From positions 1 to 56,033 of the forward strand of contig DSCM01000007.1 in the NCBI GenBank assembly GCA_011049115.1: a stretch of 56,033 bases of DNA. The letters are read 5' to 3'. Below are positions 1-56,033 of the stretch, one piece after another. How positions within the stretch are numbered: the first letter of the stretch is position 1; the number at the start of each line of letters is the position of its first letter. The notes under the pieces are model-generated. The model made no database searches and was not told the DNA's origin. It saw only the letters and a list, made by a program, of their open reading frames with translations. A program made the translations under genes and the position numbers. The DNA comes from Pseudomonadota bacterium (lineage in GTDB: Bacteria; Desulfobacterota; Anaeroferrophillalia; Anaeroferrophillales; Tharpellaceae).

Positions 1-72
1 AAGACATTACCAATAAGCAAACTTAAAATTTAACCATGAACATCAGTGCTTAACTTTATCTTGCAATCAGGG

Positions 73-120
73 TGATCAATTTTCGATAATCACAACTGGT
101 CAAATTTCGGTTGTCATAAC
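73..120. repeat. Two tandem 24-bp repeats, possible IS21-type terminus
   Basis: Positions 73-96 and 97-120 are adjacent 24-bp units that match at 18 of 24 positions (core TCAAnTTTCGnTnnTCA). Tandem 20-25 bp units with a GGTCAA-TTTCG-TTGTCA core are typical of the multiple terminal repeats at IS21-family ends. That is recalled family knowledge, not a database match. No transposase is visible because the element would lie to the left of the window. Positions 1-72 contain nothing else I recognise. Confidence 0.4.
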
Positions 121-317
121 TACAAGTACCCTTTTCTCACGAGTTGGTTCACCTGCCCGTGTGCGCTGGCATGTGAAATGCCAAGAATATCGGCAAGCTC
201 CTTCATCGTCGGAGGGAATCCCCGCTGATTCGCAAATCGCCGAATCGCCTTTAACGTGTTAAGCTGGCTATCAGTTATCTCTTTAACAGGGGGTCGGCCC
301 CTGCTTTTATGTTTCAT
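120..317 (-). pseudogene. LexA-type winged-helix DNA-binding domain, truncated
   Basis: This 65-residue product is a nearly complete N-terminal DNA-binding domain of the LexA family. It has a basic N-terminus, a helix typical of LexA (LNTLKAIRRFANQRGFPPTM) and a recognition helix region (ADILGISHASAHGQVNQL), ending at RKGYL. In intact LexA this point is followed by the hinge and the Ser/Lys self-cleavage domain, which are absent. The TAG stop lies exactly where the IS21-like repeats begin, so a larger gene was probably cut by an insertion. The ATG at 317 is preceded by a weak GAGG site. The product could still be a stand-alone repressor, since a promoter with a dyad lies upstream, but it could not respond to RecA. 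Confidence 0.6.
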
Positions 318-414
318 TTCTCTGCCTCAATGCTCTTGGGGCTTTAAAATTTCTTGAAACCACTTCGGCCATAGCGCCGGATGAGGACACGCTAAGGCCA
401 CGTTATAGGTAACT

Positions 415-444
415 ATTATATAACCCTGATATGCATCAGGTCAA
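415..444 (-). promoter_or_regulatory. Strong sigma70-like promoter with dyad operator in spacer
   Basis: On the minus strand TTGACC (439-444) and TATAAT (415-420) are separated by 18 bases, close to the sigma70 consensus. The dyad CCTGAT-N4-ATCAGG (425-440) fills most of the spacer and overlaps the -35 box, a typical place for a repressor to block polymerase. Transcription would run toward the LexA-type HTH gene with a leader of about 90 bases. Autoregulation by that HTH protein is an inference. Confidence 0.6.
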
Positions 445-544
445 TTAAAAAAAAATGATGGTTAGATTCAACTCACCGAAAGCAGAGGGATTATTGGTGA
501 CAAAGGCCAGAATGGCCGAGGAGGTAAGTGGTTGCATGAAAGAG

Positions 545-967
545 CTATCCAAGGCGGTCTTTGCGCATTTGGGCCCACATCTTCCGCTGCCGGTTCCAGT
601 GGGGAACGGCGGCGACCGGCCGTAGGTCTTTTTCCAGGATCGGGTCTCGGCCCTTCATTGTATTCGGAAGGAAAAGGATGTCCTCCTGAATGTTCGGAGC
701 GAGATTGAGCAAGTTCATGATCTGGGTGATGCGCGCCCGGGTCACGTAGCCCAGGCGGGCGAGGTCCGCATAGTCCTGTATATCGCCTCGCTTGACCAGT
801 TTCTCAAAGCGGATCGCCAAAGCCAGGAGCTTGGCAACCCGCGGGATGTTCCCTTTGCCGGTTGATCCACGTCGGCTGTCGGACTGTCCCCGTTTGTTTC
901 TCGGCTGGAATGTGAAGCTCACCTCCAGACGCCCTTCGCTTCCAAAGTTATACATGGTCGGTTTCAT
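545..967 (-). CDS. Small HTH protein coupled to the serine recombinase
   Basis: A 140-residue protein starting MKPTMYNF. I chose the ATG at 967 because it overlaps the recombinase stop codon as ATGA, implying translational coupling; a longer reading frame begins inside the recombinase gene. The N-terminal third is basic and rich in Arg/Ser/Gly. Residues around 62-87 form a ParB/KorB-like helix-turn-helix (YADLARLGYVTRARITQIMN). The C-terminus is basic with a WNRQRKMW segment. Proteins of this kind commonly follow large serine recombinases in DUF2924-recombinase modules. A role as DNA-binding accessory or recombination directionality factor is plausible but unproven. The gene ends in TAG. Confidence 0.7.
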   Translation of the reverse strand: MKPTMYNFGSEGRLEVSFTFQPRNKRGQSDSRRGSTGKGNIPRVAKLLALAIRFEKLVKRGDIQDYADLARLGYVTRARITQIMNLLNLAPNIQEDILFLPNTMKGRDPILEKDLRPVAAVPHWNRQRKMWAQMRKDRLG

Positions 968-2583
968 ATACGGTTTTCCTTTCCAAGGTCTGCTTGTCCC
1001 AGGCAAACCGCCTTGATACCGGGGGAGCGGAACGTCACGGTCACTTTACCGTCCCGCCCATTGTAAGCGACGCGCTCAACAAGGGCTTTGATAACCCGCG
1101 CCTGTTCGCGTGGGGCAAGCGATTGCCAAATGGGGTCGAATGCCGCGAGAGCTTTTTCCAAATCTCCGTCTTCGAGCGTTTCTCTTTGGACGGCGATGGT
1201 TTCCTCGCGGATGACGGTAATCCTTTGTTCGAGAGAGTGAATTTGGTCTTGGAGGTCGGCCATCTGATCCGTCGCCGGCCCCCGGTCCGTTCCCGATGTC
1301 GGCAAGTCTCCCACGAGAGCGCGGAGCCTGGCATCCAACCGTTTGAGTTCCCGCTCGTGAGCGCGTCGCTCGGCTTCGATCTCCGCCAGACGCTTTTCGC
1401 TTTGAACCCGAACCTGGGAAGCCGTTTCCGAAAAGACCTCCGGGTTTGCGCCCAAGCCTTGGATATAGTCCACCACCGCGGCCTCAATCTCATAGGCATT
1501 GAGGGATTTGGTCGGGCAGGATGCCCATCCCCGTTGCTGGGCGGTTAGGCAGACATAGTAACGGTAATGCTTGCCCTTCCTGGCGGTGTAGGTGTGCACC
1601 ATGGCTGTTCCACAAGGCGCGCAGTAGAGCAGACCCCTCAGCAGTGCACCGTATTTGTTGCGGATTTCCTTGCCGCCGGAACGCCCGTTGTGCCGAAGGG
1701 TATCCTGGACTTGTTGCCAGAGGTCCGGGTCCACGATCCCCTCATGCTCTCCGGGGTAGACGGTCCCTTTATAAATGATGTTGCCCGTGTATATGATGTT
1801 GGTGAGCAACCGAAAAAGGCTGCTCTTGTTAAACAGATTTCCTCCGCGTTCATCCCCTCGTTGAGTGGTCCACTTTTTCACTCCCCATTTGCGGCGTTCG
1901 AGTTCCTGAACAACAGGGATCAGGGCCTTGTGCTCCAGGTAAAGACTGTGGATGGCCCGCACCCGCTGCGCCTCATCATCATTGACGAGCAGCCGCCCTC
2001 CCTTGCGATCCACATCGTATCCGAGGACCGGCATGCCTCCGACCCACTTACCCTTCTTGCGGGCAGCAGACATCTTGTCCCTGGTCCGCTCCGAGATGAT
2101 TTCCCGCTCAAACTGGGCGAAGGAAAGCAGGATGTTCAAGGTAAGCCGTCCCATGGAACTGGTCGTGTTGAACTGCTGGGTAACCGATACGACGAAGCTC
2201 ACGGCGTGCTTGTCGAAAATCTCCATGATGCGGGCGAAGTCGAGAAGGGAGCGGCTCAGCCGGTCAACTTTGTAGACCACCACGCAATCGATGTCGCCAG
2301 CCTCGATGTCGGCGAAGAGTCTCTTGATGGCGGGCCGCTCCATGTTGCCGCCGGTGAATCCGCCGTCGTCGTCATAGCGCTCGGCAATGCACAGCCACCC
2401 TTCGTGCCGCTGGTTCGCGATATATGCCTCCGCGGATTCCCGCTGGGCGTCGAGGCTGTTGAAGTCCTGGTCGAGACCCTCGTCGGTGGATTTCCGGGTA
2501 TAGATGGCGCAGCGCACGGTCGCTCGCCGGTTATCCATAGATTGCTGCGGGAGAGTACTGTTTCTTTCGTATTGTCTGCTCAT
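964..2583 (-). CDS. Large serine recombinase (resolvase/invertase family)
   Basis: A site-specific DNA recombinase of 539 residues. The N-terminal resolvase domain (about residues 22-175) has the nucleophilic serine in YTRKSTDEG (Ser32) and the motifs YKVDRLSRSLLDF and FAQFEREIISERTRDK. A Recombinase domain follows (about 190-300). Next comes a zinc ribbon with cysteines in YCAPCGTAM and YYVC and later ASCP, and then a long coiled coil (about 395-480), as in large serine integrases. The start ATG at 2583 overlaps the stop of the DUF2924 gene and the stop overlaps the next ATG, so three genes form one coupled unit. It probably moves or once moved this element. Both attachment sites would be needed to prove activity. 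Confidence 0.93.
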   Translation of the reverse strand: MSRQYERNSTLPQQSMDNRRATVRCAIYTRKSTDEGLDQDFNSLDAQRESAEAYIANQRHEGWLCIAERYDDDGGFTGGNMERPAIKRLFADIEAGDIDCVVVYKVDRLSRSLLDFARIMEIFDKHAVSFVVSVTQQFNTTSSMGRLTLNILLSFAQFEREIISERTRDKMSAARKKGKWVGGMPVLGYDVDRKGGRLLVNDDEAQRVRAIHSLYLEHKALIPVVQELERRKWGVKKWTTQRGDERGGNLFNKSSLFRLLTNIIYTGNIIYKGTVYPGEHEGIVDPDLWQQVQDTLRHNGRSGGKEIRNKYGALLRGLLYCAPCGTAMVHTYTARKGKHYRYYVCLTAQQRGWASCPTKSLNAYEIEAAVVDYIQGLGANPEVFSETASQVRVQSEKRLAEIEAERRAHERELKRLDARLRALVGDLPTSGTDRGPATDQMADLQDQIHSLEQRITVIREETIAVQRETLEDGDLEKALAAFDPIWQSLAPREQARVIKALVERVAYNGRDGKVTVTFRSPGIKAVCLGQADLGKENRI

Positions 2584-3119
2584 CCGTTTCTCCCGTCCGA
2601 CTCATCGTCTTGACCTTGCGGTCCCTTTGGTTCCGCAAGCCCGAAAAAAAGGAAACCGTTCCACTTGTTCCCGGTTGCCTCATGGGCAACGGCGGAGAGG
2701 GATTTGAACCATCGGCCATCATACTCGAAGCCCTTGTCCAGCACCTTGGCCACGATGTCCCGGCTTCGGAACTCCCTTACGAGCAGTGTTCCTGGAAGCG
2801 GCAGTCTGGGATCACGTTGCGGTTGCAGCCTGCCGCTCACCGACCGTTCCCTGACATCCATCAATCCCGGCTTAATAGGGCCCCGCAACATGCGGATTCT
2901 AAGGTCCGCGTCATTGGCGATTTCCTCCGCCCTCCGTCTGGCCCGATCCGACAGGCTGCCTTCAGCCAAGGCCTGCAAACGCCAAGCAATCCGTTTGCGA
3001 AGAAAATCCTTGTGGTAGAACCTCGTCTCCTCTCCGAAGACATCGATATACCTTTCCCGGAGTTCCCCGACGGTCATCCGGGAAAGGGCCTGCACTTGCT
3101 GATACGTCGTTTCATTCAT
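2580..3119 (-). CDS. DUF2924 family protein
   Basis: A 179-residue protein of the DUF2924 family, which is known mainly as a neighbour of serine recombinases in phage-like and mobile modules; its function is unknown. Features seen are ELRERYIDVFGEE near the N-terminus, FLRKRIAWRLQALAEG, and a C-terminal half with LVREFRSRDIVAKVLDKGFE and FKSLSAVAHEATGNKWNG. I placed the start at 3119 because GGAGG stands seven bases upstream; the frame extends further to 3197 without a better start. The stop overlaps the recombinase ATG. Its constant coupling to the recombinase suggests it assists recombination or maintenance of the element. Confidence 0.85.
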   Translation of the reverse strand: MNETTYQQVQALSRMTVGELRERYIDVFGEETRFYHKDFLRKRIAWRLQALAEGSLSDRARRRAEEIANDADLRIRMLRGPIKPGLMDVRERSVSGRLQPQRDPRLPLPGTLLVREFRSRDIVAKVLDKGFEYDGRWFKSLSAVAHEATGNKWNGFLFFGLAEPKGPQGQDDESDGRNG

Positions 3120-3199
3120 GGCAACCTCCAAATAGCTTATGAAAAGTATCCGAAAAGCCTCGCCGCTCCAGCCCTCTCGCGGCTTTAACCGCTGCATGA

Positions 3200-3373
3200 A
3201 TGAAGGCTTCTATTAGCGGAACAATCAAGTCGGTTCTCTGTAAACGCCTCGGATTCTTTGGTTTACACCACATTGCCGCAGAGCGTGGCGGGCGCGAACG
3301 TCAACGTTCTTGGTTGAAACTCGAAAGCTATAAGGGAAATGGAGAATCGGAGAAAATGTGCAGAAGGGCGTAA
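3200..3373 (+). CDS. Possible 57-residue small ORF, unknown
   Basis: An ATG at 3200 opens a 57-codon frame that runs divergently from the DUF2924 gene and ends TAA just before the tRNA terminator. The product is basic, with KSVLCKRLGFFGLHHIAAER in its first half. No Shine-Dalgarno sequence precedes it and I recognise no family, so it may be non-coding or a remnant of a gene cut by the element. Otherwise 3120-3397 should carry the promoter of the recombinase operon, but I see no convincing -35/-10 pair. Confidence 0.15.
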   Translation: MKASISGTIKSVLCKRLGFFGLHHIAAERGGRERQRSWLKLESYKGNGESEKMCRRA

Positions 3374-3397
3374 GTCGGCGTGGACACGACAGAAACG

Positions 3398-3433
3398 ACA
3401 AAACCCCGAGGGGATGATCCCACGGGGTTTTGT
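3398..3433 (-). terminator. Rho-independent terminator after tRNA-Asn
   Basis: Perfect 11-bp inverted repeat (3398-3408 with 3423-3433) with a 14-base loop. The arms read ACAAAACCCCG and CGGGGTTTTGT, so it can act in both directions. It lies 38 bases beyond the 3' end of the tRNA-Asn gene. Confidence 0.75.
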
Positions 3434-3470
3434 GCTAACAAGTGACCGTCGAAATCGACGGATTGAATTT

Positions 3471-3546
3471 TGGCTCCTCGGGACGGGCTCGAACCGCCGA
3501 CCTAGTGGTTAACAGCCACCCGCTCTACCGACTGAGCTACCGAGGA
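3471..3546 (-). tRNA. tRNA-Asn (GTT)
   Basis: A 76-nt cloverleaf on the minus strand. The acceptor stem TCCTCGG pairs with CCGAGGA, G is the discriminator base and CCA is encoded. The D-arm contains AGCTCAGTCGGTAGAGC, the anticodon loop is CTGTTAA (anticodon GTT), and the T-arm contains GGTTCGAGCCC. The recombinase module starts about 350 bases away on the 3' side, where integrated elements often sit, but I see no repeated tRNA 3' end that would mark an attachment site. Confidence 0.95.
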
Positions 3547-3616
3547 ACAAAGTGGGAGGCCTTATAGCCTACAGCGTCACGAACTGTCAAGTTTTTTTTA
3601 CGGAACCGAACGGCTC

Positions 3617-4363
3617 TCAATCGCGGGCCCGACTCACGAGATAAACCGCCAGCCGGAAAAAAACAAGCCCGACCGCCAACAGGAGCAGATAAGGGAACCA
3701 ACCCGGAGCCTCGCCGAAAAGCGCGGCCCGAATCGCCGAGGAAGCGTGGGTCAGGGGCAGAAGCGTCAGGGGTTTCTGCAACCAGAGCGGCAGTCTTTCG
3801 AGAGGGAAAAAGGTGCCGCCCAGAAAGGCCATCGGCGTGATCAGAAAATTGGAAAGCATGGCCTGGTCGGCATGCGACTTGACCACCATCGCCAAACCCA
3901 CCGCCAGGGAAGAAAAAACGAAACTGTTGAGCAGCGTGGCGCTCCAGAACAGCGGATTGCCGTAGGCCAGCACCACCCCAAAGGGAAAACCGATACCGAT
4001 AATCAGAAGCAGGGCCAGGTGCGCCCGGGTCATTCCGGCCAGGACCTCCCCCAGGACATAAGCCGAACTACTGATCGGAGCGGCCTGAAACTCTTCGAAA
4101 GTATACCAGTAAAAACGGGCGACATTGATTTCACCGGCAATCGCGAAAGCCTGAATCATGGAACTCATGGCCAGTAAGCCGGGAAGCAGAAACTCAATAT
4201 AGCTGCGCCCGCCGACCAGCTGATCGCCGCCCATGGCATAGCCGAAAGCCAGCAGATAGAGCAAAGGGGCAACCGCCATGGATGACAGCATCCGCGGCAG
4301 CCGATGACGGACAATCAGCATTTCCCGGTAAAAAACCGCGAACCAACCTTTAAAGATCTTCAT
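3617..4363 (-). CDS. ABC-2 type transporter permease
   Basis: A 248-residue inner-membrane permease of the ABC-2/NodJ-DrrB type with about six hydrophobic segments. It starts MKIFKGWFAVFYREMLIVRH and carries the family signature near PMAFLGGTFFPLERLP (about residue 180), as in exporters of polysaccharides, drugs or antibiotics. The cognate ATP-binding subunit, normally adjacent, is not in the window: on one side is the tRNA-Asn gene, on the other about 390 bases without a gene. Either the partner is elsewhere or it was lost when the mobile module arrived. The substrate cannot be told. The start has only a weak ribosome site. Confidence 0.85.
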   Translation of the reverse strand: MKIFKGWFAVFYREMLIVRHRLPRMLSSMAVAPLLYLLAFGYAMGGDQLVGGRSYIEFLLPGLLAMSSMIQAFAIAGEINVARFYWYTFEEFQAAPISSSAYVLGEVLAGMTRAHLALLLIIGIGFPFGVVLAYGNPLFWSATLLNSFVFSSLAVGLAMVVKSHADQAMLSNFLITPMAFLGGTFFPLERLPLWLQKPLTLLPLTHASSAIRAALFGEAPGWFPYLLLLAVGLVFFRLAVYLVSRARD

Positions 4364-4648
4364 TCCGGCTGACTTACCACAACCTATTGAAATCGTTAAA
4401 ATTGATCGTCATTGTCAAATTCTGAAAATCGCCTGAGGGGCGTGGGTCGCCTCTAAAGATCTTCCTGCGCGCCGACATTCGCTCAGGCCGGGCCGGACTT
4501 AAGGCAAACAGAAAATCCGCCGAGGCGGAAGTAATAAGATTTGCAACCGGCTATTTTATACCGCCGGAGCATTGTACCTGACAATTTTATTTTTGACAAT
4601 ACGGCAAGCCGGGCCCGCCAAAACAGCAAGCCCGTTCGTCCTTAAAGA
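4364..4648. other. Intergenic stretch without a recognised gene
   Basis: Between the ABC-2 permease start and the promoter of the crotonase gene I see no open frame with coding character, no tRNA-like fold and no strong hairpin. It must hold the promoter of the permease on the minus strand, but no -35/-10 pair stands out. Confidence 0.4.
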
Positions 4649-4678
4649 TTGACAAGAACTCCGGTAATTGAGTATGTA
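4649..4678 (+). promoter_or_regulatory. Sigma70-like promoter for the crotonase gene
   Basis: TTGACA (4649-4654), an 18-base spacer and TATGTA (4673-4678) lie about 75 bases upstream of the crotonase ATG on the plus strand. The same transcript may continue into rmlA and rmlB, because gaps are only 28 and 38 bases and no terminator is seen. Confidence 0.5.
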
Positions 4679-4753
4679 GACGCGCTTGCCGAAACACGCC
4701 GCCCGAGCGCGGCACCGGGGAAAAGAAAACGGCACAAGGAGTAAAATAAAAAC

Positions 4754-5545
4754 ATGCAAAAATCAGTCACGATTGAAAAAAACGAGGGTTACGCCATTCT
4801 GCGTCTCAGCCGGCCGGAAAAGGCCAATTCTTACGGCGGCGAAATGGCCCAGGATCTGTGGGACGCGGTCCGCGGTCTGCGCTGGGACAATGACGTCAAG
4901 GCCGTTCTACTGGAAGCCGAAGGTAAAATATTCTCCGGCGGCGGTGATCTTCCGAGCTTTCAACAGGGGTTGAACGAAGGCGGCATGAGCAACATCATGG
5001 AGGAGCTTTCCGTAATCCTTAACGCCACGGTGCTGGCCATTCGCCGCATGGAAAAGATCTTTGTCTCGCTGATCGACGGCGTCTGCGCCGGCGCCGGACT
5101 GGGTCTGGCCCTGGCCGCCGACATCAGCCTGGCCACTGAAAACGCCCTCTTTGTCGCCGGTTATATCGGCATCGGCGCCGTCCCGGACGGGGGCAGCAGT
5201 TTTGCCGTGATTGAAGCCCTGGGACGGCCGCGAGCAGCCGACTTTTTTTTGAATAACGGCCGCATCGACGGAGTCGAAGCCGCCAGGATCGGGCTTGTCA
5301 GCCGTTTTGTCAACAGCGATCAGGCTCGAAGCGAGGCGCTGGCAATGGTCCAGGCGTTAAGCCGCGGACCCCGCCTGGCCCAGGCCGCGACCAAGGATTT
5401 ACTGGCCACCCTGCCCGGGCTCTCACTGGCTGAATACCTGGAAAAAGAAAGACAGGGCATCATCGGCGTATCCGGCACCCAGGATTTCAAAATCGGAGTC
5501 GACGCCTTTCTCGCCAAGAAAAAACCTGAATTCAGCGGCATGTGA
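4754..5545 (+). CDS. Enoyl-CoA hydratase/isomerase (crotonase) family protein
   Basis: A 263-residue crotonase-fold enzyme that would act on a CoA thioester. Seen: FSGGGDL (residues 60-66) and [15 protein letters not shown] (109-123), which build the oxyanion hole. The two glutamates of classical enoyl-CoA hydratases are missing: by my alignment they are Gly117 and Tyr137. Instead an acid occurs in VPDGGSS (Asp145), the place where ECI/PaaG-type isomerases carry their single catalytic acid. I therefore expect a double-bond isomerase or another crotonase reaction rather than hydration. It is followed by rmlA with no functional link. AGGAG (4737-4741) lies about 12 bases before the ATG. Confidence 0.85.
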
Positions 5546-5573
5546 AGAAAGCAGCCGCGGGGAGAACCTGACC

Positions 5574-6455
5574 ATGACCGTTAGCAAGGGAATTATTCTC
5601 GCCGGAGGAGCCGGTAGCCGTCTCTACCCGCTGACCCGGGTCGCCAGTAAACAGCTGATGCCGGTTTACGACAAACCGATGATCTACTATCCGCTGTCAA
5701 CCATGATGATGGCCGGGATTCGCGAGATTCTGATCATCTCCACCCCTTTTGACCTGCCGCGTTTCGCCGACCTGCTCGGCGACGGCGCCGAACTCGGCAT
5801 CAATCTCTCCTACACCGTCCAGGAACGCCCGGAAGGCATCGCTCAGGCCTTTATCCTGGGACGCGACTTTATCGACCGAAAATCCGTCTGCCTGATTCTG
5901 GGCGATAATATTTTCTACGGCAAATACGACTTTCTCGACGCCGTTCGGGACTTTCGCGAGGGAGCGCTGATTTACGGCTATTATGTCAAGGATCCGGAAC
6001 GCTACGGGGTCGTCGAGTTCGACAAAAGCGGGCGCGCCATTTCCCTGGAAGAAAAACCCAAACTTCCGAAATCTCATTTCGCCATTCCCGGTCTCTATAT
6101 CTACGACCATCAGGTTTCCGACCTGGCCGCCGGCATGCGGCCTTCGGCCCGGGGCGAACTTGAGATCACCGACTTAAATCGCATTTATCTTGAACGCGAA
6201 CAACTTCAGGTCAGAAAAATCGGCCGGGGTGTCGCCTGGCTTGACACCGGCACCCACCAGAGTTTACTAGAAGCCAGCCATTTTATCGGCACCCTGGAAC
6301 AGCGTCAGGGACTTAAATTTGGATGTCTTGAAGAGGTCGCCCTGCGCATGGGCTTTATCAGGCCTACGAAACTTGCCGAGCTTCTGCGCCACATTCCGGA
6401 ATCACCCTACCGCCAGTACCTGGAGGTAGTTCTCAAGGAAGAAGAAAGCATATAA
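5574..6455 (+). CDS. rmlA: Glucose-1-phosphate thymidylyltransferase RmlA
   Basis: Makes dTDP-glucose from dTTP and glucose-1-phosphate, the first step of dTDP-rhamnose and other dTDP-deoxysugars. The 293-residue length is normal. Seen: nucleotide-binding loop [13 protein letters not shown] near the N-terminus, [26 protein letters not shown] (metal and substrate site), [20 protein letters not shown], and [10 protein letters not shown] near the C-terminus. GGGGAG stands upstream of the ATG. It is followed after 38 bases by rmlB. The rmlC and rmlD genes are not here, so the final sugar is undetermined. Confidence 0.96.
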
Positions 6456-6493
6456 AAAACCTTCACCCTGAAAATAAAGAAGGATAAGACTTC

Positions 6494-7549
6494 ATGCAAA
6501 ACGTTCTGGTTACCGGCGGCCTGGGCTTTATCGGCAGCAATTTCATCCGCCTGCTCCTGACCAAGAAAAGCGGCTACCGGGTCATCAACCTTGACGCCGT
6601 CACCTACGCCGGCAACCCGGCCAACCTGCGCGACCTGGAAAGTAATCCGGCCTACCACTTGGTTCGCGGCGAAATCGGCAACCGGGCTTTGGTCGATGCC
6701 TTGCTGGCGGCCGAACAGCCCGATTTCATCGTCAACTTTGCCGCCGAATCGCACGTCGACCGCAGCATTACCGGCCCCGCCGCTTTCATCGAAACCAACA
6801 TCGTCGGCGCCTTTACCCTGCTTGAAGCCTTTCGCCGCCATAACGAGGCCGGAAACCGCGGACGTTTTCTCCAGGTTTCGACCGACGAGGTTTACGGCTC
6901 GCTGGGAACCGAGGGCTACTTTACTGAAACCACCCCCTACAGCCCCAACAGCCCCTACGCCGCGAGCAAAGCGGCCGCCGACCACCTGGTCCGGGCCTAC
7001 CACCATACTTACGGACTGGACACCCTGATCACCAATTGCTCGAACAACTACGGTCCCTATCAGTTTCCCGAAAAACTGATTCCTCTGATGATCGGTAACG
7101 CACTTGAGGGCCGAGCCCTGCCGGTTTACGGCGACGGGAAAAACGTCCGCGACTGGCTTTATGTCGAAGATCACTGCCGCGCTCTGGAACTGGTGATGCG
7201 CGCCGCCCGAAGCGGCGAAACCTATAACATCGGCGGCCATAATGAAATGGCCAACCTCGACCTGGTCAGGCTTTTATGCAGTTCCCTGGATCGGCGTCTC
7301 GGCTTGCTGGCCGGCAAACGCTCCCGGCTGGATTTGATCACCTTCGTCGGCGACCGCAAAGGCCACGACCGCCGCTATGCCATCGACGCCGAAAAGATCA
7401 AGCGAGAACTGGGCTGGGAACCGGAAACCGGATTGGCCGAAGGCATGGAAAAAACCATCGACTGGTATCTGGAAAATCCGGACTGGCTCAATCAGGTCCG
7501 CGATGGCAGCTATCGCAAATATTATGATGAAATGTATCAACAACGCTGA
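6494..7549 (+). CDS. rmlB: dTDP-glucose 4,6-dehydratase RmlB
   Basis: Converts dTDP-glucose to dTDP-4-keto-6-deoxyglucose with bound NAD. At 351 residues it is full length. An extended SDR fold is shown by the Rossmann motif TGGLGFIGSNFIR at the N-terminus, AAESHVDRSI, the TDEVYG motif with the catalytic Thr-Asp-Glu triad, and YAASKAAADHLV with the YxxxK catalytic pair. NNYGPYQFPEKLIPL and GDGKNVRDWLYVEDH are also typical. It pairs with rmlA directly upstream for O-antigen or surface-glycan precursors. The stop is TGA. Confidence 0.97.
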   Translation: MQNVLVTGGLGFIGSNFIRLLLTKKSGYRVINLDAVTYAGNPANLRDLESNPAYHLVRGEIGNRALVDALLAAEQPDFIVNFAAESHVDRSITGPAAFIETNIVGAFTLLEAFRRHNEAGNRGRFLQVSTDEVYGSLGTEGYFTETTPYSPNSPYAASKAAADHLVRAYHHTYGLDTLITNCSNNYGPYQFPEKLIPLMIGNALEGRALPVYGDGKNVRDWLYVEDHCRALELVMRAARSGETYNIGGHNEMANLDLVRLLCSSLDRRLGLLAGKRSRLDLITFVGDRKGHDRRYAIDAEKIKRELGWEPETGLAEGMEKTIDWYLENPDWLNQVRDGSYRKYYDEMYQQR

Positions 7550-7611
7550 CTAAGACCCCAGCAACCACTACCGAACGCCCAACAACCGCCACGGATTTCC
7601 GTAAAATCAGT

Positions 7612-7950
7612 TCAGTCTCCGGCCGCAGCCGCATTTTCAGACGCAGTTTTTTTAACCTTGGGGGCCTTGCGCCCTGAGGCCGAAGCCGGCTTAGCGGCTC
7701 CGGCCGGCAGTTCGGTTTTCAGACTCCCGCCCCGCAACAAAGTCATCGCCGCCTCACGATTCTCCGCCAGATAGAAAGCCAGCTCCTCAAGCCGTCCGAC
7801 TTCAACCTCCAGACCGGCCGTCTGCAGAAAACCAAGCAACCGCTCCGCGATATCAAGAATTTTATCATAGGCATCGGCCTCTTTCTTGGAGGTAAAAGTC
7901 ATCTTCTGCTCTCCATTTCTGACCACGATGTATTGAACGACAACCGCCAT
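7612..7950 (-). CDS. yebG: YebG family DNA-damage protein
   Basis: A 112-residue protein whose first 45 residues match the YebG family closely (MAVVVQYIVVRNGEQKMTFT, then SKKEADAYDKILDIAERL). YebG is an SOS-induced protein in enterobacteria with no defined biochemical activity. The C-terminal third is a low-complexity Ala/Lys/Pro tail (PAGAAKPASASGRKAPKVKK) that looks disordered and may bind DNA. I start at 7950 because GGGGGAG lies upstream and the family begins there; the frame remains open to 8061. I looked for a LexA box upstream and did not see one of the enterobacterial type. Convergent with rmlB. Confidence 0.88.
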   Translation of the reverse strand: MAVVVQYIVVRNGEQKMTFTSKKEADAYDKILDIAERLLGFLQTAGLEVEVGRLEELAFYLAENREAAMTLLRGGSLKTELPAGAAKPASASGRKAPKVKKTASENAAAAGD

Positions 7951-8283
7951 CTCATTTCTCCCCCAGAATTTATAAGTTTCGCCATCAGCCCTGCCTGCAA
8001 GCCGGACGCACAAACCTTTCAAAACAGATCTACACGGAAAACCACTCAACCAGGCTCCCATCCTAACATTAAAAAAAAATCATGTACACACCTAAGCCTT
8101 CGCCTTCAGGCTCCCCGGTGAACGACTTGGCCCGACTGTAACCCCGTTCCCGCCGAAAATTGCCTTCCAGCGCTCGCGGCTGCCGGGAGAATGCAAAAGA
8201 AACCTGAGGGCAACCTGATTTCACCGCAACCAACAACCGGACTGAAAGATTTGGGATTGAAACAGAAAGGGGGGGGGAAGAGG

Positions 8284-8324
8284 AAAAAAGCTTCGGCGAA
8301 ACGGGCCCGTAAGCCCATTTCGCC
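8284..8324 (-). terminator. Rho-independent terminator after the zinc-ribbon microgene
   Basis: Stem of 12 pairs with one G-T wobble (8295-8306 with 8313-8324), a six-base loop and, on the minus strand, a run of six T (8289-8284) a few bases after the stem. It ends transcripts coming from the small zinc-ribbon gene at 8507. The rest of 8061-8403 shows no gene I can support. Confidence 0.65.
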
Positions 8325-8403
8325 ATACTCATGGTCACTTACGGTTGACGGGGTTGATGGTCCCGGCGCAATGAGCCCCCTTGTTGAGCTCATCATCATA
8401 AAC

Positions 8404-8507
8404 CTAGATATTACCTTTACCGCATCTGGGACAGATTTTCAGGTTTTTTCCTCAGGGGTCAATACCTTTTCGTAATCACAGTCCATGCATAACAATCTTA
8501 GCGCCAT
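8404..8507 (-). pseudogene. Double-CXXC zinc-ribbon microprotein split by a frameshift
   Basis: A strong AGGAGGTGA site precedes an ATG at 8507. Frame zero gives a 22-residue peptide with CMDC and stops at TGA (8439-8441). A -1 shift in the run of six A gives a 34-residue product with CMDC, a short linker and CPRCG, ending at TAG (8404-8406): a complete mini zinc ribbon with two CXXC pairs. The A-run could be an assembly or sequencing error, a real lesion, or a frameshift site (the codons are GAA AAA ACC). Too small for standard gene finders. Its own terminator follows. Function unknown; rubredoxin-like or nucleic-acid binding roles are both possible. Confidence 0.55.
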
Positions 8508-8684
8508 AAGTTCACCTCCTGATGTCATTCTGAACGATGCTTGACCTGCTGCCTTGAAAGAAAAACGACCCAAGACAATTCGCCCCGGACAATCCGGAAA
8601 CAACGATTTTCATGCAGAGTCACTCGGATTCCTTCAGCCTCCGGCGCGGCCGATCATTCGACGGGTGGAGAGAGTTCCGACCCG

Positions 8685-10421
8685 TCATCGCGCCTTAATT
8701 TTTTTTGAAAACTTTTCTTTCAGGGTATCGACAAGTTGCTTCTCCAGCTTTCGGCGCAGCTGTTTCTGGGCCGCCTTTTCATCCAGGCTCAAACGGGGGT
8801 GGGAAAGTTCTCCCCCCAGCCGCAGGCTAACTACAGCCTCCCCGCGCTCATTGAAGGTCTGCCGGACCCAGGGATAACGCTGAGTCATGCGTTCACTCAG
8901 AACCGGATTCACCACCAGGCTCAGGGGCAAATCAAGACTTCCGTCAAGGCCGACCCGCCCTTCGAGACGCCCCCCAAGCTGCTCTCCCCGCCAGGAACCG
9001 TTGATTTCCAAGCGGCCATCCCTGAGCCGAAGATTGCCATCGAGATCGTCTATTTTCAGGCTTTCAAACTCCGGCGCTCCGAGCAGCTGCGCCAAGCTCG
9101 CGGTCAGCGGCAAATCCCGCAGATATCCATCCTGCAAACCATAATTGCCTTCCAGCGACAGATGCCGTTTCAGCGCAGTTGCATCGAACCCGCGGCCGCT
9201 GAAACTGAAACGACCAAAAGCGGCGCCGCCGACCTTTTCAGCCAAGGCCGGCGCCATCATGGTACTCAAAGACTTTATTTGCAACTCGGAAAAGGAAAGA
9301 TTGCCGTCAAATTCCGGTTCGAGCTGAAACGGGCGGACGACGAGGTCGGCCGAGAACAATCCTTCCGCCGGTTTACCCTTGAAATCGGCCAGTTCGAACA
9401 CCCCGTTTGCCAACTGATAGCGACCGGATAATTCCCGCATTCGATAGTTTTCATAGACCAACTCAGCCACGGCCAAACGGCCCCGGACCGTCAGCGGGGG
9501 TTCGGCAAGCGGCTCCGCCTTTTCCTCGTCAACCGCGCGAGGCTCGGGTTTTGGTAATCCTCCAGCCTCCGCCGGCGGCTGAACCAGGCCGAAAAGGTAA
9601 GCCAGATCGAGACGACCGGCCGCCAGATCAAGCACGAGCTCCGGCCTGCTCCCGAGATAATTACTAAGCCGACCGCTGACCGCGAACGCCTGTTCATTCA
9701 GACGATTATCCAGATGATAATCGATCCGCTGCCGGTCGAATTCAAGCTGACCCTGAACCCCGGCCTGCAAGGAACCCTGTTCGGCGGTCAGGTTGAAATC
9801 CATCTTTCCCGAAAAATCGAGCGCTTCCGGCCGCAGATCTCTCAACTTCAGATCGGCGCCGAGAGCGGCGACCAGTTCCGCTGCCGGCAGCTCACCCTTT
9901 TCATCGAAAAAGAAAGCCCGCAAATTCTCAATCTCGACTCGCTGAACCACCAAGGCCAGCGGCAGAGCCTTTCCTTGGGAAGACGAAGTCGAAACCGGAA
10001 AACCTTGCTCCGGCCCTGAGGTTGGACTCTGCAAAAATTTAAGCTCGGAATAATTATAACTGCCGTCAAGCCGGCGGCGAACCTTCAGCGCCAGGCCTGC
10101 AACCCGAACCCGGCTGATCTCAAGACGCCTTTGCAAAAGAGGACGCCAGTTGTAACCCAAGCTGAACTCCCGAACCGTGACAAAATCACTGCGCCCGTCA
10201 CCTTCCTTAACCGCGAGACCGCCGATCCTGACCCCTTTAAAAAGATCGATCTGCAAAGAGGCGACCTCGACCTTGCGGCCCAAACCGTCCTCTATGGGAG
10301 GCAACAGCAAACTGCGAAGGCGTTCTTCCGTGAAATATAATTTCAACCCCGCCGCCACCGCGAGCAGCAAAAGAACCAGAACCAATCCACAGTAAAACAA
10401 CAGGCGCAGCCAGGTTTTCAC
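8685..10421 (-). CDS. AsmA family protein
   Basis: A 578-residue envelope protein of the AsmA/TamB-like type, which bridges the inner membrane and the periplasm and is linked to outer-membrane lipid homeostasis. One N-terminal transmembrane helix (about residues 5-28, WLRLLFYCGLVLVLLLLAVA) is followed by the AsmA start pattern (LLLPPIEDGLGRKVEVASLQ) and repetitive beta-rich segments (GRLEGRVGLDGSLDLPL near the C-terminus). The start is GTG at 10421 with AGGA upstream; an out-of-frame ATG overlaps it. The basic tail (LEKQLVDTLKEKFSKKIKAR) is charged. No neighbour points to a specific partner. Confidence 0.85.
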   Translation of the reverse strand: MKTWLRLLFYCGLVLVLLLLAVAAGLKLYFTEERLRSLLLPPIEDGLGRKVEVASLQIDLFKGVRIGGLAVKEGDGRSDFVTVREFSLGYNWRPLLQRRLEISRVRVAGLALKVRRRLDGSYNYSELKFLQSPTSGPEQGFPVSTSSSQGKALPLALVVQRVEIENLRAFFFDEKGELPAAELVAALGADLKLRDLRPEALDFSGKMDFNLTAEQGSLQAGVQGQLEFDRQRIDYHLDNRLNEQAFAVSGRLSNYLGSRPELVLDLAAGRLDLAYLFGLVQPPAEAGGLPKPEPRAVDEEKAEPLAEPPLTVRGRLAVAELVYENYRMRELSGRYQLANGVFELADFKGKPAEGLFSADLVVRPFQLEPEFDGNLSFSELQIKSLSTMMAPALAEKVGGAAFGRFSFSGRGFDATALKRHLSLEGNYGLQDGYLRDLPLTASLAQLLGAPEFESLKIDDLDGNLRLRDGRLEINGSWRGEQLGGRLEGRVGLDGSLDLPLSLVVNPVLSERMTQRYPWVRQTFNERGEAVVSLRLGGELSHPRLSLDEKAAQKQLRRKLEKQLVDTLKEKFSKKIKAR

Positions 10422-10616
10422 ATTTTTATCCTTTCCGTAAAAGTCAAGCCGTTCGTCCCGCGAACAAGACCCTCACTGAAATGATTGTCATGTTCTATAA
10501 CCGCAAGTCATCGATAAACTACTACTTCAAGATAGCATATGTTGTCCGGATTGCAAGCCCCGAAAAGCCTCCCGCCGACCACGGCAGGAAAGCAAAAACT
10601 CCGGCAAACTCCCATT

Positions 10617-10650
10617 CCTCCGCATTCTCGTACATTTGCGAGTGCGGAGG
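10617..10650. repeat. Inverted repeat between the tautomerase and AsmA genes
   Basis: CCTCCGCA (10617-10624) and TGCGGAGG (10643-10650) form a perfect 8-bp stem that continues inward as CTCG/CGAG with a two-base bulge. It lies in the 320-base gap downstream of the tautomerase gene on the minus strand. A T-rich stretch follows only after about 17 bases, so it is at best a weak terminator. Nothing else in 10422-10742 is recognisable. Confidence 0.4.
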
Positions 10651-10742
10651 GGAAATTCACTCTTCCACGCGAACAAAACGGCCCGCTCTTCCGGCAAGCA
10701 ACCCCGGTCCGGACTGGAAACTTGAAAGGGGGCGCTCCATCC

Positions 10743-10928
10743 TTACAGGTCTGAAAGGAGAACCCCGCCTTTACTGATGTTGTCCCGACTCTCCTCGTCA
10801 ATAAAAACAATGACCGCTTCCGGCGGGCGATTGGCGACCCGGGCGATCACTTCGGTCACCCCTTTACAGATTTCGGCTTTTTGTTCGCGTTCAAGTTTAC
10901 CGGCGACCCTAATACTGACATACGGCAT
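10743..10928 (-). CDS. 4-oxalocrotonate tautomerase family protein
   Basis: A 61-residue protein of the tautomerase superfamily. It begins MPYVSIRV, so that removal of Met exposes the catalytic Pro1, and continues with the family helix (REQKAEICKGVTEVIARVAN) and strand EAVIVFIDEESRDNISKGG. Such proteins form hexamers and tautomerise keto-enol substrates in aromatic degradation, or act on halogenated acids. AGGTG lies upstream of the chosen ATG. The frame is open further upstream without coding character. The nearby PaaK-like ligase would fit an aromatic-acid context, but the two genes are 940 bases apart, separated by an oppositely oriented gene. Confidence 0.9.
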   Translation of the reverse strand: MPYVSIRVAGKLEREQKAEICKGVTEVIARVANRPPEAVIVFIDEESRDNISKGGVLLSDL

Positions 10929-11149
10929 AAAGCACCTCTTTGATCCTGCTTTATTATAAGATATTTGCAAACTATGCCGCCGGATGATTATCCGCCCGAA
11001 TGAAAACCGTTGCAATCAGGATCTTTCGGGTTGACAGCATAGTTACCGATTTTTTTACGACAAAAAAGTTGCAATTAACCTTGGATATGGTACATTAATT
11101 TTATCGTCAAGATCAACATTTTTCTAACGAAGGAAAAGGAGGCACGCAC

Positions 11150-11668
11150 ATGGGAAAAACAATGAGAAGGGCTTTTCTGTTTACGATGATGATGGTGGTT
11201 GTGCTGTTATGGACAAGCCCCCTGCTGGCTCTCAGCGGCGGGCAGCAGGTCAAGATCCCCTATGTGGTTTCCATGCCCGACGCGGGCTGGTGGACCGGCA
11301 TCGCCATCACCAACGACAGCGACGAGATCATCACCAATATGGAGCTTGCCTTCACCACCGCCGGCGGTGACTCCGGGTTGATTTTCAAAACCAGGGCGGT
11401 TACGGAGCCGATTGTCGGCCCCATTGGTCCTATAGTCCCCATTTCATACACCACCACGCTCGAGGATATTGCGGCCCACGCCATTCTCGTCAACACCCTG
11501 GACGCCCTTTACACCGGCAGCGGCAGTAAAACTTTACCCTCTGAAATCGGCTCAATAGTCTTATCCCATACCGGTTCCGCTCCTTTTTACGTAACCCTCT
11601 ACATCGGCAACCCTGAGGGCTTCTCCTTTCAGGTTTTCAAATCCGAATCCGTGTCAATGCCCCTTTAA
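11150..11668 (+). CDS. Secreted protein of unknown function
   Basis: A 172-residue protein with a clear Sec signal peptide (basic start MGKTMRRAF, hydrophobic core FTMMMVVVLLWTSPLLALS, likely cleavage near residue 28). The mature part is beta-rich, acidic and cysteine-free; it contains VVSMPDAGWWTGIAITNDSD followed by segments rich in Thr and Ser. I do not recognise the family. The opening 'WWTGIAITN' resembles beta-sandwich proteins of the delta lineage that surround extracellular matrix or adhesion, but this is weak. AGGAGG precedes the ATG. It stands alone between a divergent tautomerase gene and a convergent ligase gene. Confidence 0.75.
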   Translation: MGKTMRRAFLFTMMMVVVLLWTSPLLALSGGQQVKIPYVVSMPDAGWWTGIAITNDSDEIITNMELAFTTAGGDSGLIFKTRAVTEPIVGPIGPIVPISYTTTLEDIAAHAILVNTLDALYTGSGSKTLPSEIGSIVLSHTGSAPFYVTLYIGNPEGFSFQVFKSESVSMPL

Positions 11669-11727
11669 ACTCAAGTCCCGGAAACAAACCGCGATCCCTG
11701 GCAAAAGAAAAAGCTCGGGCGCACCCA

Positions 11728-11778
11728 AAAACAAACCCCGGAAACTTGGAATTCCTTAAACAAACCAAGTTTCCGGGG
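11728..11778 (-). terminator. Rho-independent terminator after the CoA ligase
   Basis: Perfect 14-bp inverted repeat (11736-11749 with 11765-11778, arm CCCCGGAAACTTGG) followed on the minus strand by TTTGTTTTTGGG. It lies about 90 bases beyond the ligase stop, between two convergent genes. There is no T-run on the plus strand, so it mainly serves the ligase transcript. Confidence 0.75.
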
Positions 11779-11865
11779 CAAGAAGCAATCAAAACCGGGC
11801 TGACTCCAGACCAAAACGAGCTCACCCTTCCGAGCACCAGCGCAACTCTCAACGAAGACCAACCC

Positions 11866-13158
11866 TCAATCATAGCGACGATCAAAAACCCTCTGCGTCT
11901 TGCGCTCGCTGCGCGGCAGCGAGCCATAGGCAAGCAGCTCGACCCGAGGAGTGACCATGAGGCGGTGCTTGAGCCGACTGATCAATTCTCCCCGCAGAAA
12001 TTCATCGCGCTCAGGCCCGGTCTGAACCGACCGCTCAACTTTCAGGGTCAGATAATCGCGCCCATCCTCCAGATGGTCCAGGTGTATCTGATACTCGCTG
12101 CCGACCCCCTCGATCCCGGAAAGCACCGCATCGACTTCACCTGGATAAACGTTAACTCCGCGAATAATAAAAACATCGTCACTGCGGCCCAGAATGGCGC
12201 TGTGTCGCGGCAGGATCGACCCGCAGGGACAAGGCTCACTCACGACCCGGGCCAGATCCCTTGAACGATAGCGAACCAGGGGGGCCGCCTCCTTCCAGAG
12301 GGTGGTGTAAACCATCTCTCCGACCTCGCCATCAGGCACCGGTTCAAGGGTTTCGGGATCGAGAAACTCGAGATAGTAATAGTCGGCCCAATAATGAATT
12401 TTACTGCTGCAGTGACAGTTAAGCCCGGTTCCCGGACCATAAACCTCCGTCAACCCGGGAATATCATAAAACTCTTTCAGCCCCAGGAGCTCGACGATGC
12501 GCCGCCTCATCGCGGCGCTGGTCCGCTCCGAGCCGCAGATTACTTTTTTAAGATTGATCCTGTCACGCAAGCCCCGGCGCTGCACCTCTTCCGCCAGCAA
12601 CAAGGCCATGGAAGCCGTGCAACACAGCACCGTGGTCGCGAAATCAACCAGAAAGGTACATTGCAGATCGAGATTCCCCGGTCCGGTCGGCAAGGCCATC
12701 GCCCCGTAGCGCTCGCAGGCCAGCTGAAAGCCGGCGCCCGCGGTCCAGACACCGTAGCCGACACAGATCTGAACCCGGTCTTCACAGCTTAACCCCGCCA
12801 TCTCGTAACAGCGACAGAACATGTTGAGCCAGTCGTCAATATCCTTCTGCGTATACGCCGCGACCTTGCGTTTACCGGTAGTGCCCGATGAGGCGTGAAT
12901 TCGAACGATATCTCTTTCCGGGACCGATTTAAACGGCAGCGGATAACCGGCGCGAAAATCTTCCGCCGTGGTCAGAGGAAAACAACGCAGATCCTTTAGT
13001 TTATTAAAGTCTTCGGGAGAAACTCCGGCCTCAGTAAAATGCCGGCGATAGAAATCACAATTCTCATAGGCATGGCGAAGGGTCCAGGCCAGGCGGCGAC
13101 GCTGGAGTTCCTCCAGTTCGCCCCGGGTCTTCACCCGAGGCGCAAATCTTTTTAACAT
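11866..13158 (-). CDS. Phenylacetate-CoA ligase-like adenylate-forming enzyme
   Basis: Activates a carboxylic acid to its CoA thioester through an acyl-AMP. The 430-residue length fits the PaaK family. Seen: P-loop ASSGTTGKRKVAAYT (about residue 90), GSERTSAAMRRRIVELLG, YGPGTGLNCHC, and the hinge and C-terminal domain GRSDDVFIIRGVNVYPGEVD with the conserved catalytic region near the end (LPRSERKTQRV). I start at 13158 (MLKRFAPRVKTRG) because GGAG lies about ten bases upstream; the longer frame is not family-like. It is divergent from a TRAP transporter, suggesting that the imported acid is its substrate. PaaK proper or an aryl-CoA ligase cannot be told apart here. Confidence 0.92.
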   Translation of the reverse strand: MLKRFAPRVKTRGELEELQRRRLAWTLRHAYENCDFYRRHFTEAGVSPEDFNKLKDLRCFPLTTAEDFRAGYPLPFKSVPERDIVRIHASSGTTGKRKVAAYTQKDIDDWLNMFCRCYEMAGLSCEDRVQICVGYGVWTAGAGFQLACERYGAMALPTGPGNLDLQCTFLVDFATTVLCCTASMALLLAEEVQRRGLRDRINLKKVICGSERTSAAMRRRIVELLGLKEFYDIPGLTEVYGPGTGLNCHCSSKIHYWADYYYLEFLDPETLEPVPDGEVGEMVYTTLWKEAAPLVRYRSRDLARVVSEPCPCGSILPRHSAILGRSDDVFIIRGVNVYPGEVDAVLSGIEGVGSEYQIHLDHLEDGRDYLTLKVERSVQTGPERDEFLRGELISRLKHRLMVTPRVELLAYGSLPRSERKTQRVFDRRYD

Positions 13159-13308
13159 TACAGATCTCCGTCCTCTAAATAATAGCCGCATGCGGCGGGG
13201 CTGAAAAAAGGGGATTGCTCTAGAACATCTTTTCACTTTTGTCAACCCGGCGAGACCGTCAAAATCGTCAGCAGCGACTCCAAGTCAATGCCTTTGACAG
13301 AAAAAAAG

Positions 13309-13337
13309 TTGCATCCCCGGGCAAAAGCAAGTATTCT
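13309..13337 (+). promoter_or_regulatory. Possible promoter of the TRAP operon
   Basis: TTGCAT (13309-13314), 17 bases and TATTCT (13332-13337) read toward dctP, with a leader of about 160 bases. The match is moderate and no experimental support exists. Confidence 0.3.
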
Positions 13338-13383
13338 GGTTGTCGCTGGGGCCGTTTTTGCAAAAAAACAGCCACCGACATCC

Positions 13384-13434
13384 GGTCATGGAATGACCGA
13401 TCGCAAGGCCAAACGAGCTGAACGCAGCTCGTTT
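13384..13434 (+). promoter_or_regulatory. Two hairpins in the leader of the TRAP operon
   Basis: GGTCAT-GGA-ATGACC (13384-13398) and the perfect 10-bp AAACGAGCTG-AACG-CAGCTCGTTT (13411-13434) lie in the ligase-dctP divergent gap, 70-120 bases before the dctP ATG. Neither is followed by a T-run, so they are more likely operators or RNA structures than terminators. The rest of 13159-13501 holds no gene. Confidence 0.4.
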
Positions 13435-13501
13435 AAAATTCCCCAAAAAACAACAACCAAAACTCCGTTCATCGGAAAACCGTTCGGGAAAGGTATAAAT
13501 C

Positions 13502-14545
13502 ATGTTCAAAACATTGCTCGGATTAAGAAAAAAACTTACTATCCTGATGGTCTTGACCACGATTATGGCACTTGGTTATCCGGCCGGTCAGGCCGACTGC
13601 CAGACTCTCAACTACGCCAATTTTCCTCCGGCCCCGACCTTTCCCTGCGTCCAGATGGAGCGCTGGGCTCAGGAAATCGAAGCCCGCACGCGGGGCGAAG
13701 TCAAGATCATGACCTTTCCCGGCGGCACCTTGCTCGGAGCCAAAAATATGTTCGACGGGGTCAAAAACGGTCTCGCCGACATCGGTTGTTTCTGCCCACC
13801 TTATCTGCCCGGACGCTTCCCCTTGTTTGAGGCGGTTGACCTGCCGGTCGGTTTCACCAGCGCCAGGGTGGCCAGCGCCGTCCTCTGGGATCTCTATGAA
13901 AAATACCAGCCGGAAAGCTTCAAGGACGTCAAGGTCCTGACCATGTTTACATGCGCTCCGGCCAACCTCATGCTGAAGGTTCCGGCCACTACGCTGGAAG
14001 AGCTCAGGGGCATGGAAATCCGGGGCACCGGCATCTCAGGCCGCTACCTCGAAGCGATGGGAGCCGTGGCCGTGGCCATGCCGATGTCGGCGGCCCCTGA
14101 AGCCCTACAGAAGGGGGTCGTCAAAGGAATCTTCTCCTCCCTGGAAATCATGAAAGATTTCAAATTCGCCGAACTCTGCAAGCATGTCACCATCATTAAC
14201 GGTCCGACCACTTCCTTCGCGGTGATCATGAACCAAAAAAAATGGGAGGCCCTGACCCCTGAAACCCAAAAAATCTTCTCCGACCTCGGCCGCGAACAGG
14301 CTCTGTGGACCGGCGCCTATGAAGACGACCATGTCCGCGAGGCCCTGACCTGGTCGGAAAACGAGCATCGGGTTAAAATAAATACCATCTCGCCGCAGGA
14401 AAGCGCGATCATCGCCGAACGGGTTCGCTTCATGACCGAAGCCTACCTCAACCACACCGCCAAGGCCGGCCTGCCGGGCAAGGCCTTTCTTGATGACCTG
14501 TACGCACTCAAAGCGGCTTACGAAAAAGAATATGCGGGGAAATGA
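13502..14545 (+). CDS. dctP: TRAP transporter substrate-binding protein DctP
   Basis: Periplasmic solute receptor of a tripartite ATP-independent transporter, 347 residues. A signal peptide covers about residues 1-32 (KKLTILMVLTTIMALGYPAG). The mature protein shows the family pattern: FPPAPTFPCVQMERWAQEIE, GGTLLGAKNMFDGVKNGLAD, and EELRGMEIRGTGISGRYLEA, the last containing the arginine that binds the substrate carboxylate. MNQKKWEALTPETQKIF is typical of the C-lobe. It is followed by dctQ with an overlap of 14 bases. The divergent CoA ligase suggests an aromatic or related organic acid as substrate. Confidence 0.95.
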   Translation: MFKTLLGLRKKLTILMVLTTIMALGYPAGQADCQTLNYANFPPAPTFPCVQMERWAQEIEARTRGEVKIMTFPGGTLLGAKNMFDGVKNGLADIGCFCPPYLPGRFPLFEAVDLPVGFTSARVASAVLWDLYEKYQPESFKDVKVLTMFTCAPANLMLKVPATTLEELRGMEIRGTGISGRYLEAMGAVAVAMPMSAAPEALQKGVVKGIFSSLEIMKDFKFAELCKHVTIINGPTTSFAVIMNQKKWEALTPETQKIFSDLGREQALWTGAYEDDHVREALTWSENEHRVKINTISPQESAIIAERVRFMTEAYLNHTAKAGLPGKAFLDDLYALKAAYEKEYAGK

Positions 14546-15041
14546 TGCTTTCCGGAATTTCCTGGCCAGGTTTCAGCGAATCAAGCTGAACCTGGCCGGA
14601 CTTTCCCTGATCCTGATGATGCTGATCGGCTGCGCCAATGTCGTCTGCCGAAACTTCGGCAGACCGCTGAAAGGCTCTTTTGAGATTATCGGCTATCTGG
14701 GGGCGATCACCATAGCCCTGGCCTTGGGCAGCGCCCAGATGGAAAAAAAGCATATTATCGTCGATATCATCACCCGCCACTACAACCGTTTCTGGCAGCG
14801 CTGGACGGCGATTTTCAGTCATCTGACCGGAGCTCTCTTTTTCAGTCTGGCGGCTTGGCGGACCTGGCTCTGGGGCGACAGTATCCGCCTGTCCGGAGAA
14901 ACCTCGGAAACCCTGCACATGATTTTCCACCCATTCATCTATTTGACCGCTTTCGGCTTTGCCTTTCTGGCTCTGGTCCTCTTCGCCGATCTGAAGGCCA
15001 GTCTGAACTCGAAAGCAACCTCTGACTCGGAACCGACATGA
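14532..15041 (+). CDS. dctQ: TRAP transporter small permease DctQ
   Basis: Small integral-membrane subunit with four predicted helices, 169 residues from the ATG at 14532. Seen: ANVVCRNFGRPLKGSFEIIG after helix 1 and SAQMEKKHIIVDIITRHYNR, both standard for DctQ. It links the receptor to the large permease. The start overlaps the dctP stop; an alternative in-frame start 42 bases upstream would overlap further. The last codons overlap dctM as ATGA. Confidence 0.93.
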   Translation: MRGNDAFRNFLARFQRIKLNLAGLSLILMMLIGCANVVCRNFGRPLKGSFEIIGYLGAITIALALGSAQMEKKHIIVDIITRHYNRFWQRWTAIFSHLTGALFFSLAAWRTWLWGDSIRLSGETSETLHMIFHPFIYLTAFGFAFLALVLFADLKASLNSKATSDSEPT

Positions 15042-16342
15042 GCCCGGAAATTGTCGGCATCGCCGGCCTCTTTCTGATGTTGGCGGCGATGCTTCTCTTA
15101 CAGATTCCAGTCGGTTTCGCCATGGCCGTCACCGGCTTTATCGGCGTTGCCCGGCTCACCTCGGCAGATGCCGCCCTGACCCTGATCGGCAACGACCTCT
15201 GGATGACGTTTTCCTCGTACGATCTGACAATTATTCCACTGTTCATTTTCATGGGCCATATCTGCTTTCACAGCAATGTCAACCAACGCCTCTACAGTTG
15301 CGCCTATACCTGGTTGGGAGCGACCCGCGGCGGCTTGGCCGTAGCCACCATTGCCGCCTGCGCCGGATTTGCCGCCATCAGCGGCTCAAATACGGCGACT
15401 GCGGCCACCATGACCTCGGTCGCCTTGCCCTCGATGCGCAGATACGGTTACCATCCTACCCTGATTACCGGCTCGATCGCGGCCGGGTCGACCCTGGGAG
15501 TAGTGATTCCGCCCAGTATTGTCTTGGTGGTCTACGGCATCTACACCGGCCAATCGATCGCCAAGCTTTTTTTCGGCAGTATCATCCCCGGGCTGATCAT
15601 GGGCCTCCTGCTGACCTTCACCGTTATCATCATCTGCCGGCGCCATCCGGCCTGGGGACCACTCGGCGAGAAAACCACGTTCAGGGAAAAACTTATCTCC
15701 CTGAAAGGATCGTTCGAAATGCTGCTCCTTTTCTCACTGGTCATGGGCGGCCTTTTTGCCGGTTATTTTACCCCCAGCGAAGCCGGAGCTATCGGCTCCG
15801 GCTTCGCCCTGCTCTTAAGCCTGGCCCGTCGCTCCCTGACCTTGACGAAATTTTCAGCCGCGATTAACGAAACCCTGAAAATCTCCAGTTTCATCGTTAT
15901 CATCATTGCCGGAGCTGTCATTTTCGGCCGTTTTCTGGCTCTGACGCGGTTGCCTTACGCTATTGCCGAATGGGCGGCCGCCCTGCCGATCTCCCCGACT
16001 TTGATTCTCTGGCTTGTCCTTCTGGTCTTCATCATCGGCGGAGCCATCATGGATGCTCTGGGCCTGCTGATGATCACGATTCCGATTTTCTACCCACTGG
16101 CCCTGAAACTGGGATTTGACCCGATCTGGTTCGGAGTAATTATCACCATCGTCACCACCATGGGAGCCATCACCCCGCCGGTTGGAGTCAGCGCCTACGT
16201 GGTCGCAGGCATGGCCGAAGACATAGCCCTGAGCACCATTTTAAAAGGCGTCAGCTATTTCCTTCCCTCCTACATCATCACGATTATTATACTGGAAATT
16301 TTTCCGCAACTGGTACTCTGGGCGGCCGCTTCGGTTCACTGA
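15038..16342 (+). CDS. dctM: TRAP transporter large permease DctM
   Basis: The ion-coupled channel subunit, 434 residues with about twelve hydrophobic segments, the usual family length. Seen: LLLQIPVGFAMAVTGFIGV near the N-terminus, AAISGSNTATAATMTSVALP, IAAGSTLGVVIPPSIVLVVY, GYFTPSEAGAIGSGFALLLS, and VTTMGAITPPVGVSAYVVAG near the C-terminus, which are the conserved cores of both halves. The start overlaps the dctQ stop (ATGA). The operon ends here; no clear terminator follows in the 230-base gap before the HEAT-like gene. Confidence 0.96.
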   Translation: MSPEIVGIAGLFLMLAAMLLLQIPVGFAMAVTGFIGVARLTSADAALTLIGNDLWMTFSSYDLTIIPLFIFMGHICFHSNVNQRLYSCAYTWLGATRGGLAVATIAACAGFAAISGSNTATAATMTSVALPSMRRYGYHPTLITGSIAAGSTLGVVIPPSIVLVVYGIYTGQSIAKLFFGSIIPGLIMGLLLTFTVIIICRRHPAWGPLGEKTTFREKLISLKGSFEMLLLFSLVMGGLFAGYFTPSEAGAIGSGFALLLSLARRSLTLTKFSAAINETLKISSFIVIIIAGAVIFGRFLALTRLPYAIAEWAAALPISPTLILWLVLLVFIIGGAIMDALGLLMITIPIFYPLALKLGFDPIWFGVIITIVTTMGAITPPVGVSAYVVAGMAEDIALSTILKGVSYFLPSYIITIIILEIFPQLVLWAAASVH

Positions 16343-16573
16343 CGATTTTCAAGCACACAAATTCGCGGTTGTTCCCGAATTTTGGAATATGATATGAAGA
16401 ATAAATTAATCTCGACCTTAACCAAGCTCGATTTCCCGGCTGACTTCGCAAGACCAAACCTTTTACCGTACACGCTGCCTGCCCATGACCCGCCCAAAAA
16501 CGCCAAATAAAAACCGCAGGCCCGGTTCCAATGGACCGTTGCTTTATTCCGGAAGCGGATAAACAACCTGACC

Positions 16574-18584
16574 ATGCGACAACTGCTGCCTTCATCCGCG
16601 ATCATCAACGATCTCCTCACCGAAAATTGGGAGTTGCGCTGGCGGGTTTTTGAAATCTTCAACCAGATCCAGCTCGACTTGCGTAATTACGCTCGTTCCT
16701 CACGGGAATACAAAGAAGCTGTCAGTCTGTGCCTGGAGATGGCCAACCGCCTGAACGGCCCCAGCGATATCAATCTTCACCTGATTCTGATGGCGGCCTG
16801 GCTTCTGGGCAACAGTCATTTCCTGCTGCTCGTCCTGGAAAAGATCGGGGTCGATGATCCGGAAATCAACGACCCGGAGACCGTCAGACTCAAAAAACCG
16901 CTGCTCAACAATCAACCTCAGGCCTCTCTGTTCGCTTATTTTGCCTCCCTGCTGCAACGCGGTAAAGCGGTCGACGCCACCACGGCCTGCGCGGTCAAAA
17001 TCTTTCCCGCCGACCTTGCCCTACGTCTGCTCAGCGTTATTACCGACCCGGCGCCGCGGCGCGACGGTTTAAACCAGCTGAAGCATCTGTATCCGCAGCT
17101 TTTTTTCAACCAACAACTCCTCGGCGACCCTTCCCGGCTCGTCCGCCAAACCGAGTTTTTCGATTTTATCGGGCCGCCCACGGATAACGCCGAACGCGAG
17201 CGACTCTGCGCACTGCTCGAAAAGACATTGTCCTCTCGGGATAAGGACCAGGAGGAAGATATCATCCGGCTTATCGGTCGCCTGCGCCTGGACGAGTTTC
17301 AACCCCAGCTGCTGGCCCGCCTCAATGACAATCCCGCCGTCGCAACGGCCCTGGCCGAACTCGGGGTCCGGGGAGGGCTGTCGACAACTTCTGAAAAACG
17401 GCAGATCCTGGCGACGGAAAAAAAGAGAGGAAGCACTCTGCCACCTGGCCGGTTGTCAGGATGCAAAAACCGTTGCACTCTTGCGCGATCGCGCTCTGCG
17501 CGGCGGCCCCGACGAGCAACAGCTGGCCCTGACCGCCCTGGGTAAAATGCGCAGCTCCGCAGCCCTGAAGGTCTTACTGGAGACTCTTGCCGAAAGCCGC
17601 CGCCCTGAAAAGACAAAAGCCGTCCTGCGGGCCCTGTCCGGACCACCCTGGCCCGGAGAAAGCGCCGACGCGGCAAAGCAACTGGCCCGCCGGGCGGAAA
17701 ACATAGAACTCTATCCCGAGCTGCTCAAGGCCCTGGCCGCCCTTGAATGCAACCAGGACTGGACGGATCTTCTGGCCTCCTGTAAAAGCCCACTGCAGCA
17801 ACCTCATTACCGGGAAATCGCGCTCTTCATGTGCCGCCAGGCCCAGCGCCCGCAAATCCGTAAGCAACTGCTCAGTCTGCTTGAAGATCCCGACTGGAAT
17901 TTTTCCTATCGTCTGCTCAACCTGCTCTCCCCCCATTTCAGAAGCGATGATATTCCAACCCTCCTGAACCTGCTTAAAGACCGGGAAGAACGCCGGGCCC
18001 TGACCATCCAGGAACGTTTAACCAGAGGACAGGATCTCGAAAAGATAAACTCCGCCCTGACTGAATTTCTCAACCAACATCCGGAAATCGCCCACCTCGT
18101 CCTGACCAGGCTGTTGTTCGACATCGCCGCGGGAAACATGCCGACAAACCTGGAGCTGCTGACACAGGTCCACGGCCGGCCGCCGGAGCTTCAGGCCTTG
18201 CTGCTGGGCCAGCAACCCGACAGTGAACCCGATTTCCCGTTGCTGTTGGCGGCCGGACAGCTCTCTGAAATCATGGTTGACGGCAGCGATTGTTTTGCGC
18301 TAGTAGTACACCGTACCCGGCGCTACAGCGGCTTTTTTCGGGAGGCGGTCAACAGCATACTGCACCAGCTGCTGGAACAGGAAAGGGAACTGGCTGAGTT
18401 TCAGAGCCTGCCCATCCTGAATCGCATCATCGATTTCATTCGCGGCCAACCCCATTACCCGGATCTGCGGGAAAAGGTGCTGGCGCGCATTATCCGGATT
18501 ACCCGTAACTGCAGAGAGCTCAAGGTCTTCAGCGAAGCCTCGCAGACCCGCGATCTCAAGATCATAAAGATTCGCAAACCATAA
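16574..18584 (+). pseudogene. HEAT-like repeat protein, interrupted by a frameshift
   Basis: Two frames together encode about 670 residues of alpha-helical, leucine-rich repeats (for example EEALCHLAGCQDAKTVALLR and KALAALECNQDWTDLL), typical of HEAT/ARM-like scaffolds. The first frame reads well from the ATG at 16574 to about 17370 (ending NPAVATALAELG). It then becomes Arg/Ser-rich and stops at 17545, while the +1 frame continues the repeat pattern to 18584. The break lies in or near the G-rich stretch 17361-17380. Sequence error, a real lesion or frameshifting are all possible. The gene opens the operon with the Hsp70-like and AAA genes, with only 25 bases to the next ATG, so a scaffold or adaptor role for that system is likely. 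Confidence 0.65.
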
Positions 18585-18609
18585 AAAGAAGCCAAACCCA
18601 GCTAAAGTT

Positions 18610-20127
18610 ATGGCCAGGAACATCTCGATATTTTTCAACAACGTCAATCTTCAGGTTTACAGCCAGGACGAGGAAAACGGCCGCGTCGAGTCGGTCCATC
18701 TGGGGGAGATTTCAACAACGGTTGAAATCAACACTCAGGCCGGGCCGGAGAAGATCCACCTGATTCCAGCCATGATCTGTTATGGCGAACGCATCTACTG
18801 CGGCCAGGAGGTTTTTACCCACAAGAAATTCAACTCGCAGGCGACCTTTCGCTACATGAAGCAGTACATGAGCAAGAAACAGTACCTGCCGCGCATCATC
18901 GGCGACCAGGAAATCAGCACCTTTCAGGCCGCCACCGACCTTTTGATCAATATCATCGATCGACTCCACAGCCTGTACGGCAAGGATCAGATCGCAATGA
19001 TCGTTTTCATCGTCCAACCGCTCAATTTTTCCGTTTTCGCCTCGACCATCGAAGAGTTTTGCCTGCGTATCGGCCTGATCAACTATAAAATCGTGGATGA
19101 GGCGGTCTGCGCCCTGCTCGGTTACGACCTCGCCAACCAAACCGATCAACATCTTATTTATCTGCAATCCGGCTACACCACCATAGACCTTTATCTGGTC
19201 AAGATCGTGGAAAGCAGCCATGAGCCCCGCCTGCAGAGCGTCATCATCTGCAGCATGCACAAAAACTATGGTGCCGTCGATATCGACAAGGTGATTCAGG
19301 ACTATTTCGCCGAGCAGACTCCGCTCACCCTGAAAAAAGCCCGGGAAATCCGGGATCGACTCAACATCAAGCCCCTTTTTCAGGAAAACATCGACGGCAT
19401 CGAGTTACGTCTGACTCGCGACGAACTTCATGCGATGCTCGACTGCAAAGGCTACGGGAAAGAGCTCAAGGTTCTGTTACGCGACCTTTTCGACCTCGCT
19501 TCCGGCTTCGGGGTCACCTACGAAAATATCAGGTATGTTCTCGGAGCGGGACTGAGCCTGCCGACCTTTTACTACAACAATATCATGCGTAAATTTTTCG
19601 GTCCCAAGTTTCTGAGCGCCAAAGCCCATGAAACCATTCCGATCGGAGCCTTGCGCTATCTCAAAAAAGGCGACCGCCAGGCCACCATCAAAGCCAACTA
19701 CGCCCTCCGCAGCCGCACAACCAAGGGGGACGGCTACCGTTTCGACATCATTATACCCAAGGGCACTCCTTACCCGACCCAGAACGGAGTAACCAGCGTT
19801 ATCGCCAATGGTTTTTTCGCCGGCCAACTTGAAGTCGAACTCGACATCTTTCGCATGGATCGCCCCGAAAGCAGCAGTGATCGCGAGATCGTCATTGATG
19901 GCGCGGGACGCATGCATCTTGAAGAAAATCTGGGCGAAGAACAGCAGTCTTTCATCAACGAAGCCCGGCCCGAGATTATTCCACTTGATCCGCCGGCAAT
20001 GGACAACGAGCAGCGCCTGGAGATCACCTTCGACATCAGTCTCAATTGTGACCTGCTGATCACGGTCAAGGACCTGCGTCGCAATCAGACGATCTGGAAA
20101 AGAAAGAAATCCGTTCGCCTGGACTAA
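18610..20127 (+). CDS. Degenerate Hsp70-like protein
   Basis: A 505-residue protein with the Hsp70 layout: a nucleotide-binding domain of about 380 residues and a beta-rich C-terminal part like the substrate-binding domain (IIPKGTPYPTQNG, later LEITFDISLNCDLLITVKDL). The nucleotide motifs are altered. The first phosphate loop reads SIFFNNVNLQVYS instead of a DLGTTNS type. The second reads YLQSGYTTIDLYLV in place of DLGGGTFD. The adenosine motif reads VLGAGLSLPTFYYN. AMIVFIVQPLNFSVFASTIE and KIVDEAVCALLGYDL align with the canonical 'AVITVP' and 'NEPTAAALAYG' blocks. ATP hydrolysis may be lost, so it could be a pseudo-chaperone. Between the HEAT-like and AAA genes. Confidence 0.8.
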   Translation: MARNISIFFNNVNLQVYSQDEENGRVESVHLGEISTTVEINTQAGPEKIHLIPAMICYGERIYCGQEVFTHKKFNSQATFRYMKQYMSKKQYLPRIIGDQEISTFQAATDLLINIIDRLHSLYGKDQIAMIVFIVQPLNFSVFASTIEEFCLRIGLINYKIVDEAVCALLGYDLANQTDQHLIYLQSGYTTIDLYLVKIVESSHEPRLQSVIICSMHKNYGAVDIDKVIQDYFAEQTPLTLKKAREIRDRLNIKPLFQENIDGIELRLTRDELHAMLDCKGYGKELKVLLRDLFDLASGFGVTYENIRYVLGAGLSLPTFYYNNIMRKFFGPKFLSAKAHETIPIGALRYLKKGDRQATIKANYALRSRTTKGDGYRFDIIIPKGTPYPTQNGVTSVIANGFFAGQLEVELDIFRMDRPESSSDREIVIDGAGRMHLEENLGEEQQSFINEARPEIIPLDPPAMDNEQRLEITFDISLNCDLLITVKDLRRNQTIWKRKKSVRLD

Positions 20128-20144
20128 AGTTTGAGGAGTGTAAC

Positions 20145-20336
20145 GTGGATAAAAAGTCCCTTCCACCGACCAGCGGCATGTGCGAAAACAATAATATCCA
20201 TATCCGCATCACGGAAACCGGAGAAATATGTGCCTGGGGACTGAACGCCGAAGGCGAGAAATTGCTTTTCCGACTGACCGGAAATTTCGCCTTGGTTAAT
20301 AAATTCGAACATATGTCTTTCAACCTCTGCGGTTGA
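20145..20336 (+). CDS. 63-residue operon protein, unknown
   Basis: A small protein starting at GTG (20145), with GAGGAG eight bases upstream and 17 bases after the Hsp70-like stop. It is beta-strand rich (NIHIRITETGEICAWGLNAE) and ends with Cys-Gly (SFNLCG). I recognise no family. Its tight fit in the operon argues that it is real. The two C-terminal residues could matter if it is modified or conjugated, but there is no sequence evidence beyond their presence. Confidence 0.7.
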   Translation: MDKKSLPPTSGMCENNNIHIRITETGEICAWGLNAEGEKLLFRLTGNFALVNKFEHMSFNLCG

Positions 20337-20369
20337 TTTGACCTTTTGCCCATGGCCGGGAGATGACCA

Positions 20370-21860
20370 ATGACCTTTCTTGAACGCTTCAACACCACGA
20401 TTCGCAGCAATCATTCCCTGATCAACGTCATCACCTATGAAGAGGCCCGTTTTCTCTCCATGGTCGCTGAATCGCCGTTTTTCAAGGACAAGAATATCAT
20501 TACCTGGGATTTGGCCGACGGTTTCAACCCGATCAAGGGGGACATGCCCGGCATCAAGAATAAGGAACGCCCCGACCCCATCAACTGCCTGCTGGAAATC
20601 AAGAAATTCAGCGGCAGCGCCATCTTTATTCTGCGGGATTTCCACCTGCACTTTCGCGAAAGCATTATTTTACGCTCCCTGCGCAACCTCAACCATGATC
20701 TTCAGTTCACCAGAAAAACCATCGTCCTGACCACTCCCAGCCCGTCTCTGCCCCTGGAACTGCGGGAGGATATCTGCCAGATCGAACTGGAGCTGCCCGG
20801 CTACCTCGAAATCGAGAAGGAACTTGACAGCGTCGTCCTCAGCACCTCCCAAAGAAAACCGCCGACGCCGCAATTGAAAGAAAAAATCATTGAATCCACA
20901 CTGGGCCTGTCGATGGTCAATATCAAGAATCTTTTCTCAAGAATCATCATTATCCACGGGGCCATCGATGAACGAGCCATTGAAATCATTCTGCAGGAAA
21001 AACGCGGGATCATTAAAAAGGGAGAAATTCTTGAATTTTTTCCGGTCCAGGAAAGCCTTAACGATATCGGCGGCCTCGAAAATCTCAAGGCCTGGCTGCG
21101 CAAACGCAGCCAGGTTTTCACTCACAAAGCCAAGGATTACGGCCTGCCCGCTCCCAAGGGCATCCTGATCATCGGTATTCAGGGAACCGGTAAAAGCCTG
21201 ACCGCCAAAGCCACCGCCGGTCTCTGGAAGCTGCCGCTGTTACGCATGGACCTGGGCAAGGTTTTCGGCAGCCTCCTCGGCGAATCGGAACAGAACCTGC
21301 GCCAGGCGATTCAGCTGGCGGAAACCATCTCACCCTGCATTCTCTGGGTCGACGAGCTGGAAAAAGCCTTCTCCGGATCCTCCGGCGCGGCCGGCGACAG
21401 CGGGACATCGGCTCGAATTTTAGGAACCTTTCTCACCTGGATGCAGGAAAAAACCAAACCCGTCTTTATCATCGCCACCGGCAACGACGTCGCGCAACTC
21501 CCCCCCGAACTCATGCGCAAGGGCCGTTTCGATGAAATCTTTTTCGTGGATCTGCCCTCAACCACGGAGCGCCAGGCCATCTTCAAGGTCCTGCTCGAAA
21601 AAGTCCGTCCCGTCATTCGCCAGTTCAATCTTGAAAAACTGGCTCAGGCCACCACCGACTACAGCGGCGCCGAGATCGAACAGATCATCTATGACGCGAT
21701 GTTCAACGCCTTTGACGAAAACCAGCGCGAGTTCACGGAAACCGACATCCTCGCCAGTGTCAGCGAAATCATTCCCATTTCCCGACTGATGAGTGAAAAA
21801 ATCAATGCCCTGAAAGCCTGGGCGGCGCAACGCACCCGCAAAGCCAACAGCGAGAACTAA
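20370..21860 (+). CDS. Ycf46-type AAA ATPase
   Basis: A 496-residue AAA protein with the Ycf46 architecture. An N-terminal domain of about 240 residues (start MTFLERFNTTIRSNHSLINV, then VITYEEARFLSMV) is followed by a single AAA module. Walker A is GIQGTGKS (about residue 268; the usual Pro-Pro is Ile-Gln), Walker B is CILWVDELEKAF (about 322), sensor 1 is FIIATGNDVAQLPPELMRKG with the arginine finger in KGRFDEIFFVDLP, and sensor 2 lies near DYSGAEIEQIIYDA. Ycf46 proteins occur in cyanobacteria and plastids as well as many bacteria, often with Ycf35/DUF1257, exactly as here. The substrate is unknown; remodelling of the Hsp70/HEAT complex is an inference. Confidence 0.93.
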   Translation: MTFLERFNTTIRSNHSLINVITYEEARFLSMVAESPFFKDKNIITWDLADGFNPIKGDMPGIKNKERPDPINCLLEIKKFSGSAIFILRDFHLHFRESIILRSLRNLNHDLQFTRKTIVLTTPSPSLPLELREDICQIELELPGYLEIEKELDSVVLSTSQRKPPTPQLKEKIIESTLGLSMVNIKNLFSRIIIIHGAIDERAIEIILQEKRGIIKKGEILEFFPVQESLNDIGGLENLKAWLRKRSQVFTHKAKDYGLPAPKGILIIGIQGTGKSLTAKATAGLWKLPLLRMDLGKVFGSLLGESEQNLRQAIQLAETISPCILWVDELEKAFSGSSGAAGDSGTSARILGTFLTWMQEKTKPVFIIATGNDVAQLPPELMRKGRFDEIFFVDLPSTTERQAIFKVLLEKVRPVIRQFNLEKLAQATTDYSGAEIEQIIYDAMFNAFDENQREFTETDILASVSEIIPISRLMSEKINALKAWAAQRTRKANSEN

Positions 21861-21880
21861 CTATCTGCCAGGAGGCCGTT

Positions 21881-22258
21881 ATGTCCCATTTCACCAAGAT
21901 CAAAAGCAAAATCGCGGACAAGATTTTTCTGAAAAAAGCGATCAGCGACATGGAGCTGGAATACCAGGAAGGCAAACTCAAGGCCAAGGGCTGGCTCTGG
22001 AAAAAAGAAAAGGCCGATCTTATCATTCCCACCAAGAGCGGTTATGATATCGGTTTTCGCTTTAACGGCGAAACCTTTGATGTGGTGGCCGACTGGGATT
22101 CGATCAAGGATGTCGACCAAACCACCTTCATGAATACCCTGAATCAGCGCTACGCCTACAACGTGGTCAGGGATACCCTGGCCCAGCAGGGCTTTCTGCT
22201 GACCAACGAGGAAAATGAGGCCGGAACCATCAATATGACCCTGAGCCGGGAGGTCTAG
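21881..22258 (+). CDS. DUF1257 (Ycf35-like) protein
   Basis: A 125-residue protein of the Ycf35/DUF1257 family: start MSHFTKIKSKIADKIFLKKA, then SGYDIGFRFNGETFDVVADW and LNQRYAYNVVRDTLAQQGF, all family hallmarks. AGGAGG precedes the ATG, 20 bases after the AAA stop. No biochemical function is known. It co-occurs with Ycf46-type AAA proteins and with DUF2997 proteins, as here. The stop is TAG and the next gene follows four bases later. Confidence 0.92.
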   Translation: MSHFTKIKSKIADKIFLKKAISDMELEYQEGKLKAKGWLWKKEKADLIIPTKSGYDIGFRFNGETFDVVADWDSIKDVDQTTFMNTLNQRYAYNVVRDTLAQQGFLLTNEENEAGTINMTLSREV

Positions 22259-22262
22259 GACC

Positions 22263-22460
22263 ATGGAAAAAATCAAGATTAAAATCGGCGTCGACGGCGC
22301 TGTCGACCTGCAACTGGCGGGTTTTGAAGGCGGTAAATGCCTTGAGGTCACCAAACTGCTCGAAAACCTGCTCGGCAACGAGATCGTTGAACGCAAAATG
22401 ACTAGCGAATTCTACCTGACTGAAACGATTGAACAGGAAAGCAAAATTTCCAGTTCATGA
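22263..22460 (+). CDS. DUF2997 protein
   Basis: A 65-residue protein starting MEKIKIKIGVDGAVDLQLAG, with GGKCLEVTKLLENLLG and SEFYLTE, matching the DUF2997 pattern (beta-strand, then a helix with a Cys). It usually follows DUF1257. The start follows the DUF1257 stop by four bases, so translation is probably coupled. Function unknown; last gene of the operon. Confidence 0.88.
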   Translation: MEKIKIKIGVDGAVDLQLAGFEGGKCLEVTKLLENLLGNEIVERKMTSEFYLTETIEQESKISSS

Positions 22461-22609
22461 AACTATCAGAAAAAAACCGGGGAGAGCAGCCTTTTTAATA
22501 ACACAGTTCCGCCGCGGACTCAGGAAAACTGATACCAATGAATAGCCGACTACGGGTAGCGAGACCCTCAACCTGAAATCGGCATTTCAACCTGTACCCG
22601 AAGGCGTAT

Positions 22610-22664
22610 GGTCGCAAACAGGCACTCTTCTCAGATCATTTTCTTGTTTTTTTTCAAACCGAAG
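22610..22664 (+). repeat. Dispersed repeat, copy A
   Basis: About 55 bases starting ATGGTCGCAAACAGGCAC and ending CATTTTCTTG followed by a T-run and TTTCAAACCG. It is clearly related to 41826-41877, 19 kb away, with roughly 80% identity and small gaps by hand alignment. Both are outside well-supported coding sequence. Copy A sits between the DUF2997 gene and the promoter of the next gene; the remainder of the 355-base gap holds no gene. Confidence 0.55.
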
Positions 22665-22686
22665 CTGATCTGCGGCACCCAAAAGC

Positions 22687-22729
22687 TTGACAATTCAGCT
22701 TGACAATTTGGACCGATGCGCTATATATT
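22687..22729 (+). promoter_or_regulatory. Sigma70 promoter with duplicated -35 box
   Basis: AGCTTGACAATT occurs twice in tandem (22684-22695 and 22697-22708). The second TTGACA (22700-22705) stands 18 bases before TATATT (22724-22729), giving a near-consensus promoter for the membrane-protein gene at 22817 with a leader of about 80 bases. The upstream TTGACA is a spare copy at an unusable distance. Confidence 0.65.
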
Positions 22730-22816
22730 ATGGTGTAAACTTGAGATTTTTTTCATAAACCAAGCGGCGCCCTTCAGTTTAAGCCGCCTTTAAGCACATC
22801 CTTTGCGGAGATAGAA

Positions 22817-23233
22817 ATGACGGCCGCCCGCCACAGAAATTACCGCCGCGATTACGCTTTCAGCCAGACGCAGGAAGCCGCCGGTTTTATTGAGATCATA
22901 CAGAAAATTCCGACTTTAACCAAGATCGGAGCCATTTTCCTGGTCATGGGTAAATTCATCGGCGTTCTTGCCATTCCGGCCGCTTTTATCCCCTCGCTCA
23001 ACGTTCTGGTCATTCCCTTGATCGTGACCTGGGGTTCTTTTGTTTTTCTTTCCATCGCGCTCTGCTCGGTTGATCATTTCCGCAGAAAGAAACTCCAGAG
23101 CAATGCGGACAAAATGGAACTCATTTCCGCCATGATCGACGAAACCCCAGAGCTGAGGGAGCGTCTGCAGGCGGAGCTGGAGCACAACCAAGACGGTTCC
23201 GCCGTCATTATCCCGTTGGCAGTCGGCCACTAA
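22817..23233 (+). CDS. Two-helix membrane protein, unknown
   Basis: A 138-residue protein with a basic cytoplasmic start (MTAARHRNYRRDYAFSQTQE) and two hydrophobic helices (about residues 37-57 and 60-84). A charged tail rich in Glu follows (NADKMELISAMIDETPELRE). No family recognised. It has its own strong promoter and a strong terminator, so it is a monocistronic gene. GGAG lies about eight bases before the ATG. Confidence 0.75.
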   Translation: MTAARHRNYRRDYAFSQTQEAAGFIEIIQKIPTLTKIGAIFLVMGKFIGVLAIPAAFIPSLNVLVIPLIVTWGSFVFLSIALCSVDHFRRKKLQSNADKMELISAMIDETPELRERLQAELEHNQDGSAVIIPLAVGH

Positions 23234-23260
23234 CAGCACCGCGGCGTGACCATGCCGGGT

Positions 23261-23297
23261 AAAAAAAACGCCTCCGAAACACGGAGGCGTTTTTTTT
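23261..23297. terminator. Strong bidirectional terminator
   Basis: A perfect 16-bp stem (23261-23276 with 23282-23297) with a five-base loop and eight T at the end of the arm: AAAAAAAACGCCTCCG and its complement. It stands 28 bases after the stop of the membrane-protein gene. Confidence 0.9.
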
Positions 23298-23481
23298 TAC
23301 CGTTCGTACGCCCGCCAAAGATCGGTCCGGACCTTGCGACCGCCATCGAGCTCACAGACCATATCCCCCCAAAAAAACAACCCCCACTTTCATCCCTCGG
23401 GGAAACCACAGCTTCAATGAAAAAGCATTTGTATAAAAAAACCAAATAAACCGGTAGATTTTTTCACGATTTCTTAAGGTT

Positions 23482-23513
23482 TTTACTTAACCAACAAGAT
23501 CGATTAATATAAT
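23482..23513 (+). promoter_or_regulatory. Possible promoter of the barrel-cytochrome cluster
   Basis: TATAAT at 23508-23513 in an AT-rich stretch lies 90 bases before the barrel gene; a -35 box is weak (TTTACT or similar near 23482). The remainder of 23298-23603 has no gene and no riboswitch fold that I recognise. Confidence 0.3.
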
Positions 23514-23603
23514 CTAATCCCCCGGAAATAAAGATAAGATAAAACCAGATAAATTCGATACCCCGAACGCCACTCCGAAACATTTTAGCAGAGGATTCAT
23601 TAG

Positions 23604-25000
23604 ATGGCTGGATTACCAAGGCACTACCTAACCCTGGTCGCGGGACTGTTTCTGGGCGGGCTGCTGCTGGCCGCGCCCGGCTGGGCCCTGGAATTGGGCC
23701 AGGCCGATATCTCCCTGAAAAACACGAGCAAATACCGAATTCAGTGGTCGGACGCTCCGACTGTAGCGCTAACCGTGGATGAAGACCGGGATCAGGATTT
23801 TTTACAACCCTGACCGCCGACGTCAAATGGCGAGAAAGCGGTTTAAGCTTTGCGGGTATGGCCACTTACGCCAAGGATCTGGACGGCACCCGGCAGGGTT
23901 CGGTCTTCCAGGATTACACCGACAGCCGCGGCAGCCACCGCCAGGATTTTGAATGTTACTATGCTTACCTTGAGAAAAGCTCCATATTCACAAAAGGTCT
24001 GACCCTGCGCGCCGGGCGCCAATATGCTTACGGCGCCGAAACCATCCATTTCGACGGCCTTTCGGCCCGCTACGAGAAACCCGCCTGGCTCGGACTGGAA
24101 ATCGAATCCTTCGGCGGCCGGGCGGTGCAGCACTACAGCCGGCCGAGTCCCGACGGCATCGGCGGCGCCAACCTGCGCCTTCGGCCCTTGCCCGGCCTGG
24201 TGATTGACTTGAACGCGGTAATTTTCGAGGAGACCTCCTGGGAAACCGCCATCTTCTGGCAGCCTTCCGATCTGTGGAAATTCCGCAGTCGGATTGCCTT
24301 TATCAATGACCATACCCGTTTTTTCGACTGCGGCCTGGAAACCACCCTGGCCGCGACCGGCACGGTGCTCGATTTTTCCCTGTATCGTCGCTATGCCATC
24401 GCTTCCCAAGCTGATTTTCTCTTTGATTTCAGCTACACCGTTGATGAAGCCTTAAGTTCGGAATTCAATCGTCTTTATCTGATGCAGGAAGAGGGCTACC
24501 TTGAATTTGATTTTCGCCTCAGTCAGCCCCTGCCGATTTTACCGGGCTGCACAATTTATACCCGCTATACCAATCGCAGTCTGGCGCACGGCGAAAACGA
24601 GAATCTCTATAATACCGATTTCCAACGCCTTACCGCCGGTTTTGACCTACTTGACAGTTTGGGTTGGCATGGTTTTCACGCCGGCGCCGGCGTCAGCTAC
24701 TGGTGGGAAGACCGCGATCTTTTCTACGAAGGCGAATCGACCTCCTGGTTTGCCGATATCAGCCAAACCCTGTTCCAGCGCCTGGAGCTGGCCGCCGGCT
24801 TCTATCACAAAAGAGAAGACGTCAACAGTCTCCTCGAGGACCAGGCTTCGACCAGCTGGCGCCTGGCCCTCGGCTGGCAAACCTGCGCCCATTCCAGGGT
24901 TGAAATCGCCTATGAATACGCCCAGGATGATTATTATGAAGATGAGCTCGGGGTTGATCATTTCAACCAGGTTACGGTCAGACTTGATTTTAACTATTAA
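23604..25000 (+). pseudogene. Outer-membrane beta-barrel protein, frameshifted
   Basis: An outer-membrane barrel of about 465 residues encoded in two frames. Frame zero from the ATG at 23604 (AGAGGA upstream) gives a signal peptide (LTLVAGLFLGGLLLAAPGWA) and the first strands, then TGA at 23811. The -1 frame continues with alternating aromatic strands (RESGLSFAGMATYAKDLDG, then LTLRAGRQYAYGAETIHFDG) to a C-terminal strand ending in Tyr (VTVRLDFNY), typical of barrels of the alginate-export or MtrB kind. The switch lies at T_TTT_TTA (23798-23804). It directly precedes two multihaem cytochromes, so it probably forms the pore of an electron conduit. Mutation, sequence error or programmed shift are open. 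Confidence 0.7.
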
Positions 25001-25063
25001 TTGAAGATCATTTTCAGATCCGGACCATCAACCTCTTCTTTTAAGGACGGAACAGGCAACTCC

Positions 25064-25966
25064 ATGAACAAACAAAAGAGAAAGATTTTCCGACTGGGAC
25101 TTTTCGCAGTTATCTTCGGGGCCTTGATTTTCGGAGCCTGCAAAACCTCGGTCGGACTTAAATTCAGTCACCGCTTTCACATTCTCGAGCAGGAAACCGG
25201 CTGCGAGCAGTGCCACAAAAAAAATGCCGCCGGCGACTTCGCCGCGGCCACCATGGCTAATTGCCGGGAATGCCATGAATTCAACCCCGAAGAGCCTTCC
25301 CCTGAATGCCTCCTCTGCCATACAACGGAAAGCGCGAAAAATGGGTATGCAATCACCCCGGCCGGCAAACCTGGAGGTATGGCCGATCTGATTTTCAGCC
25401 ACGAGACCCACGCCGATCTGAGCTGCGACAACTGTCACAACGAGATCACCAAAGAGCGAGGGCTGAACTTCGGGCCGAACATGGCGAGCTGCCTTGACTG
25501 CCACCGGAAACAGGAAGGGCCACAGGACTGTGAAGCCTGCCACGAACAGATCAGAGCTGAAAACGCTCCGCCCGATCATGCCGGAGACTGGGAGAAAAAA
25601 CACGGCTTTGCTTCCCGGCTGTCAACCGCCTGCGCCTACTGCCACTCCGATCGCCAGGCCTTCTGCGAGAACTGTCACCGCACGGAAAAACCCACTGATC
25701 ACAATTTCGGTTGGAAAACCACCGGGCATGGCGTTGAAGCCGGACACGACCGGCGCGGTTGCGCGGTCTGTCATGACGCCGGTTACTGCATTGACTGCCA
25801 CAAACACCAGAAGCCGGTTTCGCACTTTCGGGGAGACTGGATGAGCTATCAGCGCGAAAACGGCCACAGCGAAGCCGCCCGGCGTAATTTTCGCAGCTGT
25901 AATGTCTGCCACGAAACCGGCGACTGCATGGACTGTCACAAGGGCATAATTTTACGCAAAAAATGA
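25064..25966 (+). CDS. Dodecahaem c-type cytochrome lipoprotein
   Basis: A 300-residue lipoprotein with twelve CXXCH sites (CEQCH, CRECH, CLLCH, CDNCH, CLDCH, CEACH, CAYCH, CENCH, CAVCH, CIDCH, CNVCH, CMDCH). The signal peptide ends in a lipobox (LIFGAC), so it should be anchored to a membrane, most likely the outer one. I start at 25064 (MNKQKRKIFR) because the basic signal peptide begins there. Haem spacing is dense, as in wire-like cytochromes such as ExtA/ExtD-type dodecahaems. It follows the barrel by 63 bases and precedes the octahaem protein by 34, so one conduit is likely. Confidence 0.93.
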   Translation: MNKQKRKIFRLGLFAVIFGALIFGACKTSVGLKFSHRFHILEQETGCEQCHKKNAAGDFAAATMANCRECHEFNPEEPSPECLLCHTTESAKNGYAITPAGKPGGMADLIFSHETHADLSCDNCHNEITKERGLNFGPNMASCLDCHRKQEGPQDCEACHEQIRAENAPPDHAGDWEKKHGFASRLSTACAYCHSDRQAFCENCHRTEKPTDHNFGWKTTGHGVEAGHDRRGCAVCHDAGYCIDCHKHQKPVSHFRGDWMSYQRENGHSEAARRNFRSCNVCHETGDCMDCHKGIILRKK

Positions 25967-26000
25967 TCTTTTCAGATATTTCAATTTCAGGAGGGTTTTA

Positions 26001-29000
26001 ATGAAAAAAACAGCATTATTTGTGGTCGCGCTCTGCCTGCTGCTGCCGACCGTTATCTGGGCCGCTCATCCCCCGGTAGTTCTCTATGACCGTCAGGGCA
26101 ATCGCATCGTCGATCAACTGGACGAAAGCGACACCGTCACCGCCGCCTCAGGCAGCGTTTACCAGCGCGGTCCGGCCTACAGTCCGAAACAGAGCTGCGG
26201 CAAATGCCATGATTACCAGTCGGTGACCAAGGCTTACCATTTCCGCGAAGGGGCCGGCCCCAATGGTGAAAACCTCAGCGATACTTGGGTTTCCGAGAAT
26301 AAAGACAGCCGCCTTAACAAATACCTCGCCCATGCCTACGGCCATCTGTTAAGTCCAGGCCAATTTGGAGCCTGGTGACCTCCGTCCTACCGCCAGTTGG
26401 CGGCCAAAGGCGTGCGCGGCAGTAAGAACAACCCTTTTTCCAGTGAAGGTAAGCCTTATTTCTTCGACCAGGGTACGGCCGACCAGATGGCCACCTGTTA
26501 TTCCTGTCATCCTGGCGGCGGACCGGCCGAAGGCATTGTCAATAGTGACGGCTCGGTGACCCCCTACGACGATCCCAGCCTGACCCCGTTGCATACCTAT
26601 GACCGCGATTTCTACGGCTACACCGCCGACGACGTCACCATGGCAATCTACGGCGGTGAAACGATTGCCGAAAGCGTCGCCAATATCGGTGAACCCAAAG
26701 CCCACGACTGGGGTCATTCCGGGGTTATGGAAGCCGACTGTCTGCTCTGTCATATCGATCCCGAAAGCAGCTATACCTACCGGGCCGCCGACGGTCTCAA
26801 GGTCCAGCCCTTCCGTCCGAGAATGATGATTTTCGCCGAACGCAACCAGGATAATACCGTCAGCCGGATTTCTCTGGGCATGCCCAGCCTGACCGGTCTG
26901 CGGAACAGTTCGGCTCTTTATTATTCCAACGATCCTCAGCGCATGGGCCGCCCGACGCCGATGCTGGCCCTGGCCGGCCTGCCCAAGGAAATGGTCGGCG
27001 AAATGATGCAGATGTGGGTGGACGGCCTCGCCAACATGGAAGCCCACGGCCTTTCTCTGCCTTTTGCCCTCTACGGCCAGAACGTCCCCAAAATCTGGGA
27101 TCAGTCCACCGGCATGCTCAAAGCCGAATACTGCGCCAATCCCAACGGCGTCGCCGATGAAATGGGCCGGCTCCAGGGCGCTCAGGCCGGGATCATGGAA
27201 CTTTTCGGCGGTTTTCTCCAGTATCTGATCGGCAAGAACATTCTCCCGCCCGATGCCGACATGAACATGATGATGGGTGTTTTCTTCAACGATTTCGTCT
27301 ATGCCTATCAGATCAAATATCCGATGCCGGGCATGGATCAGCTCTTGCCCGTGCCCTACGGCCTGCGCGCTTATGAACCCGGCAAATTCTACACCGACTG
27401 GGATAACCCGCATGCCTCGGTCCGCGACTATGTCCGTTCGGGGCTGATCGAAGGCGAGGGCATTCCCTATGCCGGCCGGGTCGGCGAGGAATGGAGCGCC
27501 GCCATGTTCGCCATGGGCATGATCATGCAGGGCGACTATACTTATTTTGACCCGACTACCGGTCAACCCGACATGGCCCGGGTCATCGACGATCTGCAGC
27601 AGGGCAAACTGCCGGAAAACTACGTCGCTCCGGTCATGCATAAATATCTGCCGTCCTTTTTCGACTTCATCCCGGTCACCGGCCTGATGGGGCTCGATTT
27701 CAACGGTGACGGCGCTCCGGTTACCTACGTCCGCATCGATCGTAACGGCGAGGAGTGGCAGCCCAAAGCTTATTACAATATTGCCGACCTCAATGCCGAC
27801 GGAGCCCTGCCCATGAGTGAGATGTTCGGTGGCGTTGAAGAGCGGAACAGCTGGAAGTGGGTCAAGGTCTGCGGCCAGTGCCATGTCATGACCAAGGACC
27901 ACGGCAACAGCGAATGGACCTATGGACGCCACTACAATCTCGGCATGCCCTCCGACTGGGTCAAAAACGGCCAATATGTCAACCTGACCGACGATCCCGA
28001 GGCCAAGGGCTACGACGTCCATATGTCGAGTCGCAAAATGGGTTGCGGCACCTGTCACTTGCGTGAAGGCGGCAGCCTTGAAAATGTCCATAACTTCAAA
28101 AAAGGGGTCGATACAGCCCACATGGTCCGCAACGACCTTGATGCCAACCCCAGACCCAAAAGCTGCGAAGGCTGTCATCTGGCCGGCGAGGACATGCAAG
28201 CCGTCAACCCCTCGGCCAGCCACGAAAAGGTATTCGGCGAAAGCACGGGCCGCCACCTGGCCGTCGTCGCCTGTCAGACCTGTCATGTCCCTTATAAAAA
28301 ATCCTGGCGCTTCCGGGCTTTTGACGATACTTTAGGCTGCTACACCAACTTCGATAATTTGCTGGGTTATAATATTCTGCCCGGAGGCGATGCCAAGGTC
28401 ATGGCCTTTCCTCTGCCCGCCTACGCCATCGCCCCGGTTTATTCAACCTCCCCGGGTTACGGCATTCCCCATTTTCACATGGTCGCCAACCATCTCGAGG
28501 CCGACGGCAAGGGCATCCAGCCCAGTGATTTTCTCTCGCAGATGGCCGATTATTTCTACCAAGACGGCGAGAGTGACCCAGGCCGGCTGGTCAACGGCAT
28601 GCCGACCAACTTCAAGTTCGATTTCTGGAAATACTTTCTCCAGGCCAATTACGAAGCCTACAAAGCGATGGGTGTGCCCCTGACCTACGATCCGGTCCAC
28701 GACAATGAGGTTTTCCCGCCGCTCTACTACGCCAACGGCATCAACGGCTATCCCCAGGTGGTCATCGGCAACCCGATCACGGTGATGACCTGGGTTGACA
28801 CCAATCCCCAACCCGACACCGACATGTCGGATCTACCCTACGGCGGAGCCAAGGTGCTTTATCTTAAGGAAATCAACGCCGCGATCAAAGCCTACCACCG
28901 ACCGGTGCAGCTCGGCATGGTCGATCCCATGCAGCAGTTCATGATTCCGGCCAACGACCCGACCTGGGCCGCCAACCCCAACGTCGGCAAGATCATTCTC

Positions 29001-30029
29001 AAAGAAAGCGGCTATGTCATCTTCGATCATAACGGCGACATGTTCCCCGATATCTGGTGGGACGAGGACGTCAAGGCCATGCGGGAAGCCCTGGTCAAGG
29101 TGCTCAAAGCCGAAGGCGCGGCCGATCCCAAGCCGGCAATTTTTATGGCGGCCCATTATTTCTCCGACAGTCACGCGGTGCTGCCGGCAGGAAAAGCCCT
29201 GGGCGCGCAATCCTGTAACGACTGTCACGGCGATGCCGGCAAGGATGCCGGAGCACACCGGGTTACCGACCGCCTAATCCAGTTTCTGCCCTGGGCGCCG
29301 CCCTGGTTCCGGGATGAAAACCGGCTGATGACCTACGATCCGGAGCATGGCATGGTAGCGGCCAACCCCAACGGCCTCTTTCTGGTTAACGGCGAGGTCG
29401 CCTACATTCAGCCGCAGATGGCCAACAATATGAGTTTTCTGGGGGCCCGGGCGGATGAGATTCTAAAACTCAGCCATCACCATGCCGAAGAACTTTTCAC
29501 CCTGACGGCGGAAGGCAGCGTCACCGGAGACCAGATCACCGAGATCGATCCGCAGCTTCTGACCACCCTGGAGCGGTCAACCAGTTATCACCGCCAGGTC
29601 GTCAACGGCCCCTGGATGGACAAAACCTACTTCTACATTCCCGAAGAATTAGAGCCCTCTCTGACGGCCTGCGGTTTCACGGTCGGAGGCGAGGAAGAGG
29701 TCTACCTCAGCGGTCGTGGTTTTGCCAGGGCCTATGTGCTGCGCTACGAATTGGCTTCACCGCATGAAGCCGAGACCGGTGCGGGGCATGAACATGCACT
29801 TCCGGCGACAATTATTCGTCTGCCCTTTACCGGCAGCGAACCCGAAATCTGGACCCTGGGCGAGCATGATACCTTTTTCAGACCGACGACTGCAGCCGAG
29901 ATTGTCGGTCATCAAGGCGCCTACGTACTGGTCAAGGTTTCGGAGCCGGGCGAATATGTCGCGGTCGAACCGGGCGCCGGCAGCGGCAACCAGTTGCTCT
30001 ATGACCTGTGGGGAGCCTTTTTCAATTAA
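26001..30029 (+). CDS. Large octahaem cytochrome with in-frame TGA
   Basis: A frame of 1342 codons with a single TGA at 26376-26378 (codon 126). The N-terminal part has a signal peptide (TALFVVALCLLLPTVIWAAH) and one CXXCH (CGKCHDY). After the TGA the same frame runs another 1216 codons with seven more sites: CYSCH, CLLCH, CGQCH, CGTCH, CEGCH, CQTCH and CNDCH. Without readthrough the remainder has no signal peptide. A hairpin follows the TGA (26390-26403, CCGCC-AGTT-GGCGG). Candidate meanings are selenocysteine, leaky readthrough or a TGG-to-TGA lesion; the residue before is Trp. AGGAGG lies upstream. It is probably the secreted or surface partner of the dodecahaem lipoprotein. Family function is not established. 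Confidence 0.8.
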
Positions 30030-30086
30030 ATATCACCCTCAATCCCGGCGGCGCGGTTTCTAGTCAAGCCGCCGGGCATAAGAAAA

Positions 30087-30127
30087 AGCGGGCGATTTCC
30101 TTCTTCGGAGACCGCCCGTTTTTTTTT
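30087..30127. terminator. Terminator between convergent genes
   Basis: GCGGGCG and CGCCCG arms around an 18-base internal region, followed on the plus strand by a run of nine T from 30119. It ends the cytochrome transcript; the A-run on the other side also lets it serve the convergent gene at 30151. Confidence 0.7.
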
Positions 30128-30150
30128 CGCTCGCCAAGATAAAGCGCCGG

Positions 30151-30852
30151 CTATTCCTTCAGACGCAGGCGCAGCTTTCCGTCACTGACCTTGATTTCCT
30201 CCACCCCGGCGGCAAAACTTTTCCAGAAGCCTTCACCGGCGCCGAATGTTTCAACCAGGTCAACATTTTTGAGATTGCCGAGCCAGGCAGCGGGCAGCGG
30301 CACCCCCCACAAACTGACGCCGCGCAAGGCGACTAGCGGGCGACCATGCTCAAATCTCAGTTCAAGTCCGGCGCGGGCCCTGATCGTCCGACCACCCAGG
30401 AGCGGCAAATCAGACGCCAACGGCAGTATCAGGTCGGCGCTGGCAAGATCGTCGGAAAAATCCAGCACCAGTTTTCGCGCCAGCTCCGGACTGCGCGCCA
30501 AAAGAGCGTTAACCTCGCGTTCGCTCAGAACAATCTCGCGGCGTGAACCGGCCTCACTGTGGGGCTGGGGCCTGGGTGTCTCCGCCACCGGGGAAGAAAG
30601 AGCCTCCCCCCCACCACTGATGCCTGGCCCCCGTTTTTCCAGATTTTCCATTTTGCCCTGCAACGTCTTCTCTTCCTGAGTGCTGAGATGGACCGGCCTG
30701 AACTCGCGCGGAAAGAAAAGCCATCTGGCCGCTCCCAAAAGCAGCGCGCCGCTGAGCAGCACTGCGCAGAAAACAATAAAAAAAAGTCTGAACCAACCGA
30801 AGAAAGCTTTTCCTGGCTTCTCAGCCGGCGCCGTCAAATCATCCGGTTCCAT
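30151..30852 (-). CDS. Membrane-anchored protein, unknown
   Basis: A 233-residue protein with one N-terminal transmembrane helix (about residues 20-42, RLFFIVFCAVLLSGALLLGA), a Pro/Ser/Glu-rich linker and a C-terminal domain rich in Leu, Arg and Asp (ELARKLVLDFSDDLASADLI). The C-terminal domain resembles the beta-rich, lipid-related modules seen in AsmA-like proteins, but I cannot assign a family. The start at 30852 is fixed by GGAGG upstream; 42 bases of open frame lie before it. The stop is TAG. Upstream, 30853-31207 has an inverted repeat (30948-30988) but no gene. Confidence 0.7.
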   Translation of the reverse strand: MEPDDLTAPAEKPGKAFFGWFRLFFIVFCAVLLSGALLLGAARWLFFPREFRPVHLSTQEEKTLQGKMENLEKRGPGISGGGEALSSPVAETPRPQPHSEAGSRREIVLSEREVNALLARSPELARKLVLDFSDDLASADLILPLASDLPLLGGRTIRARAGLELRFEHGRPLVALRGVSLWGVPLPAAWLGNLKNVDLVETFGAGEGFWKSFAAGVEEIKVSDGKLRLRLKE

Positions 30853-30947
30853 TTTCCCTTTACCTCCTTCAGAAATTATCCCGCGGGAAACCACGCCTCG
30901 ATCACCACCCGGCGCATTTCCGGCAACCGCCGTCAGTCATCACCGAT

Positions 30948-30988
30948 AAAGATCAGACAGGAGGGTATTATCAGAGGAGCTGATCTTT
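30948..30988. repeat. Inverted repeat with 23-base loop
   Basis: AAAGATCAG (30948-30956) and CTGATCTTT (30980-30988) are perfect complements. It lies in the gap between the membrane-anchored gene and the glycosyltransferase, on the 5' side of the former and the 3' side of the latter. It could end the glycosyltransferase transcript, but the T-run is short. Confidence 0.35.
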
Positions 30989-31207
30989 TGCCATAAATTT
31001 CCGGCATGAACAGCAGGAATGAGATCGAATCAATAAAATGTAACGCTTCGGCCTGGAGCCTGGCGGTCTGAATAGCCGTAAAAATCCGGTTATTCTGGAG
31101 ACGTGACCAGATTTCTGCAAGGAATCGGGATCGCGCGGATTGGCTGGATAGTTAGAATAAAATCAAGAGAGCGAACCGTCACAATACTAGACATTCTTTT
31201 TGCCGGG

Positions 31208-32509
31208 CTAACCCCCTGTCCCAGCCAACTGACGCAACCGGCAAGCGAGACTATTGCCGAGAACGGCGAGCAGGGGCAGATAGATGATGAAAGTTACCAG
31301 GTAGTTCTCCTGCCAGACGCCGCTCCGCTGATAGTTTTCCAGGACGATATAGGAAAGCGGCAACAGGGAAACAAAACCAAGCAGGGCCGGACTCGGGGCA
31401 AAGACCAACAGGGGCAGAAGCCAGAGACCATACCAGGGATGCACCGTGGGGGAAACCAGCAGGAGCCCGGCCAGCAGAGACAGCGCACGCCGGTCGCGGT
31501 CGGCAAGGCTTAAGGGTCTGCTATTGATGTAAAGCCAGAAGACCAGGTACGCCCCGGCCAGCACCAGGCGCAAATGGAAATGGTTGGTAAAAAGATAAGT
31601 CCCGAGACGATAAAGACCGGCGTTGAAATCCCAGTGTTCCAGATAAGCGCATAAAGAAAAGAATAAGCCGCGCCCGTTGGCATAAAAAGGCAGAAAAAGC
31701 AGGAATCCGCCCAGCACTAGCGCCGGCAGCAGGCGCCGCCCGGAAAACTCACGCAGCAGAACCAGAAAAAAATATTTACTGAACACCGCCGCGACCAAAC
31801 CGCTGACGGCAAGCCACGGCTGGCACCGCTCCTGGGCATGCAGGGCAATGAGCGCCGCCAACATGACCAGAGCCTCATGATGGCCGCTGCCCCAGATTTC
31901 GATAATTGCCAGAGGATGCAGAAAATACAGCAACAGATAACGTCGAGATCGGGCGCGCGCTTTGAGACGCAGGCCGATAACCAGGGTCAGAAGCAGGTCA
32001 CAGAACCCAAGGCAGCTTTTATAAAAAAAAGGGGTGGGCCTGATGGCTGCCACCAGGGCATTGAACAGGGTGGTCAGGGGAGGATAAATTGCCGGATAGT
32101 CGGGATGGTTGATCAGGTGGTGCCAGGCCGGCCGCAAGTCGACCAGGGCAGGGTGCGCCGGCGGCAAAAGATAGGGATTTTTTCCCCCGACGGTAACCAG
32201 ACCTTCCCAGATACAACGGTAGAGGTCGGCTGACAGCAGGGGGTCCTGAAAAAGAAAAAGCAACCTGAGTCCCAACCCGGTGCCGAGCAACCCGAGCAAC
32301 TCCCCGCGCGTCATTGCCGGCAAGCACCGCAACCAGTAGACATAACTCCCGAGAGCGCCGAGATAGCATACCCAAAAAGCCGGCCAGGAAAATTCAGTCT
32401 GACGGCTGAACGCCGCCAGACTAAACCCATACAGCAGCAGAAAAATTAATACGAAAGCCCGTTCCGTAAGCCGAAACAGCCTTCGCGGAATGCCGATAAG
32501 TGACCTCAT
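31208..32509 (-). CDS. GT-C type polyprenol-phosphate glycosyltransferase
   Basis: A 433-residue integral membrane protein with about eleven hydrophobic segments. The first large loop has SADLYRCIWEGLVTVGGKNP, similar to the DxYRYxWDGR region of GT-C and GT87 mannosyltransferases; its Asp is the likely catalytic acid or base. HPDYPAIYPPLTTLFNALVA and HPWYGLWLLPLL are also typical. It probably transfers a sugar from a lipid phosphate donor on the periplasmic side; the acceptor is unknown. It lies between the rhodanese and the membrane-anchored gene on the same strand. The stop is TAG. Confidence 0.8.
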   Translation of the reverse strand: MRSLIGIPRRLFRLTERAFVLIFLLLYGFSLAAFSRQTEFSWPAFWVCYLGALGSYVYWLRCLPAMTRGELLGLLGTGLGLRLLFLFQDPLLSADLYRCIWEGLVTVGGKNPYLLPPAHPALVDLRPAWHHLINHPDYPAIYPPLTTLFNALVAAIRPTPFFYKSCLGFCDLLLTLVIGLRLKARARSRRYLLLYFLHPLAIIEIWGSGHHEALVMLAALIALHAQERCQPWLAVSGLVAAVFSKYFFLVLLREFSGRRLLPALVLGGFLLFLPFYANGRGLFFSLCAYLEHWDFNAGLYRLGTYLFTNHFHLRLVLAGAYLVFWLYINSRPLSLADRDRRALSLLAGLLLVSPTVHPWYGLWLLPLLVFAPSPALLGFVSLLPLSYIVLENYQRSGVWQENYLVTFIIYLPLLAVLGNSLACRLRQLAGTGG

Positions 32510-32602
32510 CGGATAATTTCCTGTTTTGCAAAACGAAAATGGTCCGATGAGGCGCTAACCTTCCCGCCGGCAAGCCCAGCCTCCCTCAAGACCGGGTTAA
32601 CG

Positions 32603-35221
32603 TCAGTATACCGGCAGAGTGGGGCAGTCATCGATAATCGGATTATCGGCCGACCCCTCGGCCATACTCCAGACATATCAGCCGCCGTCATATAGGTTGT
32701 TCTCGGGCCAGCCCATCATGTAACCGTACAGAAAGGTCAAAGCCGCGCGCCAGCCGGTACCGCAATAATGACTGACGGCGCGATCACCGCTGATGCCCTC
32801 GGCGGCCCACATCAATTCGACTTCAGTGTAGCTGCGCAGGGTAGCGTCGGCATCGACAAAATCCTCCATCGTCCAGGGCCCGTCCCCGGAATGGCCCCAG
32901 AGGGCGCCGGCGATCCGACCGTCGGTCTAAATATAGTCGTAAGGCGCCGTGCAGCCAAGATACTCGTCCCGGGTGCGGATGTCGGCAATGACCGCGTTCG
33001 GATGCAGCCCGGCAACGACTTCACGAATGTAATCACTACCGACCAGATACTCAGGATGCAGGGGTTCATCCCGCCCGAACCAGGAAGCCGGAGTCCGCAT
33101 CACAGCTCCGGCCTGGCCGGCGTAATCGGCCTCCTGCCAGGCCTTGAAGCCGCCGTTCAGAAGCCGGACATCTTCAACTCCGGCATACATCAGCACCCAG
33201 GCCAGCCGAGCCGCGGCGGTAACATCGGCACCATAGACAACAACCGTGGTATCAGTGGTGACGCCCATATAGGCGATACCCGGCAACAGATACTGATCCG
33301 GACAGATATTCCAGTAATTTTTCGGCAAGGTATCGTCGCTGCGACAGTCGACCAAGGTAAGCTCGGTTCCGGCCAGCCCGGCGCTCACGGTCTCGGCATC
33401 GACCACGAGCCGGGCTTCAGGCGCGGCCTCGAAAGCCCCCCCTGCAACCGAAAATCCGGGCGGCAGAATCTCACTCGACAACCCCTTTTCCAGCCAGGCC
33501 GGCCAACCACCGTCAAGCAGATGAACATCCCGTCAACCCAGATATTCAAGCATCCAGAAAATCCGCGCCGCCGCACCTAAAGCGGCCCGACCGTCGTCAT
33601 AAACCACAATCTTCTGCGTTCTTTGCAAACCTTTTTCACTAAGCAGCGCTTCAAGTTCAGCAACGGGTTTCAGATTCATGTTGGCATCAGCGATTTCACC
33701 GTGCGGCAGAGAAAGCGCGCCGGGAATATGCCCGGCCTCATAACCGCTGCCGCGGGCATCAATAACCTTCAGCCCAGCATTGCCCAGAGCGGCGGCCAGG
33801 TTTTGCGGGCTCAGCAATAGTTCCTCGGCCGCCGGAAACAGAGCCCGGATAATGACCCCGACCAATGCCTCGCGGCTGCGTTCGGCCATCATCATTTTAC
33901 CGTGCGCCGGCCAGTCGGTTTTGTTGCTGGCATCAGCATCCCAGGCAACCTTGAAGGACGCCAACAAAGCATCGCTGACATCATCATAATAGCGGGCGAT
34001 CCGGGCCACCGGATCATGAATCAGAACCTTGATCAGACCGGGGCTGACTTCGTGAAAAAGAATGACGGTGGGCAAACTCTGAAAATGCCAGATTCCGGCA
34101 TGCAACAGCAAAGGATCGGTATAACCATCAAAAACCTGCAGACAGTAAATCGGACCCGCCGCCGTGGAAAAGCAAAGTCGCTGCTGCGGATCGGCCGCGC
34201 TTGAACCGTACACATGAATGAAACTGTTTTGAATCAGGGCCTCAATCTCTTCTGAATGATTGACCAGAGCCCAGTCCGGGAAAAAGGTCTTAACCCCGTC
34301 GATCTTTTTCCAGCCGTCCTTGATCATGGAAAACTGCGGAAAAGAAAACGTACCCTTGAATACGGTTTTCTCGTCACTCAGATACTGATAATCCAAAATC
34401 GCGCCATTGACGGTATAGGGGTGTTCATCCTGGGTCGCAGAGAAAATCTTCACCCCCCCATTCTGCACCGCGCCGACGACATCCGTAATCGAGCTGAAAT
34501 TATTGCCCACGCCCAATTCGACCTGCGCCACCTCGCGCAAAGCCGGCAACCCGGTGGCCGGCGGCGGGACCAACGGCAATTGCGGATCGTAATAGGCTTC
34601 GGGGAAAGCTCCTCGGACGACAGCACAAAGATACTGCCGAGCCGCCAGCAAAAGGCTTTGCATCTCGGCGTCGCAGCCGACAAACTGCCCGGCGTGCAGC
34701 AGCGGATCGACGGCGCAGACATGGATAAAGGTCTGTCCGAAATAAGCGTCGGCCATAATGATAAACCGAAACGGCAGGGCCGCGGCGGCCAGCGGGGCCA
34801 TCCTCAGAAGAGGCTCTTCAAACTCACTGAGCCTGACCTCCAGCAGCCGGGTGCCGGTCGATTCAGCAGTTTTCACGAGCCAGTTGCCGTAGGCATACAT
34901 CACCGAACCATCCTTGGCCAAGGGCTTGGCCGTGACCCCGGCTGTGGCCAGAACCTCATGACCGGCGCCCTGGAGATAATCACCCAGACGCTGCACCAGG
35001 TTATTGATCTGGGCGCTCTGGCTGCCACCGGCGGCCGCCAGAGGCAGGCGGGCGATATCAAGCAGATCCGGCGCCTGATGGCTGAGATGAAGCGGCGGAG
35101 GATTTTTGATTCTGACTTTGGAAGAACTCAGGCTCAAAGCCCGGCTCTCCCGGACCCCGGCCGACAGGAAAAGGGAAACAACCGCTAGCATAAAAATCTG
35201 TCGCCAAACCTTGCTGTTCAT
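32603..35221 (-). CDS. Periplasmic multi-domain rhodanese with three in-frame stops
   Basis: One frame of 872 codons contains TGA (33533-33535), TAG (32927-32929) and TGA (32678-32680) with no indels. A signal peptide (FMLAVVSLFLSAGVRESRA) is followed by a 450-residue domain I do not recognise. Three rhodanese modules follow: an inactive one (VVYDDGRAALGAAARIFWML), a second (VVYGADVTAAARLAWVLMYA) and a third with the active Cys in HYCGTGWRAAL. The stops fall inside conserved blocks: YLG-stop-RDVHLLDGGW, YDYI-stop-TDGRIAGALWG and YDGG-stop-YVWS, where families usually carry Trp. Readthrough, selenocysteine/pyrrolysine, or nonsense decay are possible. GGGAGG precedes the ATG at 35221. It follows the barrel gene, consistent with sulfur or chalcogen chemistry at the envelope. 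Confidence 0.75.
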
Positions 35222-35279
35222 GTGCAATCCTCCCTAAGATTGATAATCATTTACGGGTGAAAATTCCTTGATCTACTCT

Positions 35280-36107
35280 TCAATACGAATAAATCAGCGC
35301 CGAACTGAGCGTGTAACCCGCCGCCGTGTTCTGCCCGGAGAGGGTCGGCTTGTAGGAAAGCTCCAGGCTTAAATGCTGATTGAAGTTGACCCCGAGCGTG
35401 GTGTCAAGCGTGATCAGGTCATATTCCGGAGTCAGGGTGATATTGGAATAGGAGGCCCCCTTCTCGGCGTTGTTGGCGCTGAAAATGCAGTCCAGTTTGA
35501 CGCGGCCATAAAAATATTTGCCGGCGTTACCACCGATTTCGGCCAGCAGACGCCACTCGTCGGCAGGGGCTTTGGTGCGCCAGCGATATGCGGCCTCCAG
35601 CCCCAGGTAGAGAGGCAAGGGATAGAGTGATTTACCCAATAAAAGGCGCAGTTCGAAATCGGTCTGGTCGCTGCCCAGACCCGGAACTTCGTCATCGTAA
35701 GGCCCGGCGATTTTGGCCAGCCCCTGCAGCGCCAGCACCAGCGGCTCATCGATCAGCTTCCACTTCAGACCGACCTCCAGATCGCCCACCCCGTTGCTCT
35801 CGGCCCGAAAATAGTCGTTCTCCTCTTCCAGCCATTTGTAATAGAGGGAACAGATCAGGGTAAGGTCGTCGGTAAGGCCGTATTCCAGGTACCAGTTAAG
35901 ATTGAGGTCGGTGAATTTCCCATCATAGGCCAGACCGTGACGGTCGGAATCGTCGTCGTAGTAATCCTGACTGACAAAATAGTTCAGAGCCAGCTTGTTA
36001 TACATACCTTTCTGCCGGTTGGTCCAGGCGCCGGCCCAGGCCAGGCCGTGCAATCCACACAAGAAAATCAGGACCGCCAGGCCGGCGCATAAAAACGATT
36101 TTTTCAT
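35280..36107 (-). CDS. Outer-membrane beta-barrel protein
   Basis: A 275-residue protein with a signal peptide (KKSFLCAGLAVLIFLCGLHG, Ala-x-Ala cleavage near residue 26) and a series of amphipathic strands (NLNWYLEYGLTDDLTLICSL, later YFYGRVKLDCIFSANN) ending in an aromatic residue (SSALIYSY). It resembles small transporter-like barrels (phenol-degradation meta-pathway/OmpW-like) in length; the family is not certain. GAGGGGG precedes the ATG. The rhodanese starts 58 bases after it, so the two form one operon. Its divergent neighbour is tgt; 36108-36478 holds both promoters but no clear -35/-10 pair. Confidence 0.8.
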   Translation of the reverse strand: MKKSFLCAGLAVLIFLCGLHGLAWAGAWTNRQKGMYNKLALNYFVSQDYYDDDSDRHGLAYDGKFTDLNLNWYLEYGLTDDLTLICSLYYKWLEEENDYFRAESNGVGDLEVGLKWKLIDEPLVLALQGLAKIAGPYDDEVPGLGSDQTDFELRLLLGKSLYPLPLYLGLEAAYRWRTKAPADEWRLLAEIGGNAGKYFYGRVKLDCIFSANNAEKGASYSNITLTPEYDLITLDTTLGVNFNQHLSLELSYKPTLSGQNTAAGYTLSSALIYSY

Positions 36108-36415
36108 AACCCCCTCTTCTTCTCAATAAAGTTGCAAGGTCCGGCCGGCGACAGTCGCAGCGCACAAATTCCGGAATTTTCACTCGAATGAGAGCTATCT
36201 AATATTTTTTTCCTTCCCCGTCCAATCGATATAACTGATTTTCTCAGGCGTTTCCATCGGTGTCACGGATAGAGGATGCGCCGCCAAGCCCAAACCTGAG
36301 CCCAAAAGATCGCCCCGCACCGGATTTTTTTTCAGAGCCGAGTCCCGGACAACAAGATCTCTATTGACAGAAGTGACGGAAAGCAATAGCCTGCGTTTTT
36401 CAGCCGCAATGATAA

Positions 36416-37579
<1,164 letters not shown>

Positions 37580-37593
37580 TAAAGGGGGTTGAG

Positions 37594-38295
37594 ATGTCCG
37601 CAACCGAGGTTACGGTCGCGATTATCATTCCGGTGTTGAACGAAGAACAAGCCATCGGCCGCGTGCTCGGTGATCTACCGGCCCATCGGCGAGAACTGGT
37701 GATCGTCGTCGATAACGGCAGTTCCGACCGCAGCGCGGCGGTGGCCCGGGCCGCCGGGGCCACCGTGCTCTTTGCTCCGGAACGAGGTTACGGACGCGCC
37801 TGCCTGAAAGGCCTGCGCTGGCTTGATGAGCAAAAAATCCACCCTCGGGCGGTAGTGTTTCTGGACGGCGACTACAGCGACTATCCGATCGAAATCGAGC
37901 TGTTGCTGCGCCCCCTGCTGGCCGGAGACTTTGATTTCGTCTTAGGTTCGCGCACCCTCAAAAAAACCTCCCGCCGGGCCCTGACCCCGCAGGCCCGTTT
38001 CGGCAACCTGCTGGCCACCCGGCTGATCGATCTCTTCTGGGGTTTTTCATACAGCGATCTGGGACCCTTTCGCGCCCTGGATTACGCGCTCCTCAAAAAA
38101 CTGAAAATGGATGAGCTGACCTACGGCTGGACCGTGCAGATGCAGATTCGCGCCCTCAAAGCCCAAGCCCGGATTCTGGAAATCCCGGTTTCCTACCGCT
38201 ACCGCATGGGCCGGTCCAAGATCAGCGGCACCGTCAAAGGCACCATCCTGGCCGGTTCCAAGATTCTGGCGACAATCTGGGAGGAACGGCGTTAA
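37594..38295 (+). CDS. Family 2 glycosyltransferase
   Basis: A 233-residue GT-A enzyme. Seen: VAIIIPVLNEEQAIGRVLGD, VVDNGSSDRSAAVARAAGA, APERGYGRACLKGLRWLDEQ, FLDGDYSDYP (DxD-like) and LGSRTL. It lacks transmembrane helices at the C-terminus, unlike many dolichol-phosphate enzymes, and resembles UDP-glucose/polyprenol-phosphate glycosyltransferases. GGGGG precedes the ATG at 37594; the open frame before it overlaps tgt. It may supply lipid-linked sugar to a GT-C enzyme such as the one at 31208. It ends in TAA. Confidence 0.88.
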   Translation: MSATEVTVAIIIPVLNEEQAIGRVLGDLPAHRRELVIVVDNGSSDRSAAVARAAGATVLFAPERGYGRACLKGLRWLDEQKIHPRAVVFLDGDYSDYPIEIELLLRPLLAGDFDFVLGSRTLKKTSRRALTPQARFGNLLATRLIDLFWGFSYSDLGPFRALDYALLKKLKMDELTYGWTVQMQIRALKAQARILEIPVSYRYRMGRSKISGTVKGTILAGSKILATIWEERR

Positions 38296-38539
38296 AACAC
38301 AAGCTTACAGCCATCCGCACCTCAATTTTCCGCCCCGACAAAACATCTCCGCTCCGCCTTTCAAAAAAATCTCCAAAAAAGATATCGGCATTTTCTTTCC
38401 GTTGCGGCTTTTTCATTGAAAAATCATATTGGCCTAATAATCTTCTTTTTGCTAGGGTTGCAGCTCCTTTTCAGGCAACCCTTAAAAAAAACCGGCATTT
38501 TCTCAAAAATTTGACCGGTGACATTAAAAACGAGAAGCG

Positions 38540-40015
38540 ATGCAAGATAATTTTTTTTTCGTCACGGTCGTGATCTACTACGGGCTGCTGATCCTGCTCG
38601 CGATTTTCTGCCTGCACCGTTTTTATCTGGTTTTTCTGTACTGGCGGCGGCGACGACCGGACCCGCCATTGCCGGTTATGGCGCCGGATGATTGGCCGAC
38701 GGTCACCGTGCAATTGCCGCTCTACAATGAAAAATATGTCGCCCGGCGCCTGCTGGAGCATGCCGCCGCCCTGGATTACCCCGCGGACCGCCTGCAGATT
38801 CAGGTGCTGGACGACTCAAGCGACGAGACCGCCGACCTGGTTGCCGACATCGTCGCCGAGCTTAGTGCCCAAGGCTGCAACATCGTACATCTGCACCGGC
38901 GCGAGCGACAGGGCTTCAAGGCCGGGGCCCTGGCCGCCGGCCTGGCCGACGCCGGCGAGCTGGTCGCCGTTTTCGACGCCGATTTCCTCCCCGCCCCGGA
39001 TTTTCTCAAACGCAGCGTGCCTTATTTTCAGGATGCGAAACTGGGCATGGTCCAGGCGCGCTGGGAATTCATCAACCGCGACTATTCCTGGCTGACCCGG
39101 GTTCAGGCGATGCTGCTCGACGGTCATTTTGTCATCGAACACACGGCCCGCAACCGTTCGGGTCGTTTTTTCAACTTCAACGGCACGGCCGGCATCTGGC
39201 GCAGCCGGACGATCACCGAGGCCGGGGGCTGGCGAGCCGATACCCTGACCGAGGATCTGGATCTAAGTTATCGCGCCCAGCTGCGCGGCTGGCGTTTTCT
39301 CTACCTCAAGGATCTGACCGTCGGCAGCGAGCTGCCGGAAGATATCAACGCCTTTAAAACCCAGCAACACCGCTGGGCCAAGGGCTCCGCCGAAACCCTG
39401 CTCAAACTGGCCCGGCCGCTGCTGAGCAGTCGGCTGCCGCCCGTCGTCAAAGGCGAGGCTTTTTTCCACCTGGCCGGAAATTTCGCCTATCTGCTGCTGC
39501 TCGCCCTGTCCCTGGTTATGTACCCTTCCCTGATCGGCCGTTTCCAGCTCCCCTGGCAGCGGCTGCTGCTGATTGACGCGCCTCTGTTCCTGGCCACCAG
39601 TTGTTCAATTTCACTCTTTTTTCTGGTCGCCCAGCGCGAGATTCGGCACTTTAATCGCCGCACCCTGATTACCCTGCCGCTCTGCCTGGCTATCGGCGTC
39701 GGGCTGGCCATCAACAACGGCAAGGCGGTCCTTGAAGCCCTGCTGCATCAGCGCAGTCCCTTTGTCAGAACCCCGAAATTCAACCTCGCCGAAAGCGGCG
39801 GACGAAGACCGAGTTACCGCAGCCACCTGCTCCTGGTGCCGCTGCTGGAAATACTGGTCGGGCTTTACTTCGTCTTGATCATGACCATTTCGGTCCACCT
39901 CGGCAAATTCGCTTTGCTGCCCTTTCTGGGACTGTTCGCCTGCGGCTTTGCCGGCAACGGCATATCAAGTCTGATCCATAACCGACGACGATTCTGGGCT
40001 TGGAGGACCACATGA
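38540..40015 (+). CDS. Membrane family 2 glycosyltransferase, cellulose-synthase-like
   Basis: A 491-residue processive-type transferase. One N-terminal helix is followed by a GT-A domain with VTVQLPLYNEKYVARRLLEH, VLDDSSDETADLVAD, VAVFDADFLP (DxD), WRADTLTEDLDLSYRAQLRG (TED) and QQHRWAKGSAET (QxxRW). Three to four helices follow in the C-terminal third. This pattern fits beta-glucan or glycolipid synthases such as CESA-like and mannosyl/glucosyl diacylglycerol enzymes. The stop overlaps the next ATG (ATGA), so it is translationally coupled to the Fe-S protein, an odd pairing. Product unknown. Confidence 0.88.
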   Translation: MQDNFFFVTVVIYYGLLILLAIFCLHRFYLVFLYWRRRRPDPPLPVMAPDDWPTVTVQLPLYNEKYVARRLLEHAAALDYPADRLQIQVLDDSSDETADLVADIVAELSAQGCNIVHLHRRERQGFKAGALAAGLADAGELVAVFDADFLPAPDFLKRSVPYFQDAKLGMVQARWEFINRDYSWLTRVQAMLLDGHFVIEHTARNRSGRFFNFNGTAGIWRSRTITEAGGWRADTLTEDLDLSYRAQLRGWRFLYLKDLTVGSELPEDINAFKTQQHRWAKGSAETLLKLARPLLSSRLPPVVKGEAFFHLAGNFAYLLLLALSLVMYPSLIGRFQLPWQRLLLIDAPLFLATSCSISLFFLVAQREIRHFNRRTLITLPLCLAIGVGLAINNGKAVLEALLHQRSPFVRTPKFNLAESGGRRPSYRSHLLLVPLLEILVGLYFVLIMTISVHLGKFALLPFLGLFACGFAGNGISSLIHNRRRFWAWRTT

Positions 40016-41082
40016 CCACTACTACTCCCGGAAAACTGCTGACCGACTGTCTCGAATGCAACCGCTGTCTGAAGGTCTGTGATTTTCTTCAACAACACGG
40101 CAATCCCGTGCAAATCGAACTGCGTCTGAGCGCCCGGCTGGAAACCAATCTGCCCTACAGCTGCTCCTTGTGTGGGGCCTGCGAAAGCGTCTGTCCGGCC
40201 AACATTCCCCTCAAACAATATTTCCTGGCCTGGCGGCAAATCGCCGTCGCGCGGGGGCTGGCCCCCCTACCGGCGCATCGCGGTCTGCTAAATTATGAAA
40301 AAATGGTGGCGAGTAAGCTGCTGACCGCGGTCTTTCTTCCGCCCGGAACCGCTCGCGTCCTCTTTCCCGGTTGCGCGGCCATCGGCAAGGCTCCGGCCAC
40401 CGTCAAAACCTTGTACCGGCAACTGGCCGCCATCCGGCCGGAGGAAAATCTCGGCCTGGTTCTTGACTGTTGTCATAAGATTTCCCATGATCTCGGCCGC
40501 CAAAGTTTTTTTCAGGAAAAATTTTTTCGCCTGCGGCAACAGTTGCAGGCGGCCGGAGTTCGGGAAATCATCACCCTCTGCCCGAGCTGTACCGAGATTT
40601 TTCGCTCCCAGACGGATTTCACCGTGACTCCGGTCTATCACTACCTGCGCCGACTGCCGCCTGCGGCCGGGGACACTCAGCGATTAGTCCGGGCGGCAGT
40701 CCACGATGCCTGTGTGCTGCGCCATGACCGGGAAACCCAGGACGCCGTGCGCGGGCTGTTAAGCGACCGGAAGATTACGCCGGTGCCGCTGGCCCAAGAA
40801 AGAAAGCACACTCTCTGCTGCGGCGAAGGCGGTGCCGCCTGGTGCCTCGACCGGAATCTTCCGGAGCGCTTCCGGCAACGCCGTCTTGCCGGACTTACCG
40901 ACCCGCTGGTGGTTTATTGCTATGCCTGTCGGGATTTTCTTGATCCCGACCACCAGCTCGGCATACGCCACATTCTTGAGATTGTCTGCGGTCCCGAAAA
41001 ACGCTATGCCGGCTGGCGCAGCTGGCTTAACCGCTTTTTTTTGAAAAGATGGCTGCGGCGGAAACTGGCCCACCGCATTTAA
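40012..41082 (+). CDS. Fe-S oxidoreductase with CCG domains
   Basis: A 356-residue protein of the GlpC/HdrD/LldE type. Two [4Fe-4S] ferredoxin sites come first (CLECNRCLKVC and CSLCGACESVCP). Two cysteine-rich CCG-type regions follow: CCHKISH plus CPSC, and CCGEGG plus CYACRDF. In heterodisulfide-reductase-like proteins these hold a second cluster and accept electrons from flavoproteins. The start at 40012 overlaps the previous stop and has GGAGG upstream. There is no adjacent flavin or quinone partner in the window. A role in coupling a dehydrogenase to the quinone pool is an inference. Confidence 0.88.
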   Translation: MTTTTPGKLLTDCLECNRCLKVCDFLQQHGNPVQIELRLSARLETNLPYSCSLCGACESVCPANIPLKQYFLAWRQIAVARGLAPLPAHRGLLNYEKMVASKLLTAVFLPPGTARVLFPGCAAIGKAPATVKTLYRQLAAIRPEENLGLVLDCCHKISHDLGRQSFFQEKFFRLRQQLQAAGVREIITLCPSCTEIFRSQTDFTVTPVYHYLRRLPPAAGDTQRLVRAAVHDACVLRHDRETQDAVRGLLSDRKITPVPLAQERKHTLCCGEGGAAWCLDRNLPERFRQRRLAGLTDPLVVYCYACRDFLDPDHQLGIRHILEIVCGPEKRYAGWRSWLNRFFLKRWLRRKLAHRI

Positions 41083-41128
41083 CCACCACGTTCGCCGCCA
41101 ACCCACAAAAACTATTCGGAGGCAAAAC

Positions 41129-41806
41129 ATGCATAAATACTTAAAACCTTTACTTTTCCTTTCCCTGATCGGATGTATTTTCATACTCACCCGTTTTTTC
41201 AGCCCGGCGGAGTTTTTCAACGAGGCCAACCTCCGCTCGCTGCTGGCGCGAGCCGGCATTTGGGCCCCCTTGCTCTTTATCCTGTTTTACAGCCTGGCCC
41301 CGGTCTTTTTTCTTCCCGGGCTGCCCATCACCCTGGCCGCCGGGCTGTTGTTCGGACCTTTCTGGGGCGTAGTCTACGCCATCAGCGGCGCCACCCTCGG
41401 CGCCACCCTGTCCTTTCTCCTGGCCCGATATTTTTTAAGCGACTGGGTCAAGGGCAAGATCGCTTCCAGCCGCTTTGCCGCCCTCTATGAAAAATCGGCC
41501 CGCCAGGGCTGGAAGCTGGTGGCTTTCACCAGACTGGTGCCGCTGTTTCCCTTCAACCTGCTCAACTACGCCTTCGGCGTCACCAATATTTCTCTGCCGG
41601 TTTACATGCTCGTCTCTTTTATCTGCATGCTGCCCGCCTGCATCGCTTACGTGGTTTTCGGCAGTTCGCTCTTCAGCCTGGTTCAGGGCCGGATTTCGCC
41701 GACCTTTTTACTGGGTATTATGTTGATTCTAGCTCTCAATCTCGGCATTATCTTGTACAAAAAAAGGAAAGCCGGACTTGACGCCGGCCGGGAAAATCTA
41801 TTATGA
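41129..41806 (+). CDS. TVP38/TMEM64 family membrane protein
   Basis: A 225-residue protein with about six hydrophobic helices and the SNARE-associated/DedA-like core: PGLPITLAAGLLFGPFWGVV, GATLGATLSFLLARYF and VAFTRLVPLFPFNLLNYAFG, the conserved Phe-Pro-Arg-like region. These proteins scramble or transport lipids. GGAGGC precedes the ATG. Its stop overlaps the rhodanese frame (ATGA), so the genes may be coupled. Confidence 0.9.
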   Translation: MHKYLKPLLFLSLIGCIFILTRFFSPAEFFNEANLRSLLARAGIWAPLLFILFYSLAPVFFLPGLPITLAAGLLFGPFWGVVYAISGATLGATLSFLLARYFLSDWVKGKIASSRFAALYEKSARQGWKLVAFTRLVPLFPFNLLNYAFGVTNISLPVYMLVSFICMLPACIAYVVFGSSLFSLVQGRISPTFLLGIMLILALNLGIILYKKRKAGLDAGRENLL

Positions 41807-42843
41807 AAAAGCTTACGGAGCTTACGATGGTCGCAAACCAGCACCCTAACCGATCATTTTCCGTTTTTTTCAAACCGGAAACGAGCGGTGATGGACAAAA
41901 AAAATCCGTTCCGTTCGGCGGAATTTTGAAAATTTTCTACATGGCCAACTTTCTGTTCTGTTTGAATCTGCTGAGCGCAAACCCCAGCCCGGCAGAGGTG
42001 AAACTTTTATCGGTGACCGAGCTCAGCAACCGACTTAACGAGCCCAGGTGCGCCATTGTCGACACGCGCAGTTTCATCGCCTACCGCTGCGGCCACATCA
42101 AAGGCGCGGTTTCTCTTGACGCCGGCTGCGGCGGTCCCCTGGTCGACAAAAACGGCGCTTTTCCCTGCCGCCTGCGCCCCGGCAAGGAAATCCTGGGCGA
42201 ACTCGCCGACCGCGGCATCAGTTCCGACCGGCAAATCATCCTCTACGGCGATCAACATTCCTGGGGAGCGGAAGGCCGTCTTTACTGGCTGCTCGACAAA
42301 CTTGGATTTGACAATCTGGCCCTGCTGGACGGCGGTTATGACGCCTGGCAACGGGCCGCGGGACCGACCGCCGCGCTTTTCGCCGACCGGCTCCCGGCCT
42401 GTTCAAAGCTTAAAGACGATGGCTGGCAAGCCCTGGATTCGGCCTTGACCGCACTCAGCGCCACGGCGCTGTGGCGGGGTTTTGCGCGAGGTGAGGTGAT
42501 TTTTCTCGATGTCCGCAGCCGACAGGAATATGAAGGCGCGATTCTGTATCGGGAAAAGCGCGGCGGCCATCTCCCCGCGGCTCTGCATTTTAATTGGGAG
42601 GATTTCCGGCAGGAGGATTGCCGGCTGAAAAAACCGGAAGCGGTTTTGGCCGAACTTAAGCAACAGGGCTTGCCCGACCCGGCGGCGATCGGGAATAAAA
42701 CGATCATTCCCTATTGCACCGGCGGTATTCGTTCCGGTTATGCCTGGTTTGTACTCAAATGGCTGGGCTACGCCAAGGTCGAAAATTACGACCCCGGTTT
42801 CTGGGAATGGGCCGCGGACTCCGCCCTGCCTGTGGAAAAATAA
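41803..42843 (+). CDS. Exported two-domain rhodanese
   Basis: A tandem rhodanese of 346 residues from the ATG at 41803, or 300 from the in-frame ATG at 41941. The first domain has a non-catalytic loop (YGDQHSWGAEGRLYWLL); the second has the active Cys in PYCTGGIRSGYAWF. A hydrophobic stretch (FYMANFLFCLNLLSANPS) looks like an export signal. The start is doubtful. At 41803 it overlaps the previous stop (ATGA), yet a dispersed intergenic-type repeat covers codons 9-25, and neither start has a good ribosome site. It transfers sulfane sulfur between thiols. It resembles, in miniature, the rhodanese at 32603-35221, but its frame is intact. Confidence 0.85.
   Translation: MKKLTELTMVANQHPNRSFSVFFKPETSGDGQKKSVPFGGILKIFYMANFLFCLNLLSANPSPAEVKLLSVTELSNRLNEPRCAIVDTRSFIAYRCGHIKGAVSLDAGCGGPLVDKNGAFPCRLRPGKEILGELADRGISSDRQIILYGDQHSWGAEGRLYWLLDKLGFDNLALLDGGYDAWQRAAGPTAALFADRLPACSKLKDDGWQALDSALTALSATALWRGFARGEVIFLDVRSRQEYEGAILYREKRGGHLPAALHFNWEDFRQEDCRLKKPEAVLAELKQQGLPDPAAIGNKTIIPYCTGGIRSGYAWFVLKWLGYAKVENYDPGFWEWAADSALPVEK
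41826..41877 (+). repeat. Dispersed repeat, copy B
   Basis: Related to 22610-22664: ATGGTCGCAAACCAGCAC, then GATCATTTTCCG, a T-run and CAAACCGG. It lies just after the TVP38 gene and inside the doubtful N-terminus of the exported rhodanese. That argues that translation of the rhodanese starts later, or that the element has been captured into the gene. Confidence 0.55.
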
Positions 42844-42879
42844 AAAAGCCCCGAATCATAACCATGACTCAGGGCTTTT
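42844..42879. terminator. Terminator between rhodanese and FMN reductase
   Basis: AAAAGCCC (42844-42851) pairs with GGGCTTTT (42872-42879), extended inward by GAATCAT/ATGACTC with one mismatch. It serves the plus-strand rhodanese; the A-run on the other side lets it also serve the convergent reductase. Confidence 0.8.
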
Positions 42880-42930
42880 GTCGACGAATATTTTCCGCCT
42901 GCGTTTCCGCCACAAAAATCTCCCCGCCCA

Positions 42931-43482
42931 TCATTGCGCCTGTTTTTTTATCCAGGCCTGAAATTTGTCCATCCATTTCTGCAGAAAGACCCGGCTCCCG
43001 GCCTCGATATTACCACCTGCATCGAAAAAATTTTCTCCGACATGGATAAAGGCTTCCGGCTGATTCAGGGTAGGCACGTCCAGACAGGCCAGAATATTGC
43101 GTAAATGCTGCTGGGCCAGGGCGCTGCCCAAAGCCCCGATCGAGGCCCCGATAATCCCCGCCGGCTTCCCCGCCCACACATTTTGACCGTAGGGACGGGA
43201 ACCATGATCAATTGCATTTTTAAGCACGCCGGGAATGGAACGATTATATTCCGGCGTGACAAACAGCAGACCGTGGCTGGCTTTAATTTCGCTCTGCAAC
43301 CGTTTGACCGAAACGGCCTGATGGTCGTCGTCGTCCTGATTGTAAAGCGGCAGATCCCAAATGGCGATCTCTTTAAAGAAAAAATCGGCCGCAGCCAGGT
43401 TTACCAGCACCCGGGCCAGCCTGCGATTGATTGAATTCTTGCGTAAACTGCCGACAATCACGGCAATTTCGTACTTCCGCAT
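42931..43482 (-). CDS. NADPH-dependent FMN reductase family protein
   Basis: A 183-residue flavodoxin-fold protein. Seen: the FMN phosphate loop IVGSLRKNSINRRLARVL, LLFVTPEYNRSIPGVLKNAI (the second flavin contact) and GIIGASIGALGSALAQQHLR. Such proteins reduce FMN, quinones, azo compounds or metals. GGAGG precedes the ATG. It stands alone between convergent terminators and the chemoreceptor. Confidence 0.92.
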   Translation of the reverse strand: MRKYEIAVIVGSLRKNSINRRLARVLVNLAAADFFFKEIAIWDLPLYNQDDDDHQAVSVKRLQSEIKASHGLLFVTPEYNRSIPGVLKNAIDHGSRPYGQNVWAGKPAGIIGASIGALGSALAQQHLRNILACLDVPTLNQPEAFIHVGENFFDAGGNIEAGSRVFLQKWMDKFQAWIKKQAQ

Positions 43483-43580
43483 AGCCCCGCCTCCCTGATC
43501 AATTAAGCACCTTTGGTTGTGGTGAACAAGCCCGCAAGCACCGCTTTGGGCTTACAAAGCTCGCTCTTGCTTGAAAAGGT

Positions 43581-45365
43581 TCAGACCTTGAAGCGACTGA
43601 CCAGCTGGTTGATGACCGCCGCCAGTTCGGAAAGTTGTTCGGCATTCATATTGACCTGGCGACTGCTGTCTGAAATCTCGCCGGAGGAACTATTGACCCG
43701 GGCGATATCACGCGCGATCTCACCGGCGGCCTGACTGCTCTGGGCCACATTTTCATTAACCTCGTCAATCTTGTGCGAGGCGCTTTCCAGGTTGCCGGAA
43801 ATTTCCCGGACATTGGCTGACTGTTCTTCAATGGCGGCGGCGATTCCGGTGACGATGAAGCTGACATCCTCGACCACCTTTTCAATGTTCCGCATGTCAC
43901 TGACGGTTGCCCGCGACGAAGACTGAATACCATCGATACGGGTCTGAATCTCCAGGGTCGCATCGGCGGTCTGCCGGGAAAGCGCCTTGATTTCATTGGC
44001 GACCACGGCAAAACCCTTACCGGCGTCACCGGCCCGGGCCGCTTCAATGGTGGCATTGAGCGCCAGCAGATTGGTTTGTTCCGAAATCAGGTTGATGGTC
44101 TCCGTTACCTTGCCGATTTCTTCGGCCGAGTTGCCCAGCAGACCGACGCTGTTCGCCGCCTGCTGCACCTTGCTCACCGCGTCTTCAACAACAGCGCGGG
44201 CCCGCGAAGTATTGCGGGCAATTTCGTTGATCGTCTCGGTCATCTCCTCGGTCGCCGTCACATTGATCGTAATATTTTCCGCGGAAGAACTCATCGCCTG
44301 GGAAATCGAGGCCATATTGCTGCTCATTTCCTCCGCCGCACTGGCCACGCTGCCGGACCATTCCGAGGTCTCCGTCGCGGCTCCCGACAACTGTCTCGAA
44401 ACGGCATTGAGTTTGCCGGCGGCGCTATACAGTCGAGCCATGCCGTTTTTGACTTCCTTGAAAACCGCCGCCAGATCCAGATTCATTTGATTGAGGGCGC
44501 CGGCCAGTTTGCCGACTTCATCCTGCTGGGTAACGACCAACCTTTGCGAGAAATCTCCGGTCGCCATTTCCCGGGCGAATCCGACCCCTTTTTGCAGCGG
44601 CAAGACAATCGCGCGTGCAGTGAAAACATAGAGGAATATTGCACCCAAGATCCCCAGCAGGGAGATCAATCCGCCCCGCAGAAGACTGCCCCGCAGGGCC
44701 CGGTCGGCCTCGTCCAGAGACTGAATCACTTCAAAGGCCCCATGCATTTCTCCGGCCTGCCAGTTCTCCATTCTGCGCCCCGTCGGGTCAGTGCCGTCGG
44801 CCCGCCCCCAAAAATCCGACGCATGAGCCGGGTCACCGTGACAGAAAAGACAGTTTTCGGAAAGAATAACCGGCAGAAAATAGCGCACCGCGTTGGCCTG
44901 TTTATCAATCACGTAATATTCGGAAAGCTTCTCGGCCTTGATCTTTTTCAGAGCCGGGCCTTCTATTTCATAATCCAGGCCATAATCCGGCTGATTTTCG
45001 GCTCGACGAGGGCTATTTTTCGGCACGCGAAAAACATAACCGCCCTGATCGGCTTTACGCATCGCCGCCCGCCAGGCGGAAACCACCGGAACGCTGCCCA
45101 GGACCTTGTCCAGCTCCCCCGCCCGGGCGTAAGTGTTTATCTGGTCGAGTGAGAATAAGCCCTGGCCCCATTTTTCTTCCATTTCCAGACGGGTCGACTC
45201 GGCGGTCAGGCAAATGGCCCGAGCCTTCTGCACAAAAGCCGTGATACTTTTCTGCCGGTCGGCCAGCGCGTAAAGAACAAACAGAACCAGAATCAGAAAC
45301 ACCATCGTCAGGGTTCCGGCCAGAGAGATTTTATATTTAAGCGACAAATCCTTGAACACAGTCAT
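43581..45365 (-). CDS. Methyl-accepting chemotaxis protein with haem-c sensor
   Basis: A 594-residue chemoreceptor from the ATG at 45365; an in-frame ATG at 45380 is also possible. One helix at about residues 12-34 is followed by a periplasmic DUF3365-like domain holding a single haem-c site (CLFCHGDP, near residue 175). A second helix (LISLLGILGAIFLYVFTARA), HAMP and the signalling domain follow, with the hairpin tip EEMTETINEIARNTSRA region and EQTNLLALNATIEAARAGDA. A c-type haem in the sensor suggests redox, O2 or NO sensing for taxis, as in Geobacter haem-PAS receptors. It lies downstream of ftsZ on the same strand, 120 bases away; it is not part of the classical dcw set. Confidence 0.9.
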   Translation of the reverse strand: MTVFKDLSLKYKISLAGTLTMVFLILVLFVLYALADRQKSITAFVQKARAICLTAESTRLEMEEKWGQGLFSLDQINTYARAGELDKVLGSVPVVSAWRAAMRKADQGGYVFRVPKNSPRRAENQPDYGLDYEIEGPALKKIKAEKLSEYYVIDKQANAVRYFLPVILSENCLFCHGDPAHASDFWGRADGTDPTGRRMENWQAGEMHGAFEVIQSLDEADRALRGSLLRGGLISLLGILGAIFLYVFTARAIVLPLQKGVGFAREMATGDFSQRLVVTQQDEVGKLAGALNQMNLDLAAVFKEVKNGMARLYSAAGKLNAVSRQLSGAATETSEWSGSVASAAEEMSSNMASISQAMSSSAENITINVTATEEMTETINEIARNTSRARAVVEDAVSKVQQAANSVGLLGNSAEEIGKVTETINLISEQTNLLALNATIEAARAGDAGKGFAVVANEIKALSRQTADATLEIQTRIDGIQSSSRATVSDMRNIEKVVEDVSFIVTGIAAAIEEQSANVREISGNLESASHKIDEVNENVAQSSQAAGEIARDIARVNSSSGEISDSSRQVNMNAEQLSELAAVINQLVSRFKV

Positions 45366-45484
45366 CGGCGGAGCCCTCATTTTCCTGCAAAGGTTAAAGC
45401 GCGGGGCCAACCTCACGATCGGTAACGCCCTTCAGCCCGCTCCAAGCTTCCGAACCGCCGGTCATCCCGGCAATAAGTCAACCC

Positions 45485-46759
45485 CTAATCCAGCTGACGA
45501 CGAATGAAGGCCGGAATATCATAATCATCCACCCCTCCCTCCGCGAAATCGCCTTCCGATGAACCAACCACCTTTTTCATCATCTGCGGCAAATCACGGA
45601 TATCATCAAGACGCCCCTTGATATGCATGGTCCGATCACGGTCAAAAACTTCATATTTCGGTTCAGATCCGAAGCCCTCTTCCCGACGAGTCCGAAAAGC
45701 CGGACGGTCAAAATTTTCACGCCGGCCCGTGGCCGTCCCGATCGGATATTTGCCGTTGAGCCCCAGCCCCGGGCCCCGTACGCTGCTGACCGTTTTCTGG
45801 ACCGGCTCAAAACCGGTGGCAATTACCGTCACCCTGAGATTCTCGCCCAGCGCATCATCGATCACCACTCCGAAAATAACCTCCGCATCCTCATGAACTT
45901 CTTCCTGAATCAGGTTGGCGGCCTCGCTGATTTCATGCAGGGTGACTTCGGTGCCGGCCGAAAAGTTGATAATCACTCCGCGGGCCCCCTGAATACTGAG
46001 ATCTTCCAGCAACGGCGAGGCAATCGCGCGCTGCGCGGCTTCCATCGCCCGATTCTCGCCGCTGGCCATGCCGGTTCCCATCAGCGCCATGCCGGTATTG
46101 CCCATAATGGTTTTAACATCATGAAAATCGAGATTGATTTGGCCATGGACATTAATCAGATCGGAGATACTGCGCACCGCCTGCAGCAAAACATCGTCGG
46201 CTTTCCTGAAAGCTTCGAGAACGGTCGTCTCCCGACAGACGGTATTGAGCAGGCGCTGATTCGGTATGGTGATCAGGGCATCGACATTTTCCCGCAGTTT
46301 TTCAAGACCGGCATCGGCCACACGCATCTTTTTACGCCCCTCGAAACTGAACGGCTTGGTCACCACCCCGACCACCAGGGCACCGGCCTCACGGGCCAGC
46401 TGGGCCACTATCGGAGCCCCGCCGGTGCCGGTGCCGCCCCCCATTCCGGCCGTGATAAAAACCATATCGGCCCCGGCCAGCAGTCCGGAAATAAGTTCGG
46501 CGTCCTCCAGAGCGGCGCTGCGCCCGATATCGGGATTGGCGCCGGCCCCCAACCCCTTGGTCATGCGTTCCCCCAGCTGAATCCGGTTCGAAGCTTGAGA
46601 GGCATTGAGAGCCTGGGCGTCGGTGTTGGCGACGATAAAATCAACCCCCTCCAGACCCGAGGCAATCATATTATCAACCGCGTTACCGCCGCCGCCGCCA
46701 ACGCCGACCACCTTAATTTTTGCCGCCAGACCACCATTCTCCGCAAATTCAAATGTCAT
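45485..46759 (-). CDS. ftsZ: Cell division protein FtsZ
   Basis: Tubulin-like GTPase that forms the Z ring, 424 residues. Seen: IKVVGVGGGGGNAVDNMI (T1 loop), FIVANTDAQAL, AGMGGGTGTGGAPIVA (T4, tubulin signature), and NTVCRETTVLEAFRKADDVL. A variable linker leads to the C-terminal peptide DDYDIPAFIRRQLD, the docking site for FtsA and other partners. Last gene of the classical dcw cluster. GGGGG precedes the ATG. Confidence 0.98.
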   Translation of the reverse strand: MTFEFAENGGLAAKIKVVGVGGGGGNAVDNMIASGLEGVDFIVANTDAQALNASQASNRIQLGERMTKGLGAGANPDIGRSAALEDAELISGLLAGADMVFITAGMGGGTGTGGAPIVAQLAREAGALVVGVVTKPFSFEGRKKMRVADAGLEKLRENVDALITIPNQRLLNTVCRETTVLEAFRKADDVLLQAVRSISDLINVHGQINLDFHDVKTIMGNTGMALMGTGMASGENRAMEAAQRAIASPLLEDLSIQGARGVIINFSAGTEVTLHEISEAANLIQEEVHEDAEVIFGVVIDDALGENLRVTVIATGFEPVQKTVSSVRGPGLGLNGKYPIGTATGRRENFDRPAFRTRREEGFGSEPKYEVFDRDRTMHIKGRLDDIRDLPQMMKKVVGSSEGDFAEGGVDDYDIPAFIRRQLD

Positions 46760-46966
46760 AGCTCAACCCCCCTGTTTATCTCGTGGAAAATGACCACAAT
46801 CTGCCTATCTATGTTGATAAAGTATAAATTCATGTAACTATTTAGCCGGGTGATTATCGCCTCGGATTAAACTGGTGCAATCAGGAGACGCTGGGGACAG
46901 GACCTGATTGCGGCTGTAAAATCGGATCGTGTTCAGAAAATCCGGGCTGGCTGAATAATTTTTGTA

Positions 46967-48199
46967 TTAAAAAAAATCTTTCAGCCAGGCCAGCGTTCTC
47001 TTACAGAAACCACCCATTTCATAACGGCCGATACCAGGTTCTCGCCGAGTCGCCGCCGAATTTTCAGCGGCATACAACAGCAGACCGATGGCCGTCGCAT
47101 ACATCGGGTTGTTGACCGCTTCAAAACCTCGTCCCTGATGCAGAACGGGAAAACCGACCCTCGCCTGCAGGGCGAAAACCTTTTCCGCGAGCTCGGCGGT
47201 TCCCGCGAGCAGAGCCGTGCCACCGGTAACCACAATCCCCGAAACAATCTGATCATAGACCCCGGACTTGTGCAGTTCGCGATTGGCGAGCTCAAAAATC
47301 TCTTCCAGTCGTGGTTCGATGATTTCCCCCAGAATGTGCCGCGAGAGACGGCGGGGCGGACGGCCGCCGACACTGGGAACCTCAATCGACTCCTCCTGAT
47401 CAACCATCCGCGAGGCCGTACAGCCGTAATGACGCTTGATTTTCTCCGCTGCTTCGAGCGGCGTCCGCAAACCGATGGCGATATCATTGGTTACATGATT
47501 GCCGCCCAGAGGCAGGGAAGCGGTGTAGCAAATCACGCCATTGATAAAAACCGCGATATCGGTGGTTCCGCCGCCGATATCGACCAGCATCACCCCCAAT
47601 TCACGCTCCTCGGCCGTCAGTACGGCGCGACTGGAGGCCAACTGTTGCAACAGAACGCCGCGGACTTCGAGCCCGGCCCGATTACAACAGCGATAAATAT
47701 TTGACAACGAGGCGGCAGCGGCGGTAACGATATGGACATCGACCTCCAGCCGCACCCCGGACATACCAATCGGATCAACCACGCCTTCCTGGTCATCAAG
47801 AAAAAACTGCTGCGGAATCGTATCGATCACCTCCCGGTCAAGAGGAATCGCCACGGCCCTGGCCGCATCAAGAACCTGGGCCACATCCCGGGCACTGACT
47901 TCACGATCCTTGACCCCGATGATGCCATGACTATTGATACCCTGAAGATGGTTGCCGGCAATTCCAGTCTGCACCACCCGAATCTTCTGACCGCACATCT
48001 TTTCAGCCTCGGCCACAGCTTGACGGATCGAATCAACCGTACTGTCCAGGTTGACAACCACGCCTTTTCGCAACCCGCTTGAGGGGGCGGTGCCGACCCC
48101 GGCAATCTCAAGACCACTCTCTCCGCGCTCCCCGACCAGAACACAGGTCTTTGTCGTTCCCAAATCAAGTCCGACCACCACTCCCTCATTTCTGGCCAT
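46967..48199 (-). CDS. ftsA: Cell division protein FtsA
   Basis: Actin-like protein that tethers FtsZ to the membrane, 410 residues from the ATG at 48199. Seen: VVGLDLGTTKTCVLVGERGE (phosphate 1), VMLVDIGGGTTDIAVFINGV (phosphate 2), VVTGGTALLAGTAELAEKVF (adenosine) and the C-terminal amphipathic helix CKRTLAWLKDFF. The start is chosen because GGAGAGAG precedes it; the frame opens further upstream within ftsQ. It overlaps the ftsQ end by 14 bases. Confidence 0.97.
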   Translation of the reverse strand: MARNEGVVVGLDLGTTKTCVLVGERGESGLEIAGVGTAPSSGLRKGVVVNLDSTVDSIRQAVAEAEKMCGQKIRVVQTGIAGNHLQGINSHGIIGVKDREVSARDVAQVLDAARAVAIPLDREVIDTIPQQFFLDDQEGVVDPIGMSGVRLEVDVHIVTAAAASLSNIYRCCNRAGLEVRGVLLQQLASSRAVLTAEERELGVMLVDIGGGTTDIAVFINGVICYTASLPLGGNHVTNDIAIGLRTPLEAAEKIKRHYGCTASRMVDQEESIEVPSVGGRPPRRLSRHILGEIIEPRLEEIFELANRELHKSGVYDQIVSGIVVTGGTALLAGTAELAEKVFALQARVGFPVLHQGRGFEAVNNPMYATAIGLLLYAAENSAATRREPGIGRYEMGGFCKRTLAWLKDFF

Positions 48200-49025
48200 C
48201 TCTCTCCGCCTTTTTCCCACCGTTATCCAACGATATCCTGAGACCGGCGACCACCGAATCGTAACCGGCGCAATCAAAATACTTGACGGCCGCCGCCTGG
48301 TCTCCGAGAACATCGAGCACCTGTCGCCAGCGCCGCAGCCCATGGGTAAAATTTTCCATCCCCAATTGTAACTCCCAGGCCCGTCCGGTGGTGTAAACCG
48401 TTAAGCCGCACACTTCATCCACTACGATCTGAGCAATCTGCTCAGGCCAGTCACGGCCTTCATTCTCCCAAGCGCTCTGCAGCTCGGCGCTTTTCTGCAG
48501 CAGACGACGCCAGACTTGCGGTCGCTTCCGCCACTCCTGTGGAGAAATACCGCTGATTACCGGGAAATCCAGCACTTCCGCCTGCGGAGCCGGAGCAATC
48601 AATGCGCCCTGGTCATCCACCAGATAAAGCTCGTCCAGATAGAGCAGGAGCAGAGGCTGCTTCTCCGTGACCTTGATTTCGAGCCGGTCTGGCCAACGCC
48701 TGCGAATCCGGACCGCATCTATAAATGGCAGCGCCTGAACCCGCTCTCGTAACCCCTGCAGACCGAAGGTAAAAATCAACTGCCGGGGCGCCAACGCCAA
48801 AGCCTTGACAATCTCCTGACGAGAACTTCGCAGATTACCGCTGACCACAATCTCGCGAACCAGAAAAGCTTCGCGACTTTTACACCAGCTTTCCGCCGCC
48901 GTTTTGATGGTCGGCCACCAGAGAAATAACGCGCCGCAGCCGAGGCCGCAGAAACAAAACAGCGCGATCAGCAGCAGCAGCCGTCGTTTATGCCCGGCCG
49001 GCAGCGGCGGTCGGGCCAGCCGCAT
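48186..49025 (-). CDS. ftsQ: Cell division protein FtsQ
   Basis: Bitopic divisome protein. From the ATG at 49025 it has 279 residues: a basic cytoplasmic start, one helix (LLLLIALFCFCGLGCGALFL), and a POTRA domain (REIVVSGNLRSSRQEIVKAL), then the FtsQ/DivIB domain (RIRRRWPDRLEIKVTEKQPL). Longer reading starts at GTG 49097 overlap ddl by 29 bases and cannot be excluded. The ftsA gene overlaps its end. Confidence 0.93.
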   Translation of the reverse strand: MRLARPPLPAGHKRRLLLLIALFCFCGLGCGALFLWWPTIKTAAESWCKSREAFLVREIVVSGNLRSSRQEIVKALALAPRQLIFTFGLQGLRERVQALPFIDAVRIRRRWPDRLEIKVTEKQPLLLLYLDELYLVDDQGALIAPAPQAEVLDFPVISGISPQEWRKRPQVWRRLLQKSAELQSAWENEGRDWPEQIAQIVVDEVCGLTVYTTGRAWELQLGMENFTHGLRRWRQVLDVLGDQAAAVKYFDCAGYDSVVAGLRISLDNGGKKAERDGQK

Positions 49026-49068
49026 TTCCCGGCGACTATTTGCAATCCGAAGCCTTTTTTTACTTTTT

Positions 49069-49998
49069 TCAGGCCGGGGCAAGATCAAGACCAGCACCCT
49101 TGAGAATGCGATCTATCAGGGTCACGAAATCAATTCCCGCCGCCGCCGCCGCTTTCGGCAAAAGACTGGTTTCGGTCATGCCCGGTACCGTATTAACTTC
49201 TATGATAAACGGCCGATTATCCATATCGAGACGAAAATCAACGCGCACCGCCCCCCGATCGCAGGACAGGATACGCGCCGCCGCGCAAGCCAGGCTCTGC
49301 ACCTCCCGGGTTATCTCGTCCGTCACCGGAGCCGGCACCAGGTATTCGGAATAGCCCTTGGTATATTTAGCGCGATAATCATAGACACCGCCTCGGGCCC
49401 GAATTTCGATCAGAGGCAGGGGCTCACCGTTCAGCACCGCCGCAGTCAATTCCAACCCCGGAACATAGCTTTCCAGCAAAACCGGCTGATTGTAGCGATG
49501 TGCCTGCGCAAGCGCCTCGGGCAGTTGCTTTTCGTCAGTGACGATGGTCATACCCAGGCTCGAACCTTCAGCCACCGGCTTAACCACCAGAGGATAGCCG
49601 CCGGGTGGCAGTTTCACCTCAAGCTCTGCTTCGGTCGAGACGGTATAATCCGGCGTCGGCAGGCCCTGGGCGCGCAGGATTCTTTTGGTCATAACCTTAT
49701 TCATGGCGATGCTGCTGGCCATAACCCCGGGCCCGGTATATGGAATCTGCAGATATTCGAGAACCCCCTGAATCGTTCCATCCTCTCCGTAAGTCCCATG
49801 CAGGGCATTAAAAACCACCGCAACCTGAGACTCCCGCAAACGCTCAACTATCTGCCGGTCGACATCGATCAGGGTGACCAGATAACCAAGCTCCTGCAAA
49901 GCCATGGCCACCGCCTTACCGCTTTTCAGCGAAATTTCCCGTTCCGCAGAAAGCCCGCCATACAGCACTCCGATTCGAGTTTCCGCCGCAATTTTCAT
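49069..49998 (-). CDS. ddl: D-alanine--D-alanine ligase
   Basis: Joins two D-Ala for peptidoglycan, 309 residues. Seen: GVLYGGLSAEREISLKSGKA, NALHGTYGEDGTIQGVLEYL, KPVAEGSSLGMTIV (ATP-grasp loop) and FIIEVNTVPGMTETSLLPKA. The Tyr of the GTYGEDG region supports normal D-Ala-D-Ala rather than D-Lac. Between murB and ftsQ as in many dcw clusters. Confidence 0.97.
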   Translation of the reverse strand: MKIAAETRIGVLYGGLSAEREISLKSGKAVAMALQELGYLVTLIDVDRQIVERLRESQVAVVFNALHGTYGEDGTIQGVLEYLQIPYTGPGVMASSIAMNKVMTKRILRAQGLPTPDYTVSTEAELEVKLPPGGYPLVVKPVAEGSSLGMTIVTDEKQLPEALAQAHRYNQPVLLESYVPGLELTAAVLNGEPLPLIEIRARGGVYDYRAKYTKGYSEYLVPAPVTDEITREVQSLACAAARILSCDRGAVRVDFRLDMDNRPFIIEVNTVPGMTETSLLPKAAAAAGIDFVTLIDRILKGAGLDLAPA

Positions 49999-50024
49999 CC
50001 ACCCCTCCGCGACCGCCAGATTTT

Positions 50025-50945
50025 TTATTGGTCCGCAAAAAATTTTATTTCCGCTTCCAGCTCGATACCGCTGTTTTTCCGGACTCGCCGGCGCGCCAGC
50101 GCCATAAGGTCGCGCACATCTGCGGCCCGGGCTTCAGGTCCGGCGACAATCACATTGGCGTGTTGCCATGAGATTTGCGCCCCACCGCTAACCAGGCCCC
50201 GACAACCGGCCGCATCGAGCAAACGACCGGCGTAGTCTCCAGGAGGATTCTTAAACACCGAACCGGCGTGATTGCCGGCAGGCAGACGCTCCCGGCGACG
50301 CCGGCGACATTCGTCAGCTGCGGCGCAAATTTCGGCGGAAATCCCTTTCGGAGCGAGAAAGTAGGCCGCCACGACAATTTCACCCAAGGCCAGGCCGCCA
50401 TCCCGATACCCCGGCCGCAAAGCCCCGCTCGCACGCCAGACCGGCCCTTCCCGGGTCAACAGTTGCAGCGCCGCAAGGCAGTCGTAAATTGTAGCTCCCC
50501 AGGCCCCGGCATTCATGGCCACCGCGCCCCCAACCGTGCCGGGAATTCCAGCCAGTCCGGCAAAGCCGGCCAGACCCTCGCTCTCCGCCAGGGACACCAG
50601 CCGAGCAAGCGACACTCCGGCCCCGACCCGCAGAAGCACCGCCGCCGCATCACCGCCAACCATTTCCAGCTCGGCAAAGCCTTCCCCAAGGGAGATCACA
50701 ACCCGATCACGGATCCCGGCGTCAGCGACCAGCACATTGTAACCGCCGCCAAGCACCAGGTATTCAATCTCAAGCTCGGCCAGCACCCGCAAAGCCAGTT
50801 CGAGCTCAACCGGATTCCGGGGATGCAGGAAAAAAGCCGCCGGGCCGCCGATGCGATAGGCGGTTCTCGCAGCCAGCGCTTCATTCTCCGCAAGCAAGCC
50901 GCTAAGACTGCAGCGCAGGAGCTTGGCCTTTTCCTCGCCGATCAA
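50025..50945 (-). CDS. murB: UDP-N-acetylenolpyruvoylglucosamine reductase MurB
   Basis: FAD enzyme for UDP-MurNAc synthesis, 306 residues. Seen: AYRIGGPAAFFLHPRNPVEL, LGGGYNVLVADAG and GIPGTVGGAVAMNAGAWGA (FAD pyrophosphate), AGSVFKNPPG with the catalytic Ser and ELEAEIKFF with the terminal Glu. The start codon is TTG (50945) with a strong GGAGG five bases away. Its neighbour is the BON lipoprotein gene, 13 bases upstream. Confidence 0.96.
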   Translation of the reverse strand: MIGEEKAKLLRCSLSGLLAENEALAARTAYRIGGPAAFFLHPRNPVELELALRVLAELEIEYLVLGGGYNVLVADAGIRDRVVISLGEGFAELEMVGGDAAAVLLRVGAGVSLARLVSLAESEGLAGFAGLAGIPGTVGGAVAMNAGAWGATIYDCLAALQLLTREGPVWRASGALRPGYRDGGLALGEIVVAAYFLAPKGISAEICAAADECRRRRRERLPAGNHAGSVFKNPPGDYAGRLLDAAGCRGLVSGGAQISWQHANVIVAGPEARAADVRDLMALARRRVRKNSGIELEAEIKFFADQ

Positions 50946-50958
50946 ACTTTCCTCCGCC

Positions 50959-51264
50959 TTAAGGTATTATCCGCAGAAGGTTATTAATCTTGACCACCCC
51001 CGGAGTCCGAGCCGCCACGGCCAGCACTCGGTTTTCCATATTGGGGCTCTGTACCCGGCCTTGCAGGGTCACTTCGCCCTGATAGACATCCACATCAATT
51101 CCGATCACCCCACTGCCAAGCATCTCCGTCAGACGGCCCTTGATCCGGCCGGCGATGACCAAGTCCTGACAAACCGTAGCCGCTTTCCGCCCTCCAGGAG
51201 TCGTACAGGCAGAAAAGAACAACAGAACACTCAGTCCGAAAATCACCCAACTTGCTCTAGACAT
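50959..51264 (-). CDS. BON-domain lipoprotein inside the dcw cluster
   Basis: A 101-residue lipoprotein. The signal peptide has a lipobox (LLFFSAC), followed by one BON domain (VIGIDVDVYQGEVTLQGRVQ, then ENRVLAVAARTPGVVKINNL). BON domains bind phospholipid or peptidoglycan-associated envelope structures, as in OsmY and DolP. It lies between murC (21 bases) and murB (13 bases) on the same strand, which is not a standard dcw position. Co-expression with cell-wall genes suggests a role at the division site, like DolP, but that is inference. Confidence 0.9.
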   Translation of the reverse strand: MSRASWVIFGLSVLLFFSACTTPGGRKAATVCQDLVIAGRIKGRLTEMLGSGVIGIDVDVYQGEVTLQGRVQSPNMENRVLAVAARTPGVVKINNLLRIIP

Positions 51265-51285
51265 GTTCGCATGCTCTCCGCCCCT

Positions 51286-52671
51286 TTACAACGGCTGTCC
51301 TGCCGCCAGTTCCTGTCCCAGACGAAAAATATCGCCGGCCCCCAGAGTCAGCACCAGATCACCGGGCCCGCTTTCCGCCCGCAGAAAACCCCGTAAGGCG
51401 TCGCGCTCGGCGAAATACCTGACCTGCTTATGGCCATGTAAACGAACTGCCGCCGCCAGACTCTCACCGCTGACCCCGGCCAACGGCGTTTCTCCGGCAG
51501 CATAGATCGGCGTGACAATCAACATGTCGGCTTCGTTAAAAGCCACGAGAAAATCGTTAAAAAGATGTTCGGTGCGCGAATAGCGGTGCGGCTGAAAAAC
51601 CGTGACCAGTCTACGTTCCGGCCAGGCCTGACGCAGGGCTTCCAGGGTCGCGATAATCTCGGTCGGATGATGTCCGTAGTCATCCATCAATAAGGCTCCG
51701 TTAACTTCGCCCAGAATCTGGAGCCTCCGCTGAACCCCGGCAAAACCAGATAAGTTCCGCCGGATATCGGCAAACTCCAGCCCCAGTTCAAACCCGGTGG
51801 CGATAGCCGCCAGGCAATTGAGAACATAATGCCGTCCCGGCATATCAATAACGAACTCTCCTAGTTCACAGCCCCCGGTGAGCACCTTGAAACGGCTCTG
51901 CATGCCACAGATTTCAACCTCGACCGCCCGGACATCGGCTTGCGGGTTAAAACCGTAGGTCGTGATTCTCCTCCCGATCCGGGGAATGATTTCCTGCACC
52001 CGGGCATCATCCAGACAAAGAACCACCAGACCGTAAAAAGGCACTTTATTCGCAAAGGCGACAAAATGATCCTCGATCTGACTTAAGCCGCCCAGGTAAT
52101 AATCCAGATGTTCCCGATCGATATTGGTAATGATGGCAATGATCGGCGACAGGGCGAGAAAGGAACCGTCGCTTTCATCGGCTTCAGCCACCAGGATTTC
52201 CCCTTGGCCAAGACGGGCATTACTATTGATACTGTTGAGACGACCGCCGATCACCACCGTCGGGTCGAGATCGCTGCCACTGAGCATGGTCGCGATCATC
52301 GAGGTGGTCGTAGTCTTGCCATGGGTGCCGCCGACCGCAATGCCGTATTTAAGCCGCATCAGCTCCGCCAGCATCTCCGCGCGGGGAATCACGGGAATAG
52401 CCCGGGTCCGAGCCTCAAGCACTTCGGGATTATCGTCCTTAACCGCCGTCGAGCGCACAACGACCTGAACATCGGCGAGGTTTTTACGATCATGACCATA
52501 ATTTATCCGGGCGCCAAGTTTTTCCAGCCGTTCGGTAACCGGGCTGGTTCTCAGATCGGATCCATGAACCTGATAACCGAGATTAAGCAGGACTTCCGCG
52601 ATACCGCACATGCCGCTGCCGCCGATGCCGACAAAATGAACCCGCTCAACTTTATGGTGCATACCTTTCAA
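51286..52671 (-). CDS. murC: UDP-N-acetylmuramate--L-alanine ligase MurC
   Basis: Adds L-Ala to UDP-MurNAc, 461 residues. Seen: VHFVGIGGSGMCGIAEVLLN (UDP-binding), AVGGTHGKTTTTSMIATML (ATP P-loop), ADESDGSFLALSP, and DDYGHHPTEIIATLEALR. The frame begins at TTG (52671) with GGGGAGG five bases before; an ATG three codons on lacks a spaced site, so TTG is likely. It follows murG by 51 bases. Confidence 0.96.
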   Translation of the reverse strand: MKGMHHKVERVHFVGIGGSGMCGIAEVLLNLGYQVHGSDLRTSPVTERLEKLGARINYGHDRKNLADVQVVVRSTAVKDDNPEVLEARTRAIPVIPRAEMLAELMRLKYGIAVGGTHGKTTTTSMIATMLSGSDLDPTVVIGGRLNSINSNARLGQGEILVAEADESDGSFLALSPIIAIITNIDREHLDYYLGGLSQIEDHFVAFANKVPFYGLVVLCLDDARVQEIIPRIGRRITTYGFNPQADVRAVEVEICGMQSRFKVLTGGCELGEFVIDMPGRHYVLNCLAAIATGFELGLEFADIRRNLSGFAGVQRRLQILGEVNGALLMDDYGHHPTEIIATLEALRQAWPERRLVTVFQPHRYSRTEHLFNDFLVAFNEADMLIVTPIYAAGETPLAGVSGESLAAAVRLHGHKQVRYFAERDALRGFLRAESGPGDLVLTLGAGDIFRLGQELAAGQPL

Positions 52672-52722
52672 CTAAACCTCCCCTTTGGTGCGCCGAACCG
52701 AGACGAGAAAAACATGGTCCCA

Positions 52723-53844
52723 TTACATCAAGTTCCGACAATGATCGACAATTCTTGCCGCGGCCCCGGGTTGTCGCAGTTGCAAGGCGGCCCGGCTCAT
52801 CGCCATCAGACGCTGCGGCGATTTGATCAGGGATTCAATATCAGCCGCCAGATTTTCTTCATCAAGTTCCACCTCCGGCCGTACCCAGGCCGCCCCGGCC
52901 TCGACCAGAACCCCGGCATTAAAGCTCTGGTGATCATGCGCGGCCTGCGGAAAGGGCACCAGCAAGGATGGCTTACCAAGTTCAACCAGTTCCGCCAGGG
53001 TCAGGGCTCCAGCCCGACAGATCACCAGATCGGCCGCCGCGTATTGCTTCTCCATGTCTTCGATAAAGGCCACGGCCCGAGCCCGGTCGGGCCAAGCTGC
53101 GTAAGCTTGTGCAACTGCGGCAAGTTGCGCCTGACCACTCTGATGAACAATCCATAACCGGGGATAACGCGCCGCCAGCCGAGCAAAAACAGCCGGCAGC
53201 AGACGGTTAAAAATCGAAGCCCCCTGACTACCGCCGACCACCAGCAGAGCAAAGGTTTCTTTTTGCTCCTGATTGTCCATCGCCGGCGGTCCGGATTCCG
53301 CGCCCCCCCCAGCGCCTCGCAGACCGGAACGCAGGGGATTGCCGTAATTATGGATTCTGCGGCTGCGAAGATGGTCCCGGGCCCGGTCATACGCCGTGAA
53401 TACCGCCGCGGCAAAAGGCGCCAGGAGACGATTAACCAGGCCGGGGAAAACATTCTGTTCCTGAATAACCCAGGGCAACCCGCCAACCATCGCCGCCAGA
53501 AGCACCGGGGCGCTGGCATAGCCCCCTAGACCGACGATCAGGGCGGGCCGGTAGCGAACCAGCAGGATCAAGGCCTGAATCACGGCTTTAGGAAAACTCA
53601 ACGCCGCCTGCAGGCTGCGCCGCCGTCCGACCCCGACAAAGCCCTGAACATCCAGAAAAACCAGAGGATAACCGAGTTCAGGCAGGATCCTGGCCTCAAT
53701 CCCGCGCCGGGTTCCGGCAAAAATAATTCTGGTATTCGGCTCCCGAGCAAGAAACTCCTCCGCCAGGGCAATACCCGGAAAAAGATGACCACCGGTGCCG
53801 CCACCGGCAAACAGAATGGTTTTAACGGGTCTGGCGACTGACAT
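52723..53844 (-). CDS. murG: Undecaprenyl-PP-MurNAc-pentapeptide GlcNAc transferase MurG
   Basis: Makes lipid II, 373 residues. Seen: GGGTGGHLFPGIALAEEFLA, IVGLGGYASAPVLLAAM, IQEQNVFPGLVNRLLAPFAA, VVGGSQGASIFNRLLPAVFA and CRAGALTLAELVELGKPSLL (donor nucleotide), PFPQAAHDHQSFNAGVL. It overlaps the ftsW end by 23 bases. Confidence 0.97.
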   Translation of the reverse strand: MSVARPVKTILFAGGGTGGHLFPGIALAEEFLAREPNTRIIFAGTRRGIEARILPELGYPLVFLDVQGFVGVGRRRSLQAALSFPKAVIQALILLVRYRPALIVGLGGYASAPVLLAAMVGGLPWVIQEQNVFPGLVNRLLAPFAAAVFTAYDRARDHLRSRRIHNYGNPLRSGLRGAGGGAESGPPAMDNQEQKETFALLVVGGSQGASIFNRLLPAVFARLAARYPRLWIVHQSGQAQLAAVAQAYAAWPDRARAVAFIEDMEKQYAAADLVICRAGALTLAELVELGKPSLLVPFPQAAHDHQSFNAGVLVEAGAAWVRPEVELDEENLAADIESLIKSPQRLMAMSRAALQLRQPGAAARIVDHCRNLM

Positions 53845-54901
53845 TAAGCAACACTCCCACGGCGGCCAGGGAAACGCAGAGCGAACTGCCGCCGTAACTT
53901 AGAAAGGGAAAAGTCAGGCCCTTGGTCGGCAGCAGCCCGAGCGTCACCCAATAATTAACCGTCATCTGCAAAACCAGAAGCAGCGTCAGGGCGAAAGCCA
54001 GTAGTTCACCAAAACGATCCGGCGCCGAACGCGAAATTTTCAGGCCGGTCAGAAAAAACATCAACATCAGAAAAACCAACAGGCTGACTCCGATAAAACC
54101 AAATTCTTCGGCCCAAACCGCCACGATAAAGTCGGTGTAAGCTTCCGGCAGATAAAACAGCTTCTGAGAACTGTTACCCGCTCCGACCCCGCTCATCCCG
54201 CCGGCTCCGTAAGCAATCAGAGACTGTTTAAGCTGATAGGAGATTCCCTTCCCATCCCAGTTAAGAAAGGAACTCAGACGCTCAAGACGATAACCCCGAC
54301 CGGCAATGGCGATCACTATACCGATGCTTCCGACTAATCCAAGCAGAACGAGATGTTTGACCCTGGCTCCGCCAATAAAAACCAGAATCACGGTCATCAC
54401 GCCGATAACCACCGACGAACCAAAATCAGGCTCCTGCATAAGCAGACCCACGAGCACTCCCAAAATCAGCAAGGGTGGCAGCAGACCCCGCTTAAAATCC
54501 TGAAGGGCCTCTTCCTTTTTGGCCAGATAGGCGCACAGATAGATGACGAAACTAACCTTGCAGATTTCCGATGCCTGAAGATTGAAAAACGGGGTTTTGA
54601 TCCAGCGCACCGCGCCTTTGACCTGGTGGCCGACACCCGGAACCAGCACCAAGGCCAACAAAGCCAGGCTGATCAGAACCAGAGGCACGGTCAGCCGACT
54701 CCACCAGTGATAATCAAAACGCCAGCAGAGCACCATCAGCAACGAACCAGAAACCGTAAACACTATCTGTCGCCCGAGATAATAACCACTTTGACCATGC
54801 AGATGAAAGGCTTTGATGCTGCTCGCATTAAAGACCATCAGCAAGCCCAGACAGAGAAAAGCTCCGACTGCGCCCAAAACAATTATTTCTTCGCGCTTCA
54901 T
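53822..54901 (-). CDS. ftsW: SEDS glycan polymerase FtsW
   Basis: Septal peptidoglycan polymerase, 359 residues with about ten helices. Seen: GLLMVFNASSIKAFHLHGQS near the N-terminus, FFNLQASEICKVSFVIYLCA, LLMQEPDFGSSVVIGVMTVI with the catalytic Asp region, and PFLSYGGSSLCVSLAAVGVL near the end. The ATG overlaps the murD stop (ATGA). Confidence 0.97.
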   Translation of the reverse strand: MKREEIIVLGAVGAFLCLGLLMVFNASSIKAFHLHGQSGYYLGRQIVFTVSGSLLMVLCWRFDYHWWSRLTVPLVLISLALLALVLVPGVGHQVKGAVRWIKTPFFNLQASEICKVSFVIYLCAYLAKKEEALQDFKRGLLPPLLILGVLVGLLMQEPDFGSSVVIGVMTVILVFIGGARVKHLVLLGLVGSIGIVIAIAGRGYRLERLSSFLNWDGKGISYQLKQSLIAYGAGGMSGVGAGNSSQKLFYLPEAYTDFIVAVWAEEFGFIGVSLLVFLMLMFFLTGLKISRSAPDRFGELLAFALTLLLVLQMTVNYWVTLGLLPTKGLTFPFLSYGGSSLCVSLAAVGVLLNVSRQTR

Positions 54902-56033
54902 CCAGCGTCCTCAAGATTTTGCACGAGACGGCGAAAACAGTCACCTCTTTCCTCGTAATTCTTAAATTCATCAAAACTCGCGCAGCCAGGGGCCAGCAGT
55001 ACGACATCTCCGGGCCTGGCGTTTTGCCGCGCCAAGTCCAGGGCGGGCGCAAGCTTTTCTGCCCCATCCCCGGCGCAAAGTTCAGGCAGTTGCCGGGCGA
55101 TAGTGGTGGCGGCCTGGCCAAAAGGGATCAGACACCGCAAATTACCGGAGAGAAAATCCCGCAGCAAGGTAAAATCGGCGCCTTTGTCGTAACCGCCAAG
55201 CAACAGAACCAGCGGTTGCGTAAAGCTCGCCAGGGCCTTGAGCACGGCGTCGATATTGGTCGCCTTGGAATCATTGTAATAATTAACCCCACTCCGGCAA
55301 CCGACATATTCGAGCCGGTGAGCGATGCCGGAAAAACCGGTCAGCACCTGAACGGCAATCGACTCATCAACCCCCCAGACCAGGGCGGCAAGCAGCACCG
55401 CCAGGGCATTGGCGCGATTATGGGCTCCGGGCAGACGTAACGAAAAGGCCGGCCGGCGATGACAGACAATCGTTCCGTCCGGGCGAGGTAGTTTGATAAC
55501 AATTTCATCCCTGAGCCAGGCCGCCCCCAGATCGACTTCATGGCTGAGACTGAAAAAGAGAATGGCGGGCCGCTCCGCCCCGGCCTCGCGTTCACGGACC
55601 AGCCGGTGGCCGAAATCCGCGAGCGCCGTATCATCCTGATTGAGAATCAGGTAATCTGAACGCCGCTGCCGGCGACAGATTTCAGTTTTCGCTTCCAGAT
55701 AGGCGGCCGCAGCGGGATAGCGATCCTGATGGTCTGGGGTCAGATTCAGAATCACCGCCACCTGCGGACGAAAGCTGTCCATACTTTCAAGCTGAAAGCT
55801 GCTCAGTTCCAAAACCCCGGCCGCGAAATTTCCCCCTATCATCTCCACCGCCGGACGCCCGATATTACCGCCTACAAAAGCGTTAATTCCGGCCGCCGCA
55901 AAAATCTCCCCCAGCATGGTGATACTTGTGGTCTTACCGTTAGTCCCGGTCAGGGCCAGCAGTGGGCAACCGCAGTAACGAGCCGCCAGCTCGACCTCGC
56001 CGATAATCTCACCGCCGGCGGCCCGGGCCGCCG
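54898..56033 (-). CDS. murD: UDP-N-acetylmuramoylalanine--D-glutamate ligase MurD (5' end missing)
   Basis: Adds D-Glu to UDP-MurNAc-L-Ala. The frame runs off the right edge; about 378 codons are present. Seen: LLALTGTNGKTTSITMLGEI (P-loop), VLELSSFQLESMDSFRPQVA, LNLTPDHQDRYPAAAAYLEA, YNDSKATNIDAVLKAL and VLLLGGYDKGADFTLL. The stop overlaps the ftsW ATG. First visible gene of this dcw cluster; mraY, murF and murE should follow outside the window. Confidence 0.96.
   Translation of the reverse strand, partial: AARAAGGEIIGEVELAARYCGCPLLALTGTNGKTTSITMLGEIFAAAGINAFVGGNIGRPAVEMIGGNFAAGVLELSSFQLESMDSFRPQVAVILNLTPDHQDRYPAAAAYLEAKTEICRRQRRSDYLILNQDDTALADFGHRLVREREAGAERPAILFFSLSHEVDLGAAWLRDEIVIKLPRPDGTIVCHRRPAFSLRLPGAHNRANALAVLLAALVWGVDESIAVQVLTGFSGIAHRLEYVGCRSGVNYYNDSKATNIDAVLKALASFTQPLVLLLGGYDKGADFTLLRDFLSGNLRCLIPFGQAATTIARQLPELCAGDGAEKLAPALDLARQNARPGDVVLLAPGCASFDEFKNYEERGDCFRRLVQNLEDAG

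Follow-up and report, generated by a model that had tools for sequence, protein, structure and literature searches.

A conserved Ycf46 operon with a degenerate Hsp70-like protein in Desulfobacterota, a candidate client-remodelling system

The window (the whole stretch of 56,033 nucleotides analyzed) belongs to a deep-sea sediment bacterium and carries six head-to-tail genes on the plus strand, separated by gaps of 25, 17, 33, 20 and 4 bases; all six are present, the last five at the coordinates originally given. The operon encodes a HEAT-repeat protein (16574..18584), an Hsp70-derived protein (18610..20127), a 63-aa protein named p63 (20145..20336, GTG start), a Ycf46-type AAA ATPase (20370..21860), a DUF1257 (Ycf35-type) protein (21881..22258; PF06868) and a DUF2997 protein with an invariant Cys (22263..22460; PF11211). 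The five intact genes were tested and are under purifying selection. Downstream on the same strand lies a gene for a 138-aa protein (22817..23233), which, as read from the sequence, has two hydrophobic segments that probably span the membrane. This gene occupies the same position after the operon in L054, L060, L065, L067 and L068. It is preceded by a promoter-like TTGACA-18-TATATT at 22700-22729, between it and the operon, and probably forms a separate transcription unit.

The first gene was predicted to be HEAT-like, and HEAT_2 repeats indeed match, but it is not one open frame. A frameshift splits it into frames 16574-17545 and 17325-18584, which represent the N-terminal and C-terminal parts of one protein. 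Using tblastn with the intact L060 homologue, the frame switch was located near 17361-17390: the alignment runs in frame 1 to ~17370 and is taken up in frame 2 at 17364. The relatives possess a single intact ORF of 672-686 aa, with a HEAT_2 match in 13 of 14 proteins. A programmed frameshift in the window is unlikely, because the ORF is uninterrupted in relatives; if the frameshift is no sequencing or assembly error, the complex would be incomplete in the window strain. A match to EAD8, an effector-associated domain, in the N-terminal part of the window's HEAT protein (E 0.0026) was rejected, being absent from the matches of the 14 relatives.

The Ycf46 protein, of the classical AAA/CDC48 type, is a tandem AAA+ ATPase with a dead first domain. 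It consists of the inactive N-terminal AAA+ domain (residues ~1-215), the active AAA domain (265-394; PF00004, 101.5 bits) and AAA_lid_3 (419-461). The N-domain model has an AAA+ fold (pLDDT 85) matching RFC, RuvB and Msp1 with E about 1e-6; an invariant DFH is present and the P-loop is missing. The C-terminal domain has Walker A (GIQGTGKS), Walker B (VDELEK) and Arg finger (RKGRFD) motifs. At full length the protein matches phrog_8638 (E 4e-142).

The predicted identities of the last two genes were likewise borne out by profile scores. The DUF1257 protein, with an MSH start, scores 85.8 bits against a curated cut-off of 22.2, and the DUF2997 protein, with a GxxGxxC motif, 49.8 bits against 24.1. 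Profile searches of PDB with both families gave insignificant matches only. The DUF1257 model is confident (pLDDT 93) and has no match in PDB below E 0.1; since it fits no solved fold, its role is a guess. The 63-aa ORF ending in Cys-Gly proved to be a real gene, with 17 unique homologues sharing invariant GEI..WGL, TGN and C-terminal CG elements and a pN/pS of 0.35-0.42. It was seen in the Tharpella order only. Comparison of p63 with DUF2997 by hhalign gave a probability of 23%, with just 14 columns aligned.

The Hsp70-like protein alone has no Pfam match and matches DnaK/HscA weakly, whereas its family profile matches DnaK with E 2e-25 over profile positions 46-420, corresponding to NBD and SBD-beta without the lid. 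Its phosphate loops are altered as originally claimed: DLGTTN and DLGGGT of Hsp70 are replaced by SIFFNNVN and QSGYTTI. The loop states could be ordered across lineages. Distant members possess canonical loops (DFGT.N / DFGGGT), frequently with an adjoining GrpE-like gene; half-lost loops (DLGNYN / DFGFSS) are found in L055, L059, L061, L062, L064 and L070; and the window family has FFNNVN / xFGYTTI. Across these lineages the nucleotide loops thus go from canonical through half-lost to missing altogether, the last in the window order. GrpE matches are present in L092, L093, L115, L129, L141, L164, L166 and other loci; the GrpE model found no such exchange factor in window-order loci, unlike in the ancestral clusters, where a dedicated GrpE adjoins the Hsp70 gene, and none in the DLGNYN / DFGFSS group or the window family. 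DnaK-like cycling of the window-clade Hsp70, which has no canonical phosphate loops, is unlikely; weak nucleotide binding may persist, as K70 is retained and, in the window family, also E171. A candidate 831-aa Hsp70 'fusion' in L061 was dismissed: its extra upstream part was considered an artefact of GC-rich DNA, and the real protein to start near VPDLTIDLGNYNT.

The six-gene order recurs in all sufficiently long relatives from two families (the 'Ca. Tharpella' group, Desulfobacterota). In the window order, 18 of 22 genomes have the Hsp70-like protein; the operon is near-fixed there, and its neighbours are often retained. Of 297 genomes sampled from the phylum, 29 have DUF1257: 18 have a linked Hsp70-like gene, three have contigs that are too short to tell, and the remaining eight, without the gene, possess an outgroup Ycf46, mostly of a phage-like type. 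The unit thus withstood the test of whether Hsp70-like and HEAT genes fail to be conserved beside Ycf46/DUF1257, and the operon is strongly supported as a conserved unit rather than an accident of gene order.

Related clusters in many bacterial phyla show the origin of the window operon. Related Hsp70s adjoin Ycf46, DUF1257 and DUF2997 in other Desulfobacterota, Chloroflexota, Chlorobi, β-proteobacteria and Verrucomicrobia, and on a cyanobacterial plasmid. The clusters frequently add GrpE, an NrdG-like radical-SAM protein, and HEAT, WD40 or FGE proteins, with no one neighbour gene common to all lineages. The Ycf46 proteins linked to Hsp70 largely cluster together, and Ycf46 and Hsp70 diverge in correlation (mirror-tree r 0.893, 29 loci, 0/2000 permutations), shared ancestry explaining part of r. 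Ycf46 is also found in phages, some of which have DUF1257/DUF2997; none of the phage loci with Ycf46 was found to contain an Hsp70. This occurrence of the trio without Hsp70, seen also in outgroup loci, and the rotation of module order from lineage to lineage would fit two modules under shared regulation, a Ycf46/DUF1257/DUF2997 stress ATPase and an Hsp70-like/HEAT unit that are co-transcribed and not physically joined. However, the linkage survives rearrangement and spans phyla, with correlated divergence, which makes such an arrangement highly improbable.

Plasmid-borne versions adjoin TA genes or are flanked or interrupted by ATPase or RloB genes, and the loci of Accumulibacter and Planctomycetes/Verrucomicrobia contain a kinase-AAA fusion and arrays in which FGE genes number as many as six or seven. 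Such surroundings would suit a conflict or anti-phage system, in which an invader would be detected by the AAA, Hsp70, HEAT/WD40/FGE and small proteins, which would then set off an effector; the model is the chaperone-based conflict systems reportedly described by Kaur et al. in 2020. HSP70 and GrpE are known from GTPase-centred conflict systems (PMC7159879), and the operon AAA resembles IetA. However, no effector (nuclease, TIR, protease or pore) was recognized in the operon, the EAD8 hint was not upheld in relatives, and phages themselves have Ycf46, some of them the whole trio. An IetAS identity was rejected: the IetA score, 88 versus 510 bits, lies far under the cut-off and reflects generic AAA similarity only, and no protease, as IetS would be, is among the operon genes. 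We consider a conflict or anti-phage system unlikely overall. A defence role is disfavoured in the window lineage, because the operon is near-fixed and its neighbourhood partly stable; plasmid- and phage-borne relatives may still have one.

An NrdG-like radical-SAM gene is present in many clusters and one phage locus, and some members of the window family have multihaem cytochrome genes downstream. Together with the DUF2997-ycf35-fed7 cluster of Synechocystis (PMC4284462) and the loss of ycf35 and ycf46 in red algae, which tracks habitat (PMC5940233), these genes would be consistent with an assembly, activation or repair factor, by which Ycf46 and its partners load or reactivate an Fe-S, radical or haem enzyme. 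However, window-type operons have no NrdG-like gene, PF13353 matches in the window's own genome are weak, and the cytochrome block is missing from the sister family and L078; we regard a role of this kind as rather improbable.

The reading that we favour, with some reserve, is that the operon encodes a dedicated client-remodelling ATPase complex whose Hsp70 has turned into a nucleotide-independent adaptor; we infer mechanism and client alike. AAA, Hsp70-like protein and adaptor would together form a plausible remodelling machine. Ycf46 would be the motor, presumably hexameric, pulling on or threading the client. DUF1257 and DUF2997 may be its ancient core partners, since the trio co-occurs in some phages without Hsp70. 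The ancestor of the Hsp70-like protein would be a working, GrpE-assisted Hsp70 of the same gene cluster; with its loops lost, the window-order protein would most probably use its NBD/SBD-beta body to receive clients, or to act as an adaptor, independently of ATP. The HEAT protein may act as a scaffold, a place that WD40, FGE or HEAT fusions would fill elsewhere, and p63 with its invariant Cys-Gly tail as an accessory confined to this lineage, with a conceivable role in regulation or tethering.

Ycf46, Ycf35 (DUF1257) and DUF2997 are long-standing unknowns in cyanobacteria and plastids. Their shared neighbourhood with Hsp70, often with GrpE, places the trio in protein remodelling and makes its function testable. 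To our knowledge, a partnership of Ycf46 with a pseudo-Hsp70 is undescribed. More tentatively, Ycf46, DUF1257, DUF2997, Hsp70, GrpE in some clusters and a HEAT/WD40/FGE scaffold might constitute a previously undescribed multi-phylum chaperone system, in which the Hsp70 of one bacterial order would have come to receive substrates for a tandem AAA+ motor without any nucleotide. If so, active Hsp70 and pseudo-Hsp70 would be the two ends of a natural series within one machine. The decay of the loops in itself lends itself to studies of how an Hsp70 can give up its ATPase yet stay in its gene cluster. Since the trio is also phage-borne, one may ask whether the motor has been taken over by phages to handle proteins of the virion or of replication.

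Among known systems, the HSP70-containing GTPase-centric and MoxR-vWA ternary conflict systems (PMC7159879) similarly combine chaperone NTPases with HEAT, beta-propeller, FGE and radical-SAM proteins. The window operon differs in having no MoxR, vWA or GTPase; neither a MoxR-type AAA with vWA nor any vWA match was found in it. Ycf46, DUF1257 and DUF2997 are apparently unnamed in that work, as far as literature searching shows. The DnaK/GrpE and ClpB bichaperone likewise pairs Hsp70 with an AAA+ motor for remodelling. However, both AAA domains of ClpB are active and it has an M-domain, whereas Ycf46 has one active AAA and no ClpB N/M domain, and, unlike DnaK, the window Hsp70 has neither the loops nor the lid; the operon was rejected as a ClpB-DnaK bichaperone, the first Ycf46 AAA domain being without a P-loop. 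Cyanobacterial and plastid Ycf46 (Synechocystis slr0374) resembles the window protein in AAA family, by name, and in COG0464-type similarity, and DUF1257 (Ycf35) and DUF2997 are partners there too (duf2997-ycf35-fed7; PMC4284462). Unlike in the window operon, no Hsp70/HEAT partner of chromosomal cyanobacterial Ycf46 genes is described in the literature found; the phenotype attributed to Jiang et al. 2015, as cited in PMC12172450, concerns CO2 utilisation. The Pseudanabaena galeata plasmid pPg_01 (L166) resembles the window operon in its same-direction GrpE-Hsp70-DUF1257-...-DUF2997-Ycf46-WD40 genes, and differs from it in the canonical loops of its Hsp70, the presence of GrpE, an inserted AAA_21 ATPase gene with a 167-aa hypothetical gene, and a WD40 protein that takes the place of the HEAT protein.

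The operon proposed in the original prediction was borne out on re-reading of the sequence: genes for a HEAT-like protein (16574-18584), an Hsp70-like protein (18610-20127), a 63-residue protein (20145-20336), Ycf46 (20370-21860), DUF1257 (21881-22258) and DUF2997 (22263-22460) follow one another on the forward strand with gaps of 25, 17, 33, 20 and 4 bases. Pfam matches above the cut-offs confirmed Ycf46 (AAA and AAA_lid_3), DUF1257 and DUF2997, and no match of their own was obtained for the Hsp70-like and 63-residue proteins. The HEAT assignment of the first gene also stands, since Pfam matched its repeats, but no single open frame runs through 16574-18584. The N-terminal part of the intact 675-residue homologue at L060, a locus in a relative, corresponds to the frame 16574-17545 and the rest to 17325-18584, which locates the frame change at ∼17361-17390. 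In relatives whose gene is complete, one uninterrupted ORF covers it, which makes a programmed frameshift unlikely; thus, the break is more probably a lesion or an error of sequencing or assembly. For the five intact genes that were tested, among them that of the 63-residue protein with its invariant C-terminal Cys-Gly, pN/pS values (nonsynonymous versus synonymous change) are 5-42%.

Within the order, the Hsp70-like protein was found in 18 of 22 genomes, some of them incomplete, and the six-gene order is identical in both families wherever the contig is long enough. This near-fixation and the partly stable neighborhood favor a role in housekeeping or stress. Conserved next to the operon is a gene for a 138-residue protein with two hydrophobic segments (22817-23233, forward strand), which has a strong promoter-like site nearby (22700-22729) and is duplicated at L054 and L067, two loci in other genomes. 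A block at 23858-30029, which encodes a 380-residue protein lacking a Pfam match and multihaem cytochromes of 321 and 1210 residues (Cytochrome_C7, MtrC/MtrF-like), stays beside the operon in several relatives and looks like an extracellular electron conduit.

The expected conservation of the Hsp70-like and HEAT genes beside Ycf46 and DUF1257 extends beyond the order. Among 297 genomes of the phylum, 29 possess DUF1257; Hsp70 is linked in 18, the contig is too short in 3, and the remaining 8 lack Hsp70 and carry an outgroup Ycf46, mostly of the phage-like type. Six linked loci outside the order (L055, L059, L061, L062, L064, L070) have the arrangement Ycf46-DUF1257-DUF2997-HEAT-Hsp70 and lack the 63-residue gene. 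A scan of species genomes yielded 79 Hsp70-family loci from many phyla, many with Ycf46 and several also with DUF1257 and DUF2997 alongside, including Anaerolinea and other Chloroflexota (in a separate sample of this phylum, DUF1257 in 4 of 301 genomes, Hsp70 close by in 3), Chlorobi, β-proteobacteria such as Accumulibacter, Verrucomicrobia and Eisenbacteria. A second Hsp70-like group from Acidobacteria, Planctomycetes and Myxococcota (L118, L126, L128, L144 and others), with no Ycf46 nearby, is another family.

Recurrent partners in these clusters are a GrpE-like gene immediately preceding Hsp70 (recognized by Pfam and NCBIfam models), NrdG-like radical-SAM proteins, and scaffold-like HEAT, WD40 with HEAT, FGE and FGE-array proteins; the Anaeroferrophillales have HEAT and the 63-residue protein in place of GrpE, radical-SAM and FGE. 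The cluster on the Pseudanabaena galeata plasmid pPg_01 reads GrpE-Hsp70-DUF1257-AAA_21-hypothetical-DUF2997-Ycf46-WD40. Several Ycf46 paralogues and multiple FGE genes occur in Accumulibacter (L164:2573-19538, with a protein kinase-Ycf46 fusion) and Planctomycetota (L191).

Ycf46 proteins from Hsp70-linked loci mostly group together, with outgroup and phage-like forms outside; the exceptions are L155, linked and in the outgroup part, and L188 and L167, inside and without Hsp70. Ycf46 and Hsp70 distances correlate over 29 loci (r 0.893), to which shared ancestry contributes in part. Ycf46 relatives are present on at least 179 viral contigs. Of the 80 contigs examined, 16 carry DUF1257 together with DUF2997, and the search of these contigs turned up no Hsp70 partner. 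PHROG 8638 corresponds to Ycf46 over its full length. Therefore, the trio looks like an autonomous core, to which Hsp70 would be a cellular addition. Phage-like islands L071-L074 carry the trio with a Ycf46 of roughly 470 residues (L074 also amidoligase-like, ParB-like and weak terminase matches), a viral contig has consecutive radical-SAM, Ycf46, DUF1257 and DUF2997 genes (L210:7363-10402), and a DUF1257 gene lies within a phage-tail cluster on the Treponema succinifaciens plasmid pTRESU01 (L168:8001-8408).

Alignment with DnaK of the same genome revealed graded decay of the Hsp70 phosphate loops. Distant members retain DFGT.N, DFGGGT, GGS, K70 and E171; in the L055/L062 group the phosphate loops read DLGNYN and DFGFSS, and in the window family FFNNVN and xFGYTTI (the window itself: QSGYTTI). 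The window family also shows an altered adenosine motif, with K70 kept and E171 kept in one family and replaced by Gly in the other. The GrpE model matched nothing in the loci of the latter two groups. The window protein retains the nucleotide-binding and SBD-β body and, judging by length and alignment, probably ends without a lid. In Ycf46, the N-terminal region (pLDDT 85) matches RFC, RuvB and Msp1 AAA+ domains (E about 1e-6), lacks a P-loop and has an invariant DFH at the expected Walker B place; the C-terminal AAA domain possesses Walker A, Walker B and the Arg finger. For the confident α/β model of DUF1257 (pLDDT 93), structure search found no PDB relative.

Most likely, the operon encodes a remodeling motor with partners and an Hsp70-derived client receptor. 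Ycf46 would be the motor, presumably threading its client, with DUF1257 and DUF2997 as two ancient small partners, the Hsp70-derived protein as a receptor without an ATP cycle, HEAT as a scaffold and the 63-residue protein as a lineage-specific component, all putatively assembled into one complex acting on a presumed client. Roles in defence or in metallo-enzyme repair are rival readings of lower weight. In the literature searched, which covers few subscription-journal papers, just two papers name DUF2997, and no description of Hsp70 together with Ycf46 was found, the sole joint mention being a plastid genome paper; the novelty of the pairing holds within that searchable literature, and the cyanobacterial cluster duf2997-ycf35-fed7 is already known (PMC4284462).
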